Source: Solwaraspora sp. WMMA2065 (GTDB lineage: Bacteria > Actinomycetota > Actinomycetes > Mycobacteriales > Micromonosporaceae). Taken from it: 64,000 bases of DNA. The DNA lies in assembly GCF_030345075.1 (NCBI RefSeq), contig NZ_CP128361.1, positions 1,488,001-1,552,000 on the forward strand, written 5' to 3'. A program made the translations under genes and the position numbers. Each line of letters begins with the position of its first letter. The stretch's first letter is position 1. The notes under the pieces are model-generated. The model was given only the letters and a program-made list of their open reading frames with translations. It was not told where the DNA came from and did no database searches. Positions 1 through 64,000 of this stretch are shown in pieces.

Positions 1-407
1 CGGCGTGCCTCGGCGGCGACCGCCTGGAACGTCTTGACCGTGTTGGTGGGGTAGGTGTGCAGGTCGCCCACGTCGGCGATCCGGGGTGCCCGGTAGCGAA
101 AGGTGTCGCCGCGGCGGGTGTCCAGCATCTGCCACTCGCCGAGGCTGTTCAGGTAGCTGGCGAAGACCAGGCTTGCCTGGCGGATTGCCCGGGGGCCCTC
201 GGCCGCGCCGGGTCGGGAGCTGGCCGTGCCGTCGAACGGTATGCCGGCCACGGCCCAGCCTTCCCCGCCGAGATCGGGGGTGGCGCCACGGGCGTCGGGC
301 GCGCCGAACAGCGTACCCAGTCCCGCCCAGCCGGGCAGCGGGTCCTGTTCGAAGTCGTCAGGTTTGACGCTGTTCTGTAGGGCCTCAAAATCTGGTAGCT
401 CGCTCAT
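1..407 (-). CDS. Agmatinase/arginase-family (ureohydrolase) protein, 3' part outside window
   Basis: The N-terminal ~135 residues of a ureohydrolase-fold enzyme are present; the gene runs off the left edge. Visible family motifs are GIPFDGTASSRPGA followed by GPRAIRQAS and then ADVGDL, the usual N-terminal blocks of agmatinases, which hydrolyse guanidino groups to urea. The metal-binding His/Asp motifs would lie in the missing part. The ATG overlaps the stop of the radical SAM gene by four bases (ATGA), so the two are probably translationally coupled. Downstream of LanB-like and radical SAM genes, a peptide-arginase role (Arg to ornithine, as in landornamide and enteropeptin biosynthesis) is possible, but ordinary agmatinase cannot be excluded. 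Confidence 0.8.
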   Translation of the reverse strand, partial: MSELPDFEALQNSVKPDDFEQDPLPGWAGLGTLFGAPDARGATPDLGGEGWAVAGIPFDGTASSRPGAAEGPRAIRQASLVFASYLNSLGEWQMLDTRRGDTFRYRAPRIADVGDLHTYPTNTVKTFQAVAAEAR

Positions 408-1750
408 CGCGCCTCCGAATCGCTGGTTGCGGCGAGGGCACCTGCCAACCCGCCGCGGACGATGCGGTGGGCGGTGGCGACCTTTTCGTGGAACAGTTCC
501 CAGCTGCGCTGCGGGGTCAGGTACGCCGGGCGGTAGACGACCGGCGCGTCTTCGCGCCAGTTGGCGAAGTCCCAGTCGAAGATCCGGCCGCGCAGCCGGG
601 GGAAGTCCGGTACCAGGGGGTACGGGACGAAGTTGTAAAGGTTGAACAGCCACAGCCGGTCGCGGTTCTCGTCGAGCCAGTCCAGCGTCACCCGGTGCGA
701 CTCCTCGGTCTCCTCGTCGAGGCCGCCCATCAGATTAAGCACCACTTTGAAGCCCGCGTCGCTGAGCTCGCGGATCCGGCCGGTGTAGTGGTCGAGTCCG
801 CGCGACAGCTTGCCCAGCCGCTTGAGCATCCCCGAGTCCGCCGATTCGAAGCCGAGTTCCACCGCCACCACGCCCAGTTCCTGCATCTGGTCGAGGACCT
901 GCTGCTTCACCTGCAGGACATGGGTCTGCACGATGAACCGGTAGCCGGGTCGGTCACAGAACACGTCGATGAGGTTGCGCACTGCCTCACGGGACTGGCC
1001 GAACGTCTTGTCGCCGATGTAGATCAGCCGGGTATCCGGGAATCGGGTGGCGAGATCGTCGACCTCGGCCTCCAGGGCCTTGCGATCCACCAAGGTAAGG
1101 CTCTTACTCCACGCGTCACCGCAGAAAGCGCACTCGTATAGGCAGCCGTGGCTGGCGTTGAGGCGCAGCAGCGGCACCTGGCCCCGATAGCCGCCGAGGT
1201 GCCGGTAGTCGGGCATCCAGGTGATGCGCTCCTCCGACAGGCCCTTGACGAAGGGTTTCTCGCTGGCCCTGCGGCTGTAGTCGAGGGCAACGAGCCGCCG
1301 GACGAACCTGGTGTCGAGCTGTCCTCGGTGCACCAGGTGTACCGAGCCTTCCGGAGCCAGCGGGGCCATGTTTCCGCCGAGGACCACCCGGCGGCCGGCG
1401 GCCTCCAGGTGGCCGGCGACCTCTAGGGCGAGCCGGAAATTCTGCGCCAGCGGGGAGCACAGCACCAGGTCGCCGGGTTTGGTCGCGGCCATCAGTGGCT
1501 CGGTGCAGGCGGCGGCGTCGGCGGGGATCCGCGACAGGTCCTGAAACGTGGAGTCGATGCCGGCGGTGTCCAGTAGAGCCGTCAGGTGGGCGACCCAGAG
1601 TGGCATCTCCCACAAGCCGTCGGCTGGGATGAAGTACTCGGGAAGGAACGACCGGAACGCCTGGTCGTAGGCGAGGTAGTAGTCGGACAGGCGGCTGTCG
1701 GGCGCCGCGGTGGATGGGAAGGGCAGTTGGACCACACAGCCGCGCAGCAA
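404..1750 (-). CDS. Radical SAM protein with probable cobalamin-binding-like N-terminal domain
   Basis: A 448-residue radical SAM enzyme. The cluster motif CLYECAFC (CxxxCxxC) lies near residue 205 and is followed by a typical half-barrel with LIYIGDKTFG and VELGFESAD. The first ~150 residues look like the Rossmann-type B12-binding domain of this superfamily (LCSPLAQNF, VVLGGNMAPL), but I see no DxHxxG base-off motif, so cobalamin binding is uncertain. The start is a TTG four bases after a GGAGG ribosome site at 1755-1759. The gene lies 21 bp downstream of the lantibiotic-dehydratase-like gene and overlaps the agmatinase-like gene, so it is the middle gene of one operon. The substrate is unknown; peptide modification is inferred from context. 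Confidence 0.85.
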   Translation of the reverse strand: MLRGCVVQLPFPSTAAPDSRLSDYYLAYDQAFRSFLPEYFIPADGLWEMPLWVAHLTALLDTAGIDSTFQDLSRIPADAAACTEPLMAATKPGDLVLCSPLAQNFRLALEVAGHLEAAGRRVVLGGNMAPLAPEGSVHLVHRGQLDTRFVRRLVALDYSRRASEKPFVKGLSEERITWMPDYRHLGGYRGQVPLLRLNASHGCLYECAFCGDAWSKSLTLVDRKALEAEVDDLATRFPDTRLIYIGDKTFGQSREAVRNLIDVFCDRPGYRFIVQTHVLQVKQQVLDQMQELGVVAVELGFESADSGMLKRLGKLSRGLDHYTGRIRELSDAGFKVVLNLMGGLDEETEESHRVTLDWLDENRDRLWLFNLYNFVPYPLVPDFPRLRGRIFDWDFANWREDAPVVYRPAYLTPQRSWELFHEKVATAHRIVRGGLAGALAATSDSEAR

Positions 1751-1771
1751 AGTTCCTCCAGTGGGTGCGTG

Positions 1772-4306
1772 TCAGGGGAGCTGCGCGCCGGTACCCCGGG
1801 AGAAGAGAGCACAGCGCAGCTCGCTCGTGTATCGCTTGCCGTCGAGGTCGAGCCAGAGGTCCGTACGGGCGGGGAACATCTCGCTGAAGTCCACGGGGCG
1901 TCCGGTTCGACGCGCCAGCCGGCACACCTGCCGCACCAATAGCGGCGACCTCCAGTCGACGAAGATGGGTTTGGGCTCCCCGGGGATCTTCACGAAGCCG
2001 GTGTCGGGCATGCCCCGGCGGCGTCGCAGATCGCGAGCGGCCAGAAACTCGGCTGCATCGCCTGAGGCCGGGTGCACGCCCGGGCTCCAGCCACGCAGCG
2101 CGGTCGCTGGCAGCCGCCATCGGGCCCGGTGCAGCACGACTCGGCCGCAGCGAATCCGGGGCAGGTGTTCGCGGTCATCGGTGTGCAGGCCGATCCCGCC
2201 GAAGTGCCGGGGGAACGCGAACGGTGACAGGGGGTCCTGGCGGATGCTGGGTCCGCCCGCGAGCGGGGCGAGTAGCCTCAGCCGCCGGTCGACTCCGTGC
2301 GCACGCAGTTCGGGCCGGCCGTCGCGGACGGTCAGAAACAGCTGTCCGGGGTGCAGGACCTCGCCGGGCCCCTTGGGCGATCGACCATAGACCTCCAGGT
2401 CGGGGCATGGATAGGTCAGTTGCGCGCCGGTCTTGTCCGGGTGGGAGCGGGACAGGTCGACCAGGAGTTCGTCGTCGTCGAGCAGCTCCTGGTAGCGCCG
2501 CACCACCTCGTCGAGGATGTCCGGCGCCTCGGCTGCGATCAGCGGCGCGAAACTCGAGTGGGTCAGTGCCTCGCGGACGCCGTGGCAGTCGCCGACGACC
2601 GCGAGGAACTCGCCGCGGCCGATCGCGGCGGCGTTGGGTGCGGCGATCATTACGTCGGGGTTGCATACCGCCGGTTCCGGCACGGCGAGCGCGGCCAGGG
2701 TCTGCTCCAGCCGGCTCCGGTCGGTGACCGCCTCAGCGTCGCCGAGGCGCCAGTCCTCCAGCAGGGTCGCCAGGATGGTGCGCCCGGCTGCCGCGATCTC
2801 CTCGTCGACCTGCTCGCATTGGCGGGCGAGGGCGTCGGCATCGACGTAGAACGCGGCGTAGAAACGGTCGAGCCCGACGTTCGTCCCCGCACCGAACCGG
2901 TTGGTCATCCACTCGCCGAGCAGCCGGCGCTCGCGGTGGACGCGGATTCGGGGTCCGGTCAGGGCCAGGTCGTAGACGATCCGCAGCTCCTCGGCGATCA
3001 GCGCGGCCATGTCGCCGCCGAGGCGCAGATCCTTGACTGGGCCGTACGCCTCCTCGTAGAAGATTGCGCGGTCGGCGTAGTGGGCACCACCGGCACGGTT
3101 GGGCACGGTGCCGGTGACGGCGGCGAAGTCCTCCTTGAGCCGGGCCAGCAGCGGCGCCCGGTGTTCGGCGGGGGCGGCGGCGAACCTGTCGAGTTGCTCG
3201 CGGAAGGACGCCACGGACCGGGCGTCGTCGTCGGTGTCGGGCAGCAGTCCCGCCAGAGCCCGCAGGGGATCCGCGGTGCCGATCGGGATTTCCCAGCGGT
3301 CGATCAGCAGGTCGGCCCGGACCAGGCTGTCGAGCACGTCGTCCAGGTGGGTTTGCCGGTCGCCCCAAGCCGCCCGTAGCTCGCCGATCGTGCGTGTGCC
3401 GTCGCAGTGCTGCCACAGCCACCGCTGGTCCTCGTCGAGCGGTGTGGTGGAGACGGCCTCGAACCGCCAGCCGTCAGGCATCCCGGTGGTGGCGCGGAAG
3501 GCGTACCGGACGAGGCTTCCGTCGTCGAGAAACGCCAACGGCCGTCGGCGGGGCCGCACCAACTCGTGGTTGCCTGGCCGTCCGCTGAACGTCTCGGCGA
3601 GCCGTTCACCGGCCCAGTGCGAGAGATGCGCGACGCGGCGCAGCGGACCGGCACGCCATGAGACACCGGTCGCGGCGGGGATCACCCGAGCCACCGCCAG
3701 CGGCCCGAAGTGTGAGTGGGTCTCGTTCTTGGTCGTGACTCGCTGCACATACATGGTAAGCAAGTCGGTCATCCGTCGGATGTGGCCGGACGAGCCGGTG
3801 GCGCCTCGCTCGAGCCAGGCGATGAACTCGGCGTACCGGGCGTCGTTGGACAGCAGGAGTACCTGCTGGAAGTCCGGTTCCGCGGCAATCCGGATCACCT
3901 CGCGGCGGTTCCGGTCGATCGCGGCCGTAAGCCGTGAGATCCAGGCGGTCCAGGCGGTGTCGAGGTCGGTCGCCGCTTGCTGGTATGCCGTCGCGGCACC
4001 GGCCACCGCGCCGGGATGGTCGCGCAGCAGCCGGTCGAGATCAGTCGCGTGGAAAGGGCGCAGCATGCCGACGCCGGACGCGAGATCGCCGCGCCACCCG
4101 GCCCTCGCTGCACGCAGGGCAACTTTGAGGCGCTGGGCAAGGCGCCACGTGGTGTCGCGCTGATCGAGCACATCATCGGCGTAGCCAGCGCAGTCCGGGT
4201 CGAGAAGGCCGTCGGCCAGGGCAAGAGGAAAGCCCGCCTGCCGTAGCAGCACGACCGGGGCGAGCGACCATCGGCCGATGGTCGCTGCGCGCGCAGCGAT
4301 GCTCAT
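1772..4306 (-). CDS. Lantibiotic dehydratase-like (small LanB / PEARL-like) protein
   Basis: At 844 residues this matches the glutamylation (N-terminal) domain of class I lanthipeptide dehydratases. The hallmark block KNETHSHFGPLAVAR is near residue 195. Full-length LanB enzymes of about 1000 residues carry an extra SpaB_C elimination domain; none is evident here. Proteins of this size act either as split dehydratases that glutamylate Ser/Thr from glutamyl-tRNA, or as peptide aminoacyl-tRNA ligases (PEARLs) that extend a carrier peptide. No separate elimination gene is visible in the window. The ATG follows a GGGGGA ribosome site. It is the first gene of the operon with the radical SAM and agmatinase-like genes. 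The family is confident; the reaction is not. Confidence 0.8.
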   Translation of the reverse strand: MSIAARAATIGRWSLAPVVLLRQAGFPLALADGLLDPDCAGYADDVLDQRDTTWRLAQRLKVALRAARAGWRGDLASGVGMLRPFHATDLDRLLRDHPGAVAGAATAYQQAATDLDTAWTAWISRLTAAIDRNRREVIRIAAEPDFQQVLLLSNDARYAEFIAWLERGATGSSGHIRRMTDLLTMYVQRVTTKNETHSHFGPLAVARVIPAATGVSWRAGPLRRVAHLSHWAGERLAETFSGRPGNHELVRPRRRPLAFLDDGSLVRYAFRATTGMPDGWRFEAVSTTPLDEDQRWLWQHCDGTRTIGELRAAWGDRQTHLDDVLDSLVRADLLIDRWEIPIGTADPLRALAGLLPDTDDDARSVASFREQLDRFAAAPAEHRAPLLARLKEDFAAVTGTVPNRAGGAHYADRAIFYEEAYGPVKDLRLGGDMAALIAEELRIVYDLALTGPRIRVHRERRLLGEWMTNRFGAGTNVGLDRFYAAFYVDADALARQCEQVDEEIAAAGRTILATLLEDWRLGDAEAVTDRSRLEQTLAALAVPEPAVCNPDVMIAAPNAAAIGRGEFLAVVGDCHGVREALTHSSFAPLIAAEAPDILDEVVRRYQELLDDDELLVDLSRSHPDKTGAQLTYPCPDLEVYGRSPKGPGEVLHPGQLFLTVRDGRPELRAHGVDRRLRLLAPLAGGPSIRQDPLSPFAFPRHFGGIGLHTDDREHLPRIRCGRVVLHRARWRLPATALRGWSPGVHPASGDAAEFLAARDLRRRRGMPDTGFVKIPGEPKPIFVDWRSPLLVRQVCRLARRTGRPVDFSEMFPARTDLWLDLDGKRYTSELRCALFSRGTGAQLP

Positions 4307-4315
4307 ATTCCCCCG

Positions 4316-4516
4316 TTACCTGATAGCCATTGCCAGACGGCTGTCAAATCCGCGACACACGTGCGGCGTCGCTCGATCGAGGACAGTGAGGTCCAGTAAA
4401 CCCAAGACGAAGATCGGAGTCAATGGGATTACGAGTGTTGTACGACCGATGCCGGCAAGGTCCAGGACTGGCGCTGCGTCGGCCGCCTCAGCGTCGGATT
4501 GCCCGGCTGGGATCAA
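4316..4516 (-). CDS. Possible small ORF just upstream of the LanB-like gene (uncertain)
   Basis: An open frame ends with TAA only 9 bp before the LanB-like ATG. From a TTG start it would encode 66 residues with an acidic first half (AADAAPVLDLAGIG) and a C-terminus HVCRGFDSRLAMAIR. An internal GTG at 4358-4360 would instead give a 14-residue peptide. Position and Cys/Ser/Arg content would fit a precursor or leader peptide. Against it, no Shine-Dalgarno is visible at either start, and a promoter-like element lies inside the longer version. Listed because it is the only candidate precursor beside the operon in this window; likely to be spurious. Confidence 0.2.
   Translation of the reverse strand: MIPAGQSDAEAADAAPVLDLAGIGRTTLVIPLTPIFVLGLLDLTVLDRATPHVCRGFDSRLAMAIR
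4395..4423 (-). promoter_or_regulatory. Candidate promoter of the LanB-like operon
   Basis: On the minus strand TTGACT (4423-4418) is followed after 17 bases by TTTACT (4400-4395), close to a housekeeping -35/-10 pair. The stretch is AT-richer than its surroundings. Transcription would start near 4388, giving a leader of about 80 nt before the ATG at 4306. Read by eye only. Confidence 0.35.
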
Positions 4517-4752
4517 GCGTCGGGCCGCAGATGTAGTCGAGCCGTTCGTCCATCCACCCCGGGCAGCAGCAGGTCGGCGGTGCGTCGCCGTGGCAGCCAT
4601 CGGACCTGCTCGCCAGCGGCGATGTTGGTGCAGGTCCCGTCGTACTCGTAACGGATGTAGGGGCTGATCGGCTCGGAGATGATTCGAGCCCGTCGCAGCA
4701 CCATGCCGCGTCGGGTGGCCTCAGCCTCGACGTCCAGCCACGGCCGCCACCA
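4513..4752 (-). pseudogene. DUF6879-family remnant
   Basis: The frame reads WWRPWLDVEA, then RARIISEPISPYIRYEYD and NIAAGEQVRWLPRR, then DLLLPG. This is the conserved core of the DUF6879 family, small actinobacterial proteins that often sit beside XRE/DUF5753 regulators. The usual N-terminal ~80 residues are absent, and after DLLLPG the family's aromatic NDFWLF-type continuation is replaced by an unrelated tail and a stop at 4513. It looks like an internal fragment of a decayed gene. The intact XRE/DUF5753 gene lies 350 bp away on the same strand. Confidence 0.6.
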
Positions 4753-4865
4753 TGAGGCACGGACAGCCCACAGGTGATGCCGCCGGCATCAACTTTCCCT
4801 ACGTGGGGCGTGATGTTGGCGGCATCGCGGGGTGAGGAACCTTCGGATGCTGCCGCCGAACGGCG

Positions 4866-4913
4866 CGAAGCCCTGGTCCGACGCTCCGTCATTGCCGGCG
4901 GACCAGGGCTTCG
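4866..4913 (-). terminator. Strong hairpin terminator of the XRE-DUF397 operon
   Basis: Perfect 15-bp inverted repeat (4866-4880 and 4899-4913, arm CGAAGCCCTGGTCCG) with an 18-nt loop, starting 23 bp past the DUF397 stop on the minus strand. No T-run is obvious, which is common for actinobacterial intrinsic terminators. Confidence 0.7.
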
Positions 4914-4936
4914 TCGTTGGTCGGGAGTGGTGCGGG

Positions 4937-5119
4937 TCAGTGTGGGGTCTTCACCGTGTCGACGAAGTGCTGCCAGGCGGCGGTGTCGAAGGTGAGGACC
5001 GGGCCGGTCTGGTCCTTGCTGTCGCGGACTGCGACGCGGTACGGGTGGCCGGCCACCTCGACACAGTCACCGTCGGCACCGGACCGGGTGGACTTACGCC
5101 AGACGCCGTCAGCCTTCAT
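4937..5119 (-). CDS. DUF397 domain protein
   Basis: A 60-residue protein containing the DUF397 signature: WRKSTRSGADGDCVEVA, then VAVRDSKDQTGPVLTF and an AWQHFV tail. DUF397 proteins are small partners of XRE/DUF5753 regulators in Streptomyces and relatives (the WhiJ/BldB-type setting); their biochemical role is not settled, and a toxin/antitoxin-like or anti-regulator role has been proposed. The ATG lies inside the last codons of the upstream regulator gene (11-bp overlap), so the pair is co-translated. Confidence 0.9.
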   Translation of the reverse strand: MKADGVWRKSTRSGADGDCVEVAGHPYRVAVRDSKDQTGPVLTFDTAAWQHFVDTVKTPH

Positions 5120-5996
5120 CGTCGTACTCCTTGGCGATCCGGGTGATGAACTCGGTCGATTCTAGCGGGGTGAGGCAGTGTTGCTTGAGTGACGACCAGA
5201 TGCCCTCATAGGTCTCGATCTCGGTGGGTTTGTCGAGGTAGACGGCACCACACGGGCCGTCGGAGTAGACGGTGGTCGGCTCGGGCGGGCGGACGCTGAC
5301 CTTGGGGAAGGTCAGGATGGAGAACGACCCGACCTCTGGCCTGCTGGGAAGTCCGGCGGCGAAGGGGAGGACCCGGACGGTCACGTTGTGGCGTTGGGTG
5401 GCGACGGCGGCGAGGTGCCGCAGTTGGCGCGCCATCGCGGCCCGATCCTTCGTCGGACAGTGAAGGGCTGCCTCGCCGATCACCACGTCGAGGTCGGGGG
5501 CCTGTGGGACGACGCGGGCGAGCAGCTTCTGCCGCTTGGACCGCACTTCGATGCGTGCCTGCTGCTGGGCCTGGCTCAGGTCGGGGTTTCCGGTGGTGAT
5601 GATCTCCGTCATGTACTCCAGGGACTGGAGCAGACCGGGGATGACATTCGGCTCGTACTTGCGGATCGTCGAAGCGGCGGCTTCGAGGCCGACGTACAGC
5701 TTGAACCATTCTGTGATGGCGTGGTCGTAGGCGTGGTACCAGCCGCGTGACTTGGTCTCGCGGGCCAAATTGCGCATCGTCGTGATCGTTTCCGGGGGCG
5801 CGCCGTAGAGCCGGCACATCGCCTCGGCGTCGTTCGGGTGGATCGGCACCTGGCCGCCCTCGTAGCGCCAGATGCGCGGCGGCGACCATTCGAGTGCCTT
5901 GGCCGCTGCGGCGACCGTGACATGTGCGTCTTCGCGAAGCTCTCTCAGATATCGACCCAGTTGCCTGCGCGGGACAGTGCTGCCGGCGTCGTCCAC
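5109..5996 (-). CDS. XRE-family helix-turn-helix regulator with DUF5753 domain
   Basis: A 295-residue protein. Residues ~10-60 form an XRE helix-turn-helix (LGRYLRELREDAHVTVAAAA, then WRYEGGQ). The remainder is a DUF5753 ligand/partner domain, recognisable by YEPNVIPGLLQ, RQKLL and RVLPFAAG. Such proteins are DNA-binding regulators in actinobacteria, commonly paired with DUF397 or DUF6879 proteins and sometimes controlling development or secondary metabolism. GTG start at 5994-5996. Here it is paired with DUF397 and lies upstream of the DUF6879 remnant and the RiPP-like operon, which run on the same strand. Confidence 0.9.
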   Translation of the reverse strand: MDDAGSTVPRRQLGRYLRELREDAHVTVAAAAKALEWSPPRIWRYEGGQVPIHPNDAEAMCRLYGAPPETITTMRNLARETKSRGWYHAYDHAITEWFKLYVGLEAAASTIRKYEPNVIPGLLQSLEYMTEIITTGNPDLSQAQQQARIEVRSKRQKLLARVVPQAPDLDVVIGEAALHCPTKDRAAMARQLRHLAAVATQRHNVTVRVLPFAAGLPSRPEVGSFSILTFPKVSVRPPEPTTVYSDGPCGAVYLDKPTEIETYEGIWSSLKQHCLTPLESTEFITRIAKEYDDEG

Positions 5997-6147
5997 GAAA
6001 CCCCGTCCTCTCGTGTCGCGTAATGGTGGGTGGATGTTGGGTCCGAACCTACCGGTGCGAGATTGCGCTGAGCCAGATGGCGAATAAGCATGATGTGAAG
6101 GAAGAGTTCAGTGATCATGGGAAATGTGTTGCGAGAAGGGTTGACAA

Positions 6148-6453
6148 ATGCGGTTGAGGTCCACACGCGACGGCGCGATACGGTTCGCACCGCGACACGC
6201 CCGGAACTGGCGGCGACTCGGCCGGTACTGCCGCTGCGGAATACGCTGGCCATGCCCCGACAAGTACCTGCCGTCGACCATCGCCCCGTACCTGCACAAC
6301 ACGCCGGTCCCGCGTCCGAAGCCGACGGATCGGCCGCCAAACCAGTCGCCGCAGTGGGATCGCGGCCCCCGATGGAACCAACCCACCGCGTACGTGTGGG
6401 TCGCCGGCCTGTTGACGCGCGGACAGCGTGCCCGAGTGAACGGGGCACACTGA
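6148..6453 (+). CDS. Small Cys-motif hypothetical protein
   Basis: A 101-residue basic protein with an N-terminal CRCGIRWPCPD motif and a Pro/Arg-rich tail. The CxCG..WPC pattern resembles that of the next gene (CRECGTEWPC), so the two may be diverged relatives or a two-part metal-binding system. A GAAGGG ribosome site precedes the ATG. Its TGA overlaps the next ATG (TGATG), which implies coupling. These genes are divergent from the XRE regulator, a setting I associate with unannotated actinobacterial accessory modules. Function unknown. Confidence 0.55.
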   Translation: MRLRSTRDGAIRFAPRHARNWRRLGRYCRCGIRWPCPDKYLPSTIAPYLHNTPVPRPKPTDRPPNQSPQWDRGPRWNQPTAYVWVAGLLTRGQRARVNGAH

Positions 6454-6734
6454 TGCACATCGCGTCCCGCCCCCACTGGAATTGTCGCGAGTGCGGTACG
6501 GAATGGCCGTGCGAAAGCGCCAAGATCGAGATCACCGCCGACTGGGCGAACGACCGGGTCGGGATGTGCGTCTACCTCGCCACCCTGATGTGTGAGGCGA
6601 TCGACGACCTGCTGGAATGCGACGCCGAGCAGCTCAGCCCACCGGACCTGTACCGCCGGTTCCTCCGCTGGCCGGACCAGGTCGCCGAGTCCGAAGCTAT
6701 TGCTCGGCTGTCAGCGCGTCCCGGCGAGCCCTGA
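6453..6734 (+). CDS. Small CxxC...WPC protein, function unknown
   Basis: A 93-residue protein starting MHIASRPHWNCRECGTEWPC. This N-terminal motif, followed by a helical segment with VYLATLMCEAIDDL and LYRRFLRW, belongs to a common actinobacterial small-protein group that is often annotated loosely (sometimes as flavin reductase). Whether it binds metal is unknown. It begins at a TGATG junction with the preceding gene, and its 3' end overlaps the convergent STAND gene by 38 bp. Confidence 0.65.
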   Translation: MHIASRPHWNCRECGTEWPCESAKIEITADWANDRVGMCVYLATLMCEAIDDLLECDAEQLSPPDLYRRFLRWPDQVAESEAIARLSARPGEP

Positions 6735-8751
6735 CCGCTATTGCCTCGTCCCCGCGACCAAGCCCGTCGAGTACGTCCGCCAACGTCCCCAACGCCCCGA
6801 CCAGGTCCCCGACGTACGCCATTGGGATTTGCTGGTACAGCTTCTCGTAGCGCTCGACCGACTCGGTCGCGGCGGTCAACGCCTCAGGCAGTTCGTACTG
6901 GTGGGCTGTCCGTACCCAGGCTTCGGTCCAGAGCGACATGGCGAGGTCGGGTTCGTAGGCGGCGGGTTTGACCTGGGCGAGCCGGCGGCGGATCGTGACG
7001 GCTTCGGCGGTGGCGGTCATGGCCTCATCCTGCCGCCCCAGGTCCGACAGCATCACGCCGAGGTTGTTCAGCGACATGGCGAGGTCGGGTTCGTAGGCGG
7101 CGGGGTTGGCCTGGGCGAGCCGGCGGTAGACGTCGGCGGCTTCGGTGGTGGCGGTCAACGCTTCGTCGCGCCGGCCCGCCTCCGACAGCCGATTCCCGAG
7201 CGATCCGAGTAGACGTGCCGTAGTCGGCTCATCGGCGGTAGCGAGCCGGTGCGTTGTGAGGCGTCTGGTGATAGCTGCTTTGGCGACGGCCAAGCCGACG
7301 TGCAGTTCCTGCGGCAGATGCGGCTCAATCGCCTCGAGCGCGCTGATGTCGAGCGTGTCGACGTCGGCTATCCGGGCCAGGATGGTGCCGCCAGCGGCGA
7401 CCGCCAACTCGGGGCGCTGACGCAACAGCGGGGAGAGCAGCCGGGACGCGACGTGCGGCCAGCGGATCGCGGCCTCGACCAGCACCGTCAACGCCGCTGC
7501 CGACCAGGGCGGCTGGCCGGCGCTATCCGATTCAGTGCCGGTGATCAGCCGGGTGATCGCCCGGCCGGACCACGGATCGGCCGGGGAGCCAGCCACCCCG
7601 TGACCGGGCAGCCGCAGCGCGATGAAGTCCTCGCCGAGCCGGTCGGGATACAACGGCTCCAGCACCTTGTCCGGCTCGGTCGGCGGGTAGCAGACGGCAT
7701 GGTCGGCCAGCATCTGGTCGGCAGCGTCCGGCGCGCACACTCCTGCCGTCGTCAACGCGGCCAGGCCGTCGTCGTAGTCGAGCGGCCGGGTCAACGTCGC
7801 GGTGCAGACCGTACGGCTCAGCAGCTGCGAGATCGTGACGAAGCCGGCGCGCTGTTCGTACAGCTTGTGCCAGTGGTCGACCTCGCGGCGCAGCAGATAG
7901 GCCGACAGGTCCCGATCGCCGGTCGGTGCGGTCCGCTGGCGCGCGGCGGCGTCGACCGCGACCAGCGCCGCCATGTGGATCACCAGGATCTGCCGGTACG
8001 CCTCCCCGGTGGCCAGATCGGCCGGCGGATGGATCGAGCCGCCGTCGATGCCGTACGCGTAGGCGAACCGGTCGGCTGCTTCGGTGAAGATCCGCTGCCG
8101 GTTCGCGGGTCTGTCGGCGGCCGGGGTCAGCGCGGTGACGTCGGCCGCGTACCCGAGCGTGGCCAGGTCATGCTGGTACGGCCACAACGTCGACTCGGGT
8201 CGGGCGAGCAGCAGAAGCCGGGTCGGCACACCCTGGCGCAGCAGCCGGTCCTTGAACATGTCCCGCAGGTCTTCGGCGGGCCAGCGTTCGGCATAGTCGA
8301 TGATCACCAGCAAGCCACGCCCGGTTGCCTCGGTGGCCTCGGGCGGGTCGTCGGCGGCGAGTTGGCTGCGGTGCCGGGCGACCGCGACCGCCCAGCCGGC
8401 GGCGATGCTGTCCGCGCCGAACTGGGCCGCGAGCCGGGTCTTGCCCTGCCCGCCCGGCCCGTGCAGCAGCCGCACAGCGACCCCGCGCGCCGGGTCGTCG
8501 CGCCAGGCGGCCAACTCGGCGCGGTCGGCGTCGCGCAGGGCGGTGAACGGCACCACCTGATTGTTGGCGGCGAGCAACATGCTCGGCTGGTCGACCAACG
8601 TACGCGGGTCCGGTGGCCGCTGCGGCTGCCACCGCTCCACCCGGTACGCCGGCCGCTGCTCGTAGATGGTGATGTGCTGGTCACCGGCGGCCTGGAACAC
8701 CTGCCCGTGGCCGCTGGCCTCGCCGTGCAGGTGGATGTCCGGGTTGGTCAC
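6697..8751 (-). CDS. STAND/NLR-like P-loop ATPase with N-terminal amyloid-like motif and TPR repeats
   Basis: 684 residues. An N-terminal motif QVFQAAGDQHI lies at residues ~17-27, followed by an NTPase core with Walker A GPGGQGKT (~98-105) and Walker B LLVIIDYAE. A helical middle region follows, then C-terminal tetratricopeptide-like repeats with two near-identical copies of PAAYEPDLAMSL. This is the plan of bacterial NLR-like signalling ATPases: sensing by repeats, NTP-driven oligomerisation and effector recruitment by a homotypic motif. The matching motif (RVYQAARDQHI) forms the C-terminus of the upstream gene product, and the two genes overlap by GTGA. A conflict or cell-suicide role is an inference. 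Confidence 0.8.
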   Translation of the reverse strand: MTNPDIHLHGEASGHGQVFQAAGDQHITIYEQRPAYRVERWQPQRPPDPRTLVDQPSMLLAANNQVVPFTALRDADRAELAAWRDDPARGVAVRLLHGPGGQGKTRLAAQFGADSIAAGWAVAVARHRSQLAADDPPEATEATGRGLLVIIDYAERWPAEDLRDMFKDRLLRQGVPTRLLLLARPESTLWPYQHDLATLGYAADVTALTPAADRPANRQRIFTEAADRFAYAYGIDGGSIHPPADLATGEAYRQILVIHMAALVAVDAAARQRTAPTGDRDLSAYLLRREVDHWHKLYEQRAGFVTISQLLSRTVCTATLTRPLDYDDGLAALTTAGVCAPDAADQMLADHAVCYPPTEPDKVLEPLYPDRLGEDFIALRLPGHGVAGSPADPWSGRAITRLITGTESDSAGQPPWSAAALTVLVEAAIRWPHVASRLLSPLLRQRPELAVAAGGTILARIADVDTLDISALEAIEPHLPQELHVGLAVAKAAITRRLTTHRLATADEPTTARLLGSLGNRLSEAGRRDEALTATTEAADVYRRLAQANPAAYEPDLAMSLNNLGVMLSDLGRQDEAMTATAEAVTIRRRLAQVKPAAYEPDLAMSLWTEAWVRTAHQYELPEALTAATESVERYEKLYQQIPMAYVGDLVGALGTLADVLDGLGRGDEAIAVRARRDALTAEQ
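6933..7126. repeat. Tandem coding repeat in the STAND gene (138-bp period)
   Basis: The stretch beginning GCGACATGGCGAGGTCGG at 6933 recurs almost unchanged at 7071. The 138-bp spacing is 46 codons and corresponds to two successive TPR-like units of the STAND protein. The near identity points to recent duplication and possible copy-number variation of the sensor repeats. Confidence 0.65.
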
Positions 8752-9173
8752 TTCTCGTTGATGTGCTGGTCGCGGGCGGCCTGGTAGACGCGGGCGTTGT
8801 CTTTGGCGTTGGCGGTCATCGTGATGCTGCCGACCTGCTGCTGGTCGGCGGGCGGCAGCAGGGGAGTGAGGGTGTCGTCGAGCAGGCGACGCAGCTCGGC
8901 GGCGAACGCCGGATCCTGGCGGATCAGCCGCTGCAGTTTGCGTTGCCAGTCGTCTACCAGGCCCCGCTCGGCGTCAGTGTCACCGTCGCGGCGAGCGGCC
9001 ATGACCTCCTCGCGTACCTCGGCCAGCTCGGCGGCGACGGCGTCGGCCTGCTGCGGGCGTACCCGCCGCCACAGCGCGACCGCCCCGTCACGAGCCTTCT
9101 CCCACGCGTCCGTCGCGATCGCCTGGATCAACGCGGCACCGGTCGCCGCCGCGACCGGGTCGATGTCCACCAT
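8748..9173 (-). CDS. Small helical protein with C-terminal RHIM/amyloid-like motif (Bell-like effector candidate)
   Basis: A 141-residue protein. Residues 1-105 are predicted all-helical, with heptad-like patterns in AAELAEVREEVMAARR and QRKLQRLIRQ. A Gln/Asn-rich linker leads to a C-terminal RVYQAARDQHI at residues 128-138. This matches the N-terminal motif of the co-transcribed STAND ATPase at 8 of 11 positions. Bacterial amyloid signalling systems place such motifs at the C-terminus of a small (Bell-domain) effector and at the N-terminus of an adjacent NLR. I chose the ATG at 9173 because a GGAG site sits 8 bp upstream; the open frame extends further but without a ribosome site. Confidence 0.7.
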   Translation of the reverse strand: MVDIDPVAAATGAALIQAIATDAWEKARDGAVALWRRVRPQQADAVAAELAEVREEVMAARRDGDTDAERGLVDDWQRKLQRLIRQDPAFAAELRRLLDDTLTPLLPPADQQQVGSITMTANAKDNARVYQAARDQHINEK

Positions 9174-9310
9174 GCCAGCCACTCCGTCCGTCCGAGGTGG
9201 CAACCACAGTAGACCCATACCGCCAGCCAGTCGGACCGCCTCGCTGTCGGATCCGCTACAGCAGGGGTGATCGTGGCGCGCTGAACCACCTGTACGAGTG
9301 ACGGCTGCCG

Positions 9311-10508
9311 TCACTCCGACTCCGCGTCCCCTTCTGTCTCCTCCTCCACCGGTACGCGCACCACCCGCCGCGTGTCGAGATCGACCCGCCACCCCGCCGG
9401 CCACATATCGCTGTCACGATTGCCGTCCCCGATGCGGGCATCAATGAAATCGATCTTTTCTTGGTACATCGCTCCGTCGAACCAGGCAATGCCGATGAAT
9501 GTCGCTTCAGCGAAGCGGGCGGTGCCGGCGAACGTCACCCCGACGAACCGGGCGTCGTTCAGATGGCAGTTACTGAAGTCGGTGTCGAGGAGGGTGGCCT
9601 CGGTCAGGTCGAGAGTCATGCCATTCCAGTAGGCCTGGCTCGGGGTGCCGTTCGGCGTCGTCGGCCGCAGGTGACGGGCGAGGATGCGCTGTGCGGCCAG
9701 CCGTACCTGGCGCTCCTCCCGGGGGTCAGGCTGCTTCGGGGCACCCGGTTCCTGGCCGGTATCGGGTTCGGCGGTGTTCTGATCTGCCTGCTCCTCGGTC
9801 CGCGGGGTGTACGGCATGCGCAGGTAGGCGCAGATCACCTCGACGATGCTCTGCCGGTGCACCGGGTTGTCCTGGGCGAGGCGTTCCAGGGCGTAGAGGC
9901 CGGCCAGGCGTACCGGTGCCTTGTCGGAGCCGAGCTGTTCGGCGGCCTTGACATACAGCTCGGTGACCCGTTTCTCGCCCGCGTCGTACTCGGTGGCCTG
10001 CTGGGTCCGTTCGGTGACCTGCTGGCGGCGTAACGCCAGCAGCAGCGCGGCGGCGGCACCGAAACCCGCGCCGACCGATAAGCCGGTGCGGATCGTTTCC
10101 ACCTGAAGCTGCGCCTGCTCCAGCGGCGTCCCGACACCGGCGAACCGTGGACTGTAGGCCCCACACCGCCGCCCAGGTGATAGCGACGACGGCCAGGAAG
10201 CCGATCCCGAGAATCCAGGTCGGCAGTGGACGTAGTGGACGCTGCGGCGGTACGGGTGCCGCCGACGATTCGCCCGCCCGCCGCGCCCGCCGCCACAGCA
10301 CCCCGCCGACTGCCAACCCAGTCACGCCGGCCACGGCAAGCAGCAGCACCAGCCAGTGGCCGACGATCAGCCGCCCCAGCATCGTCCACAGCCGACCCGG
10401 CAGCAGCAGTACGGCGGCGGCGAGCAGGGCCACCGCACCTGCGGCCGCTGGCGTCGCCGCCTTCCAGTGTTTGATCACCCGGGTGTCCCGCCGTCCGCCG
10501 AAAGCCAT
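9311..10508 (-). pseudogene. Membrane-anchored pentapeptide-repeat protein gene, frame disrupted
   Basis: Two frames together make one familiar protein. The first (from 10508) has three hydrophobic segments ending WAAVWG; the second continues FAGVGTPLEQ, VETIRTGLSVGAG and another hydrophobic segment, then a helical region and pentapeptide-like repeats (LTEATLLDTDFSN, FAEATF). The switch falls at a GGGG run at 10159-10162, where one extra G would restore WG-AYSPRFAGVG. So either a one-base deletion inactivated the gene or a homopolymer base was missed in sequencing. In the intact form it would be a membrane protein with a cytoplasmic repeat domain. It lies just upstream of the STAND/effector pair on the same strand. 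Confidence 0.7.
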
Positions 10509-10585
10509 CCTCGGGGCACCACAGTAGATCCGTACCGCCAGAAGGGTCGGACCGGCGCGGTGTCGGATGCCTTACGGCGGAGGTG

Positions 10586-11800
10586 TCACAGCGGGGTGGG
10601 CAGGACACGGACGGCTGCGGTGCGGGACCACTCGGCCAGCAGCAGGGTGGCGTCGTCGTCCGGTGCGCCGCCCCGGTGCTCAGCGACGGCGCGGGCCAGT
10701 CGGCGTACCGCCTCGGGGGCCGGCAGCCCGGTGGCGGCCTGCCGTTCGGCGAAGTCGACCAGGCGGCGCAGACCGAACGGCTCACCGGTGCGCACCCCGG
10801 CCTCCGGCACCCCGTCGGTGAACAGCAGCAGCTGGTCGCCGGGTTCGAGGATCTCCTCGCCGACGCGGGCGGCGGTGTCAGGGATGCCCAGCGGCAGTCG
10901 GCGGCCGGCGCGCAGCTCCCGGACCATTTTGCCGCCGCGCAGCAGCAGCGGCCTCGGGTGCCCGGCGTTGACATACCGCAGCAGACCGGTCTCCAGGTCC
11001 AGATCGGCGAGGAACGCGGTGACGAACCGGGCGTCGGTGAACTGGTCGGTCAGCGACGCGTCGGCGGTGCGGCCCTGGGTGACCAGGTCGTGGCCGCAGC
11101 GGCGGGCCGACCGGACGGCGGCGATCACCGTCGTGCAGGCCAGGCCGGCTTTCAGGCTGTGTCCGACGGCGTCGAAGATCGCCAGGAAGGCGTGGTCGCC
11201 GTCGATGGCGTAGTCGAAGCCGTCGCCGCCGACGTCGTAGCAGGGTTCGAGGACGGCGCTGACGGTGATCCGCTGCGTGGCGGCGGTCAGCGGCGGCAGC
11301 ACCTGCGACAGCAGTTCCCCGGCGACGGTCGCCGGCCGGGACCGGCCGACCAGCCGCAGATGGTCACCTTTCGGCCGGGTGACGGTGATCAGGTGCCCGA
11401 CCAGTCCGGCGACGGTCTCGCAACGGCGGCGGGTGTGCCGGCCGTCGGCGTCAGCCGCATCGTCGAAGACGTACTCGATGACGCCGAGCCGGTCGGTGCC
11501 GTCGACCATCGGAATCCACCACGCGGGCGCGTTCAACGCCGGGATCGACTCGACCAGGGTGAACGAGCGTCCGGCGACGGACCCTTCGACCGGTTGCGGC
11601 TGCGGGTCGGCCCGCCCCGGCACCGGTACGGGCCGCAACGTGTGCTGCTCCTCGTCGGCCAGGTAGATGGTGGCGTGCACACCGAGAGTGGCCATCACGT
11701 CGGCGAACGCGCCGCCCAGCTCGTCGGGCTGGAACAGGTGGGAGCGCAGCAGCACGTCGCTGAGCGCGTCGAGCCACTGTCGTTCCGGCGTACGTTCCAT
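10586..11800 (-). CDS. SpoIIE-type PP2C serine phosphatase with N-terminal GAF-like sensor
   Basis: A 404-residue soluble protein. The first ~190 residues look like a GAF-type sensor. The C-terminal half is a SpoIIE-family PPM phosphatase, with metal-binding motifs DVGGDGFDY, FDAVGHSLKAG and LLFTDGVPEA, and PDDDATLLL at the end. Such proteins dephosphorylate STAS-domain anti-sigma antagonists in partner-switching systems. A STAS protein is encoded at 57.3 kb, but no direct link is shown. I start at the ATG at 11800, where the homologous domain begins; the frame stays open far upstream into low-complexity sequence. Confidence 0.85.
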   Translation of the reverse strand: MERTPERQWLDALSDVLLRSHLFQPDELGGAFADVMATLGVHATIYLADEEQHTLRPVPVPGRADPQPQPVEGSVAGRSFTLVESIPALNAPAWWIPMVDGTDRLGVIEYVFDDAADADGRHTRRRCETVAGLVGHLITVTRPKGDHLRLVGRSRPATVAGELLSQVLPPLTAATQRITVSAVLEPCYDVGGDGFDYAIDGDHAFLAIFDAVGHSLKAGLACTTVIAAVRSARRCGHDLVTQGRTADASLTDQFTDARFVTAFLADLDLETGLLRYVNAGHPRPLLLRGGKMVRELRAGRRLPLGIPDTAARVGEEILEPGDQLLLFTDGVPEAGVRTGEPFGLRRLVDFAERQAATGLPAPEAVRRLARAVAEHRGGAPDDDATLLLAEWSRTAAVRVLPTPL

Positions 11801-11875
11801 GGCCGCCACCCTACGGCGTGGCCGGTCCGATAGATTTCGTCCGGTCGGTACACGACTCGTGGGAGCGGGGACACC

Positions 11876-12265
11876 GTGGTTGTCGCAGGTCTGGTCCTCG
11901 CCGGTGCGGCGGCGCTGATCCACGGCTACATCTTCTACCTCGAATCGGTGGTGTGGACCGCGCCGCGTACCCGAGCGGTGTTCGGCATCCGCAGCGAGCA
12001 GGACGCGCTCACCACCCAGGCCCTCGCCTTCAACCAGGGCTTCTACAACCTGTTCCTGGCCGTCGCGGTCGTCGCCGGCATCGTCGTGGTCGCGGCCGGG
12101 GCCACCGCCGTCGGCGCGACCCTGGTGTTCACCGGCGCCGGCACGATGCTCGCCGCCAGCCTGGTCCTGGTGGTCTCCCGGCCGGCGATGCTGCGTGCCG
12201 CGCTCATCCAGGGGTTGCCGCCGCTGCTGGGTGTGGTCGCCCTGGCGGTCGGGCTCGCCGGCTGA
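11876..12265 (+). CDS. DUF1304 family small membrane protein
   Basis: 129 residues with four predicted membrane helices and the DUF1304 N-terminal pattern LIHGYIFYLESVVW, followed by NQGFYNLFLA. The family is of unknown function and inner-membrane. The start is a GTG 75 bp from the divergent phosphatase gene, so the two may share a promoter region. Nothing else in the neighbourhood suggests a partner. Confidence 0.85.
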   Translation: MVVAGLVLAGAAALIHGYIFYLESVVWTAPRTRAVFGIRSEQDALTTQALAFNQGFYNLFLAVAVVAGIVVVAAGATAVGATLVFTGAGTMLAASLVLVVSRPAMLRAALIQGLPPLLGVVALAVGLAG

Positions 12266-12542
12266 CCGGACCCGGCTCACTGTCTGAACCGCTCCGTACG
12301 GCAAGGCCAGTCGCTGATTGGTGGCCTGCCGTCGATGTCGGGTCACCAACACCCCAGACGTCGCTGATCCGACGATTCTTCGGTGCAAATGGCGCCGTAC
12401 CGCTGCATTTTTCAGCCGGACAGGGCCTGCGCGGACGGAAACCCGGTCGGCAAATGGTTAGCGGTGCCGTCGGCGGCCGTGACACGGTGTGCCTCGCCCG
12501 ACACCGGAGGGCGAACCGCAACCACACCGCAGGAGACACCTC

Positions 12543-13367
12543 GTGAACACCAGCAGAAGGACGGTCCTCGGCCTGCTCGCCACCGCGGCGGTCGCCGGAC
12601 CCCTGGCGACGCTGCCGGCCACCCCGGCGGCCGCCGCCGACATCTACACCTCGAACACCGACCTGTACTCGGATCCGAACCTGGCCGAAGGGGTCGACTA
12701 CGCCCGCCGCTACCGCCGGCATCCGCTGCTCGACAACTCCGACGCCACCGCGACGCCGTTTCCGCGTACCGCGATCATCGCCCCGCACGGCGGCGGCATC
12801 GAAGGCGGCACCTCGGAGCTGTGCCTGGCGATCGCCGGCTACCACCCGGCGGACCTGGCGGCGACCCCGCCGGCCGGCCCGACGTACGACTACTGGATGT
12901 TCGAAGGCATCCGCTCGTCCGGCAACGCCGAACTGCACGTCACCGCCAGCCACTGCGACGACGTCCCGGCGTTGTCGGTGGCGGCCGGCGCGCTGAACGT
13001 CGTCACCCTGCACGGCTGCACCCCGGGCACCGCCGGGCTGCCGTCGAACGCGCAGGCCGTCGCCGTCGGCGGACGCAACGCGGCGTTGCGGGCCGCGCTG
13101 ATCTCCGCCTACACCACGGCCGGGATCACCGCGTTCGACGCCACCGGCATCCCAGCGATCGCCGGCACCGCCACCGACAACATCGTCAACCGGACGCTGC
13201 TCGGCATGGGCGCCCAGCTGGAGCTGACCACGCCGCTGCGGGCGGCGATGTTCGGCACCAACACCCGCTCCCAGCGCAAGAACACCACCAACACCCTGTT
13301 CTGGGATTTCGTGGCGGCCACCCGCACCGCCATCACGCAGATCGAGGCGACGCAGCCGATCCTGTGA
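12543..13367 (+). CDS. Exported poly-gamma-glutamate hydrolase family protein (PF05908-like)
   Basis: 274 residues. It begins with a Tat-type signal peptide (SRRTVLG, hydrophobic core, PAAAAD). The mature part carries APHGGGIEGGTSE, WMFEG and VTLHGC, characteristic of the poly-gamma-glutamate hydrolase/phage-related family of zinc peptidases that cut gamma-glutamyl polymers. The GTG start follows GCAGGAGAC. The 277-bp upstream gap shows no recognisable element. The secreted location fits capsule or phage-polymer degradation; the natural substrate here is unknown. Confidence 0.8.
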   Translation: MNTSRRTVLGLLATAAVAGPLATLPATPAAAADIYTSNTDLYSDPNLAEGVDYARRYRRHPLLDNSDATATPFPRTAIIAPHGGGIEGGTSELCLAIAGYHPADLAATPPAGPTYDYWMFEGIRSSGNAELHVTASHCDDVPALSVAAGALNVVTLHGCTPGTAGLPSNAQAVAVGGRNAALRAALISAYTTAGITAFDATGIPAIAGTATDNIVNRTLLGMGAQLELTTPLRAAMFGTNTRSQRKNTTNTLFWDFVAATRTAITQIEATQPIL

Positions 13368-13379
13368 CGCTCACCGCGG

Positions 13380-13421
13380 CACCCCGCCCCGCTCCCGGGT
13401 CACAGCACCCGGGGCGGGGTG
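13380..13421. terminator. Bidirectional hairpin between convergent genes
   Basis: A 12-bp perfect inverted repeat (13380-13391 CACCCCGCCCCG and 13410-13421) with an 18-nt loop sits between the hydrolase gene and the convergent MFS gene, overlapping the last codons of the latter. Confidence 0.65.
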
Positions 13422-14830
13422 TTGCCGGCGGCGACGATCGCCCGGCGCATCGGCACCGCCAGCAGCAGCACGAACCCGACCACAAAGAAGATCAACAACG
13501 AGACCAGACCCACCCGGTACGAGTTCGTCAGCTGGAACACCAGCCCGAACGCCAGCGGCCCCAGCCAGCTGGTGCCCTTGTCGCTGATCTCGTAGAAGCC
13601 GTAGTACTCGCCTTCCTTACCGGCCGGGATCAGCTGGCTGAACAGTGACCGGCTCAGCGCCTGGGAGCCGCCGAGCACCAGGCCGATCGCCGCGCCGAGC
13701 GCCATGAACTGCGCCGGCGCCTCGGCCGGCAGCCGGAACGCCGCCACGATCACCCCGGTCCACAGCACCAGGCTGCCCAGCACCGTCTTCCACGCGCCGA
13801 TGCGTTGCGCGACCGCCCCGAGCAGCAGCGCCCCACCGAACGCCAGGAACTGCACCAGCAGGATCGTCACGATCAGCGTCGACTGGCCCAGCCGCAGCTC
13901 CTCGGTGCCGTACTGGCTGGCCAACGCGATCACCGTCTGGATGCCGTCGTTGTAGACCAGGAACGCCAGCAGGAAGAACAACGTCAACGGGTACGTCTTC
14001 AGCCCGCGCACCGTACGGCCCAGCTGTTTGAACCCGTCGGTGAGCACGTTGCCGCCCGGCCGGGCGTCGACCGCCGGGTGTTCCCGCAGCCAGGCCAGCG
14101 GCACCAGGGTGAACACCGCCCACCACACGCCGGCCGACACGATCGACCAGCGGGCCAGGTCCAGGGTGCGCTGCGCGTCGCCGTCGACGCTGAACGACTG
14201 CACCACCACCAGGTTGACGGCCAGCAGCAGCCCACCACCGAGGTAGCCGAGCGCCCAGCCCCGGCTGGAGATCCGGTCCCGGTCGTCGGGGCCGCCCAGC
14301 TGCGGCAGGAACGAGTTGTACACCACCACGCTGGCACCGAACGCGATGTTGGCCAGGACGAACAGCCCGCCGCCGAGCAGGTAGCGGTCCCCGGTGACGA
14401 ACACCATCGCGACGGTCGCCCCGGCGCCGACGAACGCCGACACCGCCAGCAGCCGCTTCTTGTGCATCGACCGGTCGGCCAGCGCACCCATCACCGGCAG
14501 CACCAGCACCGTCAACGCCACCGACAGCGACACCAGGTACGGGAAGTACGCCCCCGGCGCCACCTCGATACCGAGCGGGTACACGGACCCGGCGCACTCG
14601 TCGGCGTCGGCCGCGCAGCCGGCGGCCTGTTTGGTGACCGTGGTCAGGAACGGCCCCAGGAACACGGTGATGACGGTGGTGGAGAACGCCGACATCGCCC
14701 AGTCGTAGAAGTACCAGCCGGTGCGTTCCCGCCGGGTGCTCGACGGCGCGGCACCGGGCGACGCCGACGGCGGCGGTACGGGCGCGGGCCCGGTAGGTGG
14801 CCCGCTGGTTGGCTCGGTGGGGTCGGCCAT
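13400..14830 (-). CDS. MFS transporter, Atg22/UMF1-like family
   Basis: A 476-residue protein with about 12 membrane helices after a Pro-rich N-terminus. WYFYDWAMSAFSTTVITVF followed by a Cys-containing external loop, NSFLPQL, SSRGWALGYLGGG and a late G-S-QALSRSLFSQLIP block is the pattern of bacterial Atg22-like (UMF1) major facilitators. Substrate unknown; related proteins are proposed to move small solutes or amino acids. I prefer the ATG at 14830, which has AAGGA 5-6 bp upstream, over the GTG 12 bp earlier. It shares its direction with the downstream phosphodiesterase gene, which ends 19 bp beyond its start on the same strand. Confidence 0.85.
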   Translation of the reverse strand: MADPTEPTSGPPTGPAPVPPPSASPGAAPSSTRRERTGWYFYDWAMSAFSTTVITVFLGPFLTTVTKQAAGCAADADECAGSVYPLGIEVAPGAYFPYLVSLSVALTVLVLPVMGALADRSMHKKRLLAVSAFVGAGATVAMVFVTGDRYLLGGGLFVLANIAFGASVVVYNSFLPQLGGPDDRDRISSRGWALGYLGGGLLLAVNLVVVQSFSVDGDAQRTLDLARWSIVSAGVWWAVFTLVPLAWLREHPAVDARPGGNVLTDGFKQLGRTVRGLKTYPLTLFFLLAFLVYNDGIQTVIALASQYGTEELRLGQSTLIVTILLVQFLAFGGALLLGAVAQRIGAWKTVLGSLVLWTGVIVAAFRLPAEAPAQFMALGAAIGLVLGGSQALSRSLFSQLIPAGKEGEYYGFYEISDKGTSWLGPLAFGLVFQLTNSYRVGLVSLLIFFVVGFVLLLAVPMRRAIVAAGNTPPRVL

Positions 14831-14848
14831 CGGATCCTTCACTGTCGG

Positions 14849-15649
14849 TCAACGGGCGGCGCGGTCCACGTCGACCCGCCGGTCGGGCGGCCAGTGGCCG
14901 CGGGCGAGATACACGTCACGCAACACCTCGACGTGATCGGTCATGATGCCATCCACCCCGAGGTCCAGTAACTCGTGCATCTGGGCGGGTTCGTCGATCG
15001 TCCAGACATGCACCTGCAACCCCAGCCGGTGGCAGTACGCCACGAACCGGGCGTCGACCACCCGTACCCGGTTGAACCGCACCGGCACCTGCGCGGCCAC
15101 CACCGACGGCGGCAGCCGCAGCCGCCGGCCGGTCAACGACCCGACCCGCAGCCGGGTCACCGCCTGCATGCCCAGCGACGTCGCGACCCGACCGCCGGTC
15201 GACGTCCGCAGCCGGTGCAGCCGCCGGTCGGAGAACGACGCCAGCAGCACCCGGTCGGCGGCGGCGCACCGGTCGACCGCCGCCAGCGTCGGCTCCACCC
15301 CGCCGTCGGCCTTCACGTCGATGTTGAACCGCACCTGCGGCCAGCTGTCGAGCACGTCGTCGAGCCGCGGCACCACCGACGCGCCGCCGACCCGCACCGT
15401 GGCCAGGTCCGCCCAGCGCAGCCGCGCGATGCTGCCCTTGTCGCCGGTCACCCGGTCCAGCGTCGGATCGTGGAACACCACTGCCACCTGATCGGCGGTG
15501 CCGTGCACGTCGGTCTCCACGTACCGGTAGCCGAGCCCGACGGCACGGCCGAACGCCTCGGCGGTGTTCTCGTCACCGCGGGCCGCGCCGCCCCGGTGCG
15601 CGAACGCGATCGGAGCCGGCGAGTCCAGGTACGCGAACCGGTGCGACAC
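14849..15649 (-). CDS. Glycerophosphodiester phosphodiesterase (GDPD)
   Basis: A 266-residue GDPD-family enzyme with AFAHRGG near the N-terminus (catalytic His/Arg), ENTAEAF, ETDVHGTAD (metal-binding Glu/Asp), FHDPTLDR and NIDVKADGG, and VWTIDEP with GVDGIMTD at the C-terminal end. It hydrolyses glycerophosphodiesters to glycerol-3-phosphate plus an alcohol. No signal peptide, so a cytoplasmic role is likely. The GTG start gives VSHRFAYLD, the usual N-terminus of this actinobacterial group. It is upstream of, and probably co-transcribed with, the MFS gene. Confidence 0.9.
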   Translation of the reverse strand: MSHRFAYLDSPAPIAFAHRGGAARGDENTAEAFGRAVGLGYRYVETDVHGTADQVAVVFHDPTLDRVTGDKGSIARLRWADLATVRVGGASVVPRLDDVLDSWPQVRFNIDVKADGGVEPTLAAVDRCAAADRVLLASFSDRRLHRLRTSTGGRVATSLGMQAVTRLRVGSLTGRRLRLPPSVVAAQVPVRFNRVRVVDARFVAYCHRLGLQVHVWTIDEPAQMHELLDLGVDGIMTDHVEVLRDVYLARGHWPPDRRVDVDRAAR

Positions 15650-15767
15650 GCAGCGCAGTATGCCCGCCGCCGGCAACCTGCGGGCGTACGGCAGGTTGCG
15701 CGACGCCGACCGGTCACCGGCCGGTGACCGGTGCGGGCCGCCGCACCGCCGGCAGTAGGGTGCCCCC

Positions 15768-17063
15768 ATGCGGGCACTCGGCATCGACTTCGGCACCTCG
15801 AACACGGTGGCGGTGGTACGCGGCGGCGACGGCCGGGTACGGCCGCTGCTGTTCGACGGCACCCCGCTGTTGCCGTCGGCGGTGTACCGCGACGCCGACG
15901 GGCGGCTGCTCGTCGGCGCGGACGCGCACCGCCGCGCCCGCATCGACCCGTCCGGGTTCGAGCCCAACCCGAAACGCCGCGTCGATGACGGCACGGTGCT
16001 GCTCGGCGACGCCGACGTCGCGGTGTCGCAGCTGGTCGCCGCCCTGCTGCGCCACGTCGCCACCGAGGCCCGCCGCCAGCTCGGCGGCGTCGACGAGGTC
16101 CGGCTGACCCATCCGGTGCGGTGGGGGGAGCGGCGGCGGATGGTCCTCATCCAGGCCGCGTACGCCGCCGGGCTGCCCCGGCCGACGCTGATCGCCGAAC
16201 CGGTCGCCGCCGCCTCCTACTACACGTCCGCGCTGGGCACGGCGATACCGCCCGGGCGGGCGTTGGCCGTCTACGACCTGGGCGGCGGCACGTTCGACGC
16301 CGCCGTGGTCCGGCGTACCGCCACCGGGTTCGACGTGCTCGCCGAGCAGGGCCTGGCCGAACTCGGCGGACTCGACTTCGACCAGGCGCTGGTCGAGCAT
16401 CTCGGTGGCGTCTACTCGCCCAGCCGCACGAGCGTGTGGAACGGTCTGGTCGCGCCGGCCGACACCGGGTCGCGGCGGGCCCGCGCCCTGCTCTACGACG
16501 ACGTCCGCGGCGCGAAGGAGATGCTGTCCCGTACGGTCAGCGCCGACGTGCACCTGCCGGCGTTGGACATCGCCGCCCACGTCACCCGCGACGAACTGGA
16601 GTCGCTGATCCGCGACCACCTGGCCCGTACCGTGACGTGTCTGGCGCAGACGGTCGCCGCCGCCGGCCTTACCCCGGCCGACCTGGTCGGCGTGTTCCTG
16701 GTCGGCGGTTCCAGCCGGATCCCGCTCGCCGCGCAGCTGATCCACACCGAACTGGGGGTTGCACCGACCACCTTGGAGCAGCCGGAGACCGTCGTCGCCG
16801 ACGGCGCGCTGCGCCTCGGTGCCGCCGCCCGCGCCGGCCTGCCCGGCCCGCGTCCACCGGCGCCGGTGCACCCGACCCCGATGTCGCCGGCGCCGATGCC
16901 GACGCCGGTCTCACCGCACCTGGCGCCGATGTCGCCGTATCCGGTGTCTGCCGCGCCGGGCCGCCCCTGGTACGACGAACACGGCCCGGTCCTGGTGGCC
17001 GCACTGGCCACCATGGTCGGCATCGCCGCCGTGGTCGTGGTCGTGCTGCTGCTGTCGGGCTGA
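15768..17063 (+). CDS. Membrane-anchored Hsp70/DnaK-like ATPase
   Basis: 431 residues. The actin-like ATPase fold of Hsp70 is complete: GIDFGTSNT (phosphate 1), YDLGGGTFDA (phosphate 2), VGGSSRIP (adenosine). The substrate-binding domain of DnaK is missing; instead a Pro/Met-rich linker (~350-400) leads to a single C-terminal membrane helix. This form is widespread in actinobacteria with unknown clients. It is followed by membrane genes and, 2 kb on, the dynamin-like operon; Hsp70-like ATPases and dynamin pairs recur together in actinobacteria, as I recall, so a membrane-remodelling role is plausible but inferred. Confidence 0.85.
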   Translation: MRALGIDFGTSNTVAVVRGGDGRVRPLLFDGTPLLPSAVYRDADGRLLVGADAHRRARIDPSGFEPNPKRRVDDGTVLLGDADVAVSQLVAALLRHVATEARRQLGGVDEVRLTHPVRWGERRRMVLIQAAYAAGLPRPTLIAEPVAAASYYTSALGTAIPPGRALAVYDLGGGTFDAAVVRRTATGFDVLAEQGLAELGGLDFDQALVEHLGGVYSPSRTSVWNGLVAPADTGSRRARALLYDDVRGAKEMLSRTVSADVHLPALDIAAHVTRDELESLIRDHLARTVTCLAQTVAAAGLTPADLVGVFLVGGSSRIPLAAQLIHTELGVAPTTLEQPETVVADGALRLGAAARAGLPGPRPPAPVHPTPMSPAPMPTPVSPHLAPMSPYPVSAAPGRPWYDEHGPVLVAALATMVGIAAVVVVVLLLSG

Positions 17064-17128
17064 CCGGACATCCCGACACCCCGCCCGCACGGCCCCGACC
17101 GCCCCGGCCGGTCCGGTACAGTGCGCCG

Positions 17129-17572
17129 GTGCAGACCGACACCCTGACGGCGGCCGGCCGTCTGGTCCGTGCGTCGGCCGCCGTCGTGGTGTTCGCACTG
17201 CTGACCGCAGGCACATTGTGGGGCACCGACGACCATTTCCCGTTCGGACCGTTCAGCATGTACGCCGGCGTCAACGGCCCGAACGACCCGGCGCCGGACA
17301 CCCGGGTCGAAGGCGTCGACGTCACCGGACGGACCCTGGTGCTCAACGAACACAACGCCGGGGTGCGCCGCGCGGAGGTCGAAGGACTCGAATCGGCCTA
17401 CGTCGACGACCCGGGACGGCTCGAACTGATCGCCGACAGCTACGCGCGGATGAACCCGGACGCGCCGCCGATCGTACGGGTAACCGTGATCGTGCGGCTG
17501 CACGAGATCCGCAACAGTTCCCTCACCGGGCGGTGGCACGACGAGACCCGCGCCGAATGGGATCGGCCGTGA
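17129..17572 (+). CDS. Single-pass membrane protein upstream of the HTTM gene
   Basis: A 147-residue protein with one N-terminal hydrophobic helix (VVVFALLTAGTLWG) and an extracytoplasmic domain beginning DDHFPFGPFSMYAG. The FPFxxFSMY phrase recurs in small partners of HTTM/vitamin-K-carboxylase-like membrane proteins. Its stop overlaps the GTG of the HTTM gene (GTGA), so they form a translational unit. Function unknown. Confidence 0.7.
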   Translation: MQTDTLTAAGRLVRASAAVVVFALLTAGTLWGTDDHFPFGPFSMYAGVNGPNDPAPDTRVEGVDVTGRTLVLNEHNAGVRRAEVEGLESAYVDDPGRLELIADSYARMNPDAPPIVRVTVIVRLHEIRNSSLTGRWHDETRAEWDRP

Positions 17573-18552
17573 TCAGCCGCTGGTTGTTCGCCGCCGTCCC
17601 GCTCGGGCGGGTCGCCGCGCTGCGGACCGTCACCTACCTGTTCATTGTGTTCGACCTGCTGGTCTACATGTCGTGGGTGCGTGCCCGCGGTGACGTGCCG
17701 GCCGAACTGTACGAGCCGCTGGCGTTCGCCCGGGTCCTGCACCTGCCGGCACCGACAGGTGTCGTCGTCGATCTCATCTGGTGGTCGTTGCTGCTGCTGG
17801 CGCCCCTGGCGGCGACCGGCCGGTTCCCGCGGGCACTCGGCTGGTCGGTGTTCACGTTCTACTTCGCGTGGCTGATCGTCGCGATGAGCTACGGCAAGGT
17901 CGACCACGACAAGTTCGCGTTCCTGCTCGCGCTCGCCGTGCTGCCCACCGTCGGCGCCGCCCGGCACGGCGACGACCGGCCCAGCCAGGCCGCCGGCTGG
18001 TCACTGCGGATGATCCAGATCGCCGTGGTGTGCACCTACTTCCTCGCCGCGTACGCGAAGATCCGCTTCGGTGGCTGGGGCTGGATGACCGGCAGCGTCC
18101 TGGCCCGCGCGTTCCTGCGGCGCGGCTCGGAGTTCGCCGACCTGATCGCCGCCGTGCCGTACGCCCTGATCGCCGCCCAGATCGGCATCGTCGTGTTCGA
18201 GGCGCTCAGCCCGCTGGTCTTCCTGACCCGGGGTCGGCTGCGGTACGCGGTCGTCGGCTTCTTCTACTCGTTCCATCTGCTGTCGTTCGCGACGATCTCC
18301 ATCTCGTTCGCCCCGCACCTGGTGGCGATGGGCGCGTTCCTGCCGCTGGAGAAGGTCCGGCCGGTCGTGTGGGCGCGGCGGCTGGCCGGCCGCCACCGCA
18401 GCGCCGACCCGGACCGGCCCGACGGTGACGGCGGCCACGATCCCGGGCCGGGCGGTGAACCGCCGCGCCTCGCCGGCCCCGGCGCCGACACGTCGGCTGT
18501 GCGGGATCGGACACATCCGGTGGCACCGGCTGGCGCCGACGCGGGACAATGA
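17569..18552 (+). CDS. HTTM-domain membrane protein (vitamin K-dependent carboxylase-like)
   Basis: 327 residues with about eight hydrophobic segments and a hydrophilic, Pro/Asp-rich cytoplasmic tail (~285-327). The order of helices and the segments YGKVDHDKFAF, YFLAAYAKIRFGG and FYSFHLLSF match the HTTM domain shared by bacterial relatives of gamma-glutamyl carboxylase and SdpB. Bacterial HTTM proteins are often next to DCC thiol-disulfide proteins, as here. Activity in this sub-family is not established. Confidence 0.8.
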   Translation: MISRWLFAAVPLGRVAALRTVTYLFIVFDLLVYMSWVRARGDVPAELYEPLAFARVLHLPAPTGVVVDLIWWSLLLLAPLAATGRFPRALGWSVFTFYFAWLIVAMSYGKVDHDKFAFLLALAVLPTVGAARHGDDRPSQAAGWSLRMIQIAVVCTYFLAAYAKIRFGGWGWMTGSVLARAFLRRGSEFADLIAAVPYALIAAQIGIVVFEALSPLVFLTRGRLRYAVVGFFYSFHLLSFATISISFAPHLVAMGAFLPLEKVRPVVWARRLAGRHRSADPDRPDGDGGHDPGPGGEPPRLAGPGADTSAVRDRTHPVAPAGADAGQ

Positions 18553-18556
18553 TCGT

Positions 18557-18967
18557 ATGAGTGACGCCAGCGCACCCTCGGGCACCTTCGTCTACGACGG
18601 CGACTGCGCGTTCTGCACCATGTGCGTCCGGTTCATCGAACGCCGGGTGCCCAACGACGCCACCGTCGCGCCGTGGCAGTGGACCGACCTGGCCGCCCTG
18701 GGCCTGACCCGCGACCAGGCGGTGACCGCCGTGCAGTGGGTGCCGGCCGACCGGGCCGGCTCCGCCGCAGGGCCGGCGGCGATCGCCGCGCTGCTGCGCA
18801 CCAGCAACCCGCTGTGGCGGGCCGCCGGCGCCGTCCTCGGGCTGCGGCCGGTCACCGCCCTGGCCTGGCCGGTGTACCGGTGGGTCGCCGACAACCGGCA
18901 CCGGCTGCCCGGCGGCACCGCCGCCTGCGCCGTACCGCCCGCTGCGGCACCGACCCCGACGCACTGA
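18557..18967 (+). CDS. DCC family (DUF393) thiol-disulfide oxidoreductase-like protein
   Basis: A 136-residue protein whose N-terminus carries the DCC motif YDGDCAFCTMC, the defining D-x-D-C-x-x-C of the family, followed by helices typical of DUF393. The redox role is inferred from the thioredoxin-like fold and CxxC. It starts 5 bp after the HTTM gene, completing the set 1-TM protein / HTTM / DCC. Confidence 0.9.
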   Translation: MSDASAPSGTFVYDGDCAFCTMCVRFIERRVPNDATVAPWQWTDLAALGLTRDQAVTAVQWVPADRAGSAAGPAAIAALLRTSNPLWRAAGAVLGLRPVTALAWPVYRWVADNRHRLPGGTAACAVPPAAAPTPTH

Positions 18968-18985
18968 CCACCCGACCCGCTGCCT

Positions 18986-19009
18986 GCCCGGTCGGCTGAC
19001 CGACCGGGC
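18986..19009. terminator. Hairpin terminator between convergent genes
   Basis: Perfect 10-bp inverted repeat GCCCGGTCGG (18986-18995) and CCGACCGGGC (19000-19009) with a 4-nt loop, between the DCC gene and the acidic-protein gene that converges on it. Confidence 0.65.
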
Positions 19010-19029
19010 CGGGCCCTGATCCCGGCCGG

Positions 19030-19677
19030 TCAGCTCCCGGACCAGAACCGGGCCAGCGTGCCCGTCGCCGGGTCGTCGCTGGCCAGCAGCGCCGCCCACA
19101 GGTCACCGCCGGCGGCGGCGTCCGCCCCCGCGTAGCCGGCCAGGTCGACCGGGTCGACCGGGTCGACCGGCGTGACGTGCGGCACGGCGGCACCGACCGG
19201 GCCGCCGTCGCCGAGCAGCTGCGGATCCGCCCACGGCCAGCCGTCCACCGGCGTCGGCACCCCCGCCGGATCCAGTGGCGGCGGGAACTGCGCCTCCGGC
19301 CACCCGTCGGCGCCCGCCGGTGCGTCCGGGTCGACGCCGGGCGGCGGGTCCGCCGCACCGAAACCCTGCTCCGCCGCCGGCTCCGCACCGAACCCGGCGT
19401 CCACCGGCTCCGCCGGGTCCGCGCCGGACAGGTCGTCGCCGTAGCCCAACGCCGGCACCGCGTCACCCCCGCCGTACCCGCCGCCGGTGGTGTCGTCGCC
19501 GGACAGGTCGTCGTCGACCGGCGGATCGGCGGCCCCGAACCCCTCCACCGGGTCGGCCGCGCCGAACCCTTCCACGGCCGGGTCACCCGACCCGTCGACC
19601 GGGCCGCCAAGGTCGGCGGTGTCGGCGTCGTCACCAACCGGGTCGTCCCCGGTCCAGTCACCGAACTCGCTGGTCAT
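19030..19677 (-). CDS. Acidic Asp/Gly/Pro-rich low-complexity protein downstream of dynamin genes
   Basis: A 215-residue protein, strongly acidic, with repeats such as GFGAADP (four near-copies) and a short hydrophobic C-terminal motif LWAALLASDDPATGTLARFW. No catalytic domain visible. Its ATG overlaps the stop of the second dynamin gene (ATGA). The position parallels IniB, the low-complexity third member of mycobacterial iniBAC, though I cannot show homology. An adaptor or disordered scaffold for the GTPases is a guess. Confidence 0.6.
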   Translation of the reverse strand: MTSEFGDWTGDDPVGDDADTADLGGPVDGSGDPAVEGFGAADPVEGFGAADPPVDDDLSGDDTTGGGYGGGDAVPALGYGDDLSGADPAEPVDAGFGAEPAAEQGFGAADPPPGVDPDAPAGADGWPEAQFPPPLDPAGVPTPVDGWPWADPQLLGDGGPVGAAVPHVTPVDPVDPVDLAGYAGADAAAGGDLWAALLASDDPATGTLARFWSGS

Positions 19678-21524
19678 CGCGGCACCGCCTCCGCTGTCGG
19701 GGTCAACACCCGGGCCCGGGCCAGCACCTCGTCGACCTGCTTCACCCGCGCCCGGACGGCGTCGCGGCGGGCCTGCGCGGCCGACCGTCGCCGCGCCCGG
19801 TCCGCCTTGTCCCGCGCCAACGCCGCGTCGATGTCGGCGATGTGCGCGTCCAACTGCGCCAACCGCCGCTCCACGGCGTCGTCCAACGCCACCGTCAACG
19901 CGTACTGCAGGTCGGTGAACCGCTGCGCCAACTCGTCGGTCAACGCCGCCCGTGCCTCCCCGAGCACCTCCCGAAGCCACACCCGGGCCTGCTGCCGGTC
20001 GCTGGCGACCCGCCGCCGGAACAGGATGAACGCGCCGGCGGCCAACCCCAGACCGAGACCGGCGACCGGGATCAGCAGGCCACCGCCGACCAACGCCCCG
20101 GCACCCAACGCCGACGCGCCCGCCGCGACCCCCCGGCCGGCCATGAACGCCATCCCGCCGGCCGACAACGCCACCATCACGTTGTCACCGCCGCCACCGT
20201 CACGCCGTGGCCGGGTCGCCAACGCGTGCCGCAACGTGCCGTTGATCCGCTGCAGCACGAACTGCAACTCGGCCGGCGCGAACACCTGCGCCAACGTCCG
20301 CTCGGCGACCTTGTGGAACCGGAACCGCAGATCGTAGGACAACTGCAGCGACAGCGCGTGCAACGCCCGGTCCACCTCGGCCGGCAGGTTCTTCAACGTC
20401 TCACCGCGGGCCGCGTCGATCCGGGTCAGGAACTGCTCCTGCAACCCGCCGACCGCGGTCCGCAGCCGCCCCGTCGCCTCCACCCGGGCCCGCTGCGTCT
20501 CCGTGTTCAACGCCAACGACCACTGCCGCGCCTCGGTCCGTTTCCGCGCCGCCAACCCGGCCCGGTCCCGTTTCGCCCGCTCCACCTCGGCCGGATCCGG
20601 GTCACAGGCGGCGACCCGCTCACCGGCGGCCAGATCCAGCCGGACCAGTTCGCTGCGCACCGTCCGCAGCACGTTCGCCTGGGCCAGCAGATGCCCGTTG
20701 CCGGCCAACCCCACCAACGCGTGCTGCAGCGGCGCCACCCGCGACTCACCGACCAGCTCACCGGCGGCCTCCGCCGGCAGCGTCAACGCCAACTCGGCCA
20801 GCCGCGCCGACACCGGGAACCAGGCGGCGGACGCGAACCTCGGCGCGTGCGCCTGCAGCTGCGCCCGGTTGTCGGCCAGGATCGTCCGCCACCCCGGATA
20901 GGCGTCGACCTTCGTCAACGCGAACACCACCACGTCGACCCGTTTACTCGCCTCGATGAGGAAGTCCAGCTCCGGCCGGGTCAACGGCGTCGACGCGTCC
21001 ACCACGAACAGCAGAGCCGCCGCCCGTGACACCGCGTCCAACGCGATCTCGGTGTGCGCCGGATCCAGCCCGCCGGCACCGGGGGTGTCCACCAGCGTCA
21101 GATACTGCAGCAGCGGCGCCGGGCAGGTCACCGCGATCCGCCGGGGCGGGCGCATCCCGTCCGGCAGCGCCGCCACCGTCGCCCAGTCCGCCAGCCGGTC
21201 CACCGGCACCGGCACCGGCTCGTCGTGGCCCGGCGCGTACGCCTGCGCCGACGTCATCGCCCCGTGACCGAACTCCAGGTACGCCGACGTCGCCACCGCC
21301 GCGTCCACCGGCGACAGGCCGGTCACCCCGATCAACGCGTTCACCAGTGAACTCTTGCCGCGCTTCGTCTCACCGACGACCACCACCGACGGCCGGGTCA
21401 CCTCCCGGCGCCGCTGCGCGTCGATCTCCGCCGCCGCGTCCGCGTCGACGGTGCGGACGAACCCGAGACACGTGTCGACCGCCCCGGACAGCAGCGCACC
21501 CAACGCCGCCGGGCCGCCGCTCAC
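19674..21524 (-). CDS. Dynamin-like GTPase (IniA/DynA-like), with membrane hairpin
   Basis: 616 residues. GTPase motifs: G1 GETKRGKSS near residue 50, G3 DTPGAGG, G4 TKVD. A long helical region follows, with a hydrophobic stretch (~470-510, GGGLLIPVAGLGLGLAAGAF) that could insert in the membrane, then a coiled-coil tail. This is the layout of bacterial dynamin-like proteins that bind and remodel membranes, as in DynA of Streptomyces and IniA of mycobacteria. I start at the GTG at 21524, which forms a GTGA overlap with the first GTPase gene; the frame extends ~36 codons further into Gly/Ala-rich sequence. Confidence 0.85.
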   Translation of the reverse strand: MSGGPAALGALLSGAVDTCLGFVRTVDADAAAEIDAQRRREVTRPSVVVVGETKRGKSSLVNALIGVTGLSPVDAAVATSAYLEFGHGAMTSAQAYAPGHDEPVPVPVDRLADWATVAALPDGMRPPRRIAVTCPAPLLQYLTLVDTPGAGGLDPAHTEIALDAVSRAAALLFVVDASTPLTRPELDFLIEASKRVDVVVFALTKVDAYPGWRTILADNRAQLQAHAPRFASAAWFPVSARLAELALTLPAEAAGELVGESRVAPLQHALVGLAGNGHLLAQANVLRTVRSELVRLDLAAGERVAACDPDPAEVERAKRDRAGLAARKRTEARQWSLALNTETQRARVEATGRLRTAVGGLQEQFLTRIDAARGETLKNLPAEVDRALHALSLQLSYDLRFRFHKVAERTLAQVFAPAELQFVLQRINGTLRHALATRPRRDGGGGDNVMVALSAGGMAFMAGRGVAAGASALGAGALVGGGLLIPVAGLGLGLAAGAFILFRRRVASDRQQARVWLREVLGEARAALTDELAQRFTDLQYALTVALDDAVERRLAQLDAHIADIDAALARDKADRARRRSAAQARRDAVRARVKQVDEVLARARVLTPTAEAVPR

Positions 21525-23074
21525 CGCGACACCGCCCGCGCCTGCTGCGACAGCAGATGAAACCCCCGGTGGGCGACCAACGCCACCCGCGACTGCGTCG
21601 GCGACGCCCCGGCGACCGCGAACACCCGCCACCGGGTCGCCGCCTCCACCGCCGCCGCCGACAACTCCTGCGCCGACGCCGACGGCAGCTCCAGCACCCA
21701 GCGCGGATCCGCCGACAACGCCAACCGGGTCAACTCCCGCTCCATCGGCTCCGGCAGCTCCACCGCGCCCGTCGTCACCTGCTGCGCCACCTCCAGCAGC
21801 CGCAGCCGGTGGTACTCCGGCTGGTGCAGCAGCCGCTCGACCGCGTCGCGCAGCAGCTCCCGGTCACCCGGATGCGCCGTGTGGCTGGCCACCTTCTCCA
21901 GGCACGACAACGCCCACCCGGCCTTGATCGCGTCGGTACGCCACCGGAACGCCTCGTCCAACGTGTGCCGCAGCCGCGCGAACCCCGACGCCGCGTACAA
22001 CGCCCGCACCAGATCCCCCGACGCCAACTGCGGTGACGCCTGCAGCTGCGCCACCGCGAACCCCACCCCGTACAGGTCCAGCAACGCCAGCAGCCGCTCA
22101 CGCTGCCGGCGCGGCACCGGAGCCTCCCGCGACACGAACAGGTCGACCGACGCCAGCAGCACCGCCCGCTGCGCCGCCGGCAACCCGGCCAACGTCCGCA
22201 GCGCCTCACAGTCGGCCGCCGTCAACCGGCCCGCCTCGGTCGTCTCCGCCAACAGCCCCACCGTCGGCACCACATCGGACACCACCCGCCGCAGCACCCG
22301 GGTCTGGTCGGCCGACAACGGCGCCGCCACCGGCCACGGATCCGCCCCACCGGCCACCAACTTGTCGACCTTGTTGAACAGGCCCACCGAGTTGATCGGA
22401 CTGCTCGACAGCCGCGCCGACACCGACCGGAACGCCTCCAACGCCCGCACGTCGTCGTCGCGGACCGCCTGGGTGAACACGTACACGATCGCCTCGGCCC
22501 CGGACACCGCCCCGACCGAGTCACCGTCGATGCCGGCGTCGAACGGCGCCGTGTCGTCCACCACCGGGCCGCCGCCACCGCCCGGCGCACCGGCCTGCCC
22601 GGCGAACAGGAACTGCCGCGCCGACTCGCTCACCCCGGCGCTGGTCGACGACAACCCCGGCGTGTCGATCACCGTCATTTCCCGCAGCCGGTCACTGGTC
22701 AACGTGACGTCGACGAACGCGACCTGCGCCCGCGGCACCCCCAGCCGCTGCGGAATCACCCCCGTCGCGTCCAGCGGCAGGCTCACCCGGGTGCCGTCCC
22801 GGCGTACCACGTCGACCCGGTCGGCCGTGCCGTACCGGAACTGGGTCACCACCCGGGTGCACTCACCCACCTCGGTCGGCGCCACCCGCCGCCCGATCAA
22901 CGCGTTCACCAGCGTCGACTTACCGGCCTTCAATCGGCCGGCGATCGCCACCCGCAGCGGCTCGTCCAGCCGCCGCCGCACCCGCAGCACCTCACCGCCG
23001 ACGGCCGCGCTCACCCGGGGACCCACTTCGTCACACAACGCGGCGACCCGGCCACTCAACGGACCGGCGTTCAT
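21521..23074 (-). CDS. Dynamin-like GTPase (IniC/DynB-like)
   Basis: 517 residues. G1 GRLKAGKSTLVNAL at ~45, switch GECTRVVTQFRYG, G3 VIDTPGLSS, G4 NKVD. It lacks an obvious membrane hairpin. Bacterial dynamins often occur as a heteromeric pair in which one member carries the membrane segment; here it is the first gene of a three-gene coupled operon. It is divergent from the LuxR-type regulator gene, with 213 bp between their starts, so the regulators may control it. Proposed roles in this family: septal membrane fission, envelope-stress or antibiotic tolerance. Confidence 0.85.
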   Translation of the reverse strand: MNAGPLSGRVAALCDEVGPRVSAAVGGEVLRVRRRLDEPLRVAIAGRLKAGKSTLVNALIGRRVAPTEVGECTRVVTQFRYGTADRVDVVRRDGTRVSLPLDATGVIPQRLGVPRAQVAFVDVTLTSDRLREMTVIDTPGLSSTSAGVSESARQFLFAGQAGAPGGGGGPVVDDTAPFDAGIDGDSVGAVSGAEAIVYVFTQAVRDDDVRALEAFRSVSARLSSSPINSVGLFNKVDKLVAGGADPWPVAAPLSADQTRVLRRVVSDVVPTVGLLAETTEAGRLTAADCEALRTLAGLPAAQRAVLLASVDLFVSREAPVPRRQRERLLALLDLYGVGFAVAQLQASPQLASGDLVRALYAASGFARLRHTLDEAFRWRTDAIKAGWALSCLEKVASHTAHPGDRELLRDAVERLLHQPEYHRLRLLEVAQQVTTGAVELPEPMERELTRLALSADPRWVLELPSASAQELSAAAVEAATRWRVFAVAGASPTQSRVALVAHRGFHLLSQQARAVSR

Positions 23075-23287
23075 GGCCGACCCCCCGCCGCCCGGTCAAC
23101 GGCGACGACGGGCATCCGACGGCGGCACACACTCATCTCGCTGGTCGTCCTCCCGACAGCACGGCATCCGGTGGTGCGCCCACCACCGGCATCCACCGTA
23201 CGAATATCCTCACCGGCGCAGGATCCCATGTTCGTGCCAACCTCGCCCGGCGGGGCCACGAGCCGTAGCAGCGGGGGAGGAGGACAA

Positions 23288-25897
23288 GTGCGGCACCCAG
23301 CCGGCGGACACCCCGCCCGCACCCGACCCGACGGCATCACCGCCGGCGGCAGCGTCCCCACCGGGACCGTCGCCGACGCCGTGACCGCCGCCACGCAACG
23401 GCTGACCCGCCCCGGGATCGTCGTCCTGACCGGGCCACCCGGCTGCGGACGCAGCACCCTGCTGCGCCGGGTCGCCGCCGCCGCCACCGGGCCCGTCCAC
23501 ACCGGCGGCGGCCTCGCCGCCCTCAGCCACGTCCCGGCGTTCCCCCTCAGCCACGCCCTGCGGGTACGGCTGCCCGGCCACGACACCGCGCTGCTCGCCG
23601 AAGCCGTCCGCTCCCGGGTCCGCCACGGCCTGCTCGTCCTCGACGACCTGCAGTGGGCCGACCCGGCGACCGTCGCCGCCCTGCCCGGCATCGCCCGGCA
23701 CTGCCGGGTCGTCGCCGCCCTGCGCACCCCGCACCAACTGCCCGACGCCGCGCTCGACCCGCTGCGCGGCGACACCGGCCTGTGGCTGACCGTGCCGGCA
23801 CCCGACCCGGACACCCTCGCCGACCTGATCCGACGCACCGCACCCGCACTCGACCCGACCACCGTCGCCGCGGTGGCCCGCCACGCCGGCGGCAACCCGC
23901 TCGCCGCCACCGCCCTGGCCCGCCACGCCGCCCGTACCGGCACCCCACCCACCGCCGGCGTCCCCGGCGGCGACCTCGATCAGGTCGGCTACGCCGTCGC
24001 CGCCGCACTGGCCGCCCTCACCCGCCCCGCCCGCACCGCACTGGCCGCCCTCGGCCTGCTCGGCCACGGCGCCCCGGCGGCCCTGCTCGGCGACGGCGTC
24101 ACCGAACTCGCCGCCGCCGCCCTGGTCCACACCGCCGCCGACGACCTGGTCACCCCGACCTCGCCGTACCAGGCCGCCGTCGCCGCCGGTCTGCTCGACG
24201 ACCCGGCCCGCCGCGCCCTGCACCGCCGCCTCGCCGACCTCGTCACCGACCCGCTGGCCGCCGCCCGGCACCTCGCCGCCGCCGGTGACACCACCACCGC
24301 CTACCGGCGGGCGGTCACCGCCGCCGACACCGCCGCTACCGGCGGCGCCCGCGCCGAGCTGCTGCTGTTCGCCAGCGCACAACCCGACGCCACCGAACCG
24401 GTCCGCCGCGCCGCCGCTTCGGCCGCGCTGACCGCCGGGCGGCCCCGCCGCGCCGCCGACCTGCTCACCGGTGGCGCCCTGCCCACCCCCGACACCGCCG
24501 TGCTGCGCGCCGAGGCACTACTGCAGGCCGGCAAACCGACCGCCGCCCGCGCCGCCGCCGCGCCGGTGCCCGACGACGCCCCACCACCGGTGGTCGCCGC
24601 CCGCGACCGGGTCCTGCTGCTCGCCGACCTGGCCACCGACCCCACCTCCGCCGCCGCCCGCGCCACCACGATCACCCGCCGGCACGGACCCGAACCGGCC
24701 CACCTGGGGCTACGTGCCGCACTCGCCGCCACCGCCGCCGCCGGACGCCGACCCGGCTGGGAGTACGCCCTCGCCGGCACCGCAGCGGCCGCCGGCGCCG
24801 CCGGTGACCTGCTCACCGCCCGGTGGACCGCCTGGCATCTGGTGCAGGCCCTCGCCGGTGACGGGCGACTCACCGAGGCCGCGCAGGCGGCGCAGGCGGC
24901 GGCCGCCGCCTGCGCCGCCGACCTCGCCTACAGCTGGCAGGTCCGGTTCACCGCCGCCCGGCTGTGGTGCCTCGCCCTGCGCGGCGGCCCGCCCCCGAGC
25001 CCGACCGCCGACGGCACCGGTCCAGCCGTCGCCCCGCAGCCCGGAGACGATGCCGGGCTGCCACCGGCGGTCGGCGACGACCTGCTGCGCGCCGCCGTCG
25101 ACCTGACCGACCGCACCCTGCCGGCCGCCGCCCGCGACTACGCCGTCGCCGCCGCCGGCCTACTCGAAGCCGACGGCGGCCTGCTCGCCCCGGCCCGCGC
25201 CCGGCTCACCGGTGCCCCCGGCATCCCCAGCACCACCACCGCCGTGCTGGACTGGGTGGCCCGGGAAGCCGCCTGGCTCGACGGCCAACCGGACCAGGCC
25301 ACCACCGGGGCACCCCACGCCCCCGTACCGCCGCTGGTCGACGGGCTGCGGCGGATCACCGCCCACTGGGCCGCGCACGACGGCGCCGGACCCGCCACCC
25401 CGCCGGACGGCACTCCGGCGGCGGCGTTTCCGCCGCCGGCCGCCGCCACCGTCACCGCGTGGACCGCCGGCGACCCACGGCAGTTCGCCCACGCCGCCGA
25501 CACCTGGCGCGACGTCGCCGTCCGCGAGCAGGTCCGCTGCCTGCTCGCCCATGGCCTGCACGAACCCGACCCCGCTCAGGCGGTGCCCGCCCTGCTGGCC
25601 GCCGAGTCCCTCGCCGACCACGCCGGACTGGTCGTCCTGCTCGGCCGGGTCCGCCGCGCCCTGCGCCGGCACGCGGTACGCCGCGACGAACGCGGCCCCC
25701 GCAGCGGCGACCTGCTCACCGTGCGGGAACGCGACGTGCTGCGGCTGGTCGCCCAAGGCGAACCCACCCGCCGGATCGCCAACCAACTCGGCATCTCCAC
25801 CGAAACCGTGGAAACCCACGTCCGCGCCGGAATGCGTAAACTCGGTGCCCGCACCCGTACCGAGGCCGCGGCCCTGGCCATGGAGCCCGACCGATGA
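23288..25897 (+). CDS. Large ATP-binding LuxR-type (LAL-like) transcriptional regulator
   Basis: 869 residues. P-loop near the N-terminus (TGPPGCGRSTLLRRV), Walker B LLVLDDLQWADP, a long Ala/Arg-rich helical middle region, and a C-terminal LuxR helix-turn-helix (LTVRERDVLRLVAQGE with TRRIANQLGISTETVETHV). The start is a GTG at 23288 with GGAGGAGGAC just upstream, preferred over an ATG 60 bp earlier. It is divergent from the dynamin operon and overlaps the next regulator gene by ATGA. LAL regulators usually activate nearby genes; the signal is unknown. Confidence 0.85.
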   Translation: MRHPAGGHPARTRPDGITAGGSVPTGTVADAVTAATQRLTRPGIVVLTGPPGCGRSTLLRRVAAAATGPVHTGGGLAALSHVPAFPLSHALRVRLPGHDTALLAEAVRSRVRHGLLVLDDLQWADPATVAALPGIARHCRVVAALRTPHQLPDAALDPLRGDTGLWLTVPAPDPDTLADLIRRTAPALDPTTVAAVARHAGGNPLAATALARHAARTGTPPTAGVPGGDLDQVGYAVAAALAALTRPARTALAALGLLGHGAPAALLGDGVTELAAAALVHTAADDLVTPTSPYQAAVAAGLLDDPARRALHRRLADLVTDPLAAARHLAAAGDTTTAYRRAVTAADTAATGGARAELLLFASAQPDATEPVRRAAASAALTAGRPRRAADLLTGGALPTPDTAVLRAEALLQAGKPTAARAAAAPVPDDAPPPVVAARDRVLLLADLATDPTSAAARATTITRRHGPEPAHLGLRAALAATAAAGRRPGWEYALAGTAAAAGAAGDLLTARWTAWHLVQALAGDGRLTEAAQAAQAAAAACAADLAYSWQVRFTAARLWCLALRGGPPPSPTADGTGPAVAPQPGDDAGLPPAVGDDLLRAAVDLTDRTLPAAARDYAVAAAGLLEADGGLLAPARARLTGAPGIPSTTTAVLDWVAREAAWLDGQPDQATTGAPHAPVPPLVDGLRRITAHWAAHDGAGPATPPDGTPAAAFPPPAAATVTAWTAGDPRQFAHAADTWRDVAVREQVRCLLAHGLHEPDPAQAVPALLAAESLADHAGLVVLLGRVRRALRRHAVRRDERGPRSGDLLTVRERDVLRLVAQGEPTRRIANQLGISTETVETHVRAGMRKLGARTRTEAAALAMEPDR

Positions 25898-26424
25898 GCG
25901 ACCCGCCGCGCTACGTCCTCGACAGCGCCGCCGACGCCACCACGGTGCTGCGCCGACTGGCCCGCGACGGCTGGACCACCCGGGAAGGGTTCGCCGTCAC
26001 CGACCCGACCTGGGACCTCACCACCGCCCGGCTCGCCCTGTACGGGCGGGTCCCGGACACCGACACCGTCGCCCTGGTGGTCCTCGCCGCCGCCCGGGGC
26101 ACCGCCGTCGTCGCCATCTGCGACCCGGCCGGTGACCTCGGCCGCGCCCTGGTCGACGACCTGTCCCGCCTCGGCCCGGTGCTGCGCCACGCCGAGGCCG
26201 ACCCGCCGGATGCGGCAGCCACCGACACCGTCACCCTCGTACCCGAGCAGCGGGCCCTGCTGGAACGGCTCGCCAACGGCGAGACCATCGCCGCCGCCGC
26301 AGCGGCCGAGTTCCTGTCGCTGCGTACCGCGAACCGGCGCATCGCCCAGGCCCGCGCCGCCCTCGGGGTCCGCACCACCCGCGAGGCCGTCCTCGCCTAC
26401 CTGCGGCAACGACCGGCACCCTGA
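25894..26424 (+). CDS. Small LuxR-like helix-turn-helix protein
   Basis: 176 residues. The N-terminal ~110 residues are a domain I do not recognise; the C-terminus (LVPEQRALLERLANGE with AEFLSLRTANRRIAQARAAL) is a LuxR-type HTH with an altered recognition helix. Coupled by ATGA overlap to the LAL regulator, so the two may act together. Similar tandem pairs occur in actinobacteria. Confidence 0.65.
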   Translation: MSDPPRYVLDSAADATTVLRRLARDGWTTREGFAVTDPTWDLTTARLALYGRVPDTDTVALVVLAAARGTAVVAICDPAGDLGRALVDDLSRLGPVLRHAEADPPDAAATDTVTLVPEQRALLERLANGETIAAAAAAEFLSLRTANRRIAQARAALGVRTTREAVLAYLRQRPAP

Positions 26425-26461
26425 GCCGGAGCGGGGCGCTCACGCCCGGTCACATCCGCCG

Positions 26462-27325
26462 TCAGGTCGCGTCCGGAGCCGGGTCGGCCTGGTCGGCGTC
26501 GTCGGCGGCCAGCACGTCGGCGGTCGCCGCGTCCGGTACCACGGCGCCCCGGCCGCGCCGGTGCCGCCGGCTCAGGTCCACCGGCCGGGTGGGGTCGACA
26601 TGCCGGGGCGTCGCCGGCTCGTCGGGCCGCAACCCGGCCAGGGTGTCGGTGATCGCGTCCACGATCCGCACCGTCGCCCGCTGCGCGGCACCCGGGCGGG
26701 CCGGGTCGATCCCGGACAGGTCCACCGGCGGCCCGAACCGGACCGTGACCACCGGACGGCGCAGCATCGACCGCAGCACCGCCCGGACCAGGCCGCGGGG
26801 CGCCGCCCACGGCAGCACCACGTGCGCCCCCCACTGCGCCACCGGCACCACCACCGCGCCGCTGGCCAACGCGAGCCGGGCGGTACCGGACTTGCCGCGC
26901 TCCGGCCACATCTGCGGGTCCAGCCCGATGCGTCCCTCCGGGTACACCAGGACCACCGAACCGTCGGCCACCGCCCGCGCGGCCGACCCCAACGCCTCGG
27001 CGACCGTACTGGTTCGCCGGTCCACCCGGATGTGCCCGGCCCGGCGCATCACCGGACCGACCAGCGGCGCCCGGAACAACCCGCCGGTGGCCAGCACCCG
27101 GGGTGCGACCCGCCGCACCTGGCAGGCGGCGGCCAGCACAACCGGGTCGAACGGGCTGATGTGGTTGGCGGCCAGGATCAACGGGCCGTCGCGTACCTCG
27201 TCGGGCACGTCGCCGCTGACCCGTAGCCGGGCGACCAGCGCGACGACCAGCCGGGCGGTGACCTGCAGCACCCGCCACAGCAGCGGGGCCCGCCAGCGGG
27301 GCGGCGGGGCGGCGGTGTCGTCCAT
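26462..27325 (-). CDS. 1-acylglycerol-3-phosphate acyltransferase family (PlsC-like)
   Basis: 287 residues. The acyltransferase blocks are present in order: NHISPFDP (HX4D catalytic), RVDR (GxxFIDR-like) and VYPEGRIG (glycerol-phosphate binding). An N-terminal hydrophobic helix likely anchors it at the inner membrane face. It transfers acyl groups from acyl-CoA or ACP to lysophosphatidate or a related alcohol; the exact acceptor is unknown. Single gene, convergent with the LuxR-type regulator. Confidence 0.88.
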   Translation of the reverse strand: MDDTAAPPPRWRAPLLWRVLQVTARLVVALVARLRVSGDVPDEVRDGPLILAANHISPFDPVVLAAACQVRRVAPRVLATGGLFRAPLVGPVMRRAGHIRVDRRTSTVAEALGSAARAVADGSVVLVYPEGRIGLDPQMWPERGKSGTARLALASGAVVVPVAQWGAHVVLPWAAPRGLVRAVLRSMLRRPVVTVRFGPPVDLSGIDPARPGAAQRATVRIVDAITDTLAGLRPDEPATPRHVDPTRPVDLSRRHRRGRGAVVPDAATADVLAADDADQADPAPDAT

Positions 27326-27431
27326 CGACCGTCGATCGTCGCACAGCCGGGCCGGTCGGTGGATCCCGCCGCCGGGACGGACGTCCCGGGGGAGAGGGGA
27401 CCTCCGGCCCTGGCCGCCAGAACGACAGGTT

Positions 27432-27456
27432 GTAGTATGTACTACGCTTCGTAGTA
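27432..27456. promoter_or_regulatory. Overlapping palindromes upstream of cydA (candidate operator)
   Basis: Two perfect palindromes share one half-site: GTAGTA-TG-TACTAC (27432-27445) and TACTACG-CTT-CGTAGTA (27440-27456). The stretch lies 17 bp upstream of the cydA start and is AT-rich relative to its surroundings. TACTAC/GTAGTA half-sites resemble operators of the BlaI/MecI/CopY repressor family, but the regulator is not identified and no such gene is in the window. Confidence 0.55.
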
Positions 27457-27472
27457 TCTAGATGGGGGAGCC

Positions 27473-28891
27473 GTGGACGCGCTCGACATAGCCCGCTGGC
27501 AGTTCGGTGTCACCACCGTCTACCACTTCCTGTTCGTCCCACTCACCATCGGACTCAGCCTCCTCGTCGCCATCCTGCAGACCGCCTGGCACCGCACCGG
27601 CGACGACCGCTACCTCAAACTCACCAAGTTCTACGGAAAACTCTTCCTCATCAACTTCGCCATGGGCATCGTCACCGGCATCGTGCAGGAATTCCAGTTC
27701 GGCATGAACTGGAGCGACTACTCCCGCTTCGTCGGCGACATCTTCGGCGTACCACTCGCCATCGAAGCCCTCCTCGCCTTCTTCCTCGAATCCACCTTCC
27801 TCGGACTCTGGATATTCGGCTGGGGGAGACTCCCCAAGGCACTGCACCTCGCCACCATCTGGCTCGCCTCATTCGGCAGCATCATCAGCGCCTGGTTCAT
27901 CCTCGCCGCCAACTCCTGGATGCAGAACCCCGTCGGCTACCGCATCAACCCCGACACCGGCCGCGCCGAACTCACCGACTTCATCGCCGTACTCACCAAC
28001 AAGGTCACCCTCATCACCTTCCCGCACACCCTCGCCGGCTGCTTCATGGTCGCCGGCGCCCTCGTCCTGGCCGTCGCCCTCTGGCACCTCGTCCGCCACC
28101 CCGACGGCCCCGACACCCCCGCCTTCCGCACCGCCACCAAACTCGGCGCCTGGACCACCATCCTCGCCACCGCCGCCGTCATCGGCACCGGCGACATCCA
28201 AGGCAAGATCATGACCCAGGTCCAACCCATGAAAATGGCCGCCGCCGAAGCCCTCTACACCACCGAAAGCCCCGCGTCCTTCTCCATCGTCACCGTCGGC
28301 ACCCTCGACGGCAGCCGCGAAATCTGGACCCTCAAAATCCCGTACCTGCTGTCCTGGCTGTCCACCGGCGACCCCACCGGCGAAGTCCAGGGCATCAACG
28401 ACCTGCAGGCCCAGTACGCCGCCCAGTACGGCCCCGGCAGCTACACCCCGATCATCCCCGTCACCTACTGGAGCTTCCGCTTCATGATCGGATTCGGCCT
28501 CGCCACCGCCGCCATCGCCCTCTGGGCCCTCTGGACCACCCGCCGCGGCCGCACCCCCACCAGCCGCTGGCTGCTGCGCGCCGGCCTCACCCTGCCCGTC
28601 CTGCCCCTGCTCGCCAACACCTTCGGCTGGATCTTCACCGAAATGGGCCGCCAACCCTGGATCGTCTTCGGCGAAATGCTCACCCGCGACGGCGTCAGCC
28701 GCAGCGTCTCCCTCACCGAAGTCGTCACCTCTTTCACCGCCTTCACCCTCATCTACGCCACCCTCGCCGTCATCGAAGTCAAACTCCTCATCCGCTACGC
28801 CCGCAACGGCCTACCCGACCTCACCGACCCGCCACCACCGGACGACACCGACGACACCACCACCGACCGGCCCCTCGCCGCCACCCACTGA
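27473..28891 (+). CDS. cydA: Cytochrome bd ubiquinol/menaquinol oxidase subunit I
   Basis: 472 residues with about nine membrane helices. The N-terminal block RWQFGVTTVYHFLFVPLTIG carries the conserved His ligand region, followed by GIVTGIVQEFQFGMNW and EALLAFFLESTFLGLW, typical of CydA. A quinol-binding loop and a GRQPWIVFGEMLT block complete the family pattern; the loop is short, as in the actinobacterial form. It oxidises quinol and reduces O2 at high affinity. GTG start behind GGGGGAG. cydB follows after 20 bp; no cydDC assembly transporter genes are in the window. Confidence 0.95.
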   Translation: MDALDIARWQFGVTTVYHFLFVPLTIGLSLLVAILQTAWHRTGDDRYLKLTKFYGKLFLINFAMGIVTGIVQEFQFGMNWSDYSRFVGDIFGVPLAIEALLAFFLESTFLGLWIFGWGRLPKALHLATIWLASFGSIISAWFILAANSWMQNPVGYRINPDTGRAELTDFIAVLTNKVTLITFPHTLAGCFMVAGALVLAVALWHLVRHPDGPDTPAFRTATKLGAWTTILATAAVIGTGDIQGKIMTQVQPMKMAAAEALYTTESPASFSIVTVGTLDGSREIWTLKIPYLLSWLSTGDPTGEVQGINDLQAQYAAQYGPGSYTPIIPVTYWSFRFMIGFGLATAAIALWALWTTRRGRTPTSRWLLRAGLTLPVLPLLANTFGWIFTEMGRQPWIVFGEMLTRDGVSRSVSLTEVVTSFTAFTLIYATLAVIEVKLLIRYARNGLPDLTDPPPPDDTDDTTTDRPLAATH

Positions 28892-28911
28892 CCACCAACC
28901 GGAGACCCCTC

Positions 28912-29910
28912 GTGGAACTCACCACCGTCTGGTTCGGGCTCATCGCCGTCCTGTTCACCGGATACTTCATCCTCGAAGGATTCGACTTCGGCGTCGGCGT
29001 CCTCGCCCGCCTCATCGGCCGCACCGAAACCGAACGACGCGCCGCGCTGAGCACCATCGGACCCGTCTGGGACGGCAACGAGGTCTGGCTCATCACCGCA
29101 GGCGGCGCCATGTTCGCCGCCTTCCCCGAGTGGTACGCCACCCTGTTCTCCGGCTTCTACCTACCGCTGCTGCTCATCCTCATCGCCCTCATCCTGCGCG
29201 GCGTCGCCCTCGAATACCGTGACAAACGCCCCGAAACCCACTGGCGGACCCGCTGGGACAACACCATCCTCGCCGGCTCCGTCATCCCCGCCGCGCTCTG
29301 GGGCGTCGCCTTCGCCAACATCGTCGCCGGCGTACCACTGGACGCCGACCACGAATACACCGGCACCCTGCTCGCCCTGCTCAACCCGTACGCCCTGCTC
29401 GGCGGCGCCACCACCACCGCGTTGTTCATCACCCACGGCGCCGTCTTCCTCGCCCTCAAGACCACCGATCACCTGCGCCACCGCGCCCGCCGCGTCGCCA
29501 GCTGGACCGGCCTGGCCGCCGTCGCCCTCGCCGGCACCTTCCTCACCTGGACCCTCACCATCCGCGCCAACCCCACCGCCGTCGCCCTCGCCGTCACCGC
29601 GGCGCTCGCCCTCGTCGCCGGGCTGGCCGCCAATCAGGTACGCCGCGAAGGATGGGCCTTCACCGGCACCGCCACCGCCATCGGCCTCGCCGTCGCCGCC
29701 CTGTTCGCCACCCTGTTCCCGACCGTCCTACCGTCCACCACCGACCCCGCCGGCACCCTCACCACCACCAACGCCGCGTCCACCCCCTACACCCTGACCA
29801 TCATGACCTGGGTCGCCGCCGCGCTCACCCCCGTCGTTCTGCTCTACCAGGGCTGGACCTACTGGATCTTCCGCCGCCGCGTCAGCGTCACCGACCAGCC
29901 CAGCCACTGA
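28912..29910 (+). CDS. cydB: Cytochrome bd oxidase subunit II
   Basis: 332 residues with eight to nine membrane helices. FTGYFILEGFDFGVG near the start, GPVWDGNEVWLITAGGAMF and FSGFYLPLLLILIALILRG are hallmark CydB blocks; WAFTGTA and LYQGWTYWIFRRRV lie at the end. It pairs with CydA in the inner-membrane bd oxidase. Start is GTG, 20 bp downstream of cydA in the same operon. The coding strand is unusually C-rich here (34 C to 10 G in 29521-29580). Confidence 0.95.
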   Translation: MELTTVWFGLIAVLFTGYFILEGFDFGVGVLARLIGRTETERRAALSTIGPVWDGNEVWLITAGGAMFAAFPEWYATLFSGFYLPLLLILIALILRGVALEYRDKRPETHWRTRWDNTILAGSVIPAALWGVAFANIVAGVPLDADHEYTGTLLALLNPYALLGGATTTALFITHGAVFLALKTTDHLRHRARRVASWTGLAAVALAGTFLTWTLTIRANPTAVALAVTAALALVAGLAANQVRREGWAFTGTATAIGLAVAALFATLFPTVLPSTTDPAGTLTTTNAASTPYTLTIMTWVAAALTPVVLLYQGWTYWIFRRRVSVTDQPSH

Positions 29911-29943
29911 CCCGCGCCACGTCGACCTGTCGCTGGCGAAGCC

Positions 29944-30007
29944 GTCGCGCACCGTCGATGCCTGCTGGACCATCCGCCGTGTCGAGCGGACACCGACGGT
30001 GCGCGAC
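29944..30007. terminator. Inverted repeat between convergent genes
   Basis: 14-bp perfect arms GTCGCGCACCGTCG (29944-29957) and its complement (29994-30007) with a 36-nt loop, between cydB and the convergent gene ending at 30012. Probable bidirectional terminator. Confidence 0.5.
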
Positions 30008-30011
30008 GACG

Positions 30012-30719
30012 TCAACCGACCTCCGGCAACTCCGCCAACCGTGCCTCCACCTCAGCCAGCTCCGCCCGCAACTTCTCCGCCTGCCGCTGTGCCTCGGCCC
30101 GCTCCGCCGCCAGGATCTGCTCCACAGCCTCATGGACTCCCGGCACGTCCACCAACGCCACCATCTTCAACGCCTCGGCCGGCCGGACCACGTACGGCTT
30201 CGCCAACGCCTTCGCCCCCTGCGTCGCCGCCACCGTCCACTCGCCGTCGGTGTACGCCAACGTCACCGTCAACCCGGCCGGCGCCTTCGGCTTGGCAGCC
30301 TTCGCCGCCCGCCGCACCGGCTTGTCCGTACCAGCATCCACCGTGGACCCCTCCGTGTCCTCCCGACGCGCCACCGGTGGCACCGGCGGCGGCTCACCCA
30401 ACTTGAACTCCGGCTCCGCCACCGGCTCCACCGGCTCCGGCTCCGGTTTCGACTCCGCCCGCCGACCCGCCGCGCCCCGCGGCGCCACCACCAGATCAGC
30501 GGGGGAGAACGGCAACTCGTCACGACCGAACCGCACCACCACCCACTCGTCGGACACCGCCGGGTCACCCAGACCCACCACCTGACCGACCTGACCGGCG
30601 ATCTGCCCCGCCGACTCGGTGAACATCACCTTCGGCTTACGGCCGGCGGACACCGCCTCCCGGATCACCCCCAGCTCCTCATCCGACAACCCACCCGCAA
30701 CAGCACCCGCGGCAGCCAT
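30012..30719 (-). CDS. Conserved hypothetical protein with C-terminal coiled coil
   Basis: 235 residues, cytoplasmic. The first ~90 residues (GLSDEELGVIREAV, then KPKVMFTES and FGRDELPFSPADL) are compact and look conserved; a Pro/Glu-rich linker follows, then a basic AAKAAKPKAPAG segment, a small beta-rich unit (VTLAYTDGEWTVAA) and a C-terminal heptad-repeat helix rich in Glu/Arg. I do not recognise a named family. ATG at 30719 after GGAAAGGGTGTC. It stands alone, convergent with cydB. Confidence 0.7.
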   Translation of the reverse strand: MAAAGAVAGGLSDEELGVIREAVSAGRKPKVMFTESAGQIAGQVGQVVGLGDPAVSDEWVVVRFGRDELPFSPADLVVAPRGAAGRRAESKPEPEPVEPVAEPEFKLGEPPPVPPVARREDTEGSTVDAGTDKPVRRAAKAAKPKAPAGLTVTLAYTDGEWTVAATQGAKALAKPYVVRPAEALKMVALVDVPGVHEAVEQILAAERAEAQRQAEKLRAELAEVEARLAELPEVG

Positions 30720-30804
30720 GACACCCTTTCCGTACACCTGTTTGAGTGCTGACCTTCCTACCAGCCGCCGCCGACACCGTCGACCGCGACCCCACCACCC
30801 ACGA

Positions 30805-31650
30805 TCACCCCGGCCCGGCAGCACCACCCCACACCCCACGCACCCGGTCAGCCACGAACAGACCCTGCCGGTACCCGGCCCGCGCCGCCCCCGGCCGCCG
30901 TGCCGGATCCAGCAGCCGCCGCCCGATCGCCCGCCGCGCCCACCGGTCCGGCGACACCACCACCACATCCGCCGACAGCGCCGCCACCTGGCGCGACACC
31001 GGCCGCAGATGACCCAGCCCCCAACTGATCGGCGCCAGCACCACCACCGACGAGAACCCGGCGGCCAGATCCGCGTTCGTCGCCGACCGCATCCCACCGT
31101 CGACGAACCGCCGACCACCGATACGCACCGGCGGCCACACCCCCGGCACCGCACAACTCGCCGACACCGCATCCACCAGATCCGCCCCGCACCCCGGACC
31201 GCCGAACACCACGAGTTCCCCCGAGTCCGCGTCCACCGCCGTCACCCACAACCGCCGCCGCGGCCACGACCACGACGGCAACGCCTCCTCGAACACCGGC
31301 CGCCGTGACACCCCCGACCTGGCCGCCGACACCGCGTACCGGCCGATCCTCACCCGCGCCCGGCGGCCGTCCCGGGCAGCCACCGCCGACCACAGCAGAC
31401 ACGACACCGCACCTGGCCCCATCCGGTCCGGCGACGACTCACCCGGCACCAGTTGCCCCGCGTACAGCCGCGCCAGATCCACGCCGGAACACAGCTGCGC
31501 GCCCACCACCGCACCGGCCGACGTCCCGATCACCAGATCGGCCCCGCCCAGCTCGACCCCGGCGCGCGCCAGCCCGGACAACACCCCGAGCTGCCAGGCC
31601 ACCCCGGTCACCCCGCCGCTGCCCAGCACCAACGCCCGCGTACCCGCCAC
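30805..31650 (-). CDS. Patatin-like phospholipase
   Basis: 281 residues. The oxyanion block LVLGSGGVTGVAWQLGVL and nucleophile elbow IGTSAGAV (GxSxG) open the protein, and the catalytic Asp is in FVDGGMRSATNADL (D-G-G). These are the Ser-Asp dyad motifs of patatins, which hydrolyse acyl lipids. The start is uncertain: GTG at 31650 is chosen because the conserved domain begins immediately after it; the frame remains open to the divergent SDR gene. Confidence 0.85.
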   Translation of the reverse strand: MAGTRALVLGSGGVTGVAWQLGVLSGLARAGVELGGADLVIGTSAGAVVGAQLCSGVDLARLYAGQLVPGESSPDRMGPGAVSCLLWSAVAARDGRRARVRIGRYAVSAARSGVSRRPVFEEALPSWSWPRRRLWVTAVDADSGELVVFGGPGCGADLVDAVSASCAVPGVWPPVRIGGRRFVDGGMRSATNADLAAGFSSVVVLAPISWGLGHLRPVSRQVAALSADVVVVSPDRWARRAIGRRLLDPARRPGAARAGYRQGLFVADRVRGVWGGAAGPG

Positions 31651-31736
31651 GCCATGTCTATTGCCCGCCACCGCCGCCGGTAACGTCACCGGCGGGCCCA
31701 GACCCGACACGGACAGCAGGGGAGAGGAGTGCCGGG

Positions 31737-32465
31737 ATGACACCGGTCACCGTGGTCACCGGCGGCAGCCGGGGGATCGGCGCCGCGACCGTACGCCGGC
31801 TCGCCGCCGCCGGACACGACCTCGTCATCGGCTACCGGACCGACGCCGGCGCCGCCGAAACGGTACGTGACGACGTCGAAGCGCTCGGCCGGCGCGCCGT
31901 CACCGTCGCCGTCGACACCACCGACCCCGACGCGGTGACGAGCCTGTTCGACGACGCCGCCGAACTCGGACCGGTCACCGGACTGGTCAACAACGCCGGC
32001 GTCACCAGCCGGATCGGCCCGTTCGTCGACCTCACCGTCGCCGACCTGCGCCGGGTCGTCGACGTCAACCTGGTCGGCTACGTCCTGTGTGCCCAGCAGG
32101 CCGCCCGTCGGATGTCCGCCGGCGGCGCCATCGTCAACGTGTCGTCGGCCGCCGCCACCCTCGGCAGCCCCGGCGAGTACGTGCACTACGCCGCGGTCAA
32201 GGCCGCCACCGACGCGTTGACCGTCGGTCTGGCCAAGGAACTCGGCCCCCGTGGCATCCGGGTCAACGGCGTCGCGCCGGGCACGGTGCTGACCGGCATC
32301 CACGCTCTGTCCGGCGAACCGGACCGGCCGGCCCGGGTGGCGCCGGTAGTGCCGCTGCGCCGGGCGGGCCGGCCCGAGGAGATCGCCGGCGCCGTCGCCT
32401 GGCTGCTCAGCGACGAGGCGTCGTACACCACCGGGACGGTACTGCGGGTCGCCGGCGGACTGTGA
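31737..32465 (+). CDS. SDR-family NAD(P)-dependent oxidoreductase
   Basis: 242 residues. Classical short-chain dehydrogenase: TGGSRGIGAA (cofactor glycine motif), VNNAG near 85, catalytic Ser in NVSSAAA, and YVHYAAVKAA with the Tyr-x-x-x-Lys. The C-terminus VTPGT-like GVAPGTVLT and TGTVLRVAGG are those of FabG-like reductases. Strong ribosome site GGGGAGAGGAG before the ATG. Substrate unknown. Followed by a clear terminator. Confidence 0.9.
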   Translation: MTPVTVVTGGSRGIGAATVRRLAAAGHDLVIGYRTDAGAAETVRDDVEALGRRAVTVAVDTTDPDAVTSLFDDAAELGPVTGLVNNAGVTSRIGPFVDLTVADLRRVVDVNLVGYVLCAQQAARRMSAGGAIVNVSSAAATLGSPGEYVHYAAVKAATDALTVGLAKELGPRGIRVNGVAPGTVLTGIHALSGEPDRPARVAPVVPLRRAGRPEEIAGAVAWLLSDEASYTTGTVLRVAGGL

Positions 32466-32509
32466 GACCCCGTCGGGGGCTCACAGTCCGCCGCGCGCGA
32501 CGGGGTCTC
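32464..32509 (+). terminator. Terminator of the SDR gene
   Basis: 12-bp perfect inverted repeat GAGACCCCGTCG (32464-32475) and CGACGGGGTCTC (32498-32509), loop 22 nt, starting inside the SDR stop codon. Confidence 0.65.
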
Positions 32510-32526
32510 CGGGACACCGCCGATAT

Positions 32527-32554
32527 CAGGTCGATAATATACATTATGTCAACT
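32527..32554. other. Probable dif site (XerC/XerD recombination site)
   Basis: A 28-bp element with the layout of bacterial dif: left arm ending GATAA, 6-bp spacer TATACA (32538-32543), and right arm TTATGTCAACT (32544-32554). From memory the right arm matches the Bacillus subtilis dif XerD arm at 10 of 11 positions and the Escherichia coli one at 9 of 11. It is a marked AT-rich island in GC-rich DNA. The non-coding stretch 32555-32802 that follows contains no gene or hairpin I can support. A tyrosine recombinase gene starts 264 bp downstream. Confidence 0.65.
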
Positions 32555-32802
32555 TGAAGACGTGGGTCGAGGTGACCGACCGGCTCTGACGGCGTGGACC
32601 CGGCGGATCACGGGCTTTCCCGTGTCCGTCACTTCCCAGCGAGCCCCAGCGTCGCCGGTGACCCGCCGAACTTCCGGCATCGCGTCCCGAGGCGCATCGC
32701 CGGCCCTTCGGTGCGGCCACCGCGACACATGTTGGGACGCGGCCACCCCCCGGCCGGGGCTCGCGGGTCCTCGGCCGGATCTGGTGGCACACCGAGAAGA
32801 CA

Positions 32803-32822
32803 TGCATAATATGCGTTATGCA
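32803..32822. repeat. Second dif-like palindrome overlapping the recombinase start codon
   Basis: TGCATAA (32803-32809) and TTATGCA (32816-32822) flank a 6-bp TATGCG. Its core ATAATATGCGTTATG matches the core of the upstream dif-like site (ATAATATACATTATG) at 13 of 15 positions. The ATG of the recombinase (32818-32820) is inside the right arm, so binding here would block or regulate its expression. Confidence 0.65.
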
Positions 32823-33816
32823 CCAATTTGTGGATCTGGTGGCGGTACGGCTCGTCGAGGACTTCCTCGCCGACCGCGCCTCCCGCAAACCCTCCCCGCA
32901 CACCCTGGACGCCTACCGCCGCGACCTCGTCGCCGTCCTACGCCTGATCGGCGACTCCACCGAACCGACTCCCCTGCCCTGGACCGACGTACCACTGGAG
33001 GCGCTCGACCAACGACGGCTCCGCGCCGCGTTCGCCCGGTTCGCGGCCCCCCGCTCCCCCGCGTCTGTGCACCGGGCCTGGTCGACGTGGAACTCGTGGT
33101 TCAACTTCCTGGTCGCCGACGGCATCGCCGCCGGAAACCCGATGCCCGCAGTGGGCCGCCCGCGGGCCCCGGCAGCACTACCGAAGCCGCTGCGAGGCGA
33201 GGAGACCCCGGAGACGCTGCTGGCCGCCGCCGCGCGGAGCGACCCCCGCCAGCGCGACCCGTGGCCGGAGCGTGACCTGCTGGTGGTCGCTCTGGCGTTG
33301 TGCGCCGGTCTGCGACTCGGCGAGCTGCTGGGGCTGCGGGTCGGCTCGGTCGCGGGACGTCCCGGTGAACGCCGGATCGAGCTGACCGGCAAGGGCGGCC
33401 GGCTGCGGACCGTCCCGGTGGAGGCCGCCGTCGACGTCGTCGTCGACGGCTACCTGGCCAGCCGCCGACGACGGTTCGGCCCCCGGTCGGTACGCCCCGG
33501 AGGTCCGCTGTTGGTCGACCGGCGCGGTGCCGCCCTGCGGCGCGGCGGCCTGCAGTACCTGGTGCGGTCGTGTTTCCGGCGGGCCGGGATCACCGAGCGG
33601 GTGCCGCGGGGTGCGCAGCTGCACGCGCTGCGACACACGTTCGCCACCCGGTTGGCCGAGGACGGGGCGAACGCCGCCGAGATCATGCGGCTGCTGGGGC
33701 ATGCGAGCCTCACGGCAAGCCAGAACTACATCGAGGTGACGGCCGACCAGCAGCGGGCGGCGGCACGGGCAAACCGGTCGAACCGGTCGCTGCGTCGAGT
33801 CGTCGGGCCTGCCTGA
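32818..33816 (+). CDS. Tyrosine recombinase, XerC/XerD-like
   Basis: 332 residues. An N-terminal SAM-like core-binding domain (residues ~5-110, with SPHTLDAYRRDL) precedes the catalytic domain. All catalytic residues are visible: Arg in CAGLRLGELLGL, Lys in LTGKGGRLR, His-x-x-Arg in HALRHTFATRL, His in LLGHASL, and Tyr in SQNYIEV. This is the R-K-H-R-H-Y set of active Xer-type recombinases. The ATG lies within the dif-like palindrome, and no Shine-Dalgarno is evident. It could be a chromosomal dimer-resolution Xer or an integrase of an element using dif; no excisionase or relaxase is adjacent. Confidence 0.88.
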   Translation: MHQFVDLVAVRLVEDFLADRASRKPSPHTLDAYRRDLVAVLRLIGDSTEPTPLPWTDVPLEALDQRRLRAAFARFAAPRSPASVHRAWSTWNSWFNFLVADGIAAGNPMPAVGRPRAPAALPKPLRGEETPETLLAAAARSDPRQRDPWPERDLLVVALALCAGLRLGELLGLRVGSVAGRPGERRIELTGKGGRLRTVPVEAAVDVVVDGYLASRRRRFGPRSVRPGGPLLVDRRGAALRRGGLQYLVRSCFRRAGITERVPRGAQLHALRHTFATRLAEDGANAAEIMRLLGHASLTASQNYIEVTADQQRAAARANRSNRSLRRVVGPA

Positions 33817-33842
33817 ACTGGGGCTGGTTGGGGTGGTGACGG

Positions 33843-33870
33843 CGCTGGCCCCGCCCGGTCGGGGCCAGCG
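33843..33870. terminator. Hairpin between convergent genes
   Basis: Perfect 11-bp arms CGCTGGCCCCG (33843-33853) and CGGGGCCAGCG (33860-33870), 6-nt loop, between the recombinase gene and the convergent endonuclease-family gene. Confidence 0.7.
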
Positions 33871-33873
33871 CGG

Positions 33874-34668
33874 CTACCGGGTGCCGGTCGAGACGGTGAC
33901 GGTCAGTGGGCGGTGGTCGGAGACGGCGACGTCCGGGGCGGCGACGGCGGTCACGGCGGTCAGCGCGGGCGGCGCGTCACGCGGGTCGAGCAGGATGTGG
34001 TCGAGTTGGATGCGGGGTCGGGCGGCCGGGTAGGTGGGCAGCCGGCCCAGCGGCCGCCAGCCGGTGGCCGCTGCGGCCACCCCGGCCGGCATGTTGAGGT
34101 CGCCGAGGAGCAGCCGCGGTGGCGGCATGGCCCGCAGGGCGCGGGTGACGATCCGTAGCTGGCGCAGGTTCCAGCCGGGGACGAACGACAGGTGGGTGGC
34201 GGCGACGGTGACCGGGCCGTGTGGGGTGTCGAGGACGGCGGCGAGCAGCACCCGTGGTTCGTCGCGTAGGAGCAGCAGCCGGGGGCCGGGTCCGCCGACG
34301 GCGACCGGTGCGGGTACGGGGGCGGGGGCGAGCCGGACGGTCCGCCAGTGCCGGGCCGGGTACCGGCTGATCAGACTCACCCCGTAGCGGGGTTCGTCGT
34401 GTCCGTCGTGGTCGTGACGGGGCACCCGGTAGGTGGTGCCGGGGGTGCCGACGAGGGCGGCGGCGAACCGGTGGGTGCCGGCGGTGAGCGCGGCGGCGGC
34501 CAGCGCGGTCAGGTCGAGGTGCCCGCTGCGGGGTTGGGCGTGGTCGACTTCCTGCAGGGCGCAGATGTCGGCGTCGAGGTCGGCGATGGTGGCGGTGATC
34601 CGGTCGGGGTCGATGCGCCCGTCGTGGGGTGAGCGCCCGTGCAGCAGGTTGTAGGTGGCCATGCGCAC
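33874..34668 (-). CDS. Endonuclease/exonuclease/phosphatase family protein
   Basis: 264 residues, EEP fold. Metal and catalytic motifs in order: ATYNLLHG (Asn), CALQEVDH (Glu), ATHLSF (His), LLLGDLNMP (Asp/Asn), QLDHILL, and VSDHRPL (Asp-His). No signal peptide. Members act on DNA, phosphoinositides or other phosphoesters, so the substrate cannot be named. First gene of the G-rich block on the right side of the recombinase; it converges on the recombinase gene. Confidence 0.88.
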   Translation of the reverse strand: MRMATYNLLHGRSPHDGRIDPDRITATIADLDADICALQEVDHAQPRSGHLDLTALAAAALTAGTHRFAAALVGTPGTTYRVPRHDHDGHDEPRYGVSLISRYPARHWRTVRLAPAPVPAPVAVGGPGPRLLLLRDEPRVLLAAVLDTPHGPVTVAATHLSFVPGWNLRQLRIVTRALRAMPPPRLLLGDLNMPAGVAAAATGWRPLGRLPTYPAARPRIQLDHILLDPRDAPPALTAVTAVAAPDVAVSDHRPLTVTVSTGTR

Positions 34669-34711
34669 ACGGGCACCTTACGGGGTGCGGGTGGTGTGGC
34701 AGGGTGGCGGG

Positions 34712-34801
34712 ATGGTGGTGAAGGCGTTGTGCTGTAGCGCGCTGGTGTTCCTGGTGGTGGGCTGGTGCGGGGTGTGGCTGCGGCGGCGTCGGGGACGGTG
34801 A
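34712..34801 (+). CDS. Tiny putative membrane peptide
   Basis: A 29-residue frame: MVVKALCCSALVF, a hydrophobic stretch, then GVWLRRRRGR. One membrane helix followed by a positive tail is a plausible micro-protein topology. AGGGTGGCGGG precedes the ATG. It lies just upstream of the siderophore genes and is too short to assign; it may be chance. Confidence 0.3.
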   Translation: MVVKALCCSALVFLVVGWCGVWLRRRRGR

Positions 34802-34864
34802 GGCGTGCCGGTGGTGTGTCGGTTGCCTGGTGGGTGGCGCAGGTCGAGGTCCGTGGGAGGTGTG

Positions 34865-36484
34865 GTGTCGTCGGTGGAGTGTCCGGACGTGGCGGCGACG
34901 GTGGCGACGGTGCGGCGGTGCCGGCCGGAGCTGGTGGACGCGGTGGCAGCGGCGGTGCCGGGGGCGCGGGCGGCGGTGCTGGCGCGGTTGTGGGGTGCGT
35001 TGGGGCGTGAACCGGTGCCGGAGGTGACGGACCGTCGGGTGGTTGACGGCCGCCTGGTGCTGGGGTTGGTTGACGGGCGGCGGGTGGTGGGGCCGGTGGC
35101 GGCGGCGGAGTTGTTCGCGGCGGCGGGCCCGGGGCTGCGGGTGTCGGTGGAGGACCCGGCGGGTGGCCGGGCGGTGGCGGATCCGGCGGAGTTGTTGTCG
35201 GTGCTGGGGTTGCCCGGTTGTGGGGCGGTCGCCGGTGAGCTGGCGAACAGTGTGGCGAATCTGGCGTTGGCGCGGGGTGCGCGGGCGGTGGCGGGTGGCG
35301 GTGGGGGTCTGGTCCGGTCGGCGCTCGGGTGGGAGCAGGTGGTGGTGGACGGGCATCCGGTGCATCCGGGGTGCCGGACCCGGGTGGGGATGTCGACGGA
35401 GGAGGTGCTGGCGTACGCGCCGGAGCATCGGCCGGTGGTGGAGTTGGAGTTGGTGGCGGTGCCGGGTGACCGGTGGGTGAGTTCGGGTGCGGGGTTGCCG
35501 CCGTTGCTGCCGGTGCATCCGTGGCAGCGGGATCATGTGCTGGGCGGGTTCGGGTGGTTGCGGCGTACCGGCCGGGTGGTGCGGGTGCGGCCGTTGTTGT
35601 CGTTGCGGACGGTGGCGTCGGGCGGGGGTTGGCAGTGGAAGACGGCGGTGGATGTGCAGATGACCAGTGCGGTGCGGACGGTGTCGGAGGCGGCGGTGCG
35701 CAATGGTCCGGTGGTGACGGCGTTGGTGGCGCGGTTGGCGCGGCGGGTGCCGGGGTTGTGGGTGTTGCCGGAGGTGGCTGCCGGGGCGGTGGTGGTCGAC
35801 GGGGGGTTGTGCCGGTCGTTGGCTGTGGTGCGTCGGCGGGTGCCGCGGGTGGGACCGGGGGTGCAGGTGATGCCGGTGGCGGCGTTGGCGGCGCCGGTGG
35901 GGGTGCCGGGTGGTCCGTCGGTGGTGGCGGGGCTGGTGCGGGCGGGGTACGGCGGTGATCCGGTGGCGTTCGTGTCGCGGTTGGCGCGGGTGGTGCTGGG
36001 GCCGGTGGTGGAGTTGCTGGGTCGGGGGGTGGGGCTGGAGGCGCACGGGCAGAACGTCCTGCTGGTGTGGCGCGGTGGGCGGCTGGTGCGGGTGTGGTAC
36101 CGGGACGTGGGTGGGGTGCGGTTGGATGTGCGGCGGCTGGCTGGGGCGGGTGTGGCGGTGCCGGTGGTGCACGGCGATGTGGTGGCCGAGGATCCGGCGG
36201 AGGTGGCGGTGACGGCGGTGGCGGCGGTGGGGACGGCGTTGGGTGAGCCGGTGGCGGTGCTGGCCCGGGAGTTCGGGGTGGAGCCGCAGGTGTTGTGGCG
36301 GGCGGTGGCGGTGGTGGCGCGGGATGTGGTGGCGGGGTTGCCGGCGGCGGTGCGGGGGTTGGTGGCGGCGGCGGTGCTGGGTGGTCGGTGGCCGGTGAAG
36401 GCGACGTTGTCGATGCGGTTGGCGTCGGATCCGTTGATGCCGCGGTGGGCGTGGGTGACGAGTCCGTTGGCGGGTGCGTGGTGA
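34865..36484 (+). CDS. IucA/IucC-family NIS siderophore synthetase (first)
   Basis: ~539 residues. NRPS-independent siderophore synthetase signatures: GHPVHPGCRTRVGMS, the ATP-binding block WKTAVDVQMTSAVRTVS, and LEAHGQNVLL with a following WYRDVGG. These enzymes adenylate a carboxylate (usually citrate) and condense it with an amine or alcohol. The start is one of several in-frame GTGs; I favour 34865, four bases after GGGAGG. Overlaps the second synthetase by GTGA. The coding strand is strikingly G-rich with Leu TTG and Val GTG codons. Confidence 0.88.
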   Translation: MSSVECPDVAATVATVRRCRPELVDAVAAAVPGARAAVLARLWGALGREPVPEVTDRRVVDGRLVLGLVDGRRVVGPVAAAELFAAAGPGLRVSVEDPAGGRAVADPAELLSVLGLPGCGAVAGELANSVANLALARGARAVAGGGGGLVRSALGWEQVVVDGHPVHPGCRTRVGMSTEEVLAYAPEHRPVVELELVAVPGDRWVSSGAGLPPLLPVHPWQRDHVLGGFGWLRRTGRVVRVRPLLSLRTVASGGGWQWKTAVDVQMTSAVRTVSEAAVRNGPVVTALVARLARRVPGLWVLPEVAAGAVVVDGGLCRSLAVVRRRVPRVGPGVQVMPVAALAAPVGVPGGPSVVAGLVRAGYGGDPVAFVSRLARVVLGPVVELLGRGVGLEAHGQNVLLVWRGGRLVRVWYRDVGGVRLDVRRLAGAGVAVPVVHGDVVAEDPAEVAVTAVAAVGTALGEPVAVLAREFGVEPQVLWRAVAVVARDVVAGLPAAVRGLVAAAVLGGRWPVKATLSMRLASDPLMPRWAWVTSPLAGAW

Positions 36485-38226
36485 GCGGGGCCGGGTCGGC
36501 GGTGGGGGTGCTGTCCGGGGGCCGGTCGTGTGGTTGCGGGTTGGGTGTGGTCGGGGTGGATGCGGCGGTGGCGTCGGCGGTGGCCGGGTTGGGGCGGGTG
36601 GCGCCGAACCTGGTGGTGGGGTTCCGGGAGGCGGTGCCGTGGGCGGCGGGGGTGGTCGGTGGGCGGTTGGTGGATGCGTTGTGCCGGGAGGATGTGGGTG
36701 GGGTGCGCCGGGTGTGGCGGGGCGCGGGTCGGTGGCACGGGTTCGACCGCTTCGTGGCCGATGCGGGGTCGGTGCCGGATCCGGTGGCGGTGTTGCCGGT
36801 GTCGGTGTTGGCGAGGCGGCGGGGGTGGGCGTTGGCGGTGGAGTTGACCGACGCGGTGGTGAATCTGGCGGTGGCGGCGGCGCGGCCTGGTCCGGCGTGG
36901 GGTCCGGATGATCCGGACGGGTGGGGGGTGTGGGCTGAGCGGCTGGCGGTGGCGGGGCACAACCTGCATCCGTGTGGGCGGACCCGGTTGGGGTGGTCGG
37001 TGGCGGATGTGGTGGCGCATGATGTGGAGTCGCCGGTGACGGGGGTCGGGTTCGTGGCGGTGCGCCGGGATCTGCATGTGGGTGAGGATGTGACGGCGGA
37101 GTTGGCGCGCTGGTATCCGCAGGTGCCGGTGGCGCCGCCGGGCTGGGTGGTGCAGCCGGTGCATGTGTGGCAGCGGTCGGTGGTGTCGTCGCGGTACGCG
37201 GATCTGCTGGATCGGGGGGTGGTGCGGTTGTTGCCGGGGGTGGTGCCGGCGGTGCCGACGGCGGCGGTGCGTACGGTGCTGCTGCCGGCGGGGCGCGACG
37301 GTGCGCGGCGGTATCTGAAGGTGTCGGTGGACATTCAGGTGACGTCGACGCGGCGGACGATCTCGGTGGCGAGTGTGCGTAACGGTCCGGCGTTGTCGAC
37401 GGTGTTGGCGTCGTTGGTGGCGGCCGATGAGGTGGCGGCGCGGCGGCTGGTGCTGTTGCCGGAGGTGGCGGGTGCGGCGGTGCGGGTGGGGTCGGGGCGG
37501 GACATGTCGGTGATCGTGCGGGACGGGTTGGCGGGGCGGTTGGTGCCGGGTGAGGTGGCGGTGCCGGGGGTGGCGTTGGTGACGGCGGCGCAGTTGGGGC
37601 GGCGGGTGGCGGATTTCGGTGGGGTGCGGGGGTTGGTGGGGGCGGCGGCCGGGTTGGGGTTCCTGGGGGCGTACGCGCGGGTGGTGTTGCCGCCGTTGCT
37701 GCGGTTGGCGAGCCGGTTCGGGGTGGCGTTGGAGGCGCATCTGCAGAACTGTCTGCCGACGTTCCGTGGCGGGGTGCCGTTCCGGTTGGTGGTGCGGGAC
37801 TTCGCGGGTCTGCGGTTGTTGTTGCCGCGGTTGGCGCAGGCGGGGGTCGAGGTGGGGTTGGCGGCGGGTTCGGTGGTGGGTACCAACGACGCGGCGGTGA
37901 TGCGGGCGAAGTTGGGGTACACGGCGTTGCAGGCGCATCTGGGTGAGGTGGTGCTGGGGTTGGTGTCCGGGTGGGGGGTCGACGAGGCGGCGGCGTGGCG
38001 GGTGGTGCGGGAGGTGGTGGATGAGGTGTATGACGGGCTGCGGTCGGCTGGTGGGGTCGCCGCGGGGTGGGCGGCCGATGATCATCGGGCGTGGACGGCG
38101 CCGATGGTGGCGCACAAGGCGTTGGTGCGGATGCGGTTGACCGGTGCCGGGGACGTGTACGTGCCGGTGCGTAACCCGTTGGGTGACGCCGGGTTCGACG
38201 ACGGTCCGCCGGTGGGGGCGCGGTGA
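36481..38226 (+). CDS. IucA/IucC-family NIS siderophore synthetase (second)
   Basis: 581 residues, paralogous to the preceding synthetase. Motifs: GHNLHPCGRTRLGWS, LKVSVDIQVTSTRRTIS (ATP site), LEAHLQNCLPTF and VVRDFAG. Two distinct synthetases in tandem imply two successive condensations on one carboxylate scaffold, as in staphyloferrin A/B pathways. Starts at GTG 36481 within a GTGA overlap and overlaps the decarboxylase gene by another GTGA, so the three genes are strictly coupled. Confidence 0.88.
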   Translation: MSGAGSAVGVLSGGRSCGCGLGVVGVDAAVASAVAGLGRVAPNLVVGFREAVPWAAGVVGGRLVDALCREDVGGVRRVWRGAGRWHGFDRFVADAGSVPDPVAVLPVSVLARRRGWALAVELTDAVVNLAVAAARPGPAWGPDDPDGWGVWAERLAVAGHNLHPCGRTRLGWSVADVVAHDVESPVTGVGFVAVRRDLHVGEDVTAELARWYPQVPVAPPGWVVQPVHVWQRSVVSSRYADLLDRGVVRLLPGVVPAVPTAAVRTVLLPAGRDGARRYLKVSVDIQVTSTRRTISVASVRNGPALSTVLASLVAADEVAARRLVLLPEVAGAAVRVGSGRDMSVIVRDGLAGRLVPGEVAVPGVALVTAAQLGRRVADFGGVRGLVGAAAGLGFLGAYARVVLPPLLRLASRFGVALEAHLQNCLPTFRGGVPFRLVVRDFAGLRLLLPRLAQAGVEVGLAAGSVVGTNDAAVMRAKLGYTALQAHLGEVVLGLVSGWGVDEAAAWRVVREVVDEVYDGLRSAGGVAAGWAADDHRAWTAPMVAHKALVRMRLTGAGDVYVPVRNPLGDAGFDDGPPVGAR

Positions 38227-39404
38227 CGGGTGTGGTGGTGCCGCCGCGGGTGGCGGCGGTGGTGGCGGAGTTGGCGGCCGGTGACGAGCCGGTGTGTGCC
38301 TATGTGTACGACCGGGCGGTGCTGCGGGCGATGGCGGCGCGGCTGCGGGCGGCGTTGCCGGCGGGGTCGGTGCTGTTGTACGCGATGAAGGCGAACGGGC
38401 ATCCGGCGGTGGTGGCGGAGTTGGCGGCGGCGGTGGACGGGGTGGAGGTGGCGTCGGGTGGCGAGTTGGCGGCGGCGGTGGCGGCGGGTGCCGGTCAGCT
38501 GGTGTTCGGTGGGCCGGCGAAGACGGACGGGCAGTTGGCGGCGGCGGTGGCGGCGGGTGCGGTGGTGAACGTGGAGAGTGTGTTGGAGTTGCGGCGGCTG
38601 GATCTGGTGGCGCGGGCGGCGGGGGTGTCGGCGGTGGCGGCGCTGCGGGTGAACCGGCCGGGTGGCGGGTTGGTGGGCAGTCACCGGATGGCGGGCGCGG
38701 CGACGCAGTTCGGGGTGGATGAGGCGGAGTTGGGTGCGGTGGTGGAGGTGGCGGCGGGGTTGCCGGGGGTGCGGCTGGTGGGGTTCAGTTTGCACGCGGT
38801 GTCGAACAACGTGGACGCGGTGGCGCATGCGGGGTTCGTGGTGGATGCGGTGGGCTGGGCGGTGGCGGCGGCGCGGCGGTTGGGGGTGGGGTTGGAGTAC
38901 GTGAACGTGGGCGGCGGGTTCGGGGTGGACTACCGGGGTGGGCGGCGGTTCGACGTGGCGGCGCTGCGGGCCGGGTTGGCGGGGTTGGCGGTGCCGTCGG
39001 GGGTGCGGCTGGTGTTCGAGCCGGGTCGGCTGCTGGTGGCGGACGCCGGCTGGTATGTGACGCAGGTGGTGGATCTGAAACGGACGCAGGGCCGGTGGTT
39101 CGCGGTGGTGCGGGGCGGTACGCACCATTTCCGGTTGCCGGCGGCGTGGGGGTACGACCATCCGTTCGGGGTGGTGCCGGTGGACCGGTGGCCGTACCCG
39201 TTCGCCCGGCCGCAGGTGGCGCAGGTGGCGGTGGATGTGGCCGGTGAGTTGTGTACGCCGCGCGATGTGCTGTGCCGGGGGCAGGTGGTGGGGCGGCTGC
39301 GGGTGGGCGACGTGGTGGTGTTCGGCCGGGCCGGCGCGTACGGGTGGGACATTTCGCATCATGATTTCCTGCGGCATCCGTACCCGCGGATGGTGGTGGT
39401 GTGA
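38223..39404 (+). CDS. Type III PLP-dependent decarboxylase (SbnH-like)
   Basis: 393 residues, alanine-racemase-fold decarboxylase of the DAP/ornithine decarboxylase group. PLP Lys in YAMKANGHP, GGGFGVDY (phosphate binding), FEPGRLLV, and the C-terminal ELCTPRDVLC with AGAYGWDIS. Beside two NIS synthetases it corresponds to SbnH of staphyloferrin B biosynthesis, which decarboxylates an amino-acid-derived intermediate to give a diamine unit. No hydroxylase or acyltransferase gene is present, so a carboxylate-type rather than hydroxamate siderophore is expected. Confidence 0.88.
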   Translation: MTGVVVPPRVAAVVAELAAGDEPVCAYVYDRAVLRAMAARLRAALPAGSVLLYAMKANGHPAVVAELAAAVDGVEVASGGELAAAVAAGAGQLVFGGPAKTDGQLAAAVAAGAVVNVESVLELRRLDLVARAAGVSAVAALRVNRPGGGLVGSHRMAGAATQFGVDEAELGAVVEVAAGLPGVRLVGFSLHAVSNNVDAVAHAGFVVDAVGWAVAAARRLGVGLEYVNVGGGFGVDYRGGRRFDVAALRAGLAGLAVPSGVRLVFEPGRLLVADAGWYVTQVVDLKRTQGRWFAVVRGGTHHFRLPAAWGYDHPFGVVPVDRWPYPFARPQVAQVAVDVAGELCTPRDVLCRGQVVGRLRVGDVVVFGRAGAYGWDISHHDFLRHPYPRMVVV

Positions 39405-39452
39405 CGGTGCCGGCCGCCCACGGTCGAGCCGGCGCCGGGGTCGGGCCGGGGG

Positions 39453-39968
39453 TCAGCGGCGGGCCCAGTGGGCGGCGCGGATCTCACGCAGCGCCCGGCG
39501 GCGGGTGTCGCCGCGCAGGGTGTCGACGTAGAGGCGGCCGTCGAGGTGGTCGGTTTCGTGTTGCAGGGCGCGGGCGAGGAATCCGCTGCCGGTGACGGTG
39601 ACGGGTTGGCCGTGCTGGTCGACGCCGTGGACGGTGGCGTGGCGGGCGCGGGTGGTCGGGAAGTACAGGCCGGGGATGGACAGGCAGCCTTCGTCGTCGG
39701 TGTCGGTGTCGTCGGGTGACAGGGCGCCGGCGGGTGGTTCGAGCCGGGGGTTGACGACGTGGCCGCGGTGGCCGTCGGCGTCGTAGACGAACACGCGGGC
39801 GCTGACGCCGATCTGCGGGGCGGCGACGCCGGCGCGACCGGGGGCGCCGAGCAGGGTGTCCATCAGGTCGGTGACCAGTGCGCGCAGGGTGTCGTCGAAG
39901 TCGGTGACCGGTTCGGCGGGGGTGCGCAGCACGGCGTCGCCGATGATCCGGATCGGGCGCATGGTCAT
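39453..39968 (-). CDS. def: Peptide deformylase
   Basis: 171 residues. All three deformylase motifs: GVAAPQIG, EGCLSIPG (Cys metal ligand) and QHETDHLDG (HExxH). It removes the formyl group from nascent proteins. ATG at 39968, with a second in-frame ATG two codons on. Converges on the siderophore operon with only 48 bp between stops. Slightly shorter than typical, but no motif is missing. The 275 bp from 39969 to 40243 shows no feature I can support. Confidence 0.95.
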   Translation of the reverse strand: MTMRPIRIIGDAVLRTPAEPVTDFDDTLRALVTDLMDTLLGAPGRAGVAAPQIGVSARVFVYDADGHRGHVVNPRLEPPAGALSPDDTDTDDEGCLSIPGLYFPTTRARHATVHGVDQHGQPVTVTGSGFLARALQHETDHLDGRLYVDTLRGDTRRRALREIRAAHWARR

Positions 39969-40243
39969 GGCGGTCAGGCTACCCGGGGCGTGGCGCGGGT
40001 GGCGGGCGGCGGGCCGGGTGTGCGGATGGTGGAGTTCGTCGGAGCCGGCGGCGGGTGGCGGCCGGGGCCTAGGATGTGTGGGAGCGTTTCCACGCCGACC
40101 GGTCGGACATGCATCGGCCGAAGGGAGGATTCTTGGTCCCGCAGGCCGTCACCTGCCCGGAACGGTGTCGTTCGGCTTGGTAACGTTCATCACTGGTCAT
40201 GTGAACCATGACACAGCACCCCCCACAGTTCCCGGAGATCCCG

Positions 40244-40444
40244 ATGTGCCAGCACCAACCGATCTGTCCCTCGGCTGACGCCGTCGACCGGGAAGCGGCC
40301 CGCGTCGTCGCCTGCTTCCGCGAACAGGGCTGGAGCCTGCTCTGCAACGGTGTCATCGTTTTCGAGGACACCGGCGAGCTGCTTCCCGACGGCAGCAGCA
40401 TCGCCCCGCACCGCGGCCCCGCCCGGCACGCCCTCGCCGCCTGA
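40244..40444 (+). CDS. DUF5999 family small protein
   Basis: 66 residues. MCQHQPICPSADAVDREAAR followed by CFREQGWSLLCNG and VIVFEDTGELLPDG is the DUF5999 pattern, a short actinobacterial protein of unknown function. I start at the ATG of MCQHQ, preceded by CGGAGATC, rather than the ATG 36 bp upstream, because the family begins there. N-terminal Cys/His residues might bind metal. Confidence 0.85.
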   Translation: MCQHQPICPSADAVDREAARVVACFREQGWSLLCNGVIVFEDTGELLPDGSSIAPHRGPARHALAA

Positions 40445-40492
40445 CCGGCCGGGGCCACCGCAGGCTCACCGTCGAGCCGACCCGACCCGTAC

Positions 40493-43321
<2,829 letters not shown>

Positions 43322-43377
43322 CAGGCGGCTCCCGGGACGAGGTCGGCAGGCAACCTCCCCCTCTGTCGGCGCCGCCG

Positions 43378-43480
43378 CCTCCAGAGTCGCCAACCCGCGT
43401 GGTCCTTCTGCCTGAGAGGTTCCGGGGAGGATTTGCCCCTTCGGCGCCGCCCACCGGGTAGCGGACGGTCTCTCCCACAC
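43378..43480 (-). promoter_or_regulatory. Glycine riboswitch upstream of gcvP
   Basis: Read on the minus strand, the leader contains the conserved glycine-aptamer segments in order: GGGAGAGACCG (about 43476-43466), GCGCCGAAGGGGCAA, CCTCTCAGGCAGAAGGACC and GGCGACTCTGG ending near 43381. One aptamer is clear. The remaining ~60 nt to the gcvP GTG would hold the expression platform. Expected to raise gcvP expression when glycine is plentiful. Confidence 0.9.
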
Positions 43481-43590
43481 GGGATGTACGGCGGTCTCCA
43501 CGCTACCGGCAGCACCCGCCCTACGGGGCGGGGCGGTGACGTCGATCACGAAGCCCGCCCCGACCGCTGCCGCTGCACCGCCGCGCGGGT

Positions 43591-44160
43591 TCAGCCGGCG
43601 CGTCGCCGCGCCCGCCGCGCCGCCAACTCGTCGCCCCCGGCCACCGGAGCCACCACCTCCGGCTCGGAAGTTACCGCCGGCTCCGCCGGAAGCTGCGACA
43701 ACGACCCCTGAATCTCCTTGAACGCCCCGCCGATCGCGATGCCGAACACACCCTGGCCGCCCTGCAACAGGTCGACGACCTCCTCAGGGGAACGGCACTC
43801 GTACACCGTCGTCCCGTCCGATATCAGGGTGATCCCCGCCAGGTCCCCGACCCCGCGCGACCGCAACGTCTCGATCGCCTTGCGGATGTTCTGCAGCGAC
43901 ACACCGGCGTCCAGCAGCCGCTTGACCACCTTCAACACCACCAGATCGCGGAACGAGTACAGCCGCTGCGAACCCGAACCTGACGCGTCACGCACGCTCG
44001 GCACCACCAGCGTCGTCCGCGCCCAATAGTCCAACTGCCGGTAACTGATCCCCACCGCGTGGCAGGCGGTCACTCCGCGATAGCCGACGGCGTCGGCGTC
44101 CGAACCGGCCCCGTCCACATCATCAGACGACCCCGGCTCCGGCTCTCGCTGTGCGGGCAT
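43591..44160 (-). CDS. MerR-family regulator (Rv1830-type)
   Basis: 189 residues. MerR helix-turn-helix with [42 protein letters not shown] split across the recognition and wing, and SLQNIRKAI. It lacks the Cys cluster of metal sensors. The C-terminal half ([28 protein letters not shown]) matches the second MerR gene in the garA region of mycobacteria. It lies between the DUF151 gene and gcvP, and may influence growth or glycine metabolism; targets not deducible here. Confidence 0.85.
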
Positions 44161-44318
44161 ACGGAAACCTCCCCGTCAGTGCGGCCCACACCAGGACGGA
44201 ACATGAGCCGATCGACAGGACCAGCGTAACGCCGGCAGAGGGCCGTACCAGGCAACCCGGGCCGCGACACGCCGCGTGCGGGCGACCACGCCACGGGCAT
44301 GACACCCGCTGGCGGCGG

Positions 44319-44783
44319 TCAGCCCGCGAAATCCTCCGGACGCACCTGATCCAGGAACTCCCGGAACTTCTCGACCTCGTCCTCCTGCTCATCCGGAATC
44401 AGGATGCCCGCCTCGGACAGCACCTGCTCAGCACAACGAATCGGAGCACCGACCCGCAACGCCAACGCGATCGAATCGCTCGGCCGCGCCGAAACCCGCA
44501 CACTGTCACCGATGACCAGGTCCGCGTAGAAGACGTTGTCCTTCAACTCGGTGATCTCCACCGCCTGCAGCGGTGCCCGCACTGCGGCCAACACGTCCCG
44601 CAACAGATCATGCGTCAACGGCCGCGCCGGCTTCACGCCCTGCTGCTCGTACGCGATCGCCGTGGCCTCCACCGCACCGATCCAGATCGGCAGGTAGCGG
44701 TCCCCGTCCACCTCACGCAGCAGCACGATCGGCTGGTTGGTGGGCAACTCCACCCGCACCCCGACCACGCTCAGCTCACGCAC
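44319..44783 (-). CDS. DUF151 bifunctional nuclease family protein
   Basis: 154 residues. VRELSVVGVRVELPTNQPIV, LPIWIGAVEATAIA, RPLTHDLL and RPSDSIALALR are the DUF151 core; the acidic tail ends VEKFREFLDQVRPEDF. Members from plants and Thermotoga have been called bifunctional nucleases; the actinobacterial role is unclear. I take the GTG at 44783 because GGAGG lies 5 bp upstream, dropping 21 residues of the longer frame. Fixed position between two MerR genes. Confidence 0.9.
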   Translation of the reverse strand: MRELSVVGVRVELPTNQPIVLLREVDGDRYLPIWIGAVEATAIAYEQQGVKPARPLTHDLLRDVLAAVRAPLQAVEITELKDNVFYADLVIGDSVRVSARPSDSIALALRVGAPIRCAEQVLSEAGILIPDEQEDEVEKFREFLDQVRPEDFAG

Positions 44784-44875
44784 CGCCGCCTCCGTGTCGT
44801 CGTCACCAAACCCGCTCCGGCCCTCCCTGCACGGTACACGGACCACAGCGCCACCGTCCGGTCCCGCCAGTCACC

Positions 44876-45628
44876 TCACCGGCCGAGCGCCTCCCGCAGA
44901 CCCGCCCGCACCAGCGCCGCGTGAAGCTGCTGCGACAACCCGATCAGCTCCCGCGCCGTCTCCGCCGCCCGAGCCCGGGCAGCCGGATCACTCTGCCGCG
45001 CCAACGGCGCCACCAGCTGGGCGAACAAACCCGACTCGCGGTCCGCAGCCGCCCGCACCGCCCGCAGATGGCGCACCTCGAGGCCATGCCTCAGCAGCCC
45101 CGCCACCGCCGTGGCGATCACCAGCGCATCCGCGTCGTACCAGCCAGGCGCCACCGCGACCACCAGCCCCAGCCGCTCCACCTCAGCCAACGTCGCCGAC
45201 TCGAGACCACTTCGGGACAGCAGGTCCGTACGGCTCAGCCGGGACTGCGCCGGCTGAGCCTGCGCCGGCACCGGCGACCGGCCCGGCACCTCACCGGACG
45301 GACCGACCGCCACCAACGTCGGACGCGACCGGCCCGCCGCCGACTCGGCGTCCCGCGCCGCCAACTGCTCACGGATCACCCGCAGCGGAAGATACTGGTC
45401 CCGCTGCGCCGTCAGGACGAAACGCAACCGGTCCAGATCGTCCCAGCTGTACTTGCGGTAACCCGACGGCGTCCGCTGCGGCTCCACCAGGCCCTCGGCC
45501 TCCAGGAACCGCAACTTCGAAATCGTCGTGTCCGGAAACTCCGGGCGAAGCTGGGCCAGCACCTCGCCGATACTCATCAACGACGAACCGGCCACGTCCT
45601 CCCGGGCCGCCGCCTGCTCACTCACCAC
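44876..45628 (-). CDS. MerR-family regulator (Rv1828-type)
   Basis: 250 residues. N-terminal HTH LMSIGEVLAQLRPEFPDTTI with KLRFLEAEGLVEPQRTPSGY and YSWDDLDRLRFVL. The C-terminal domain (LLSRSGLESATLAEVERLGL, WYDADALVIATAV, LRHGLEVRHLRAVR) matches the mycobacterial Rv1828 group, a non-metal-sensing MerR-like repressor. Next in the operon after garA. Confidence 0.88.
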   Translation of the reverse strand: MVSEQAAAREDVAGSSLMSIGEVLAQLRPEFPDTTISKLRFLEAEGLVEPQRTPSGYRKYSWDDLDRLRFVLTAQRDQYLPLRVIREQLAARDAESAAGRSRPTLVAVGPSGEVPGRSPVPAQAQPAQSRLSRTDLLSRSGLESATLAEVERLGLVVAVAPGWYDADALVIATAVAGLLRHGLEVRHLRAVRAAADRESGLFAQLVAPLARQSDPAARARAAETARELIGLSQQLHAALVRAGLREALGR

Positions 45629-45700
45629 GACACCCCCGGCTCACCGACCGGCGTCAGCCACACACCGCGCACGAAGCCACCTCCGTCCGCGCCCCGGACC

Positions 45701-46153
45701 TCAACCGCGGCCGGCCTCCTCGTCCGGCCGCGGACCGGCGATGAAGACCAGCCGGAACTTCCCGATCTGGACCTCGTCACCGTTGCTCAGGGTCGCCGCC
45801 TCCACCCGCTCACGATTGACATAGGTGCCGTTCAGGCTACCCACATCGCGCACCGTGAAGGTACCGCCGTCCCGGTGGAACTCCGCATGCCGCCGCGACA
45901 CCGTCACGTCGTCCAGGAAAATGTCACTGTCCGGATGCCGGCCGCTCGTCGTCACATCGTGGTCCAGCAGGAACCGGGCCCCCGCGTTCGGGCCCCGCCG
46001 CACCACCAGCAACGCCATCCCCGGCGGCAACGAACCCGACATCCGGCTCGGCACCACGTCGGCGTCCGGCCCCTCCAGCACTTCGTCGAGCGAACCGAGG
46101 TTCAACGTCGACGTGACGTCGAGCGGGGGGAACTCGTCGTCTGGGCGAGTCAT
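45701..46153 (-). CDS. garA: GarA/OdhI-like FHA domain protein
   Basis: 150 residues. A single C-terminal FHA domain (residues ~55-140): GARFLLDHDVTTSGRHPDSD, VSRRHAEFH and LNGTYVNRERVE. GarA/OdhI proteins, phosphorylated by Ser/Thr kinases on an N-terminal Thr motif, bind and inhibit 2-oxoglutarate dehydrogenase and glutamate enzymes. The usual ETTSVFR phospho-motif is replaced by LDVTSTLNLGSLDEV, still with Thr residues. ATG at 46153 behind GAGGTGG. Placement between gcvH and a MerR gene is conserved. Confidence 0.88.
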   Translation of the reverse strand: MTRPDDEFPPLDVTSTLNLGSLDEVLEGPDADVVPSRMSGSLPPGMALLVVRRGPNAGARFLLDHDVTTSGRHPDSDIFLDDVTVSRRHAEFHRDGGTFTVRDVGSLNGTYVNRERVEAATLSNGDEVQIGKFRLVFIAGPRPDEEAGRG

Positions 46154-46371
46154 GGACCACCTCACGGATCTGTTCGGTCGGCGTCGGGTGTGTCGGGTCG
46201 GCCACCAGACCTTGAACGATCGCAAGGCGCAAGCTCCCCCGTGCCAGGACGGCAATCTCCGCAACGCTCAACTGTTGTTGGCTTCTCGGTCGACTGGGCG
46301 AGCCTAGCCAGCGCCGAAAACAAGGGTCAACAAGACTCGCGGGCACACGATACCTCGCCGCCCCCGCCGGG

Positions 46372-46752
46372 TCAGCGCTCGGTGAGCTCCCGGTACGCCG
46401 CGGCGTCGAGCAACCCGCTCACCGCCTGCGGATCAGCCGGTGCCAACTGCACCAGCCAACCGGCACCGTACGGGTCGGCATTGACCGTCTCCGGTGCGTC
46501 CACCAGCGTCTCGTTACGGGCCACCACCGTGCCGGTCAACGGCGCGTAGATCTCCGACACGCTCTTCGTCGACTCGATCTCACCGCACGGCTCACCCGCC
46601 GTCACCTCGGCACCGACCGCAGGCAACTCGACGAACACGATGTCACCCAACGCCTCCTGCGCGAAATGGGTCACACCCACCCGCACAGGACCAGCGGCGT
46701 CGCCCGCCACCCACTCATGCTCCGCGGTATACCGCAGATCCTCTGGAATCAC
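46372..46752 (-). CDS. gcvH: Glycine cleavage system H protein
   Basis: 126 residues. LRYTAEHEW at the N-terminus, [20 protein letters not shown] and the lipoyl site [15 protein letters not shown] with the modifiable Lys. It carries the aminomethyl group between P- and T-proteins. GTG at 46752 preceded by AAGGA; a longer in-frame start exists but adds non-conserved residues. Second glycine-cleavage gene in this operon arrangement, separated from gcvP by four regulatory genes. Confidence 0.95.
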
Positions 46753-46821
46753 GGCCGGTCCTTCGGTCTGTGCACCACTCACCACCACTGACGCCCCACC
46801 CGCCGACAACATCCCGTCCGA

Positions 46822-47703
46822 TCAGGAGACCGGGCGGGCGTACCGCAGCTGGCTCGGATCGCTCAAGGCCGACACCTCGACCACGTCGCGCTCCTCGACG
46901 ATCACCGTACCGCCGTCACCGGACACCGAAGCCACCACCCCACCCGGAATGTTCAACGCCGTCCGCATCGTCGACGGCTCCCCGATCACCAGCACCTCGT
47001 ACGGGCCGGTCAACCGCACAGCGTCCACCTCCACGCCGCCGTCGACGTCCAGCAGGTAGCTGCTCGCCACGATCCGCACCGACCGACCGTCCCCGCCGCT
47101 GATCTGCATCACCTCGGCGCCCGCACCCCGCAGCTCCTGCACCGCGTCCAGCAGATCCGACGCCCGGATCGGCTCCCGACCGGCGACGAACCGCACCCGC
47201 AGGCCCGGCCCCTGCGCCGGCAGACTGCCACCCAGCACCCCCAGCTCGTCCGCCCGACGCGACGCCTCCTCCAACGCCGCCGCCCGGCCCTCGGCACCCG
47301 AGGTCAACTGCCGCTGACTCGCCTCCAGCTCCGCGATGTCCTGCCGCAGCCGCTCCTCCCGGGCCTCCAGATCCGACAGGATCCGCACCAGATCCTCCTG
47401 GCGGGCCGCCGCCAACGTCGGGTCCGTCGACGTGCTGCGGACCTGAACGGCGAGGGTGAACCCGAGCAGCACCAGCAGACCCACGATCATCAGCCCGGCC
47501 GTGGACACCCGCCGGGAACCCCGACCCGCGCCGGCACCCGCCGGCCCGTCACCGCCGACCGCGGCGTCGGGACCGTCCACCGGCGGTACCCCGGCGGCGT
47601 CCGCCCGTTCCTCGGACCCTGCCGGCACCCGCCCACCCGCACCCGGCGACCGCGCCGGACCCTCAACCGGCCAGCCCGTACCGGTACTCCTACGTTCCAC
47701 CAT
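46822..47703 (-). CDS. DUF881 family membrane-anchored protein
   Basis: 293 residues. A disordered N-terminus (~1-65), one membrane helix (MIVGLLVLLGFTLAVQV), a coiled coil (DLEAREERLRQDIAELEASQ), then the DUF881 domain (GPGLRVRF, DLLDAVQELRGAGAEVMQISG, GPYEVLVIGEPSTM). DUF881 proteins occur in pairs around sbp in actinobacteria and Firmicutes and are thought to act in envelope or division processes. Confidence 0.88.
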   Translation of the reverse strand: MVERRSTGTGWPVEGPARSPGAGGRVPAGSEERADAAGVPPVDGPDAAVGGDGPAGAGAGRGSRRVSTAGLMIVGLLVLLGFTLAVQVRSTSTDPTLAAARQEDLVRILSDLEAREERLRQDIAELEASQRQLTSGAEGRAAALEEASRRADELGVLGGSLPAQGPGLRVRFVAGREPIRASDLLDAVQELRGAGAEVMQISGGDGRSVRIVASSYLLDVDGGVEVDAVRLTGPYEVLVIGEPSTMRTALNIPGGVVASVSGDGGTVIVEERDVVEVSALSDPSQLRYARPVS

Positions 47704-47713
47704 CAGCCACGCC

Positions 47714-48046
47714 TCACGCCCGGAACAGATGACGTCGAATCGCCGCCACGTTGCCGAAGATCCGCACCCCGAGCACCACCACGACGCCGGTGGACAACTG
47801 CCCGCCCACCCCCAACTGATCGCCCAGATACACGATCAGACCCGCCACCAGAACGTTCGAGATGAATGAGATCACGAACTGCTTGTCGTCGAAGATCCCG
47901 TCCAACTTCGCCCGGACCCCGCCGAACACCGCGTCCAACGCCGCCACCACCGCGATCGGCAGGTACGGCTGCAGCACCGCCGGCACCACCGGGTCGAAAT
48001 AGATCCCCAGCAGCATTCCGGCGAGCAGCGCCAACACGGCGATCAT
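47714..48046 (-). CDS. sbp: Small basic protein (Sbp, DUF1290)
   Basis: 110 residues, three predicted membrane helices. MIAVLALLAGMLLGIYFDP and AVVAALDAVFGGVRAKLDG followed by FDDKQFVISFISNVLVAG and LGVRIFGNVAAIRRH are the DUF1290 blocks. Function not established; always beside DUF881 and near ftsZ- or pgsA-type genes. ATGA overlap with the upstream DUF881 gene. Confidence 0.9.
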   Translation of the reverse strand: MIAVLALLAGMLLGIYFDPVVPAVLQPYLPIAVVAALDAVFGGVRAKLDGIFDDKQFVISFISNVLVAGLIVYLGDQLGVGGQLSTGVVVVLGVRIFGNVAAIRRHLFRA

Positions 48047-48969
48047 CGAGGGCCTCCTCCCGAGGCGGTCACGGACGGGTCGGCGCCTCCCGTCCCGGAC
48101 GGGCTGGACGACGCCGACGCCGACGGTGCACGGGCGTACCGCAGCTGCGGCTCGCTCGCCGCCGGCAACATCAGATCATCAGCCGAACGGACCCCGAACG
48201 ACAACCCGTGATCGGCCGAGACCGCCCGTAGCACCGCGGCCGCCTGGCTGGTCCGAAACGCCTCGACCATCGACGGCGGGCCGATCGCCGTCACCTCGTA
48301 CGGGCCGGTCACCGGCCGGAAATCGACCAGGATGGCGCTGCCCGCCGCCCGGATCGTCGAGGTCGCGGTCAGCCGTCTCCCGTTGACCGCGACCGCCTCG
48401 GCGCCGACGCTCCACAGGGCGTTGGCCACGTCCTGAAGATCCCGGTCCAACACCCGACCCAACTCACTGACCGACCCCTCACCGGTCACCGGATCCACCA
48501 CCTCCGGCGCATCCGCCAACTCGACGACCACCCCGTCCCCGGTGACCCGGGCCAGCCCGGCGGCGGCTTCCAGGTCGCGCAGGTCCGCCGCCCGGGCCCC
48601 GTCCAGCACCGTGTCGCGCTCCCGGGCCACCTCGTCCCGCAATGTGTCCACGCGGTTCTGCAGCTCGTCGGTCTCCGTCTGGCGCTGGGTAACCTGCTCC
48701 ACCAGGCCGGCCCGTGCCTGCGACCTGCTTGGCTCCTCCGCCACCGTCTTCTGGTAGGCGAGCACCACCAGGAAGCCGACCGCGGCCATCGACACGGCCA
48801 TCGCCGCCCGTGCCGTCACCCGACGCCAACCCTGCGGTGGTCCTACCACCGAACGGCGGGCCGCCGCGTCCGTGTAGCCGGGATCCAGCGGTGCCCGGAA
48901 CAGTTCGGTCAGAAAGTCCGGCGCGTACCCACGGTGCGGGCCGGAACCGCTGCGGTCCGCCTCGCTCAT
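48043..48969 (-). CDS. DUF881 family membrane-anchored protein (first of pair)
   Basis: 308 residues. Cytoplasmic N-terminal segment with GYAPDFLTELFRAPLDPGY, one membrane helix (AVSMAAVGFLVVLAY), a coiled coil, then the DUF881 domain (GDGVVVELAD, LQDVANALWSVGAEAVAVNG, GPYEVTAIGPPSMVEAF). Paralogue of the gene at 46822. I use the ATG at 48969, which overlaps the stop of the phosphatidyltransferase gene (ATGA). Confidence 0.88.
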   Translation of the reverse strand: MSEADRSGSGPHRGYAPDFLTELFRAPLDPGYTDAAARRSVVGPPQGWRRVTARAAMAVSMAAVGFLVVLAYQKTVAEEPSRSQARAGLVEQVTQRQTETDELQNRVDTLRDEVARERDTVLDGARAADLRDLEAAAGLARVTGDGVVVELADAPEVVDPVTGEGSVSELGRVLDRDLQDVANALWSVGAEAVAVNGRRLTATSTIRAAGSAILVDFRPVTGPYEVTAIGPPSMVEAFRTSQAAAVLRAVSADHGLSFGVRSADDLMLPAASEPQLRYARAPSASASSSPSGTGGADPSVTASGGGPR

Positions 48970-49598
48970 GCCCGCTCCGTTTCTGCTCCGGCGGCCCGGA
49001 CCAACGCCATGGTCTGCCGTACGTACAACAGGCCGGCGATCCAGTACAGCGCCAGACCCCACCAGGCCAGACCCCACCCGACCGCGGCCACCACCGTCGC
49101 CGTCGGGGTGAATCCCAGCACTGCGGACAGCAACAGAATAGGAAACGCCGCCAAAAGTACGAAAGTCGCAGTCTTTCCTACATAGTGCACCTGTGGTGGT
49201 CCGTAGCCAAATCGGCGTAACACGACGAGGCAGCCGGCCAGCAGCACCTCACGACTGAGCAACGCCACCGTGAACTGCCACGGCATCACCTCGCGGGCCG
49301 TGAACGCCAGCAACGTGGCCAGGATGTACAGCCGGTCGGCGAGTGGGTCCAGTAGTTCGCCGAGCCGGGACACCTGACGGATCCGGCGCGCGACGAACCC
49401 GTCCACCCAGTCACTGGTCCCGCCGACGGCCAGCACCAGCAACGCCGCGACGTCCGCACGGTGCACCAGAAACAGGTACAGAAACAGTGGTACACCTAGC
49501 AAACGGACAAGACTGATCAGATTAGGAATGGTGAAGACCTGACTCGCCACATCGGTCCGCGTCGACGCGGACTGCGCGGACGGACGCGACACCGACAC
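48966..49598 (-). CDS. CDP-alcohol phosphatidyltransferase (PgsA-like)
   Basis: 210 residues with five or six membrane helices. The CDP-alcohol signature is complete: DWVDGFVARRIRQVSRLG then ELLDPLADR (D-x2-D-G-x2-A-R-x8-G-x3-D-x3-D). It transfers a phosphatidyl group from CDP-diacylglycerol to an alcohol such as glycerol-3-phosphate. GTG at 49598 after GGGGGAGAGGAA. First gene of the operon running to gcvP, a position matching pgsA2 in mycobacteria. Confidence 0.9.
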   Translation of the reverse strand: MSVSRPSAQSASTRTDVASQVFTIPNLISLVRLLGVPLFLYLFLVHRADVAALLVLAVGGTSDWVDGFVARRIRQVSRLGELLDPLADRLYILATLLAFTAREVMPWQFTVALLSREVLLAGCLVVLRRFGYGPPQVHYVGKTATFVLLAAFPILLLSAVLGFTPTATVVAAVGWGLAWWGLALYWIAGLLYVRQTMALVRAAGAETERA

Positions 49599-49716
49599 TT
49601 CCTCTCCCCCGCCCCGACCGGCCTGTCCCACCGGACCGGAAACGAGCGGCGGCGAACGAGCCCGACGGTCCCCCAAGGGGCACTGTCACCTGGCGAGCGC
49701 CACTATAACGCGCCCC

Positions 49717-50115
49717 TCACCCACCACCTTCCGACTCACCGTGGCCGTCGCCGCCGACGGCCACCCGCCGGCGCATGAACGACTGCCAGTAACCGACCAT
49801 CCGCTCCACCCCGTCCACCCCGGCCACCAGTTCAGCCAGCCACCGGGCCTGCTCCGGGCTCCACAGACCGTCGCTGACGATCCAACCCTGTCCACCCAGT
49901 TCGTTGAGCACCTCCAGCCGTCGACCGGTCAGCACCCGACACCGGTGCCCCGCGCCGTCAGCGACCACGGTGACCGTCGGCCCGGCAGCCGGCCGCTTAC
50001 CCCCTTCGGCAGGTGCCACCGTCTGCACGAAGTACAGGTACCCGTACTCCCACCGTTCGTCGAGCGGCGACCCGACGCCCGCCGTCGGTGCCACCGTCTG
50101 CCGCTCCTCGGCCAC
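49717..50115 (-). CDS. Hypothetical protein, function unknown
   Basis: 132 residues, soluble. WEYGYLYFVQTVAPAEGGK, GWIVSDGLWSPEQARWLAELV and GYWQSFMRRRVAV look like a small alpha/beta domain conserved within the family, but I cannot name it. GTG start. Upstream of the phosphatidyltransferase operon on the same strand, 118 bp away. Confidence 0.55.
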   Translation of the reverse strand: MAEERQTVAPTAGVGSPLDERWEYGYLYFVQTVAPAEGGKRPAAGPTVTVVADGAGHRCRVLTGRRLEVLNELGGQGWIVSDGLWSPEQARWLAELVAGVDGVERMVGYWQSFMRRRVAVGGDGHGESEGGG

Positions 50116-50223
50116 CCGGCGCGGCTACCCGCACGGGTTGCCGGCAAACTCCGCCCCCCCCCGGTTCCGACATCCCCGCTACCTGCGACCCCTTGCCATC
50201 GGACGGCGGTCGATCATGCTTGG

Positions 50224-50784
50224 ATGGTGGGCATGCCGGCCCACCTTGAACCAGACGCCCGGCGTGACCGGTCCGCGGCCGACGCCTCACCCGGCGACAT
50301 CTCCCGCCGTCGTACCCAGCGGACCCGGTGGTATCCGGTCGACCAGCTCAGCCCGCTCGCCCGAGCGCTGCTCAGCGACGACCTCGGCGGCCGCGACGTG
50401 GTGCCACAGCACGTCGCCGACCGGGTCAACGCGGAGGCTGACCAGTGGGCCAGCCACGGATTCACCGAGCAGACCGTACGTCCCTGGCGGGACCTGCCCC
50501 CGGCGGCCGCCGGGCACCTCGCCGGTCGGCAGGTCAACCCGAGAGTGCTCGATCTGCCCGTCGCCGTCGTCGCCGGAACCCCGCCCGTGCCGCTCCGGAT
50601 CGCGATCGTCACCGGTCGGCTGCCCGCCGAACGGGCCTACGAACTGCTGGTACTCACCGGTGAACACCAGCCGGCGGAGTCCGGGGCGGGCAACCCACCG
50701 ACCCCCGAGCCTTCCCGGGCCCGGCCGGTGACCCCGGTGCTGTTCTCCCACGCCCAGCCCGACGATGCCGCCGGCCGGAGCTGA
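50224..50784 (+). CDS. Hypothetical protein, function unknown
   Basis: 186 residues, soluble, rich in Arg and Asp. RTRWYPVDQLSPLARALLSD, GGRDVVPQHVADRVNAEADQ and FTEQTVRPWRDLPPAAAGH suggest a helical protein; no family recognised. The frame choice rests on normal amino-acid composition compared with the Ser/Pro/Arg-rich alternative frame. Divergent from the hypothetical gene at 50115. Confidence 0.5.
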   Translation: MVGMPAHLEPDARRDRSAADASPGDISRRRTQRTRWYPVDQLSPLARALLSDDLGGRDVVPQHVADRVNAEADQWASHGFTEQTVRPWRDLPPAAAGHLAGRQVNPRVLDLPVAVVAGTPPVPLRIAIVTGRLPAERAYELLVLTGEHQPAESGAGNPPTPEPSRARPVTPVLFSHAQPDDAAGRS

Positions 50785-50841
50785 CCCCAGAGGTACTGCC
50801 GAGCCTCCGATTCGATGGAGTTTGGTTCTCCGTGCGCTATG

Positions 50842-50870
50842 TTGACACACCTCGTAGAGCAGGCTAGGAC
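50842..50870 (+). promoter_or_regulatory. Candidate promoter of the P450-ferredoxin genes
   Basis: TTGACA (50842-50847), 17-bp spacer, TAGGAC (50865-50870): a near-consensus actinobacterial housekeeping promoter, giving a leader of about 130 nt before the P450 ATG. Confidence 0.55.
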
Positions 50871-51009
50871 GCTAGGTTGAGGGAACCGAAGACGCCACCG
50901 GGCTGCGATCAATCGAGAGACCTCTCTAGTATCAGAGCGTCACGTGCCGGTCACGCAGGCTGGGCGTCACTACCGGTACGCGACCGTCCCCCCCGTCAGG
51001 AGGTGAACC

Positions 51010-52218
51010 ATGCCCGAACTCCGTGCCGCCGAACCCCGCAGCTACCCCTTCACCGCGCCTGACCGTCTCAACCTCGACGACACCTACCGGCAACTGCAGC
51101 AGGACCGGACGCTGGTACGGGTCCAGTTGCCGTTTGGGGAACCGGCCTGGCTGGCCACCCGGCACGCCGACGTCCGGTTCGTCCTCGGCGACGCCCGGTT
51201 CTCCCGCGCCGCCAGCGTCGGCCGTGACGAACCACGGATCACCCCCCGACAGATCGAGGGCGGAATCCTGTCGATGGATCCGCCGGAACACACCCGGCTC
51301 CGACGCCTGGTCGCCAAGGCGTTCACCGGCCGGCGGGTCGAACAGCTCCGACCACAGACCCGGCAGTTCGCCGACGAACTGCTGACCGGCATGATCGGCG
51401 ACGGGCCGCCAGCCGACCTCGTCGAACGGTTCGCCACCCCGCTGCCGGTCCGGGTCATCTGCGAACTGCTCGGCGTCCCCTACGCCGACCGGGAACACTT
51501 CCACACTTGGAGCGAAGCGGTCGTGTCCACCACCTCGCTCTCCCCCGAGCAGGTAGCGGGGTATCTCGAGAACCTGCACGGCTACATCGCCGGACTGGTG
51601 GAACAGCGCCGCCGGCACCCGACCGACGACCTGCTCGGCGCCATGGTCCACGCCCGGGACACCGACGCGAGCCGGCTCACCGAGACCGAACTCGTGCAGC
51701 TCGCCGCCGGACTGCTGGCCGCCGGCCACGAGACCACCGTGACCCAGATCCCCAACTTCGTCTACGTCCTGCTCACCCAGCCGGACCAGTTCGCCGCCCT
51801 GCGCGCCGACCCGGCCCTGGTGCCGGGCGCCGTCGAGGAACTGACCCGGTACGTTCCGCTCGGCGCCGCCTCCTCGTTCGCCCGGTACGCCACCGTCGAC
51901 GTCGAGGTCGGCGGAGTACTCGTCCGGGCCGGTGAACCGGTCATCGGATCGTTGTCGGCGGCCAACCGCGACCCCGAGGTCTTCACCGACCCGGACCGGC
52001 TGGACCTGACCCGGACCGTCAACCCGCACGTCGGCTTCGGCCACGGCGTACACCATTGTCTCGGCGCCCAACTGGCCAGGATGGAGCTGCAGGTGGCGGT
52101 GGAGGCGGTGGTGCGGCGGCTGCCGCAGCTACGGCTGGCCGTACCCGAGGATCAGCTGGTGTGGAAGACCGGCCTGCTGGTCCGCGGGTTGAACGCGATG
52201 CCGGTGACCTGGGGTTGA
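51010..52218 (+). CDS. Cytochrome P450
   Basis: 402 residues, soluble bacterial class I P450. I-helix oxygen motif LLAAGHETT, ExxR motif EELTRYV preceded by the K-helix, and the haem loop FGHGVHHCLGAQLAR with the Cys ligand. SMDPPEHTRLRRLVAKAF is the B'-C helix signature of actinobacterial CYP105/107-type enzymes. Excellent AGGAGGTGAA ribosome site. A 3Fe-4S ferredoxin gene follows, the usual electron donor; no ferredoxin reductase or biosynthetic cluster is adjacent, so the substrate is unknown. Confidence 0.95.
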   Translation: MPELRAAEPRSYPFTAPDRLNLDDTYRQLQQDRTLVRVQLPFGEPAWLATRHADVRFVLGDARFSRAASVGRDEPRITPRQIEGGILSMDPPEHTRLRRLVAKAFTGRRVEQLRPQTRQFADELLTGMIGDGPPADLVERFATPLPVRVICELLGVPYADREHFHTWSEAVVSTTSLSPEQVAGYLENLHGYIAGLVEQRRRHPTDDLLGAMVHARDTDASRLTETELVQLAAGLLAAGHETTVTQIPNFVYVLLTQPDQFAALRADPALVPGAVEELTRYVPLGAASSFARYATVDVEVGGVLVRAGEPVIGSLSAANRDPEVFTDPDRLDLTRTVNPHVGFGHGVHHCLGAQLARMELQVAVEAVVRRLPQLRLAVPEDQLVWKTGLLVRGLNAMPVTWG

Positions 52219-52323
52219 TCCTCCTCCGCCGGGCCCGACGCGCGGCCCGGACCATGCCGGCCATCGGACGTGAACCGTTCCAGTCCCCCACGGCCGGTGC
52301 CGTGGGTAACCCCGGAGGTGGCG

Positions 52324-52551
52324 ATGAACCAGCGGTCCTGGCAGGTCAGCGTCGACGAGCAACGGTGCGTCGGGTCCGGCATCTGCGCCGGTACCGCGCC
52401 GGGGCACTTCAGCCTGGTCGACGGGGTGTCCCAGGGGCCCGCGTCCGACATCGATCCGGCCGAAACAGTCATCGACGCTGCTGAATCATGCCCGGTCGAG
52501 GCAATTCTGGTCCGCGACGCCGACGGCACCCCGCTGGCACCGCTGCCCTGA
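52324..52551 (+). CDS. 3Fe-4S ferredoxin
   Basis: 75 residues. Three-cysteine pattern CVGSGIC then ESCPVEAI, typical of the small ferredoxins that supply electrons to actinobacterial P450s. The ATG at 52324 is preceded by GGAGGTGGCG. 105 bp after the P450 gene. Confidence 0.9.
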   Translation: MNQRSWQVSVDEQRCVGSGICAGTAPGHFSLVDGVSQGPASDIDPAETVIDAAESCPVEAILVRDADGTPLAPLP

Positions 52552-52754
52552 CCCGGCGGGTCGGGGCCGACCGACGGCCATCCGGATCTGACCGGAGGCG
52601 GACCGGACCACCACCGACGGTCGACTTGCTCACGGCCGCCCCGGTCGACCACGATTCCTCCCGGCACGCATGCGTCCGGTCCCGGCGCTCGGCCCACGAG
52701 ACGACCGACTCACCTGCGGTCGGTACCTCCCTGACCCGCCCGGAGTCGATCGCG

Positions 52755-54452
52755 ATGAACCGTTGCCCCGTCCGCACCGAACTACCAGGGGTGAAACAAC
52801 GACGAGCCGCCCGGTGGGCCCGGCACGCCGCAGCCGGTGCCGCGGCACTGCTCCTCGGCGGCATGCTGGTAATCGTCGCCCCCGCCGGCCCGGCGGCCGC
52901 ACACGCGGTGCTGGTGACGGCGGAGCCCGCCCCCGGATCGGTGCTGGGCAACTCGCCCCGGGAAGTGGTGCTGACCTTCAGCGAACCGGTGCGCCCGGTC
53001 ACCGGGCGCCTGCAGGTACTGGCGCCGGACGGGAAACGGATCGACGACGGAACACCACGAACCGACGGGACCACCGTCACCCTCCCGGTCCGGGTCGCCG
53101 ACCGCCCGCTCGGCACCTACCTGGTCAGCTACCGGGTGATCTCGGCGGACAGCCACCCGGTGGGCAGCGGCTACACGTACTCGGTAGGAGCGCCGTCCGC
53201 GACGGTGCCCGAGCCGCGCGACGGCGGGCAGCGGCTGCCGGTGGCGGTCGCCGTGACCACCGCGAAGTACGTCGGCTACGCCGGGGTGGTACTCGCCGTC
53301 GGCCCCGCGCTGCTGCTGGCGCTGCTGTGGCCGCCCCGGCTGGGCCGCCGGCCCGGCAAGGTCATGGTCGGCACCGGGCTCGGGCTGATCGGCCTGGCCA
53401 CGGTGGCCGGCCTGTACCTGCAGGCGCCGTACTCGACCGGCAGTGGCCTGCTGGAGGTCTCCGCCGGGGACCTGGCCGCCGTCGTCGACAGCGGGTACGG
53501 GCTTGCGCTGCTCGGCCGGCTGGTGGTCCTGGCCGCGGTGGCGGCGCTGGTGTCCCCGGCCCTCGCCGGGGTCGGCGGCACCCGTCGCGGGCTGGCCCTC
53601 GTCGGGCTGGGCGTGGCCGGGCTGGTCACCTGGCCGCTGACCGGTCACGCGGTGGCGGCGCCGGTACCGCCGGTCAGTATCGCCGCCGACACCGTGCACA
53701 TCGCCGCGGTCGGGGTGTGGATCGGCGGGCTGGTGACCCTCGGCGCGGTCCTGCTGCGCCGCACCCACCCCCGTGTCCTGGGCCGGATCCTGCCGGTCTG
53801 GTCCCGGTGGGCGACGGTGGCGGTCTGTTGGCTGCTGCTCGCCGGTGCCGTCCAGGCGCTGATGGAGACCGGCGGCCCGACCGCACTGGCCACCACCGGG
53901 TACGGGCGGTTGGTGCTGGTGAAGATCGCGCTGGTGGCGGTGCTGCTGTTGACCGCCGGGTACGCGCGACGGCTGGTCGGGCGGTGGCGGGCGTCGCACG
54001 TACGGCGACTCACCGGCCTGGTCGGTGTCGAGGTCGCGGTGGCGGTGGCGGCTCTCGGGGCCAGCGCGGTACTGGTGCAGACGACTCCGGCCCGTACCGC
54101 CGTCGTCGAGGCTCAGGCCCTCGGGCAGGACACCTTCGCTCAGACGCTGACCAGCTCGCTGTACACCCTCCAGTTCGACATCTACCCGGTGCAGCTCGGC
54201 GAACACAACACGGTGCACGCCTACGTGTACACGCCGGAGGGCGCGCCGGTACAGGTGGAGGAGTGGACGATGACCACTTCGCTGCCGGCACAGGACGTCG
54301 AGCCGGTAACGACTCTGCTGCTGGGCGTGGACGACAACCACGCGGTCGGCGCGGTCGCGTTTCCCGTGCCGGGCGAGTGGGAGCTGCGCTTCACCATCCG
54401 GTTGTCCGACGTCGACCAGGCGACGGTCCGTACCACCGTGCCGGTCCGCTGA
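52755..54452 (+). CDS. CopC-CopD fusion (copper resistance/YcnJ-like) membrane protein
   Basis: 565 residues. A signal peptide ends AAA before His50 of the CopC domain (AAHAVLVTAEPAPGS, LTFSEPVRPVTGRL, ADSHPVGSGYTY), which supplies the copper-binding N-terminal His and the Asp-x-His pair. About eight membrane helices of the CopD part follow, with a C-terminal extracytoplasmic domain (~460-565). CopCD proteins bind copper outside the membrane and support its import. A YcnI-like gene converges from downstream, the usual partnership. Confidence 0.9.
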   Translation: MNRCPVRTELPGVKQRRAARWARHAAAGAAALLLGGMLVIVAPAGPAAAHAVLVTAEPAPGSVLGNSPREVVLTFSEPVRPVTGRLQVLAPDGKRIDDGTPRTDGTTVTLPVRVADRPLGTYLVSYRVISADSHPVGSGYTYSVGAPSATVPEPRDGGQRLPVAVAVTTAKYVGYAGVVLAVGPALLLALLWPPRLGRRPGKVMVGTGLGLIGLATVAGLYLQAPYSTGSGLLEVSAGDLAAVVDSGYGLALLGRLVVLAAVAALVSPALAGVGGTRRGLALVGLGVAGLVTWPLTGHAVAAPVPPVSIAADTVHIAAVGVWIGGLVTLGAVLLRRTHPRVLGRILPVWSRWATVAVCWLLLAGAVQALMETGGPTALATTGYGRLVLVKIALVAVLLLTAGYARRLVGRWRASHVRRLTGLVGVEVAVAVAALGASAVLVQTTPARTAVVEAQALGQDTFAQTLTSSLYTLQFDIYPVQLGEHNTVHAYVYTPEGAPVQVEEWTMTTSLPAQDVEPVTTLLLGVDDNHAVGAVAFPVPGEWELRFTIRLSDVDQATVRTTVPVR

Positions 54453-54503
54453 ACCGGCTGGCGGGCCGGTCTGCGGCAAGGAGACCTGGTCAGGCGACAG
54501 CGG

Positions 54504-55331
54504 TCACTGTTCGGTGAGCCGCCAGTGGGTGGTGCCGCCGGAGCCGACCAGTTCGCCCTCGTCGTCGGCGGGCCCGGCCCCGGTCGGGTCCGCCGGGACG
54601 GCGCGGTGGCGGCGGCTGCGCCACCAGACGACGGCCGCGCCGATCGCCGCTCCGCCGGCCAGGCCGGCCAGCAGCAGTCCCATCCCGGTGCCGGCGTTGC
54701 CGTCCGAGCCCGCTGCGGCGGCCTGCGCCGGCGGGTCCTGGGCGGCTGCCGGTGCCGGGTCGCCGTGGTGGGCTCCGTGACCGGCGGCCGTCGGGTCGGC
54801 CGGTCCGAGGGTCAGCACCGGGCCGGGCCGCGGCGCGTTCGGGCCGCCCCAGTGGACCACGGTGCCGTCGGAGTAGGTCTGGGTCACCGCGAATTCGATC
54901 CGGTCCGTGTCCGGCAGCGGGCCGACCGAAACGGTCAGCAGCACCGGCGCCGGTTCGTCGGCGGGTGGAGAGACCAGCTGCCAGGTGATGCTCTCGGTGG
55001 CCTCGGTCATCAGGCCTCCGTGCAGGCCGGGCAGCGGCTCCGGCAGGGCCCGGTTGATGATCCTGGGTGCCCAGTCGTCGACCGACATCGGGTAGACCTC
55101 GGCGATGGGCAGGTCCGCCGGCAGATCGAGGCGCACCTCGGCGGTGTGTGCGTCCGGCCGTTCCTGCGGAAGTTCGAAGGTCAGCTGAATGCCGGCCCCA
55201 CGAGGTGCCTGGGTCGGTTCCAGGCCGATGTTGGCCGCAGCCACCGCCGACCCGGACAGCACGACCGCCAGCACCGAACCGGACAGCACCGCGCCGATCC
55301 GGACGGCGTTCGCGCGCAGACAGTTGACCAT
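54504..55331 (-). CDS. YcnI-like (DUF1775) copper-associated exported protein
   Basis: 275 residues: signal peptide, DUF1775 domain (~35-175: GIQLTFELPQERPDAHTAEV, LPADLPIAEVYPM, ESITWQLVSPPADEPAPVLL, then an aromatic WGG), a Pro/Ala-rich linker, one C-terminal membrane helix and a short basic tail. In YcnI the mature N-terminal His is a copper ligand (AHV-type start); here the corresponding position reads AANIGLEP, with Asn. The Trp is kept. Convergent with the CopCD gene. ATG at 55331 follows GGGAGGCGAGG. Confidence 0.82.
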   Translation of the reverse strand: MVNCLRANAVRIGAVLSGSVLAVVLSGSAVAAANIGLEPTQAPRGAGIQLTFELPQERPDAHTAEVRLDLPADLPIAEVYPMSVDDWAPRIINRALPEPLPGLHGGLMTEATESITWQLVSPPADEPAPVLLTVSVGPLPDTDRIEFAVTQTYSDGTVVHWGGPNAPRPGPVLTLGPADPTAAGHGAHHGDPAPAAAQDPPAQAAAAGSDGNAGTGMGLLLAGLAGGAAIGAAVVWWRSRRHRAVPADPTGAGPADDEGELVGSGGTTHWRLTEQ

Positions 55332-55415
55332 GAGCCTCGCCTCCCGTACGTCAGCGGCCGCTGCCGCCGGAACCTGATCCACCGGTAAGGAGTTCGGCGG
55401 ACGGGGCCGAACGGT

Positions 55416-55928
55416 TCAATCCGACCACGGACCTTTTTCGCCGGGTGGGGCGGGGGAGATCGGCGGCGGCACCGCGGGTGGGCATGGCCACACGTACGGT
55501 ACGGGGGCGAGGTCGCCGAAGCGGGGGCGGTAGTGGTCGGGGTCCTTGTGTACCAGTGCGGCGCGGTGCGACAGGTGCAGGTCGGCGCGGCCGAGCCAGG
55601 CCGGTAGTGCGCAGGCGGCGCCGAGTTCGGCCTGGTCGCGGATCAGGGTGCGGCCGGTCGCGGCGGTGAATTCGCGGCGCAGGGTGTCGGCGACGGTGTC
55701 GGCCCGGCCGGGCCGGGTCCATTCGGCGCAGACCGTCAGGCCGTACCGGACCAGCGCCTCGGGGTGGCCGCGCCACATCCGGACCGCCGGGTGGTGACGC
55801 CAGCCGTACCCGGGCACGGTCAGGCCGCGTAGCACCTGCAACGCTTCGACGCGCTGCTTGCCGAGGCGTCGGGCGTCGAGCGCGGCGGCGCTGGCCGTGA
55901 AGTCGGGGTACGGCAGGAACGTCTGCAT
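55416..55928 (-). CDS. MSMEG_6728-type / pyrimidine-dimer glycosylase-like protein
   Basis: 170 residues. MQTFLPYPDFTASAAALDAR then RLGKQRVEALQVLRGL, GWRHHPAVRMWRGHPEAL and HLSHRAALVHKDPDHY match the family named after MSMEG_6728, related in its N-terminus to T4 endonuclease V. A DNA-repair role is proposed from that relationship and is unproven. Single gene; Pro-rich C-terminus. Confidence 0.75.
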   Translation of the reverse strand: MQTFLPYPDFTASAAALDARRLGKQRVEALQVLRGLTVPGYGWRHHPAVRMWRGHPEALVRYGLTVCAEWTRPGRADTVADTLRREFTAATGRTLIRDQAELGAACALPAWLGRADLHLSHRAALVHKDPDHYRPRFGDLAPVPYVWPCPPAVPPPISPAPPGEKGPWSD

Positions 55929-55953
55929 GGGTGCCGTGGGCCGGCCGAGGTGG

Positions 55954-56157
55954 TCAGTCCGGCCGGTCTTCGGGTTCGCTGTCGTCGTCGGCGACCGGCG
56001 GATGGGGACCGTACGGTGAGGCCTGGCCGGCCGGGACGGGACGGTCGCCGCCGCCGCGACGCCCGGGTCGGCGGTCGGCTCCGTCGGGATCCTTGCTCTC
56101 CTGGACCAGCGGGTTGTCCCCGCTGCGACGCATTTCCGGTTGCTGGATGTTGGTCAC
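55954..56157 (-). CDS. Small hydrophilic protein, function unknown
   Basis: 67 residues, highly charged and Pro/Asp-rich, no hydrophobic segment, predicted disordered (MTNIQQPEMRRSGDNPLVQE at the start). GTG with a GGGAGG ribosome site. Located 25 bp upstream of the MSMEG_6728-type gene on the same strand, so probably the first gene of a pair. Confidence 0.55.
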   Translation of the reverse strand: MTNIQQPEMRRSGDNPLVQESKDPDGADRRPGRRGGGDRPVPAGQASPYGPHPPVADDDSEPEDRPD

Positions 56158-56361
56158 GATCCCTCCCGGTGATCTGGTCGGTCGTCATCCGGCTACCCGG
56201 TACCGGCGGTGACATGCCGGCGGGGGGGTCGGGCTAGCCCGACCGAGGGTGGCTGGTCATCCGCCCGCCGGCCGGCGGCGCTCATCCCGGCCGGCGGGCA
56301 TGGCGTCCGGGGTGCCGGGTATCTCGGTGCCCCGACGAGCGCTGAGCGAGGAGGAACCACG

Positions 56362-57024
56362 ATGAGAAGGACCGTAGTGACCCGGCTGGGGCTGTTGGCC
56401 GGGCTGACCGCCGTCGCGTTGATCCCGGCGACCGCGCACGCGACAGCACCGTCCGAGCAGGACAGCGAATACCTGCGTACGATCCACCAGGTCAATCTGG
56501 CCGCTGTGCAGATCGGGCAGTTGGCGCAGGACAAGCAGGATGCCGACCAGGCGGTGAAGGACCTGGGTGGTGACATGGTGGCCGACCACACCCGGCTGGA
56601 CGAGGAGGTCGCCCGGGTGGCCGGTGAGGTCGACGTCGCCCTGCCCGACTCACCCACCCAGGAGCAGCAGGACGTGGTCACCCAGCTGAACGGGTTGTCC
56701 GGTGCCGAGTTCGACACGGCGTTCGTGGAGAGCCAGTTGGCGGGCTACGCCAAGGCGATCGAGGTGAACAACGCCGAGATCTCGCAGGGCTCCGACGAGC
56801 GGGTGGTGAACCTGGCGCAGGAGGCCGGACCGGTGCTTGAGGACCTGTACGCGGCGTTGCAGGGCCTCGCCGCACAGCTCGGGCTGCCGACCTCGCCGAG
56901 TCCCGGGGTGAGCCCCACGGTTGACCCGACCGCGCCGGGCACGACGACGCCCGAGCCGACGGTCAGCCCGACCCTGCCGTCGCCGACGGTCGACCCGCAG
57001 ACGCCGCTGCCGGCGCAGAGCTGA
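56362..57024 (+). CDS. Exported DUF4142 protein
   Basis: 220 residues. Signal peptide (LGLLAGLTAVALIPATAHA), then the DUF4142 four-helix bundle (EYLRTIHQVNLAAVQIGQLA, VADHTRLDEEVARVA) and a Thr/Pro-rich C-terminal tail (~175-220). DUF4142 is ferritin-like in fold, usually extracytoplasmic and of unknown function. Strong ribosome site GAGGAGGAACC. Monocistronic, ended by a very strong hairpin. Confidence 0.88.
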   Translation: MRRTVVTRLGLLAGLTAVALIPATAHATAPSEQDSEYLRTIHQVNLAAVQIGQLAQDKQDADQAVKDLGGDMVADHTRLDEEVARVAGEVDVALPDSPTQEQQDVVTQLNGLSGAEFDTAFVESQLAGYAKAIEVNNAEISQGSDERVVNLAQEAGPVLEDLYAALQGLAAQLGLPTSPSPGVSPTVDPTAPGTTTPEPTVSPTLPSPTVDPQTPLPAQS

Positions 57025-57036
57025 CCTGCGGGCCGC

Positions 57037-57086
57037 GGTTCCGCGCCGGTGCGGTCGGCCCGGACCGACCGCACCGGCGCGGAACC
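57037..57086 (+). terminator. Very strong hairpin terminator
   Basis: 22-bp perfect inverted repeat, arms 57037-57058 and 57065-57086, 6-nt loop, starting 12 bp after the DUF4142 stop. The longest perfect hairpin I found in the window. Confidence 0.8.
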
Positions 57087-57272
57087 GGACGAGATGATCG
57101 CTCACAGTGGTCGACCGGGGTGGTGCACAGTCCGAAACGGGGCTGGCACATCGACCGCACATACCGTAACGTGACGGCTCACACACCGCGCGCATCAGCG
57201 GATATCGGCTCATGCGAATGCCTCAGCATCCTCCCTCCCCGGCGTCCGTCGCCACCCGACCGGAGGTTCGAC

Positions 57273-57623
57273 GTGGATTTCGTCATCACCAGGAGCTACC
57301 AGGGCACCACGGTACGACTCGCCTTGCACGGTGAACTTGACCTCGCCACAGCCGGCGAGGTCCGCGACGCGGTCACCGCGTTGCTCGCCCGGTCCGCACC
57401 CGAGCGGATCGTGCTGGACCTCACGTGCGTCAGCTTCATCGACTCGACCGGGATCGGCAGCCTGGTCGCCTGTCACCAGGCTGCCGGGGTCAGCGGCAGC
57501 CGCCTCGAGCTGGAGAACATCAGCAGCTTCACCCGACGGCAGCTGTGGGCGACCGGGCTACTCGGACTGTTCGGCTTCCCCGCCGACCACGCGACGCCGA
57601 CCGACCTGCCGGTGGGGCGCTGA
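57273..57623 (+). CDS. STAS-domain anti-sigma factor antagonist
   Basis: 116 residues. ALHGELDLATAGEVRDAV and VLDLTCVSFIDSTGIGSLV are the STAS core, with the phosphorylatable Ser in FIDSTGI. Such proteins free sigma factors by binding a kinase/anti-sigma factor when unphosphorylated. GTG start behind GGAGG. A SpoIIE-type phosphatase at 10.6-11.8 kb could be its partner, but nothing in the sequence links them, and no anti-sigma factor gene is adjacent. Confidence 0.88.
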   Translation: MDFVITRSYQGTTVRLALHGELDLATAGEVRDAVTALLARSAPERIVLDLTCVSFIDSTGIGSLVACHQAAGVSGSRLELENISSFTRRQLWATGLLGLFGFPADHATPTDLPVGR

Positions 57624-57631
57624 CCGTACGG

Positions 57632-58183
57632 TCACAGCACCCGGCCCAGTTGGGTGTGCCGGCTGCGCCGCGACTGCCGACTGGCCCACCGGGCCTCCAC
57701 GACCCGCAGGTAGCAGGCGGTCAGCGGACCCGGGTGGTACGTGGTGGCGGCGAAACCCCACTGGGAGGCCAGGCTCTCCCCCCGACGGAGGAGGTTGTCC
57801 ACATCGTGCAGGGTGAGCCGCAACCGCCGTACCGCCGTACCGATCACCGCACGGCGCACCGGCACGGCACGCCGGGCCTCGATGTCGGCGACGTCGACGT
57901 GCTCGCCGAACTGGTAGCCGACGATGCGGATCACCTCATCGGCGGAGACCGGTTCGCGGCCGGCGGCGGTCAGGCGTACCGCGGTGTCGGCGAAGCAGCG
58001 CAGCTCGGTCAGCGGGAACCCGCTACGACTCAACTGGTCGACAACCGTCACGAAGGCCCCCTCGACCACCCCGAACAGGGCGATCGGGTCCAGGCCGGCG
58101 CCCCGGCGCTCCAACCGGTGGATGAGCCAGGACTGGCCGAGGACGCAGGCCCGCAGGTGGTGTCCCTCAAGCGTGGTCAGCAA
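57632..58183 (-). CDS. Hypothetical protein, function unknown
   Basis: 183 residues, soluble, with helical stretches. LGQSWLIHRLERRGAGLDPI, IRIVGYQFGEHVDVADIEAR and HDVDNLLRRGESLASQWGF are noticeable, no named family. Starts at TTG behind GGAGGG. Converges tightly on the STAS gene (8 bp between stops) and is divergent from the NAGGN operon. Confidence 0.55.
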   Translation of the reverse strand: MLTTLEGHHLRACVLGQSWLIHRLERRGAGLDPIALFGVVEGAFVTVVDQLSRSGFPLTELRCFADTAVRLTAAGREPVSADEVIRIVGYQFGEHVDVADIEARRAVPVRRAVIGTAVRRLRLTLHDVDNLLRRGESLASQWGFAATTYHPGPLTACYLRVVEARWASRQSRRSRHTQLGRVL

Positions 58184-58502
58184 CTAGCCCTCCCCGGTCG
58201 GCATCCGTCCCGAATCCGGACGGAGCGCCCACGCCAGCCGGGTGATGGAGCTATCCACCGTCCGGCCACCAAAACCGACCAAACGTTACCGCGTACCGTA
58301 CGTCGAGCCGAACTCCGGGGCGACGACGGCACCTACCAACTGTTTGATTGATTAGTCACGCAACTGCCCTGTCGCCGGGTCAGCGTAGCGAGACCCGGCA
58401 CGGGGCACCGAGCGGGATCGGACGACTCAGGAGCACTGGTCGGGACACCGGATCCGGCCGTCAACTGGGCGATGCCGCAACGGTCTGGCAGGATGGGTAC
58501 GC
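58184..58502 (+). other. Upstream region of the NAGGN operon
   Basis: 319 bp without a gene, between divergent starts. A short AT-richer stretch at 58338-58356 (TGTTTGATTGATTAGTC) is the likeliest promoter neighbourhood; I see no convincing -35/-10 pair, hairpin or repeat. Confidence 0.4.
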
Positions 58503-60287
58503 ATGTGCGGACTTGCGGGTGAGCTGCGCCGCGACGGTTCCCGCGCCGACATCGGCGCGGTGGAGCGGATGGCGGCTACAATGAGTGACCGGGGGCCCGA
58601 CGACGGAGGCTCCTGGTCACACGGAAGTGTGGCCTTCGGACACCGGCGCCTGAAGATCATCGACCTGTCGGCGGCCAGCAACCAGCCGATCGTCGACTCC
58701 GCCGCCGGCCTGACCGGCGTCTTCAACGGCTGCATCTACAACTACCGGGAGCTGCGCGAGCAACTGCAGGCACGGGGCCACAGGTTCTTCTCGTCGGGCG
58801 ACAGCGAGGTCGTCGTCAAAGCCTACGCCGAGTGGGGCGTCGACTTCGTCGACCATCTGGTCGGCATGTTCGCTGTCGCGATCACCGAGCGCGACAGCGG
58901 CCGGTTGGTCCTGGCCCGCGACCGGCTCGGCATCAAGCCGCTGTACGTCGACGAGCGCTCCGGCGTGGTCCGGTTCGCCAGCACCCTGCCGGCGCTGCTG
59001 GCCGGCGGCGGGGTGGACACCGGCATCGATCCGGTGGCACTCGCCCACTACCTCAGCTTCCACAGTGTTGTCCCCGCGCCGCGGACGATCCTCAACGGCA
59101 TCCGCAAGCTGCCACCGGCCACCGTCCGGGTCTACCAGCCCGACGGCCGGGTGGACGAGCGCCGCTACTGGGATCCGCCGTTCGGCCGGGACCCCCGCCG
59201 CGCCGACTGGTCGGAGCAGGACTGGCAGGACGCTCTGCTCGAATCGTTGACCACCGCGGTGCAGCGCCGGATGGTCGCCGACGTGCCGGTCGGCGTCCTG
59301 CTCTCCGGTGGGCTCGACTCCTCGCTGGTCGTGGCACTGCTGGCCGAGCAGGGTCAGCGTGGTCTGGCCACCTTCTCGATCGGCTTCGACGCAGTCGGTG
59401 GGCGGGAAGGCGACGAGTTCGTCTACTCCGACCTGGTGGCGCAGCGGTTCGACACCGACCATCATCAGATCCGGGTGGCCGCCCGGGACCTGGTGCCGCC
59501 GCTGGAGGCCGCCGTCGCGGCGATGAGCGAACCCATGGTCAGTCACGACTGCGTCGCGTTCTACCTACTCAGTCAGGAAGTCGCCAAACACCTCAAGGTG
59601 GTGCAGTCCGGCCAGGGTGCCGACGAGATCCTCGGCGGGTACCACTGGTACCCGCCGCTGGCCCGCGTCGGCCGTGACCAGGCGCTGGACACCTACGCCA
59701 CGGCCTTTTTCGACCGCGACGCCGCCGGTCTCGCCCAGGTGCTGAACCCGGAGTACCTCGCCGTCGGTGATCCCGCCCGTGAGTTCGCCGCCGCCCACCT
59801 GGGCCGCGCCGGCGCGCAGGACGCGGTCGACGCGGGGTTGCGGATCGACACCACGGTGATGCTCGTGGACGATCCGGTGAAGCGGGTCGACAACATGACC
59901 ATGGCGCACGGCCTGGAGGCCCGCGTGCCCTTCCTCGACCACGAGTTCGTCGAGCTCGCCGCCACCTGCCCGCCCGAGCTCAAGCTGGCCCAGGGCGGCA
60001 AGGGGGTACTCAAGGAGATCGGCCGTCGGGTGCTGCCCTGGGAGGTGATCGACCGGCCGAAGGGGTACTTCCCGGTACCCGGGCTGACCCACCTGGAGGG
60101 CAAGCTGCTCGACCGGGTCCGCGACGCCCTGCACGCGCCGCCGGCCCGTCAACGCGGGCTGTTCCGCGACGGGTACGTCGACGGGCTGCTGCGCGACCCG
60201 AACGCCGAACTCACCCCGCTGCGGGGCAACAAGTTGTGGCAACTCGGACTGCTGGAGATGTGGCTGCAGAACCATGGCATTGACTGA
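58503..60287 (+). CDS. N-acetylglutaminylglutamine amidotransferase (asparagine synthase-like)
   Basis: 594 residues. An N-terminal glutaminase domain with catalytic Cys2 (MCGLAGELRR) and GHRRLKIIDLS, then a synthetase domain with the PPi loop LLSGGLDSSLVV. It resembles asparagine synthases, but the next two genes identify it as the amidotransferase that makes the C-terminal amide of N-acetylglutaminylglutamine amide (NAGGN), an osmolyte known from rhizobia and Pseudomonas. It overlaps the next gene by 14 bp. Confidence 0.88.
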   Translation: MCGLAGELRRDGSRADIGAVERMAATMSDRGPDDGGSWSHGSVAFGHRRLKIIDLSAASNQPIVDSAAGLTGVFNGCIYNYRELREQLQARGHRFFSSGDSEVVVKAYAEWGVDFVDHLVGMFAVAITERDSGRLVLARDRLGIKPLYVDERSGVVRFASTLPALLAGGGVDTGIDPVALAHYLSFHSVVPAPRTILNGIRKLPPATVRVYQPDGRVDERRYWDPPFGRDPRRADWSEQDWQDALLESLTTAVQRRMVADVPVGVLLSGGLDSSLVVALLAEQGQRGLATFSIGFDAVGGREGDEFVYSDLVAQRFDTDHHQIRVAARDLVPPLEAAVAAMSEPMVSHDCVAFYLLSQEVAKHLKVVQSGQGADEILGGYHWYPPLARVGRDQALDTYATAFFDRDAAGLAQVLNPEYLAVGDPAREFAAAHLGRAGAQDAVDAGLRIDTTVMLVDDPVKRVDNMTMAHGLEARVPFLDHEFVELAATCPPELKLAQGGKGVLKEIGRRVLPWEVIDRPKGYFPVPGLTHLEGKLLDRVRDALHAPPARQRGLFRDGYVDGLLRDPNAELTPLRGNKLWQLGLLEMWLQNHGID

Positions 60288-62085
60288 CGACACGAGCGCC
60301 CCCCGCCCCGACTCCCCCGCCCCCCGGCGGGAACGGATCGGCCCTGGAGGCGACCCGGTCGTCCCGGGCGATCCGCCGGCCAAGCCCACCGACAGCGCCG
60401 ACGTCATCCTGGAGTGCGGCTGGGGCCGGCTGGTCTTCGGTCAGACGTTCGCCGACCCCTCCGACGTCGCCGACGTGCTGCGTTCGGAAGCCGCCGGGTC
60501 CCGCGACATCTGCATCTACCTGCCCGACCCGCACGTGCTGGTGTCGCGGCTGCCGGACGAGCTGTTCATCGACCCGTCGCTGACCTTCCGGCTGGACCTC
60601 ACCCAGGTGCGCGAACCACAGCCACCGGAGCCGGGGCTGCGGATCCGGCCGCTACGCGACGATTCCGACGCCGACGCGGTCAACCGGATATACGCCCACA
60701 ACGGGATGGTCACCGCCCCGGTCGACATTCTGGTCGACAACGCCACGACCGAACGCTTCGTGCACCTGGTCGCCGAAAACGTCACCGGTCAGGTCGTCGG
60801 CACCATCACCGGCATCGACCATGTGGCGGTCTTCGACGACCCGGACAACGGCTCCAGCCTATGGTGCCTGACCGTTGACCCGCTGCACGCGCCACCCGGC
60901 ACCGGCCAGGCGCTGCTGCTGGAGCTCGCCGGCCGGCTCGCCGACCGCGGCCGGGTCTACGTCGACCTGTCCGTGCTGGCGGAGAACGACGGCGCGATCC
61001 GCCTCTACGAACGGCTCGGATTCGAACGCACACCGACGCTGTGCGTCAAACGCAAGAACCCGATCAACGAACGGCTTTTCCTGGCCAGCATGCCGGACGG
61101 CTACGACGAGCTGAACCCGTACGCCCGGATCGTCGCCGACGAGGCGATGCGCCGCGGCATCCGGGTCGAGGTCATCGACGCGTCCTGGGGCGAGCTGCGG
61201 CTGACCAACGGCGCCCGCAGCATCGTCACCCGCGAGTCGCTGTCCGAGCTGACCTCGGCGGTGGCGATGAGCCGGTGCGACGACAAGCGGGTGACCCGGC
61301 GGGTGCTGCTCGACGCCGGGTTGGCCGTACCGCACGGCCGAACCGCCACCGGCGACGCCGACGACGAGGCGTTCCTCGCCAAGGTCGGTGAGGTGGTGGT
61401 CAAACCGGCCCGCGGCGAACAGGGCACCGGGATCACCGTCGGCGTCACCGACCCGACCGCCTTACGGGCCGCCGTCGACCTGGCCCGCAGGCACTGCCCG
61501 CAGGTGCTGATCGAACAGCGGCACCAGGGGGAGGACCTGCGGGTCCTGGTGATCGACCACGAGGTGGTGGCCGCTGCGGTCCGCCGCCCGGCGGCGGTGA
61601 CCGGCGACGGCGTACACACGGTGGCCGAGCTGATCCGGCGACACAGCCGGCGGCGGGCCGCGGCCACCGGCGGCGAGTCGAAGATCCCGCTGGACGACCT
61701 GACCCGTGAAGTGGTCACCGAGGCCGGGCACGCGATGGACGACGTGCTGCCGACCGGCGAGGTGCTGACCGTGCGGCGGACCGCGAACCTGCACACCGGC
61801 GGGACGATCCACGACGTCACCGACCGGCTGCACGCCGAGCTGGCCGCGGCGTGCGTGGCCGCCACCCGGGCGCTGGCCATTCCGGTGGCCGGGATGGACC
61901 TGCTGGTGACCGCTCCTGATCAGCCCGACCATGTCTTCATCGAAGCCAACGAACGGCCCGGACTGGCCAACCACGAGCCGCAGCCGACCGCGGAACGCTT
62001 CATCGACCTGCTGTTCCCCGGCACCAGCGCGCAGCAGCGGCGGTGGAGCCCGCCCGGACCCGGCGGGGCGCCGGCAACGCCGTGA
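60274..62085 (+). CDS. ngg: NAGGN synthetase: GNAT acetyltransferase fused to ATP-grasp ligase
   Basis: 603 residues. A disordered N-terminus, a GNAT domain (~115-260: LRIRPLRDDSDADAVNRI, LTVDPLHAPPGTGQAL, YERLGFERTPTL), then an ATP-grasp ligase (~320-590: VVKPARGEQGTGITVGV, GEDLRVLVIDHEVVAA, FIEANERPGLANH). The fusion order matches N-acetylglutaminylglutamine synthetase, which acetylates and ligates two glutamines. It forms the middle of the osmolyte trio. Confidence 0.9.
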   Translation: MALTDDTSAPRPDSPAPRRERIGPGGDPVVPGDPPAKPTDSADVILECGWGRLVFGQTFADPSDVADVLRSEAAGSRDICIYLPDPHVLVSRLPDELFIDPSLTFRLDLTQVREPQPPEPGLRIRPLRDDSDADAVNRIYAHNGMVTAPVDILVDNATTERFVHLVAENVTGQVVGTITGIDHVAVFDDPDNGSSLWCLTVDPLHAPPGTGQALLLELAGRLADRGRVYVDLSVLAENDGAIRLYERLGFERTPTLCVKRKNPINERLFLASMPDGYDELNPYARIVADEAMRRGIRVEVIDASWGELRLTNGARSIVTRESLSELTSAVAMSRCDDKRVTRRVLLDAGLAVPHGRTATGDADDEAFLAKVGEVVVKPARGEQGTGITVGVTDPTALRAAVDLARRHCPQVLIEQRHQGEDLRVLVIDHEVVAAAVRRPAAVTGDGVHTVAELIRRHSRRRAAATGGESKIPLDDLTREVVTEAGHAMDDVLPTGEVLTVRRTANLHTGGTIHDVTDRLHAELAAACVAATRALAIPVAGMDLLVTAPDQPDHVFIEANERPGLANHEPQPTAERFIDLLFPGTSAQQRRWSPPGPGGAPATP

Positions 62086-62107
62086 TCGGCGGCGGTACGG
62101 TCTTGGC

Positions 62108-63298
62108 ATGCCGGCCGACCCGAACCTCCCCGCCCCCCTGAAACTGGACCTCGACTACCTGCAGCAGGTGATGCTGGAGCTGCTGGACATCCCCAGCCCG
62201 TCCGGCCGCACCGACCACGTGCAGCAGTACGTCGGGGAACGGCTGTCCGCTCTCGGCATCCCGTTCACGGTCACCCGGCGGGGCGCGCTCAGCGCCTCGC
62301 TGTGCGGGCCGCGGACCACCGGCGCGGACCGGGCGATCGTGGTGCACACCGACACGATCGGCGGCATGGTCAAACGGTTGAAGGAGAACGGCCGGCTGGA
62401 GCTCAAGCAGATCGGCACCCACAGCGCCCGGTTCGCCGAAGGCGCCCACGTGCGGGTATACACCGACAGCCTGGACCGGGTGATCACCGGCCAGGTGCTG
62501 CCGTTGAAGGCCAGCGGCCACCGCTACAACGACGGCGTCGACCTGCAGGGTGTCGGCTGGGAGCAGGTCGAGGTGCGGGTCGACGAACCGGTCACCGACA
62601 TCGCCGGGCTCCGCGCGCTCGGCATCGACGTCGGCGACTTCGTGGCGATGCTGCCGGCACCGACGATCACGCCCAGCGGCTACGTCAAGTCCCGCCATCT
62701 GGATGACAAGGCGGGGGTGGCGGCGGTGCTGACCGCGGTGAAGGCGATGGTTGACGCCGGCCAGCAGCCGCCGGTCACCGCCCACCTGCTGATCACCTGC
62801 ACCGAAGAGGTCGGGCACGGCGCCAGCCACGGGCTCGACCCGGACGTGGCCGAGATCGTCTCGGTCGACGCCGCAGTGGTGGCCCCCGGCCAGCAGTCCC
62901 GGGAGGACGCCGCGACCCTGGCGATGGGCGACGGTGTCGGCCCGTTCGACTACCACCTGACGCGCAAGCTGGCCGGCCTGGCCGTCGATCACGACGTGGA
63001 CCTGGTCCGCGACGTGTTCGACTACTACCGGTCGGACGTGGCGGCGGCGGTCGAGGCCGGCGCGCACGCCCGGGTGGCGCTGCTCGGCTTCGGGGTGGAC
63101 GCCACCCACGGTCACGAACGCACCCACCTGGAGGGGCTGCGGCACCTCACCCAACTGCTCTGCCTCTATCTGCAGAGTGAGCTGGTGTTCCCGGAGTGGG
63201 ACGCCGAACCGGACGGTGACCTGGCCGACTTCCCGTCGCTGGCGGTGCAGCCGGCGCAGGAGGAGGGGCCCCGGGAAGGGCCGATCGGGGTGGCCTGA
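62108..63298 (+). CDS. M42-family peptidase-like hydrolase of the NAGGN trio
   Basis: 396 residues. Metal and catalytic motifs of M42 aminopeptidases: VVHTDTIGG (His/Asp), RHLDDKAGVAAVL (Asp), TCTEEVGHGASHG (Glu pair), VSVDAAVVAPGQ, and GVDATHGHERTHL (His). This hydrolase accompanies NAGGN biosynthesis genes wherever the trio occurs; its role may be osmolyte turnover. ATG at 62108, 22 bp after the ligase gene. Confidence 0.88.
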   Translation: MPADPNLPAPLKLDLDYLQQVMLELLDIPSPSGRTDHVQQYVGERLSALGIPFTVTRRGALSASLCGPRTTGADRAIVVHTDTIGGMVKRLKENGRLELKQIGTHSARFAEGAHVRVYTDSLDRVITGQVLPLKASGHRYNDGVDLQGVGWEQVEVRVDEPVTDIAGLRALGIDVGDFVAMLPAPTITPSGYVKSRHLDDKAGVAAVLTAVKAMVDAGQQPPVTAHLLITCTEEVGHGASHGLDPDVAEIVSVDAAVVAPGQQSREDAATLAMGDGVGPFDYHLTRKLAGLAVDHDVDLVRDVFDYYRSDVAAAVEAGAHARVALLGFGVDATHGHERTHLEGLRHLTQLLCLYLQSELVFPEWDAEPDGDLADFPSLAVQPAQEEGPREGPIGVA

Positions 63299-63320
63299 CA
63301 CCCCCGGGCGGCGAGCGGCC

Positions 63321-64000
63321 TCAGCGCCGGTCGCCAAGCAGGGTGGCCAGCACCGCCGGGTCGCTGGCCGACGCGGCCTGGGCCCACGCCTCGTACTGCA
63401 CCGAGGCGTCCAGGCCGGACGAGGCGGCGACCCGGACGCTCTGCTTGACGTGGCGTACCAAATGCGGATCCAGGTCGGCGTAGCGGTGCGCGGCGGCCAA
63501 CGCGGCGGCCAGCGGATCGTCGACCACGTCGAGCACCAGGCCGAGCTCGTGGGCCCGGGCGGCGTCGAGCATCGCGCCGTCCAGCAGGATCTGCATGGCC
63601 CGCTGCGGGCCGAGCGCGTCGACCAGGAAATAGGTGCAGCCGCCGCCGGGGTGCAGGCCGATCCGGGTGAACGTCGCCCCGAACCGGGCGCGGGGGCCGG
63701 CGATCCGCTGGTCGCAGCACATCGCCAGGTTGAGGCCGGCACCCACCGCAGGTCCCTGCACTGCGGCGATGGTCACCAGGTCCAGGTCGCGCACCGCGAG
63801 GAAGCTGCGGTAGATGTCCTCCAGGTCGCGGCGGGTCTGGCTGACCGGCCGGACCGGGCCGCCGAAGATCTCGTCGAGGTGGGCACCCGAACAGAACGCG
63901 GTGCCGGCGCCGGTGACGACCAGGACCCGGGCGTCGCGGTCAGCGGCGACGCGCGACACCGCCTCGGCCAGCTCCCGCTTCATCACGGCGCCGATCGCGT
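63321..64000 (-). CDS. Enoyl-CoA hydratase/isomerase family protein, 5' end outside window
   Basis: The C-terminal ~226 residues of a crotonase-fold enzyme. AFCSGAHLDEI (first oxyanion half), VQGPAVGAGLNLAMCCDQRIA (second) and GLHPGGGCTYFL with the usual helix are present; the residue after HPGGG that would be a catalytic Glu in hydratases is Cys, so activity may be isomerase- or hydrolase-like. The frame is open at the right edge, so the N-terminus is missing. Convergent with the NAGGN operon. Confidence 0.85.
   Translation of the reverse strand, partial: AIGAVMKRELAEAVSRVAADRDARVLVVTGAGTAFCSGAHLDEIFGGPVRPVSQTRRDLEDIYRSFLAVRDLDLVTIAAVQGPAVGAGLNLAMCCDQRIAGPRARFGATFTRIGLHPGGGCTYFLVDALGPQRAMQILLDGAMLDAARAHELGLVLDVVDDPLAAALAAAHRYADLDPHLVRHVKQSVRVAASSGLDASVQYEAWAQAASASDPAVLATLLGDRR

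Follow-up and report, generated by a model that had tools for sequence, protein, structure and literature searches.

The window analysed here, a stretch of 64,000 nucleotides of Solwaraspora sp. WMMA2065, corresponds to positions 1488001-1552000 of a single-contig 6.74-Mb genome and carries at its left edge three genes on the minus strand. These are LanB1 (1772..4306), an 844-aa ORF matching PF04738 (Lant_dehydr_N, E 3.8e-29), a gene for a radical SAM protein of 448 aa with a TTG start (404..1750; PF04055, E 3e-12) and the 5' part of an agmatinase/guanidinobutyrase-type ureohydrolase gene (1..407), which has its ATG at window position 407; positions 3-653 hold the beginning of its Arginase-family ORF. 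Pfam agrees with the first-pass annotation that these are a LanB-like, a radical SAM and an arginase-fold protein, and the ORF coordinates give the same 21-bp gap and ATGA overlap as it did. Because the window sits inside a single-contig genome, the ureohydrolase is truncated merely by the window edge; its full ORF of 361 aa runs on to contig position 1487322 and matches PF00491 (E 9.2e-60). The left flank (L003) supplies the rest of a compact run of eight minus-strand genes in the order LanB1, radical SAM protein, ureohydrolase, a protein of about 350 aa, PHP phosphoesterase, LanB2, MFS exporter and APH-type kinase, and a corrinoid adenosyltransferase gene follows APH beyond this run. Neighbouring genes of the eight overlap or nearly touch in the source genome. 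LanB1 heads the cluster behind a promoter-like block, TTGACT-17-TTTACT (4395..4423, minus strand), which was picked by eye, and would be the lead gene of a putative operon transcribed as one unit. In the alignment, all seven streptomycete-type relatives show a TTGAA element some 70-78 nt ahead of LanB1, and a search with a fixed-spacing pattern recovers it in four of them.

In eight of 13 related loci of named genomes, namely M. okii and seven streptomycete-type genomes, the LanB1, radical SAM and ureohydrolase genes lie side by side in this order, which excludes a chance arrangement. The full gene set in the same order is found in all nine loci of the source type (the source and the eight), except that L045 is without the gene for the ~350-aa protein and retains both LanBs. 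A few junctions in the relatives exceed those of the source, reaching 122 nt between LanB1 and the radical SAM gene in L045 and 116 nt before APH in L046; the large MFS-APH values of L045 and L047 and the PHP-LanB2 value of L046 are spurious, stemming from an in-frame stop within the MFS match or from frame sharing. The proposal of one coupled pathway is upheld by identical genes in identical order, the three genes do co-occur in relatives, and extension into the left flank revealed no polyamine or arginine catabolism locus there. No plasmid-borne relatives were found at E<=1e-20.

LanB2 is 48% identical to LanB1, and PF04738 is the only Pfam match of either protein at E<=1, so that LanB1 is without a SpaB_C-type domain, as had been noticed at first reading. 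Since no PF14028 elimination partner for the LanB-like proteins was recognised by Pfam among the operon proteins, a PEARL-type enzyme is, as was suggested earlier, a better guess than a dehydratase, and LanB1 is regarded as a candidate PEARL-type aminoacyl-tRNA-dependent ligase. The residues assigned in PEARLs to ATP, the carboxylate and the tRNA 3'-CCA are R34, Y205, R208, E813 and R815 of BhaB7, the E-x-R motif being assigned to the ATP site (PMC11962472). R22, Y186, R189, E829 and R831, which were matched to these by motif and spacing in an alignment free of PEARL sequences, are invariant in 22 of 22 aligned proteins, LanB1 and LanB2 among them, and the position of Gln201 is Leu or Met. However, these residues cannot separate PEARLs from other LanB-like proteins, because outgroup LanBs from Micromonosporaceae (n=15) also carry them: R22, R189, E829 and R831 in all 15 and Y186 in 14. 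This outgroup was taken from L008-L033, of which 15 of 26 passed a required plus-frame match at E<=1e-8, a filter that dropped the closest single-LanB relative (G207, L008). In the tree, one LanB copy of the sister clusters L049 and L051 groups with LanB1 (support 0.98) and the other with LanB2 (0.74), and the copies of L052 and L054 pair one to one (1.0 each); the LanB pairing is ancient, because the copies of sister clusters fall into matching LanB1 and LanB2 groups.

The radical SAM protein has its CxxxCxxC cluster motif as GCLYECAFC, with the three cysteines invariant in nine of nine clusters. Its best NCBIfam relatives are of the PhpK/ApyD/HpnJ/AprD4 type, all far under cut-off. AprD4 (6fd2, E 1.5e-8) is the best solved-structure match of its profile, but the score against the AprD4 model is 31.9 bits at a cut-off of 500. 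PF02310, a B12 domain, gave no Pfam match at E<=1 in this protein and is present in a radical SAM enzyme of a sister cluster (L052:16494-17777). As to the ureohydrolase, the superfamily metal motifs GDHS, DxHxD and SxDxDxxD were looked for and found as GDHS at 149, DHHFD at 179 and DIDVLD at 272, conserved in 9/9. The nearest PDB sequences are agmatinase 2, guanidinobutyrase and guanidinopropionase, and the peptide arginase OspR (8BRP) is absent from the best 60 of the 75 PDB sequences matching it. The PHP protein is nearest to models of 3',5'-nucleoside bisphosphate phosphatase and RNase RNM (PDB 2yb1, 7ug9), with an NCBIfam score of 117.8 bits against a cut-off of 400, and both the PHP and APH proteins keep their catalytic motifs.

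A scaffold or precursor peptide was searched for in the operon and its flanks. ORFs of at least 25 aa were taken from 15 sequences (the source, 12 of the 13 named loci and, for two of these, a longer joined stretch as well) and grouped by an all-against-all comparison at E<=1e-5, which is blind to shorter peptides and to divergence beyond that threshold; upstream frames of the nine clusters were listed over 900 nt (plus strand) and 300 nt, and the upstream DNA was aligned. The flanks of the nine clusters hold 664 ORFs no longer than 150 aa; none of these matches two or more other clusters, and matches to just one other are confined to the close pair L044/L053. ORFs within 1 kb upstream of the source LanB1 have no match in any compared locus; among them a 94-aa ORF immediately upstream (4316..4600, minus strand) was weighed as a possible scaffold peptide but discarded for this reason. 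Frames wholly inside the last 300 nt before LanB1 of M. okii have at most 6 codons, the longer ones beginning further upstream, and some streptomycetes have tiny frames of 18-19 codons that overlap the promoter-like block. The source operon junctions are too short for a scaffold gene, and no protease was recognised by Pfam among the operon proteins. Marks of class I lanthipeptide or split-LanB systems, PF14028 among the operon proteins and a conserved precursor ORF, are thus absent.

In addition, the gene content varies between clusters. Streptomyces G341 has a core of radical SAM protein (71% identical), ureohydrolase (77%), ~350-aa protein (63%) and APH (38%) with no LanB or PHP match within the 30 kb examined; downstream stand genes for two FemAB/GNAT-type proteins, whose FemAB_like scores are under the Pfam cut-off, an MFS protein and a HAD hydrolase. 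FemAB/GNAT-type ligases are known to acylate an amine, a direction opposite to that of PEARLs. Because of this direction, and because these genes stand after APH instead of at the LanB positions, the swap, which is seen in one genome, need not yield an analogous product. Reciprocally, L049, L051, L052 and L054 keep the LanB pair and APH and carry different core genes. At the level of gene content, the two swaps suggest exchangeable modules.

From the observed gene content, order, conservation, modular swaps and catalytic motifs we infer reactions, substrates, order of steps and product bioactivity as follows, in a scheme to which we give about an even chance: a small-metabolite pathway with a guanidine-derived amino acid core, two PEARL-type ligations, protection by a kinase and a phosphatase, and export. 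Because no precursor is conserved in the flanks or has room in the source operon, the enzyme is agmatinase-like and the core of G341 has no LanB match within 30 kb, small-molecule chemistry is placed first and tRNA-dependent ligation second. The radical SAM protein, the ureohydrolase and usually the ~350-aa protein would make an arginine-type amino acid derived from a guanidine; in this, the ureohydrolase would take urea off and leave an amine, as in a late amidinohydrolase deprotection. LanB1 and LanB2 would then each join one amino acid from aminoacyl-tRNA to an ATP-activated carboxylate without a ribosomal scaffold peptide, giving core-aa1-aa2. The APH-type kinase would phosphorylate an intermediate and PHP (HAD in variants) would dephosphorylate it, a cycle which by analogy may most simply be self-protection around MFS export.

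The combination of LanB, ureohydrolase and radical SAM protein is not described in the papers found, as judged by titles and abstract openings. The proclavaminate amidinohydrolase is a ureohydrolase that acts on a guanidine-bearing intermediate to release an amine. DstH and PriH of the marginolactones, as far as the available part of PMC4737276 describes them, free an amine in the way proposed here, DstH being the precedent for amidinohydrolase deprotection; in contrast to all three, the source cluster has no polyketide or β-lactam genes. LanB1 and LanB2 resemble the PEARLs TglB, AmmB2 and BhaB7 in PF04738, a length of about 850 aa, the missing elimination domain and, by motif and spacing, the non-discriminating N-terminal Arg, Y-x2-R and E-x-R, whereas in the source cluster the scaffold peptide was not found and the LanBs are paired, beside PHP and APH genes. 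According to the available part of PMC11212132, SnaE of threopeptin biosynthesis is a PEARL without a carrier peptide; it is LanB-like, as the source proteins are, and, as is proposed here for these, joins an amino acid to the carboxylate of a small molecule with no carrier, but it acts on an NRPS-PKS product, while the source operon has two ligases and no NRPS or PKS gene. Carrier-free ligation on a small arginine-type core would combine known parts in a new way. If true, PEARLs would not be bound to carrier peptides or assembly-line products, and a cassette of two PEARLs, kinase and phosphatase would move between biosynthetic cores, one of which has FemAB/GNAT-type proteins instead. It would also offer a sequence handle for small tRNA-made peptides that now carry a lanthipeptide annotation, a system for testing how PEARLs choose their substrates and a pathway of guanidine-to-amine tailoring without a known product.

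The alternative that survives best, though unlikely, is a pearlin or other RiPP, in which LanB1 would extend the C-terminus of a scaffold peptide by Arg or another residue, the radical SAM protein and ureohydrolase would modify the bound residue and a protease would release the product; the scaffold gene would lie elsewhere than in the cluster, or the scaffold would escape detection by its shortness or divergence. A carrier peptide occurs in every described PEARL pathway examined except that of SnaE, and several PEARLs per cluster are already known (ammosamide, bha), as far as the available parts of those reports go; against this stand the lack of a conserved flank ORF in nine clusters, of a gene-sized gap in the source operon and of a Pfam-recognised protease among its proteins, as well as the G341 core without LanBs in 30 kb. 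The peptide arginases OspR, FlmR and OhkR, in the available parts of PMC10028609 and PMC12703449, share with the source enzyme the ureohydrolase superfamily, binuclear metal motifs and a tailoring context, but no conserved precursor lies beside the latter. Hence, of the interpretation given at first, the single coupled pathway is supported and the PEARL-type ligase is the better guess, whereas the RiPP is unsupported for want of a conserved precursor ORF in the flanks and of room in the source operon, and the peptide arginase because the ureohydrolase is nearest to agmatinase/guanidinobutyrase and has no conserved Arg-containing precursor candidate alongside.

A nucleoside-type product is quite unlikely: the radical SAM protein would make an adenosyl or nucleoside amino acid core, for example 5'-deoxyadenosyl joined to an arginine-derived chain, which the ureohydrolase frees and the LanBs extend. 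This agrees, in each case indirectly, with the adenosylhomocysteinase of the sister clusters L052 (TIGR00936, 544.9 bits at a cut-off of 497.6) and L054 (PF05221), whose genomes each hold a second copy elsewhere, with the nearest models of PHP and with a second corrinoid adenosyltransferase after APH in 5/9 clusters. However, PHP is far under its NCBIfam cut-off, APH-type kinases are not nucleoside-specific, and adenosylhomocysteinase has no match in the source cluster and is single-copy in the source genome, far off. Very unlikely, taken as a whole, is the further reading that the cluster family makes SAM analogues masked by a peptide. Here the radical SAM enzyme would couple 5'-deoxyadenosine to a carbon chain derived from arginine, and removal of the guanidine by the ureohydrolase would leave a sinefungin-like adenosyl-ornithine. 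The two PEARLs would then put two amino acids directly on this free small molecule with neither scaffold nor NRPS; a related SAM/SAH analogue would be the product of the sister clusters, where the spare adenosylhomocysteinase would serve as protection. No report of a sinefungin gene cluster was found in titles and abstract openings, and a link to sinefungin was dropped as a claim, G341 having no SelA match, a mark on which it does not fit the sequenced producer S. incarnatus.

That LanB1 and LanB2 are glutamyl-tRNA-dependent O-acyltransferases with split-LanB chemistry, acting on small-molecule hydroxyls perhaps installed by the ~350-aa protein, we consider highly improbable: PF04738 is shared with glutamylation domains, TbtB is the only strong solved-structure relative of the LanBs and the catalytic Arg/Glu positions have no discriminating power, but L045 has both LanBs without the ~350-aa gene, the elimination partner is absent among the operon proteins and the E-x-R motif, the ATP site according to PMC11962472, is retained. 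Ordinary arginine or polyamine catabolism beside an unrelated LanB is hardly credible despite the agmatinase/guanidinobutyrase resemblance of the ureohydrolase, being refuted by a non-catabolic gene context, that is, biosynthetic, export and kinase neighbours, in a run that the source shares with M. okii and with seven streptomycete-type genomes.

In the preferred small-metabolite pathway the ~350-aa protein is the member without a usable Pfam or PDB profile match. AlphaFold2 models from 8 and 9 sequences (pLDDT 52.0 and 50.7) could not be used, a Foldseek search with the first found nothing at E<=0.001, and DUF6928, matched by two of eight members (best E 0.016), was set aside. H106-x-D108, H301 and H307 are invariant in 9/9 of these proteins, which have no fold match, and we assume that these residues may be compared with the HxD...H facial triad of Fe/2-oxoglutarate oxygenase cupins.

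The genome of Solwaraspora sp. WMMA2065 is a single contig of 6.74 Mb, of which the window covers positions 1488001-1552000, and a minus-strand gene run is already under way where the window starts. The first-pass annotation described here a LanB, radical SAM and agmatinase-fold operon as a candidate RiPP or PEARL (peptide aminoacyl-tRNA ligase) pathway, and the three genes are indeed those of a PF04738 protein (LanB1, window 1772-4306, 844 aa), a radical SAM protein (window 404-1750, 448 aa) and the 5' start of an Arginase-family protein. The leftward extension which it called for has been made with the left-flank stretch L003 (contig 1470001-1489000; window position = L003 position minus 18000) and supplies the remainder of the run, all on the minus strand: the completed ureohydrolase (contig 1487322-1488407, 361 aa), a 349-aa protein without a Pfam family at E<=1 (contig 1486276-1487325), a PHP phosphoesterase (contig 1485344 to about 1486300), a second PF04738 protein, LanB2 (contig 1482795-1485347, 850 aa, 48% identical to LanB1), an MFS exporter (contig 1481587-1482780), an APH-type kinase (contig 1480646-1481578) and, at the operon end, a corrinoid adenosyltransferase (L003:10083-10655, contig 1480086-1480655), another copy of which, 65% identical, lies at contig 3338020-3338583. 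The match of each gene starts from 145 bases before to 21 bases after the preceding stop, part of the overlap being N-terminal overhang of the query, and therefore there is no room for an additional gene. Judged from spacing alone, the eight-gene run, of which LanB1 is the first gene, is probably an operon. Near its end lies a minus-strand ORF (L003:8986-9996, contig 1478986-1479996) whose N-terminus is of transposase type (HTH_Tnp_1, E 6e-6) and whose C-terminal part is a partial APH match (E 9e-4, under the cut-off), as if an insertion element had disrupted a kinase gene.

A LanB1 search of named genomes gave 13 loci. Eight of them (L043-L048, L053 and L055, in Micromonospora okii, Actinacidiphila acididurans and six Streptomyces) carry LanB1, radical SAM protein, ureohydrolase, PHP, LanB2, MFS and APH genes in identical order, so the coupling of the first three, on which the single pathway had been proposed, recurs in relatives. 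The gene of the 349-aa protein is present in seven of the eight; searched at E<=0.001, the genome behind the remaining locus (L045, G305) yielded no match. The corrinoid adenosyltransferase follows APH in five of the nine clusters including ours, one of the five copies being truncated by the edge of the covered stretch; sequence past APH covers only about 0.4 to 1.6 kb in the remaining four. The cluster is thus a conserved unit, and its distribution is uneven. Across 300 genomes of our family, leaving our own aside, the top matches are of a sister type with 45-48% identity (G107, G073), followed by one of 34% (G207); no match turned up in five of the six other listed genomes of our genus and a weak one in the sixth, and another 165 genomes without a match stand outside the list. 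The radical SAM profile found three matches at E<=1e-30 in 392 Streptomyces genomes, two being G300 and G305, the sources of L047 and L045. The 349-aa protein also found three there, one a 37-position remnant (G495), and two in 394 genomes of the class, our own and one remnant, probably from the same genome as the G495 remnant because the coordinates are identical. Around L063 (G495:C1:24001-44000) 8185-9222, also seen in L058/L060, fragments of the 349-aa-protein gene, LanB and MFS survive in this decayed remnant, crowded into about 1 kb with their order unchanged. Among the openly licensed papers listed, no title or abstract opening describes this cluster, which is weak evidence of absence.

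The first-pass annotation proposed looking for a precursor gene, and none was found in the run or beside it: the run has no gene-sized gap, and the flanks of the nine clusters have no conserved short ORF. In an all-against-all comparison of ORFs of at least 25 aa, none of 664 flanking ORFs of up to 150 aa matched two or more other clusters, and no ORF in the 1 kb ahead of our LanB1 matched any other cluster. Most junctions in the relatives show similarly close spacing, with genuine maxima of 122 nt (L045) and 116 nt (L046). Upstream of LanB1, by about 70-78 nt in the alignment, seven streptomycete-type relatives share a promoter-like block containing TTGAA, which a fixed-spacing pattern recovers in four of the seven; ahead of our LanB1 a promoter-like TTGACT-17-TTTACT (window 4395-4423, minus strand) was assigned by eye. 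A carrier peptide is the norm in the published PEARL pathways examined, that of SnaE (PMC11212132) being the exception.

The remaining five loci are sister clusters (L049 and L050 from the same strain, L051, L052 and L054). In L049 and L051 two LanBs remain together with MFS and APH, with an additional HAD hydrolase in L051 and an M20 peptidase nearby in L049, and their covered stretches have no match to our radical SAM protein or ureohydrolase. In L052 (M. zingiberis) and L054 (Planosporangium thailandense), PHP, APH and a pair of LanBs are accompanied by an adenosylhomocysteinase, a radical SAM protein (with a B12-binding domain in L052, assigned by family in L054) and ABC transporters. In the LanB tree the L049/L051 copies split, one with LanB1 (0.98) and the other with LanB2 (0.74), and those of L052 and L054 pair one to one (support 1.0 each); the two LanBs thus appear to have been passed on together as a module, with a change of core. 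The PHP gene lies immediately upstream of LanB2, or of a LanB in L052/L054; in S. hiroshimensis (L046:16040-19906) PHP and LanB2 share a single 1288-codon open frame, with an internal ATG and ribosome-binding site between them. Conversely, one Streptomyces genome (G341) clusters radical SAM protein (71% identical), ureohydrolase (77%), 349-aa protein (63%) and APH kinase (38%), and 30 kb there gave neither a LanB nor a PHP match at E<=1e-4. Beyond APH lie an Acetyltransf_6/FemAB_like protein (E 3e-9, exceeding the Acetyltransf_6 cut-off), an MFS protein, a second protein with a FemAB_like match (E 1.2e-5) and a HAD hydrolase. At 25.0 and 23.9 bits, the two FemAB_like matches are under the cut-off of 27. 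The fold that they suggest includes aminoacyl-tRNA-dependent ligases. In this one genome, therefore, the core genes occur without LanBs, beside proteins of putative FemAB-type fold.

As to the enzymes, the metal motifs are present in the ureohydrolase, whose closest matches are agmatinase 2, guanidinobutyrase, guanidinopropionase and other agmatinases, proclavaminate amidinohydrolase also scoring high. The closest models of the radical SAM protein are PhpK/ApyD/HpnJ/AprD4-type, all far under cut-off, and AprD4 is its nearest solved structure. APH keeps HxDxxxxN and a DW motif, its sole structural match being 41 residues of hygromycin-B kinase. The 349-aa protein has, besides HxD...H residues, a conserved CxCGxC (alignment positions 254-259, first-sequence numbering), possibly an extra metal site. 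No elimination domain was found among the operon proteins. R22, Y186/R189 and E829/R831, which LanB1 and LanB2 retain, are invariant in all 22 aligned proteins and fit BhaB7/TglB residues reported to contact ATP, carboxylate and tRNA-CCA (PMC11962472); they would indicate competence and not class, because 15 outgroup LanB relatives carry them almost equally.

A nucleoside-type product would be plausible, given the adenosylhomocysteinase of L052/L054, of which each of the two genomes has a second copy elsewhere, and the kinship of PHP, whose closest models, under cut-off, are 3',5'-nucleoside bisphosphate phosphatase and RNase RNM (nearest structures PDB 2yb1, 3e0f, 9etk and 7ug9). The reading considered most likely, with about even confidence, is a small guanidine-derived amino acid, which would be made by the radical SAM protein, the ureohydrolase and usually the 349-aa protein, protected by the APH-type kinase, extended at its carboxylate by LanB1 and LanB2 with two amino acids from aminoacyl-tRNAs, and finished by export and dephosphorylation. 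With two added residues it might, by analogy, be a masked, bialaphos-like peptide. For this guanidine-derived product there are precedents in SnaE for the LanB ligation (PMC11212132) and in DstH, a late amidinohydrolase, for the ureohydrolase (PMC4737276).

Other LanB relatives lie in different settings. A different LanB-type pathway is encoded at L041/L042 (G237:C56), where several LanB-like genes (about 26-29% identity to ours) accompany two TldD/PmbA-type proteins, an MFS protein and a methyltransferase. The single relative in G207 (L039 11994-14534, minus strand, 34%) has MFS genes, a DegT-type aminotransferase and a sugar epimerase as neighbours, a setting that appears aminosugar-like.
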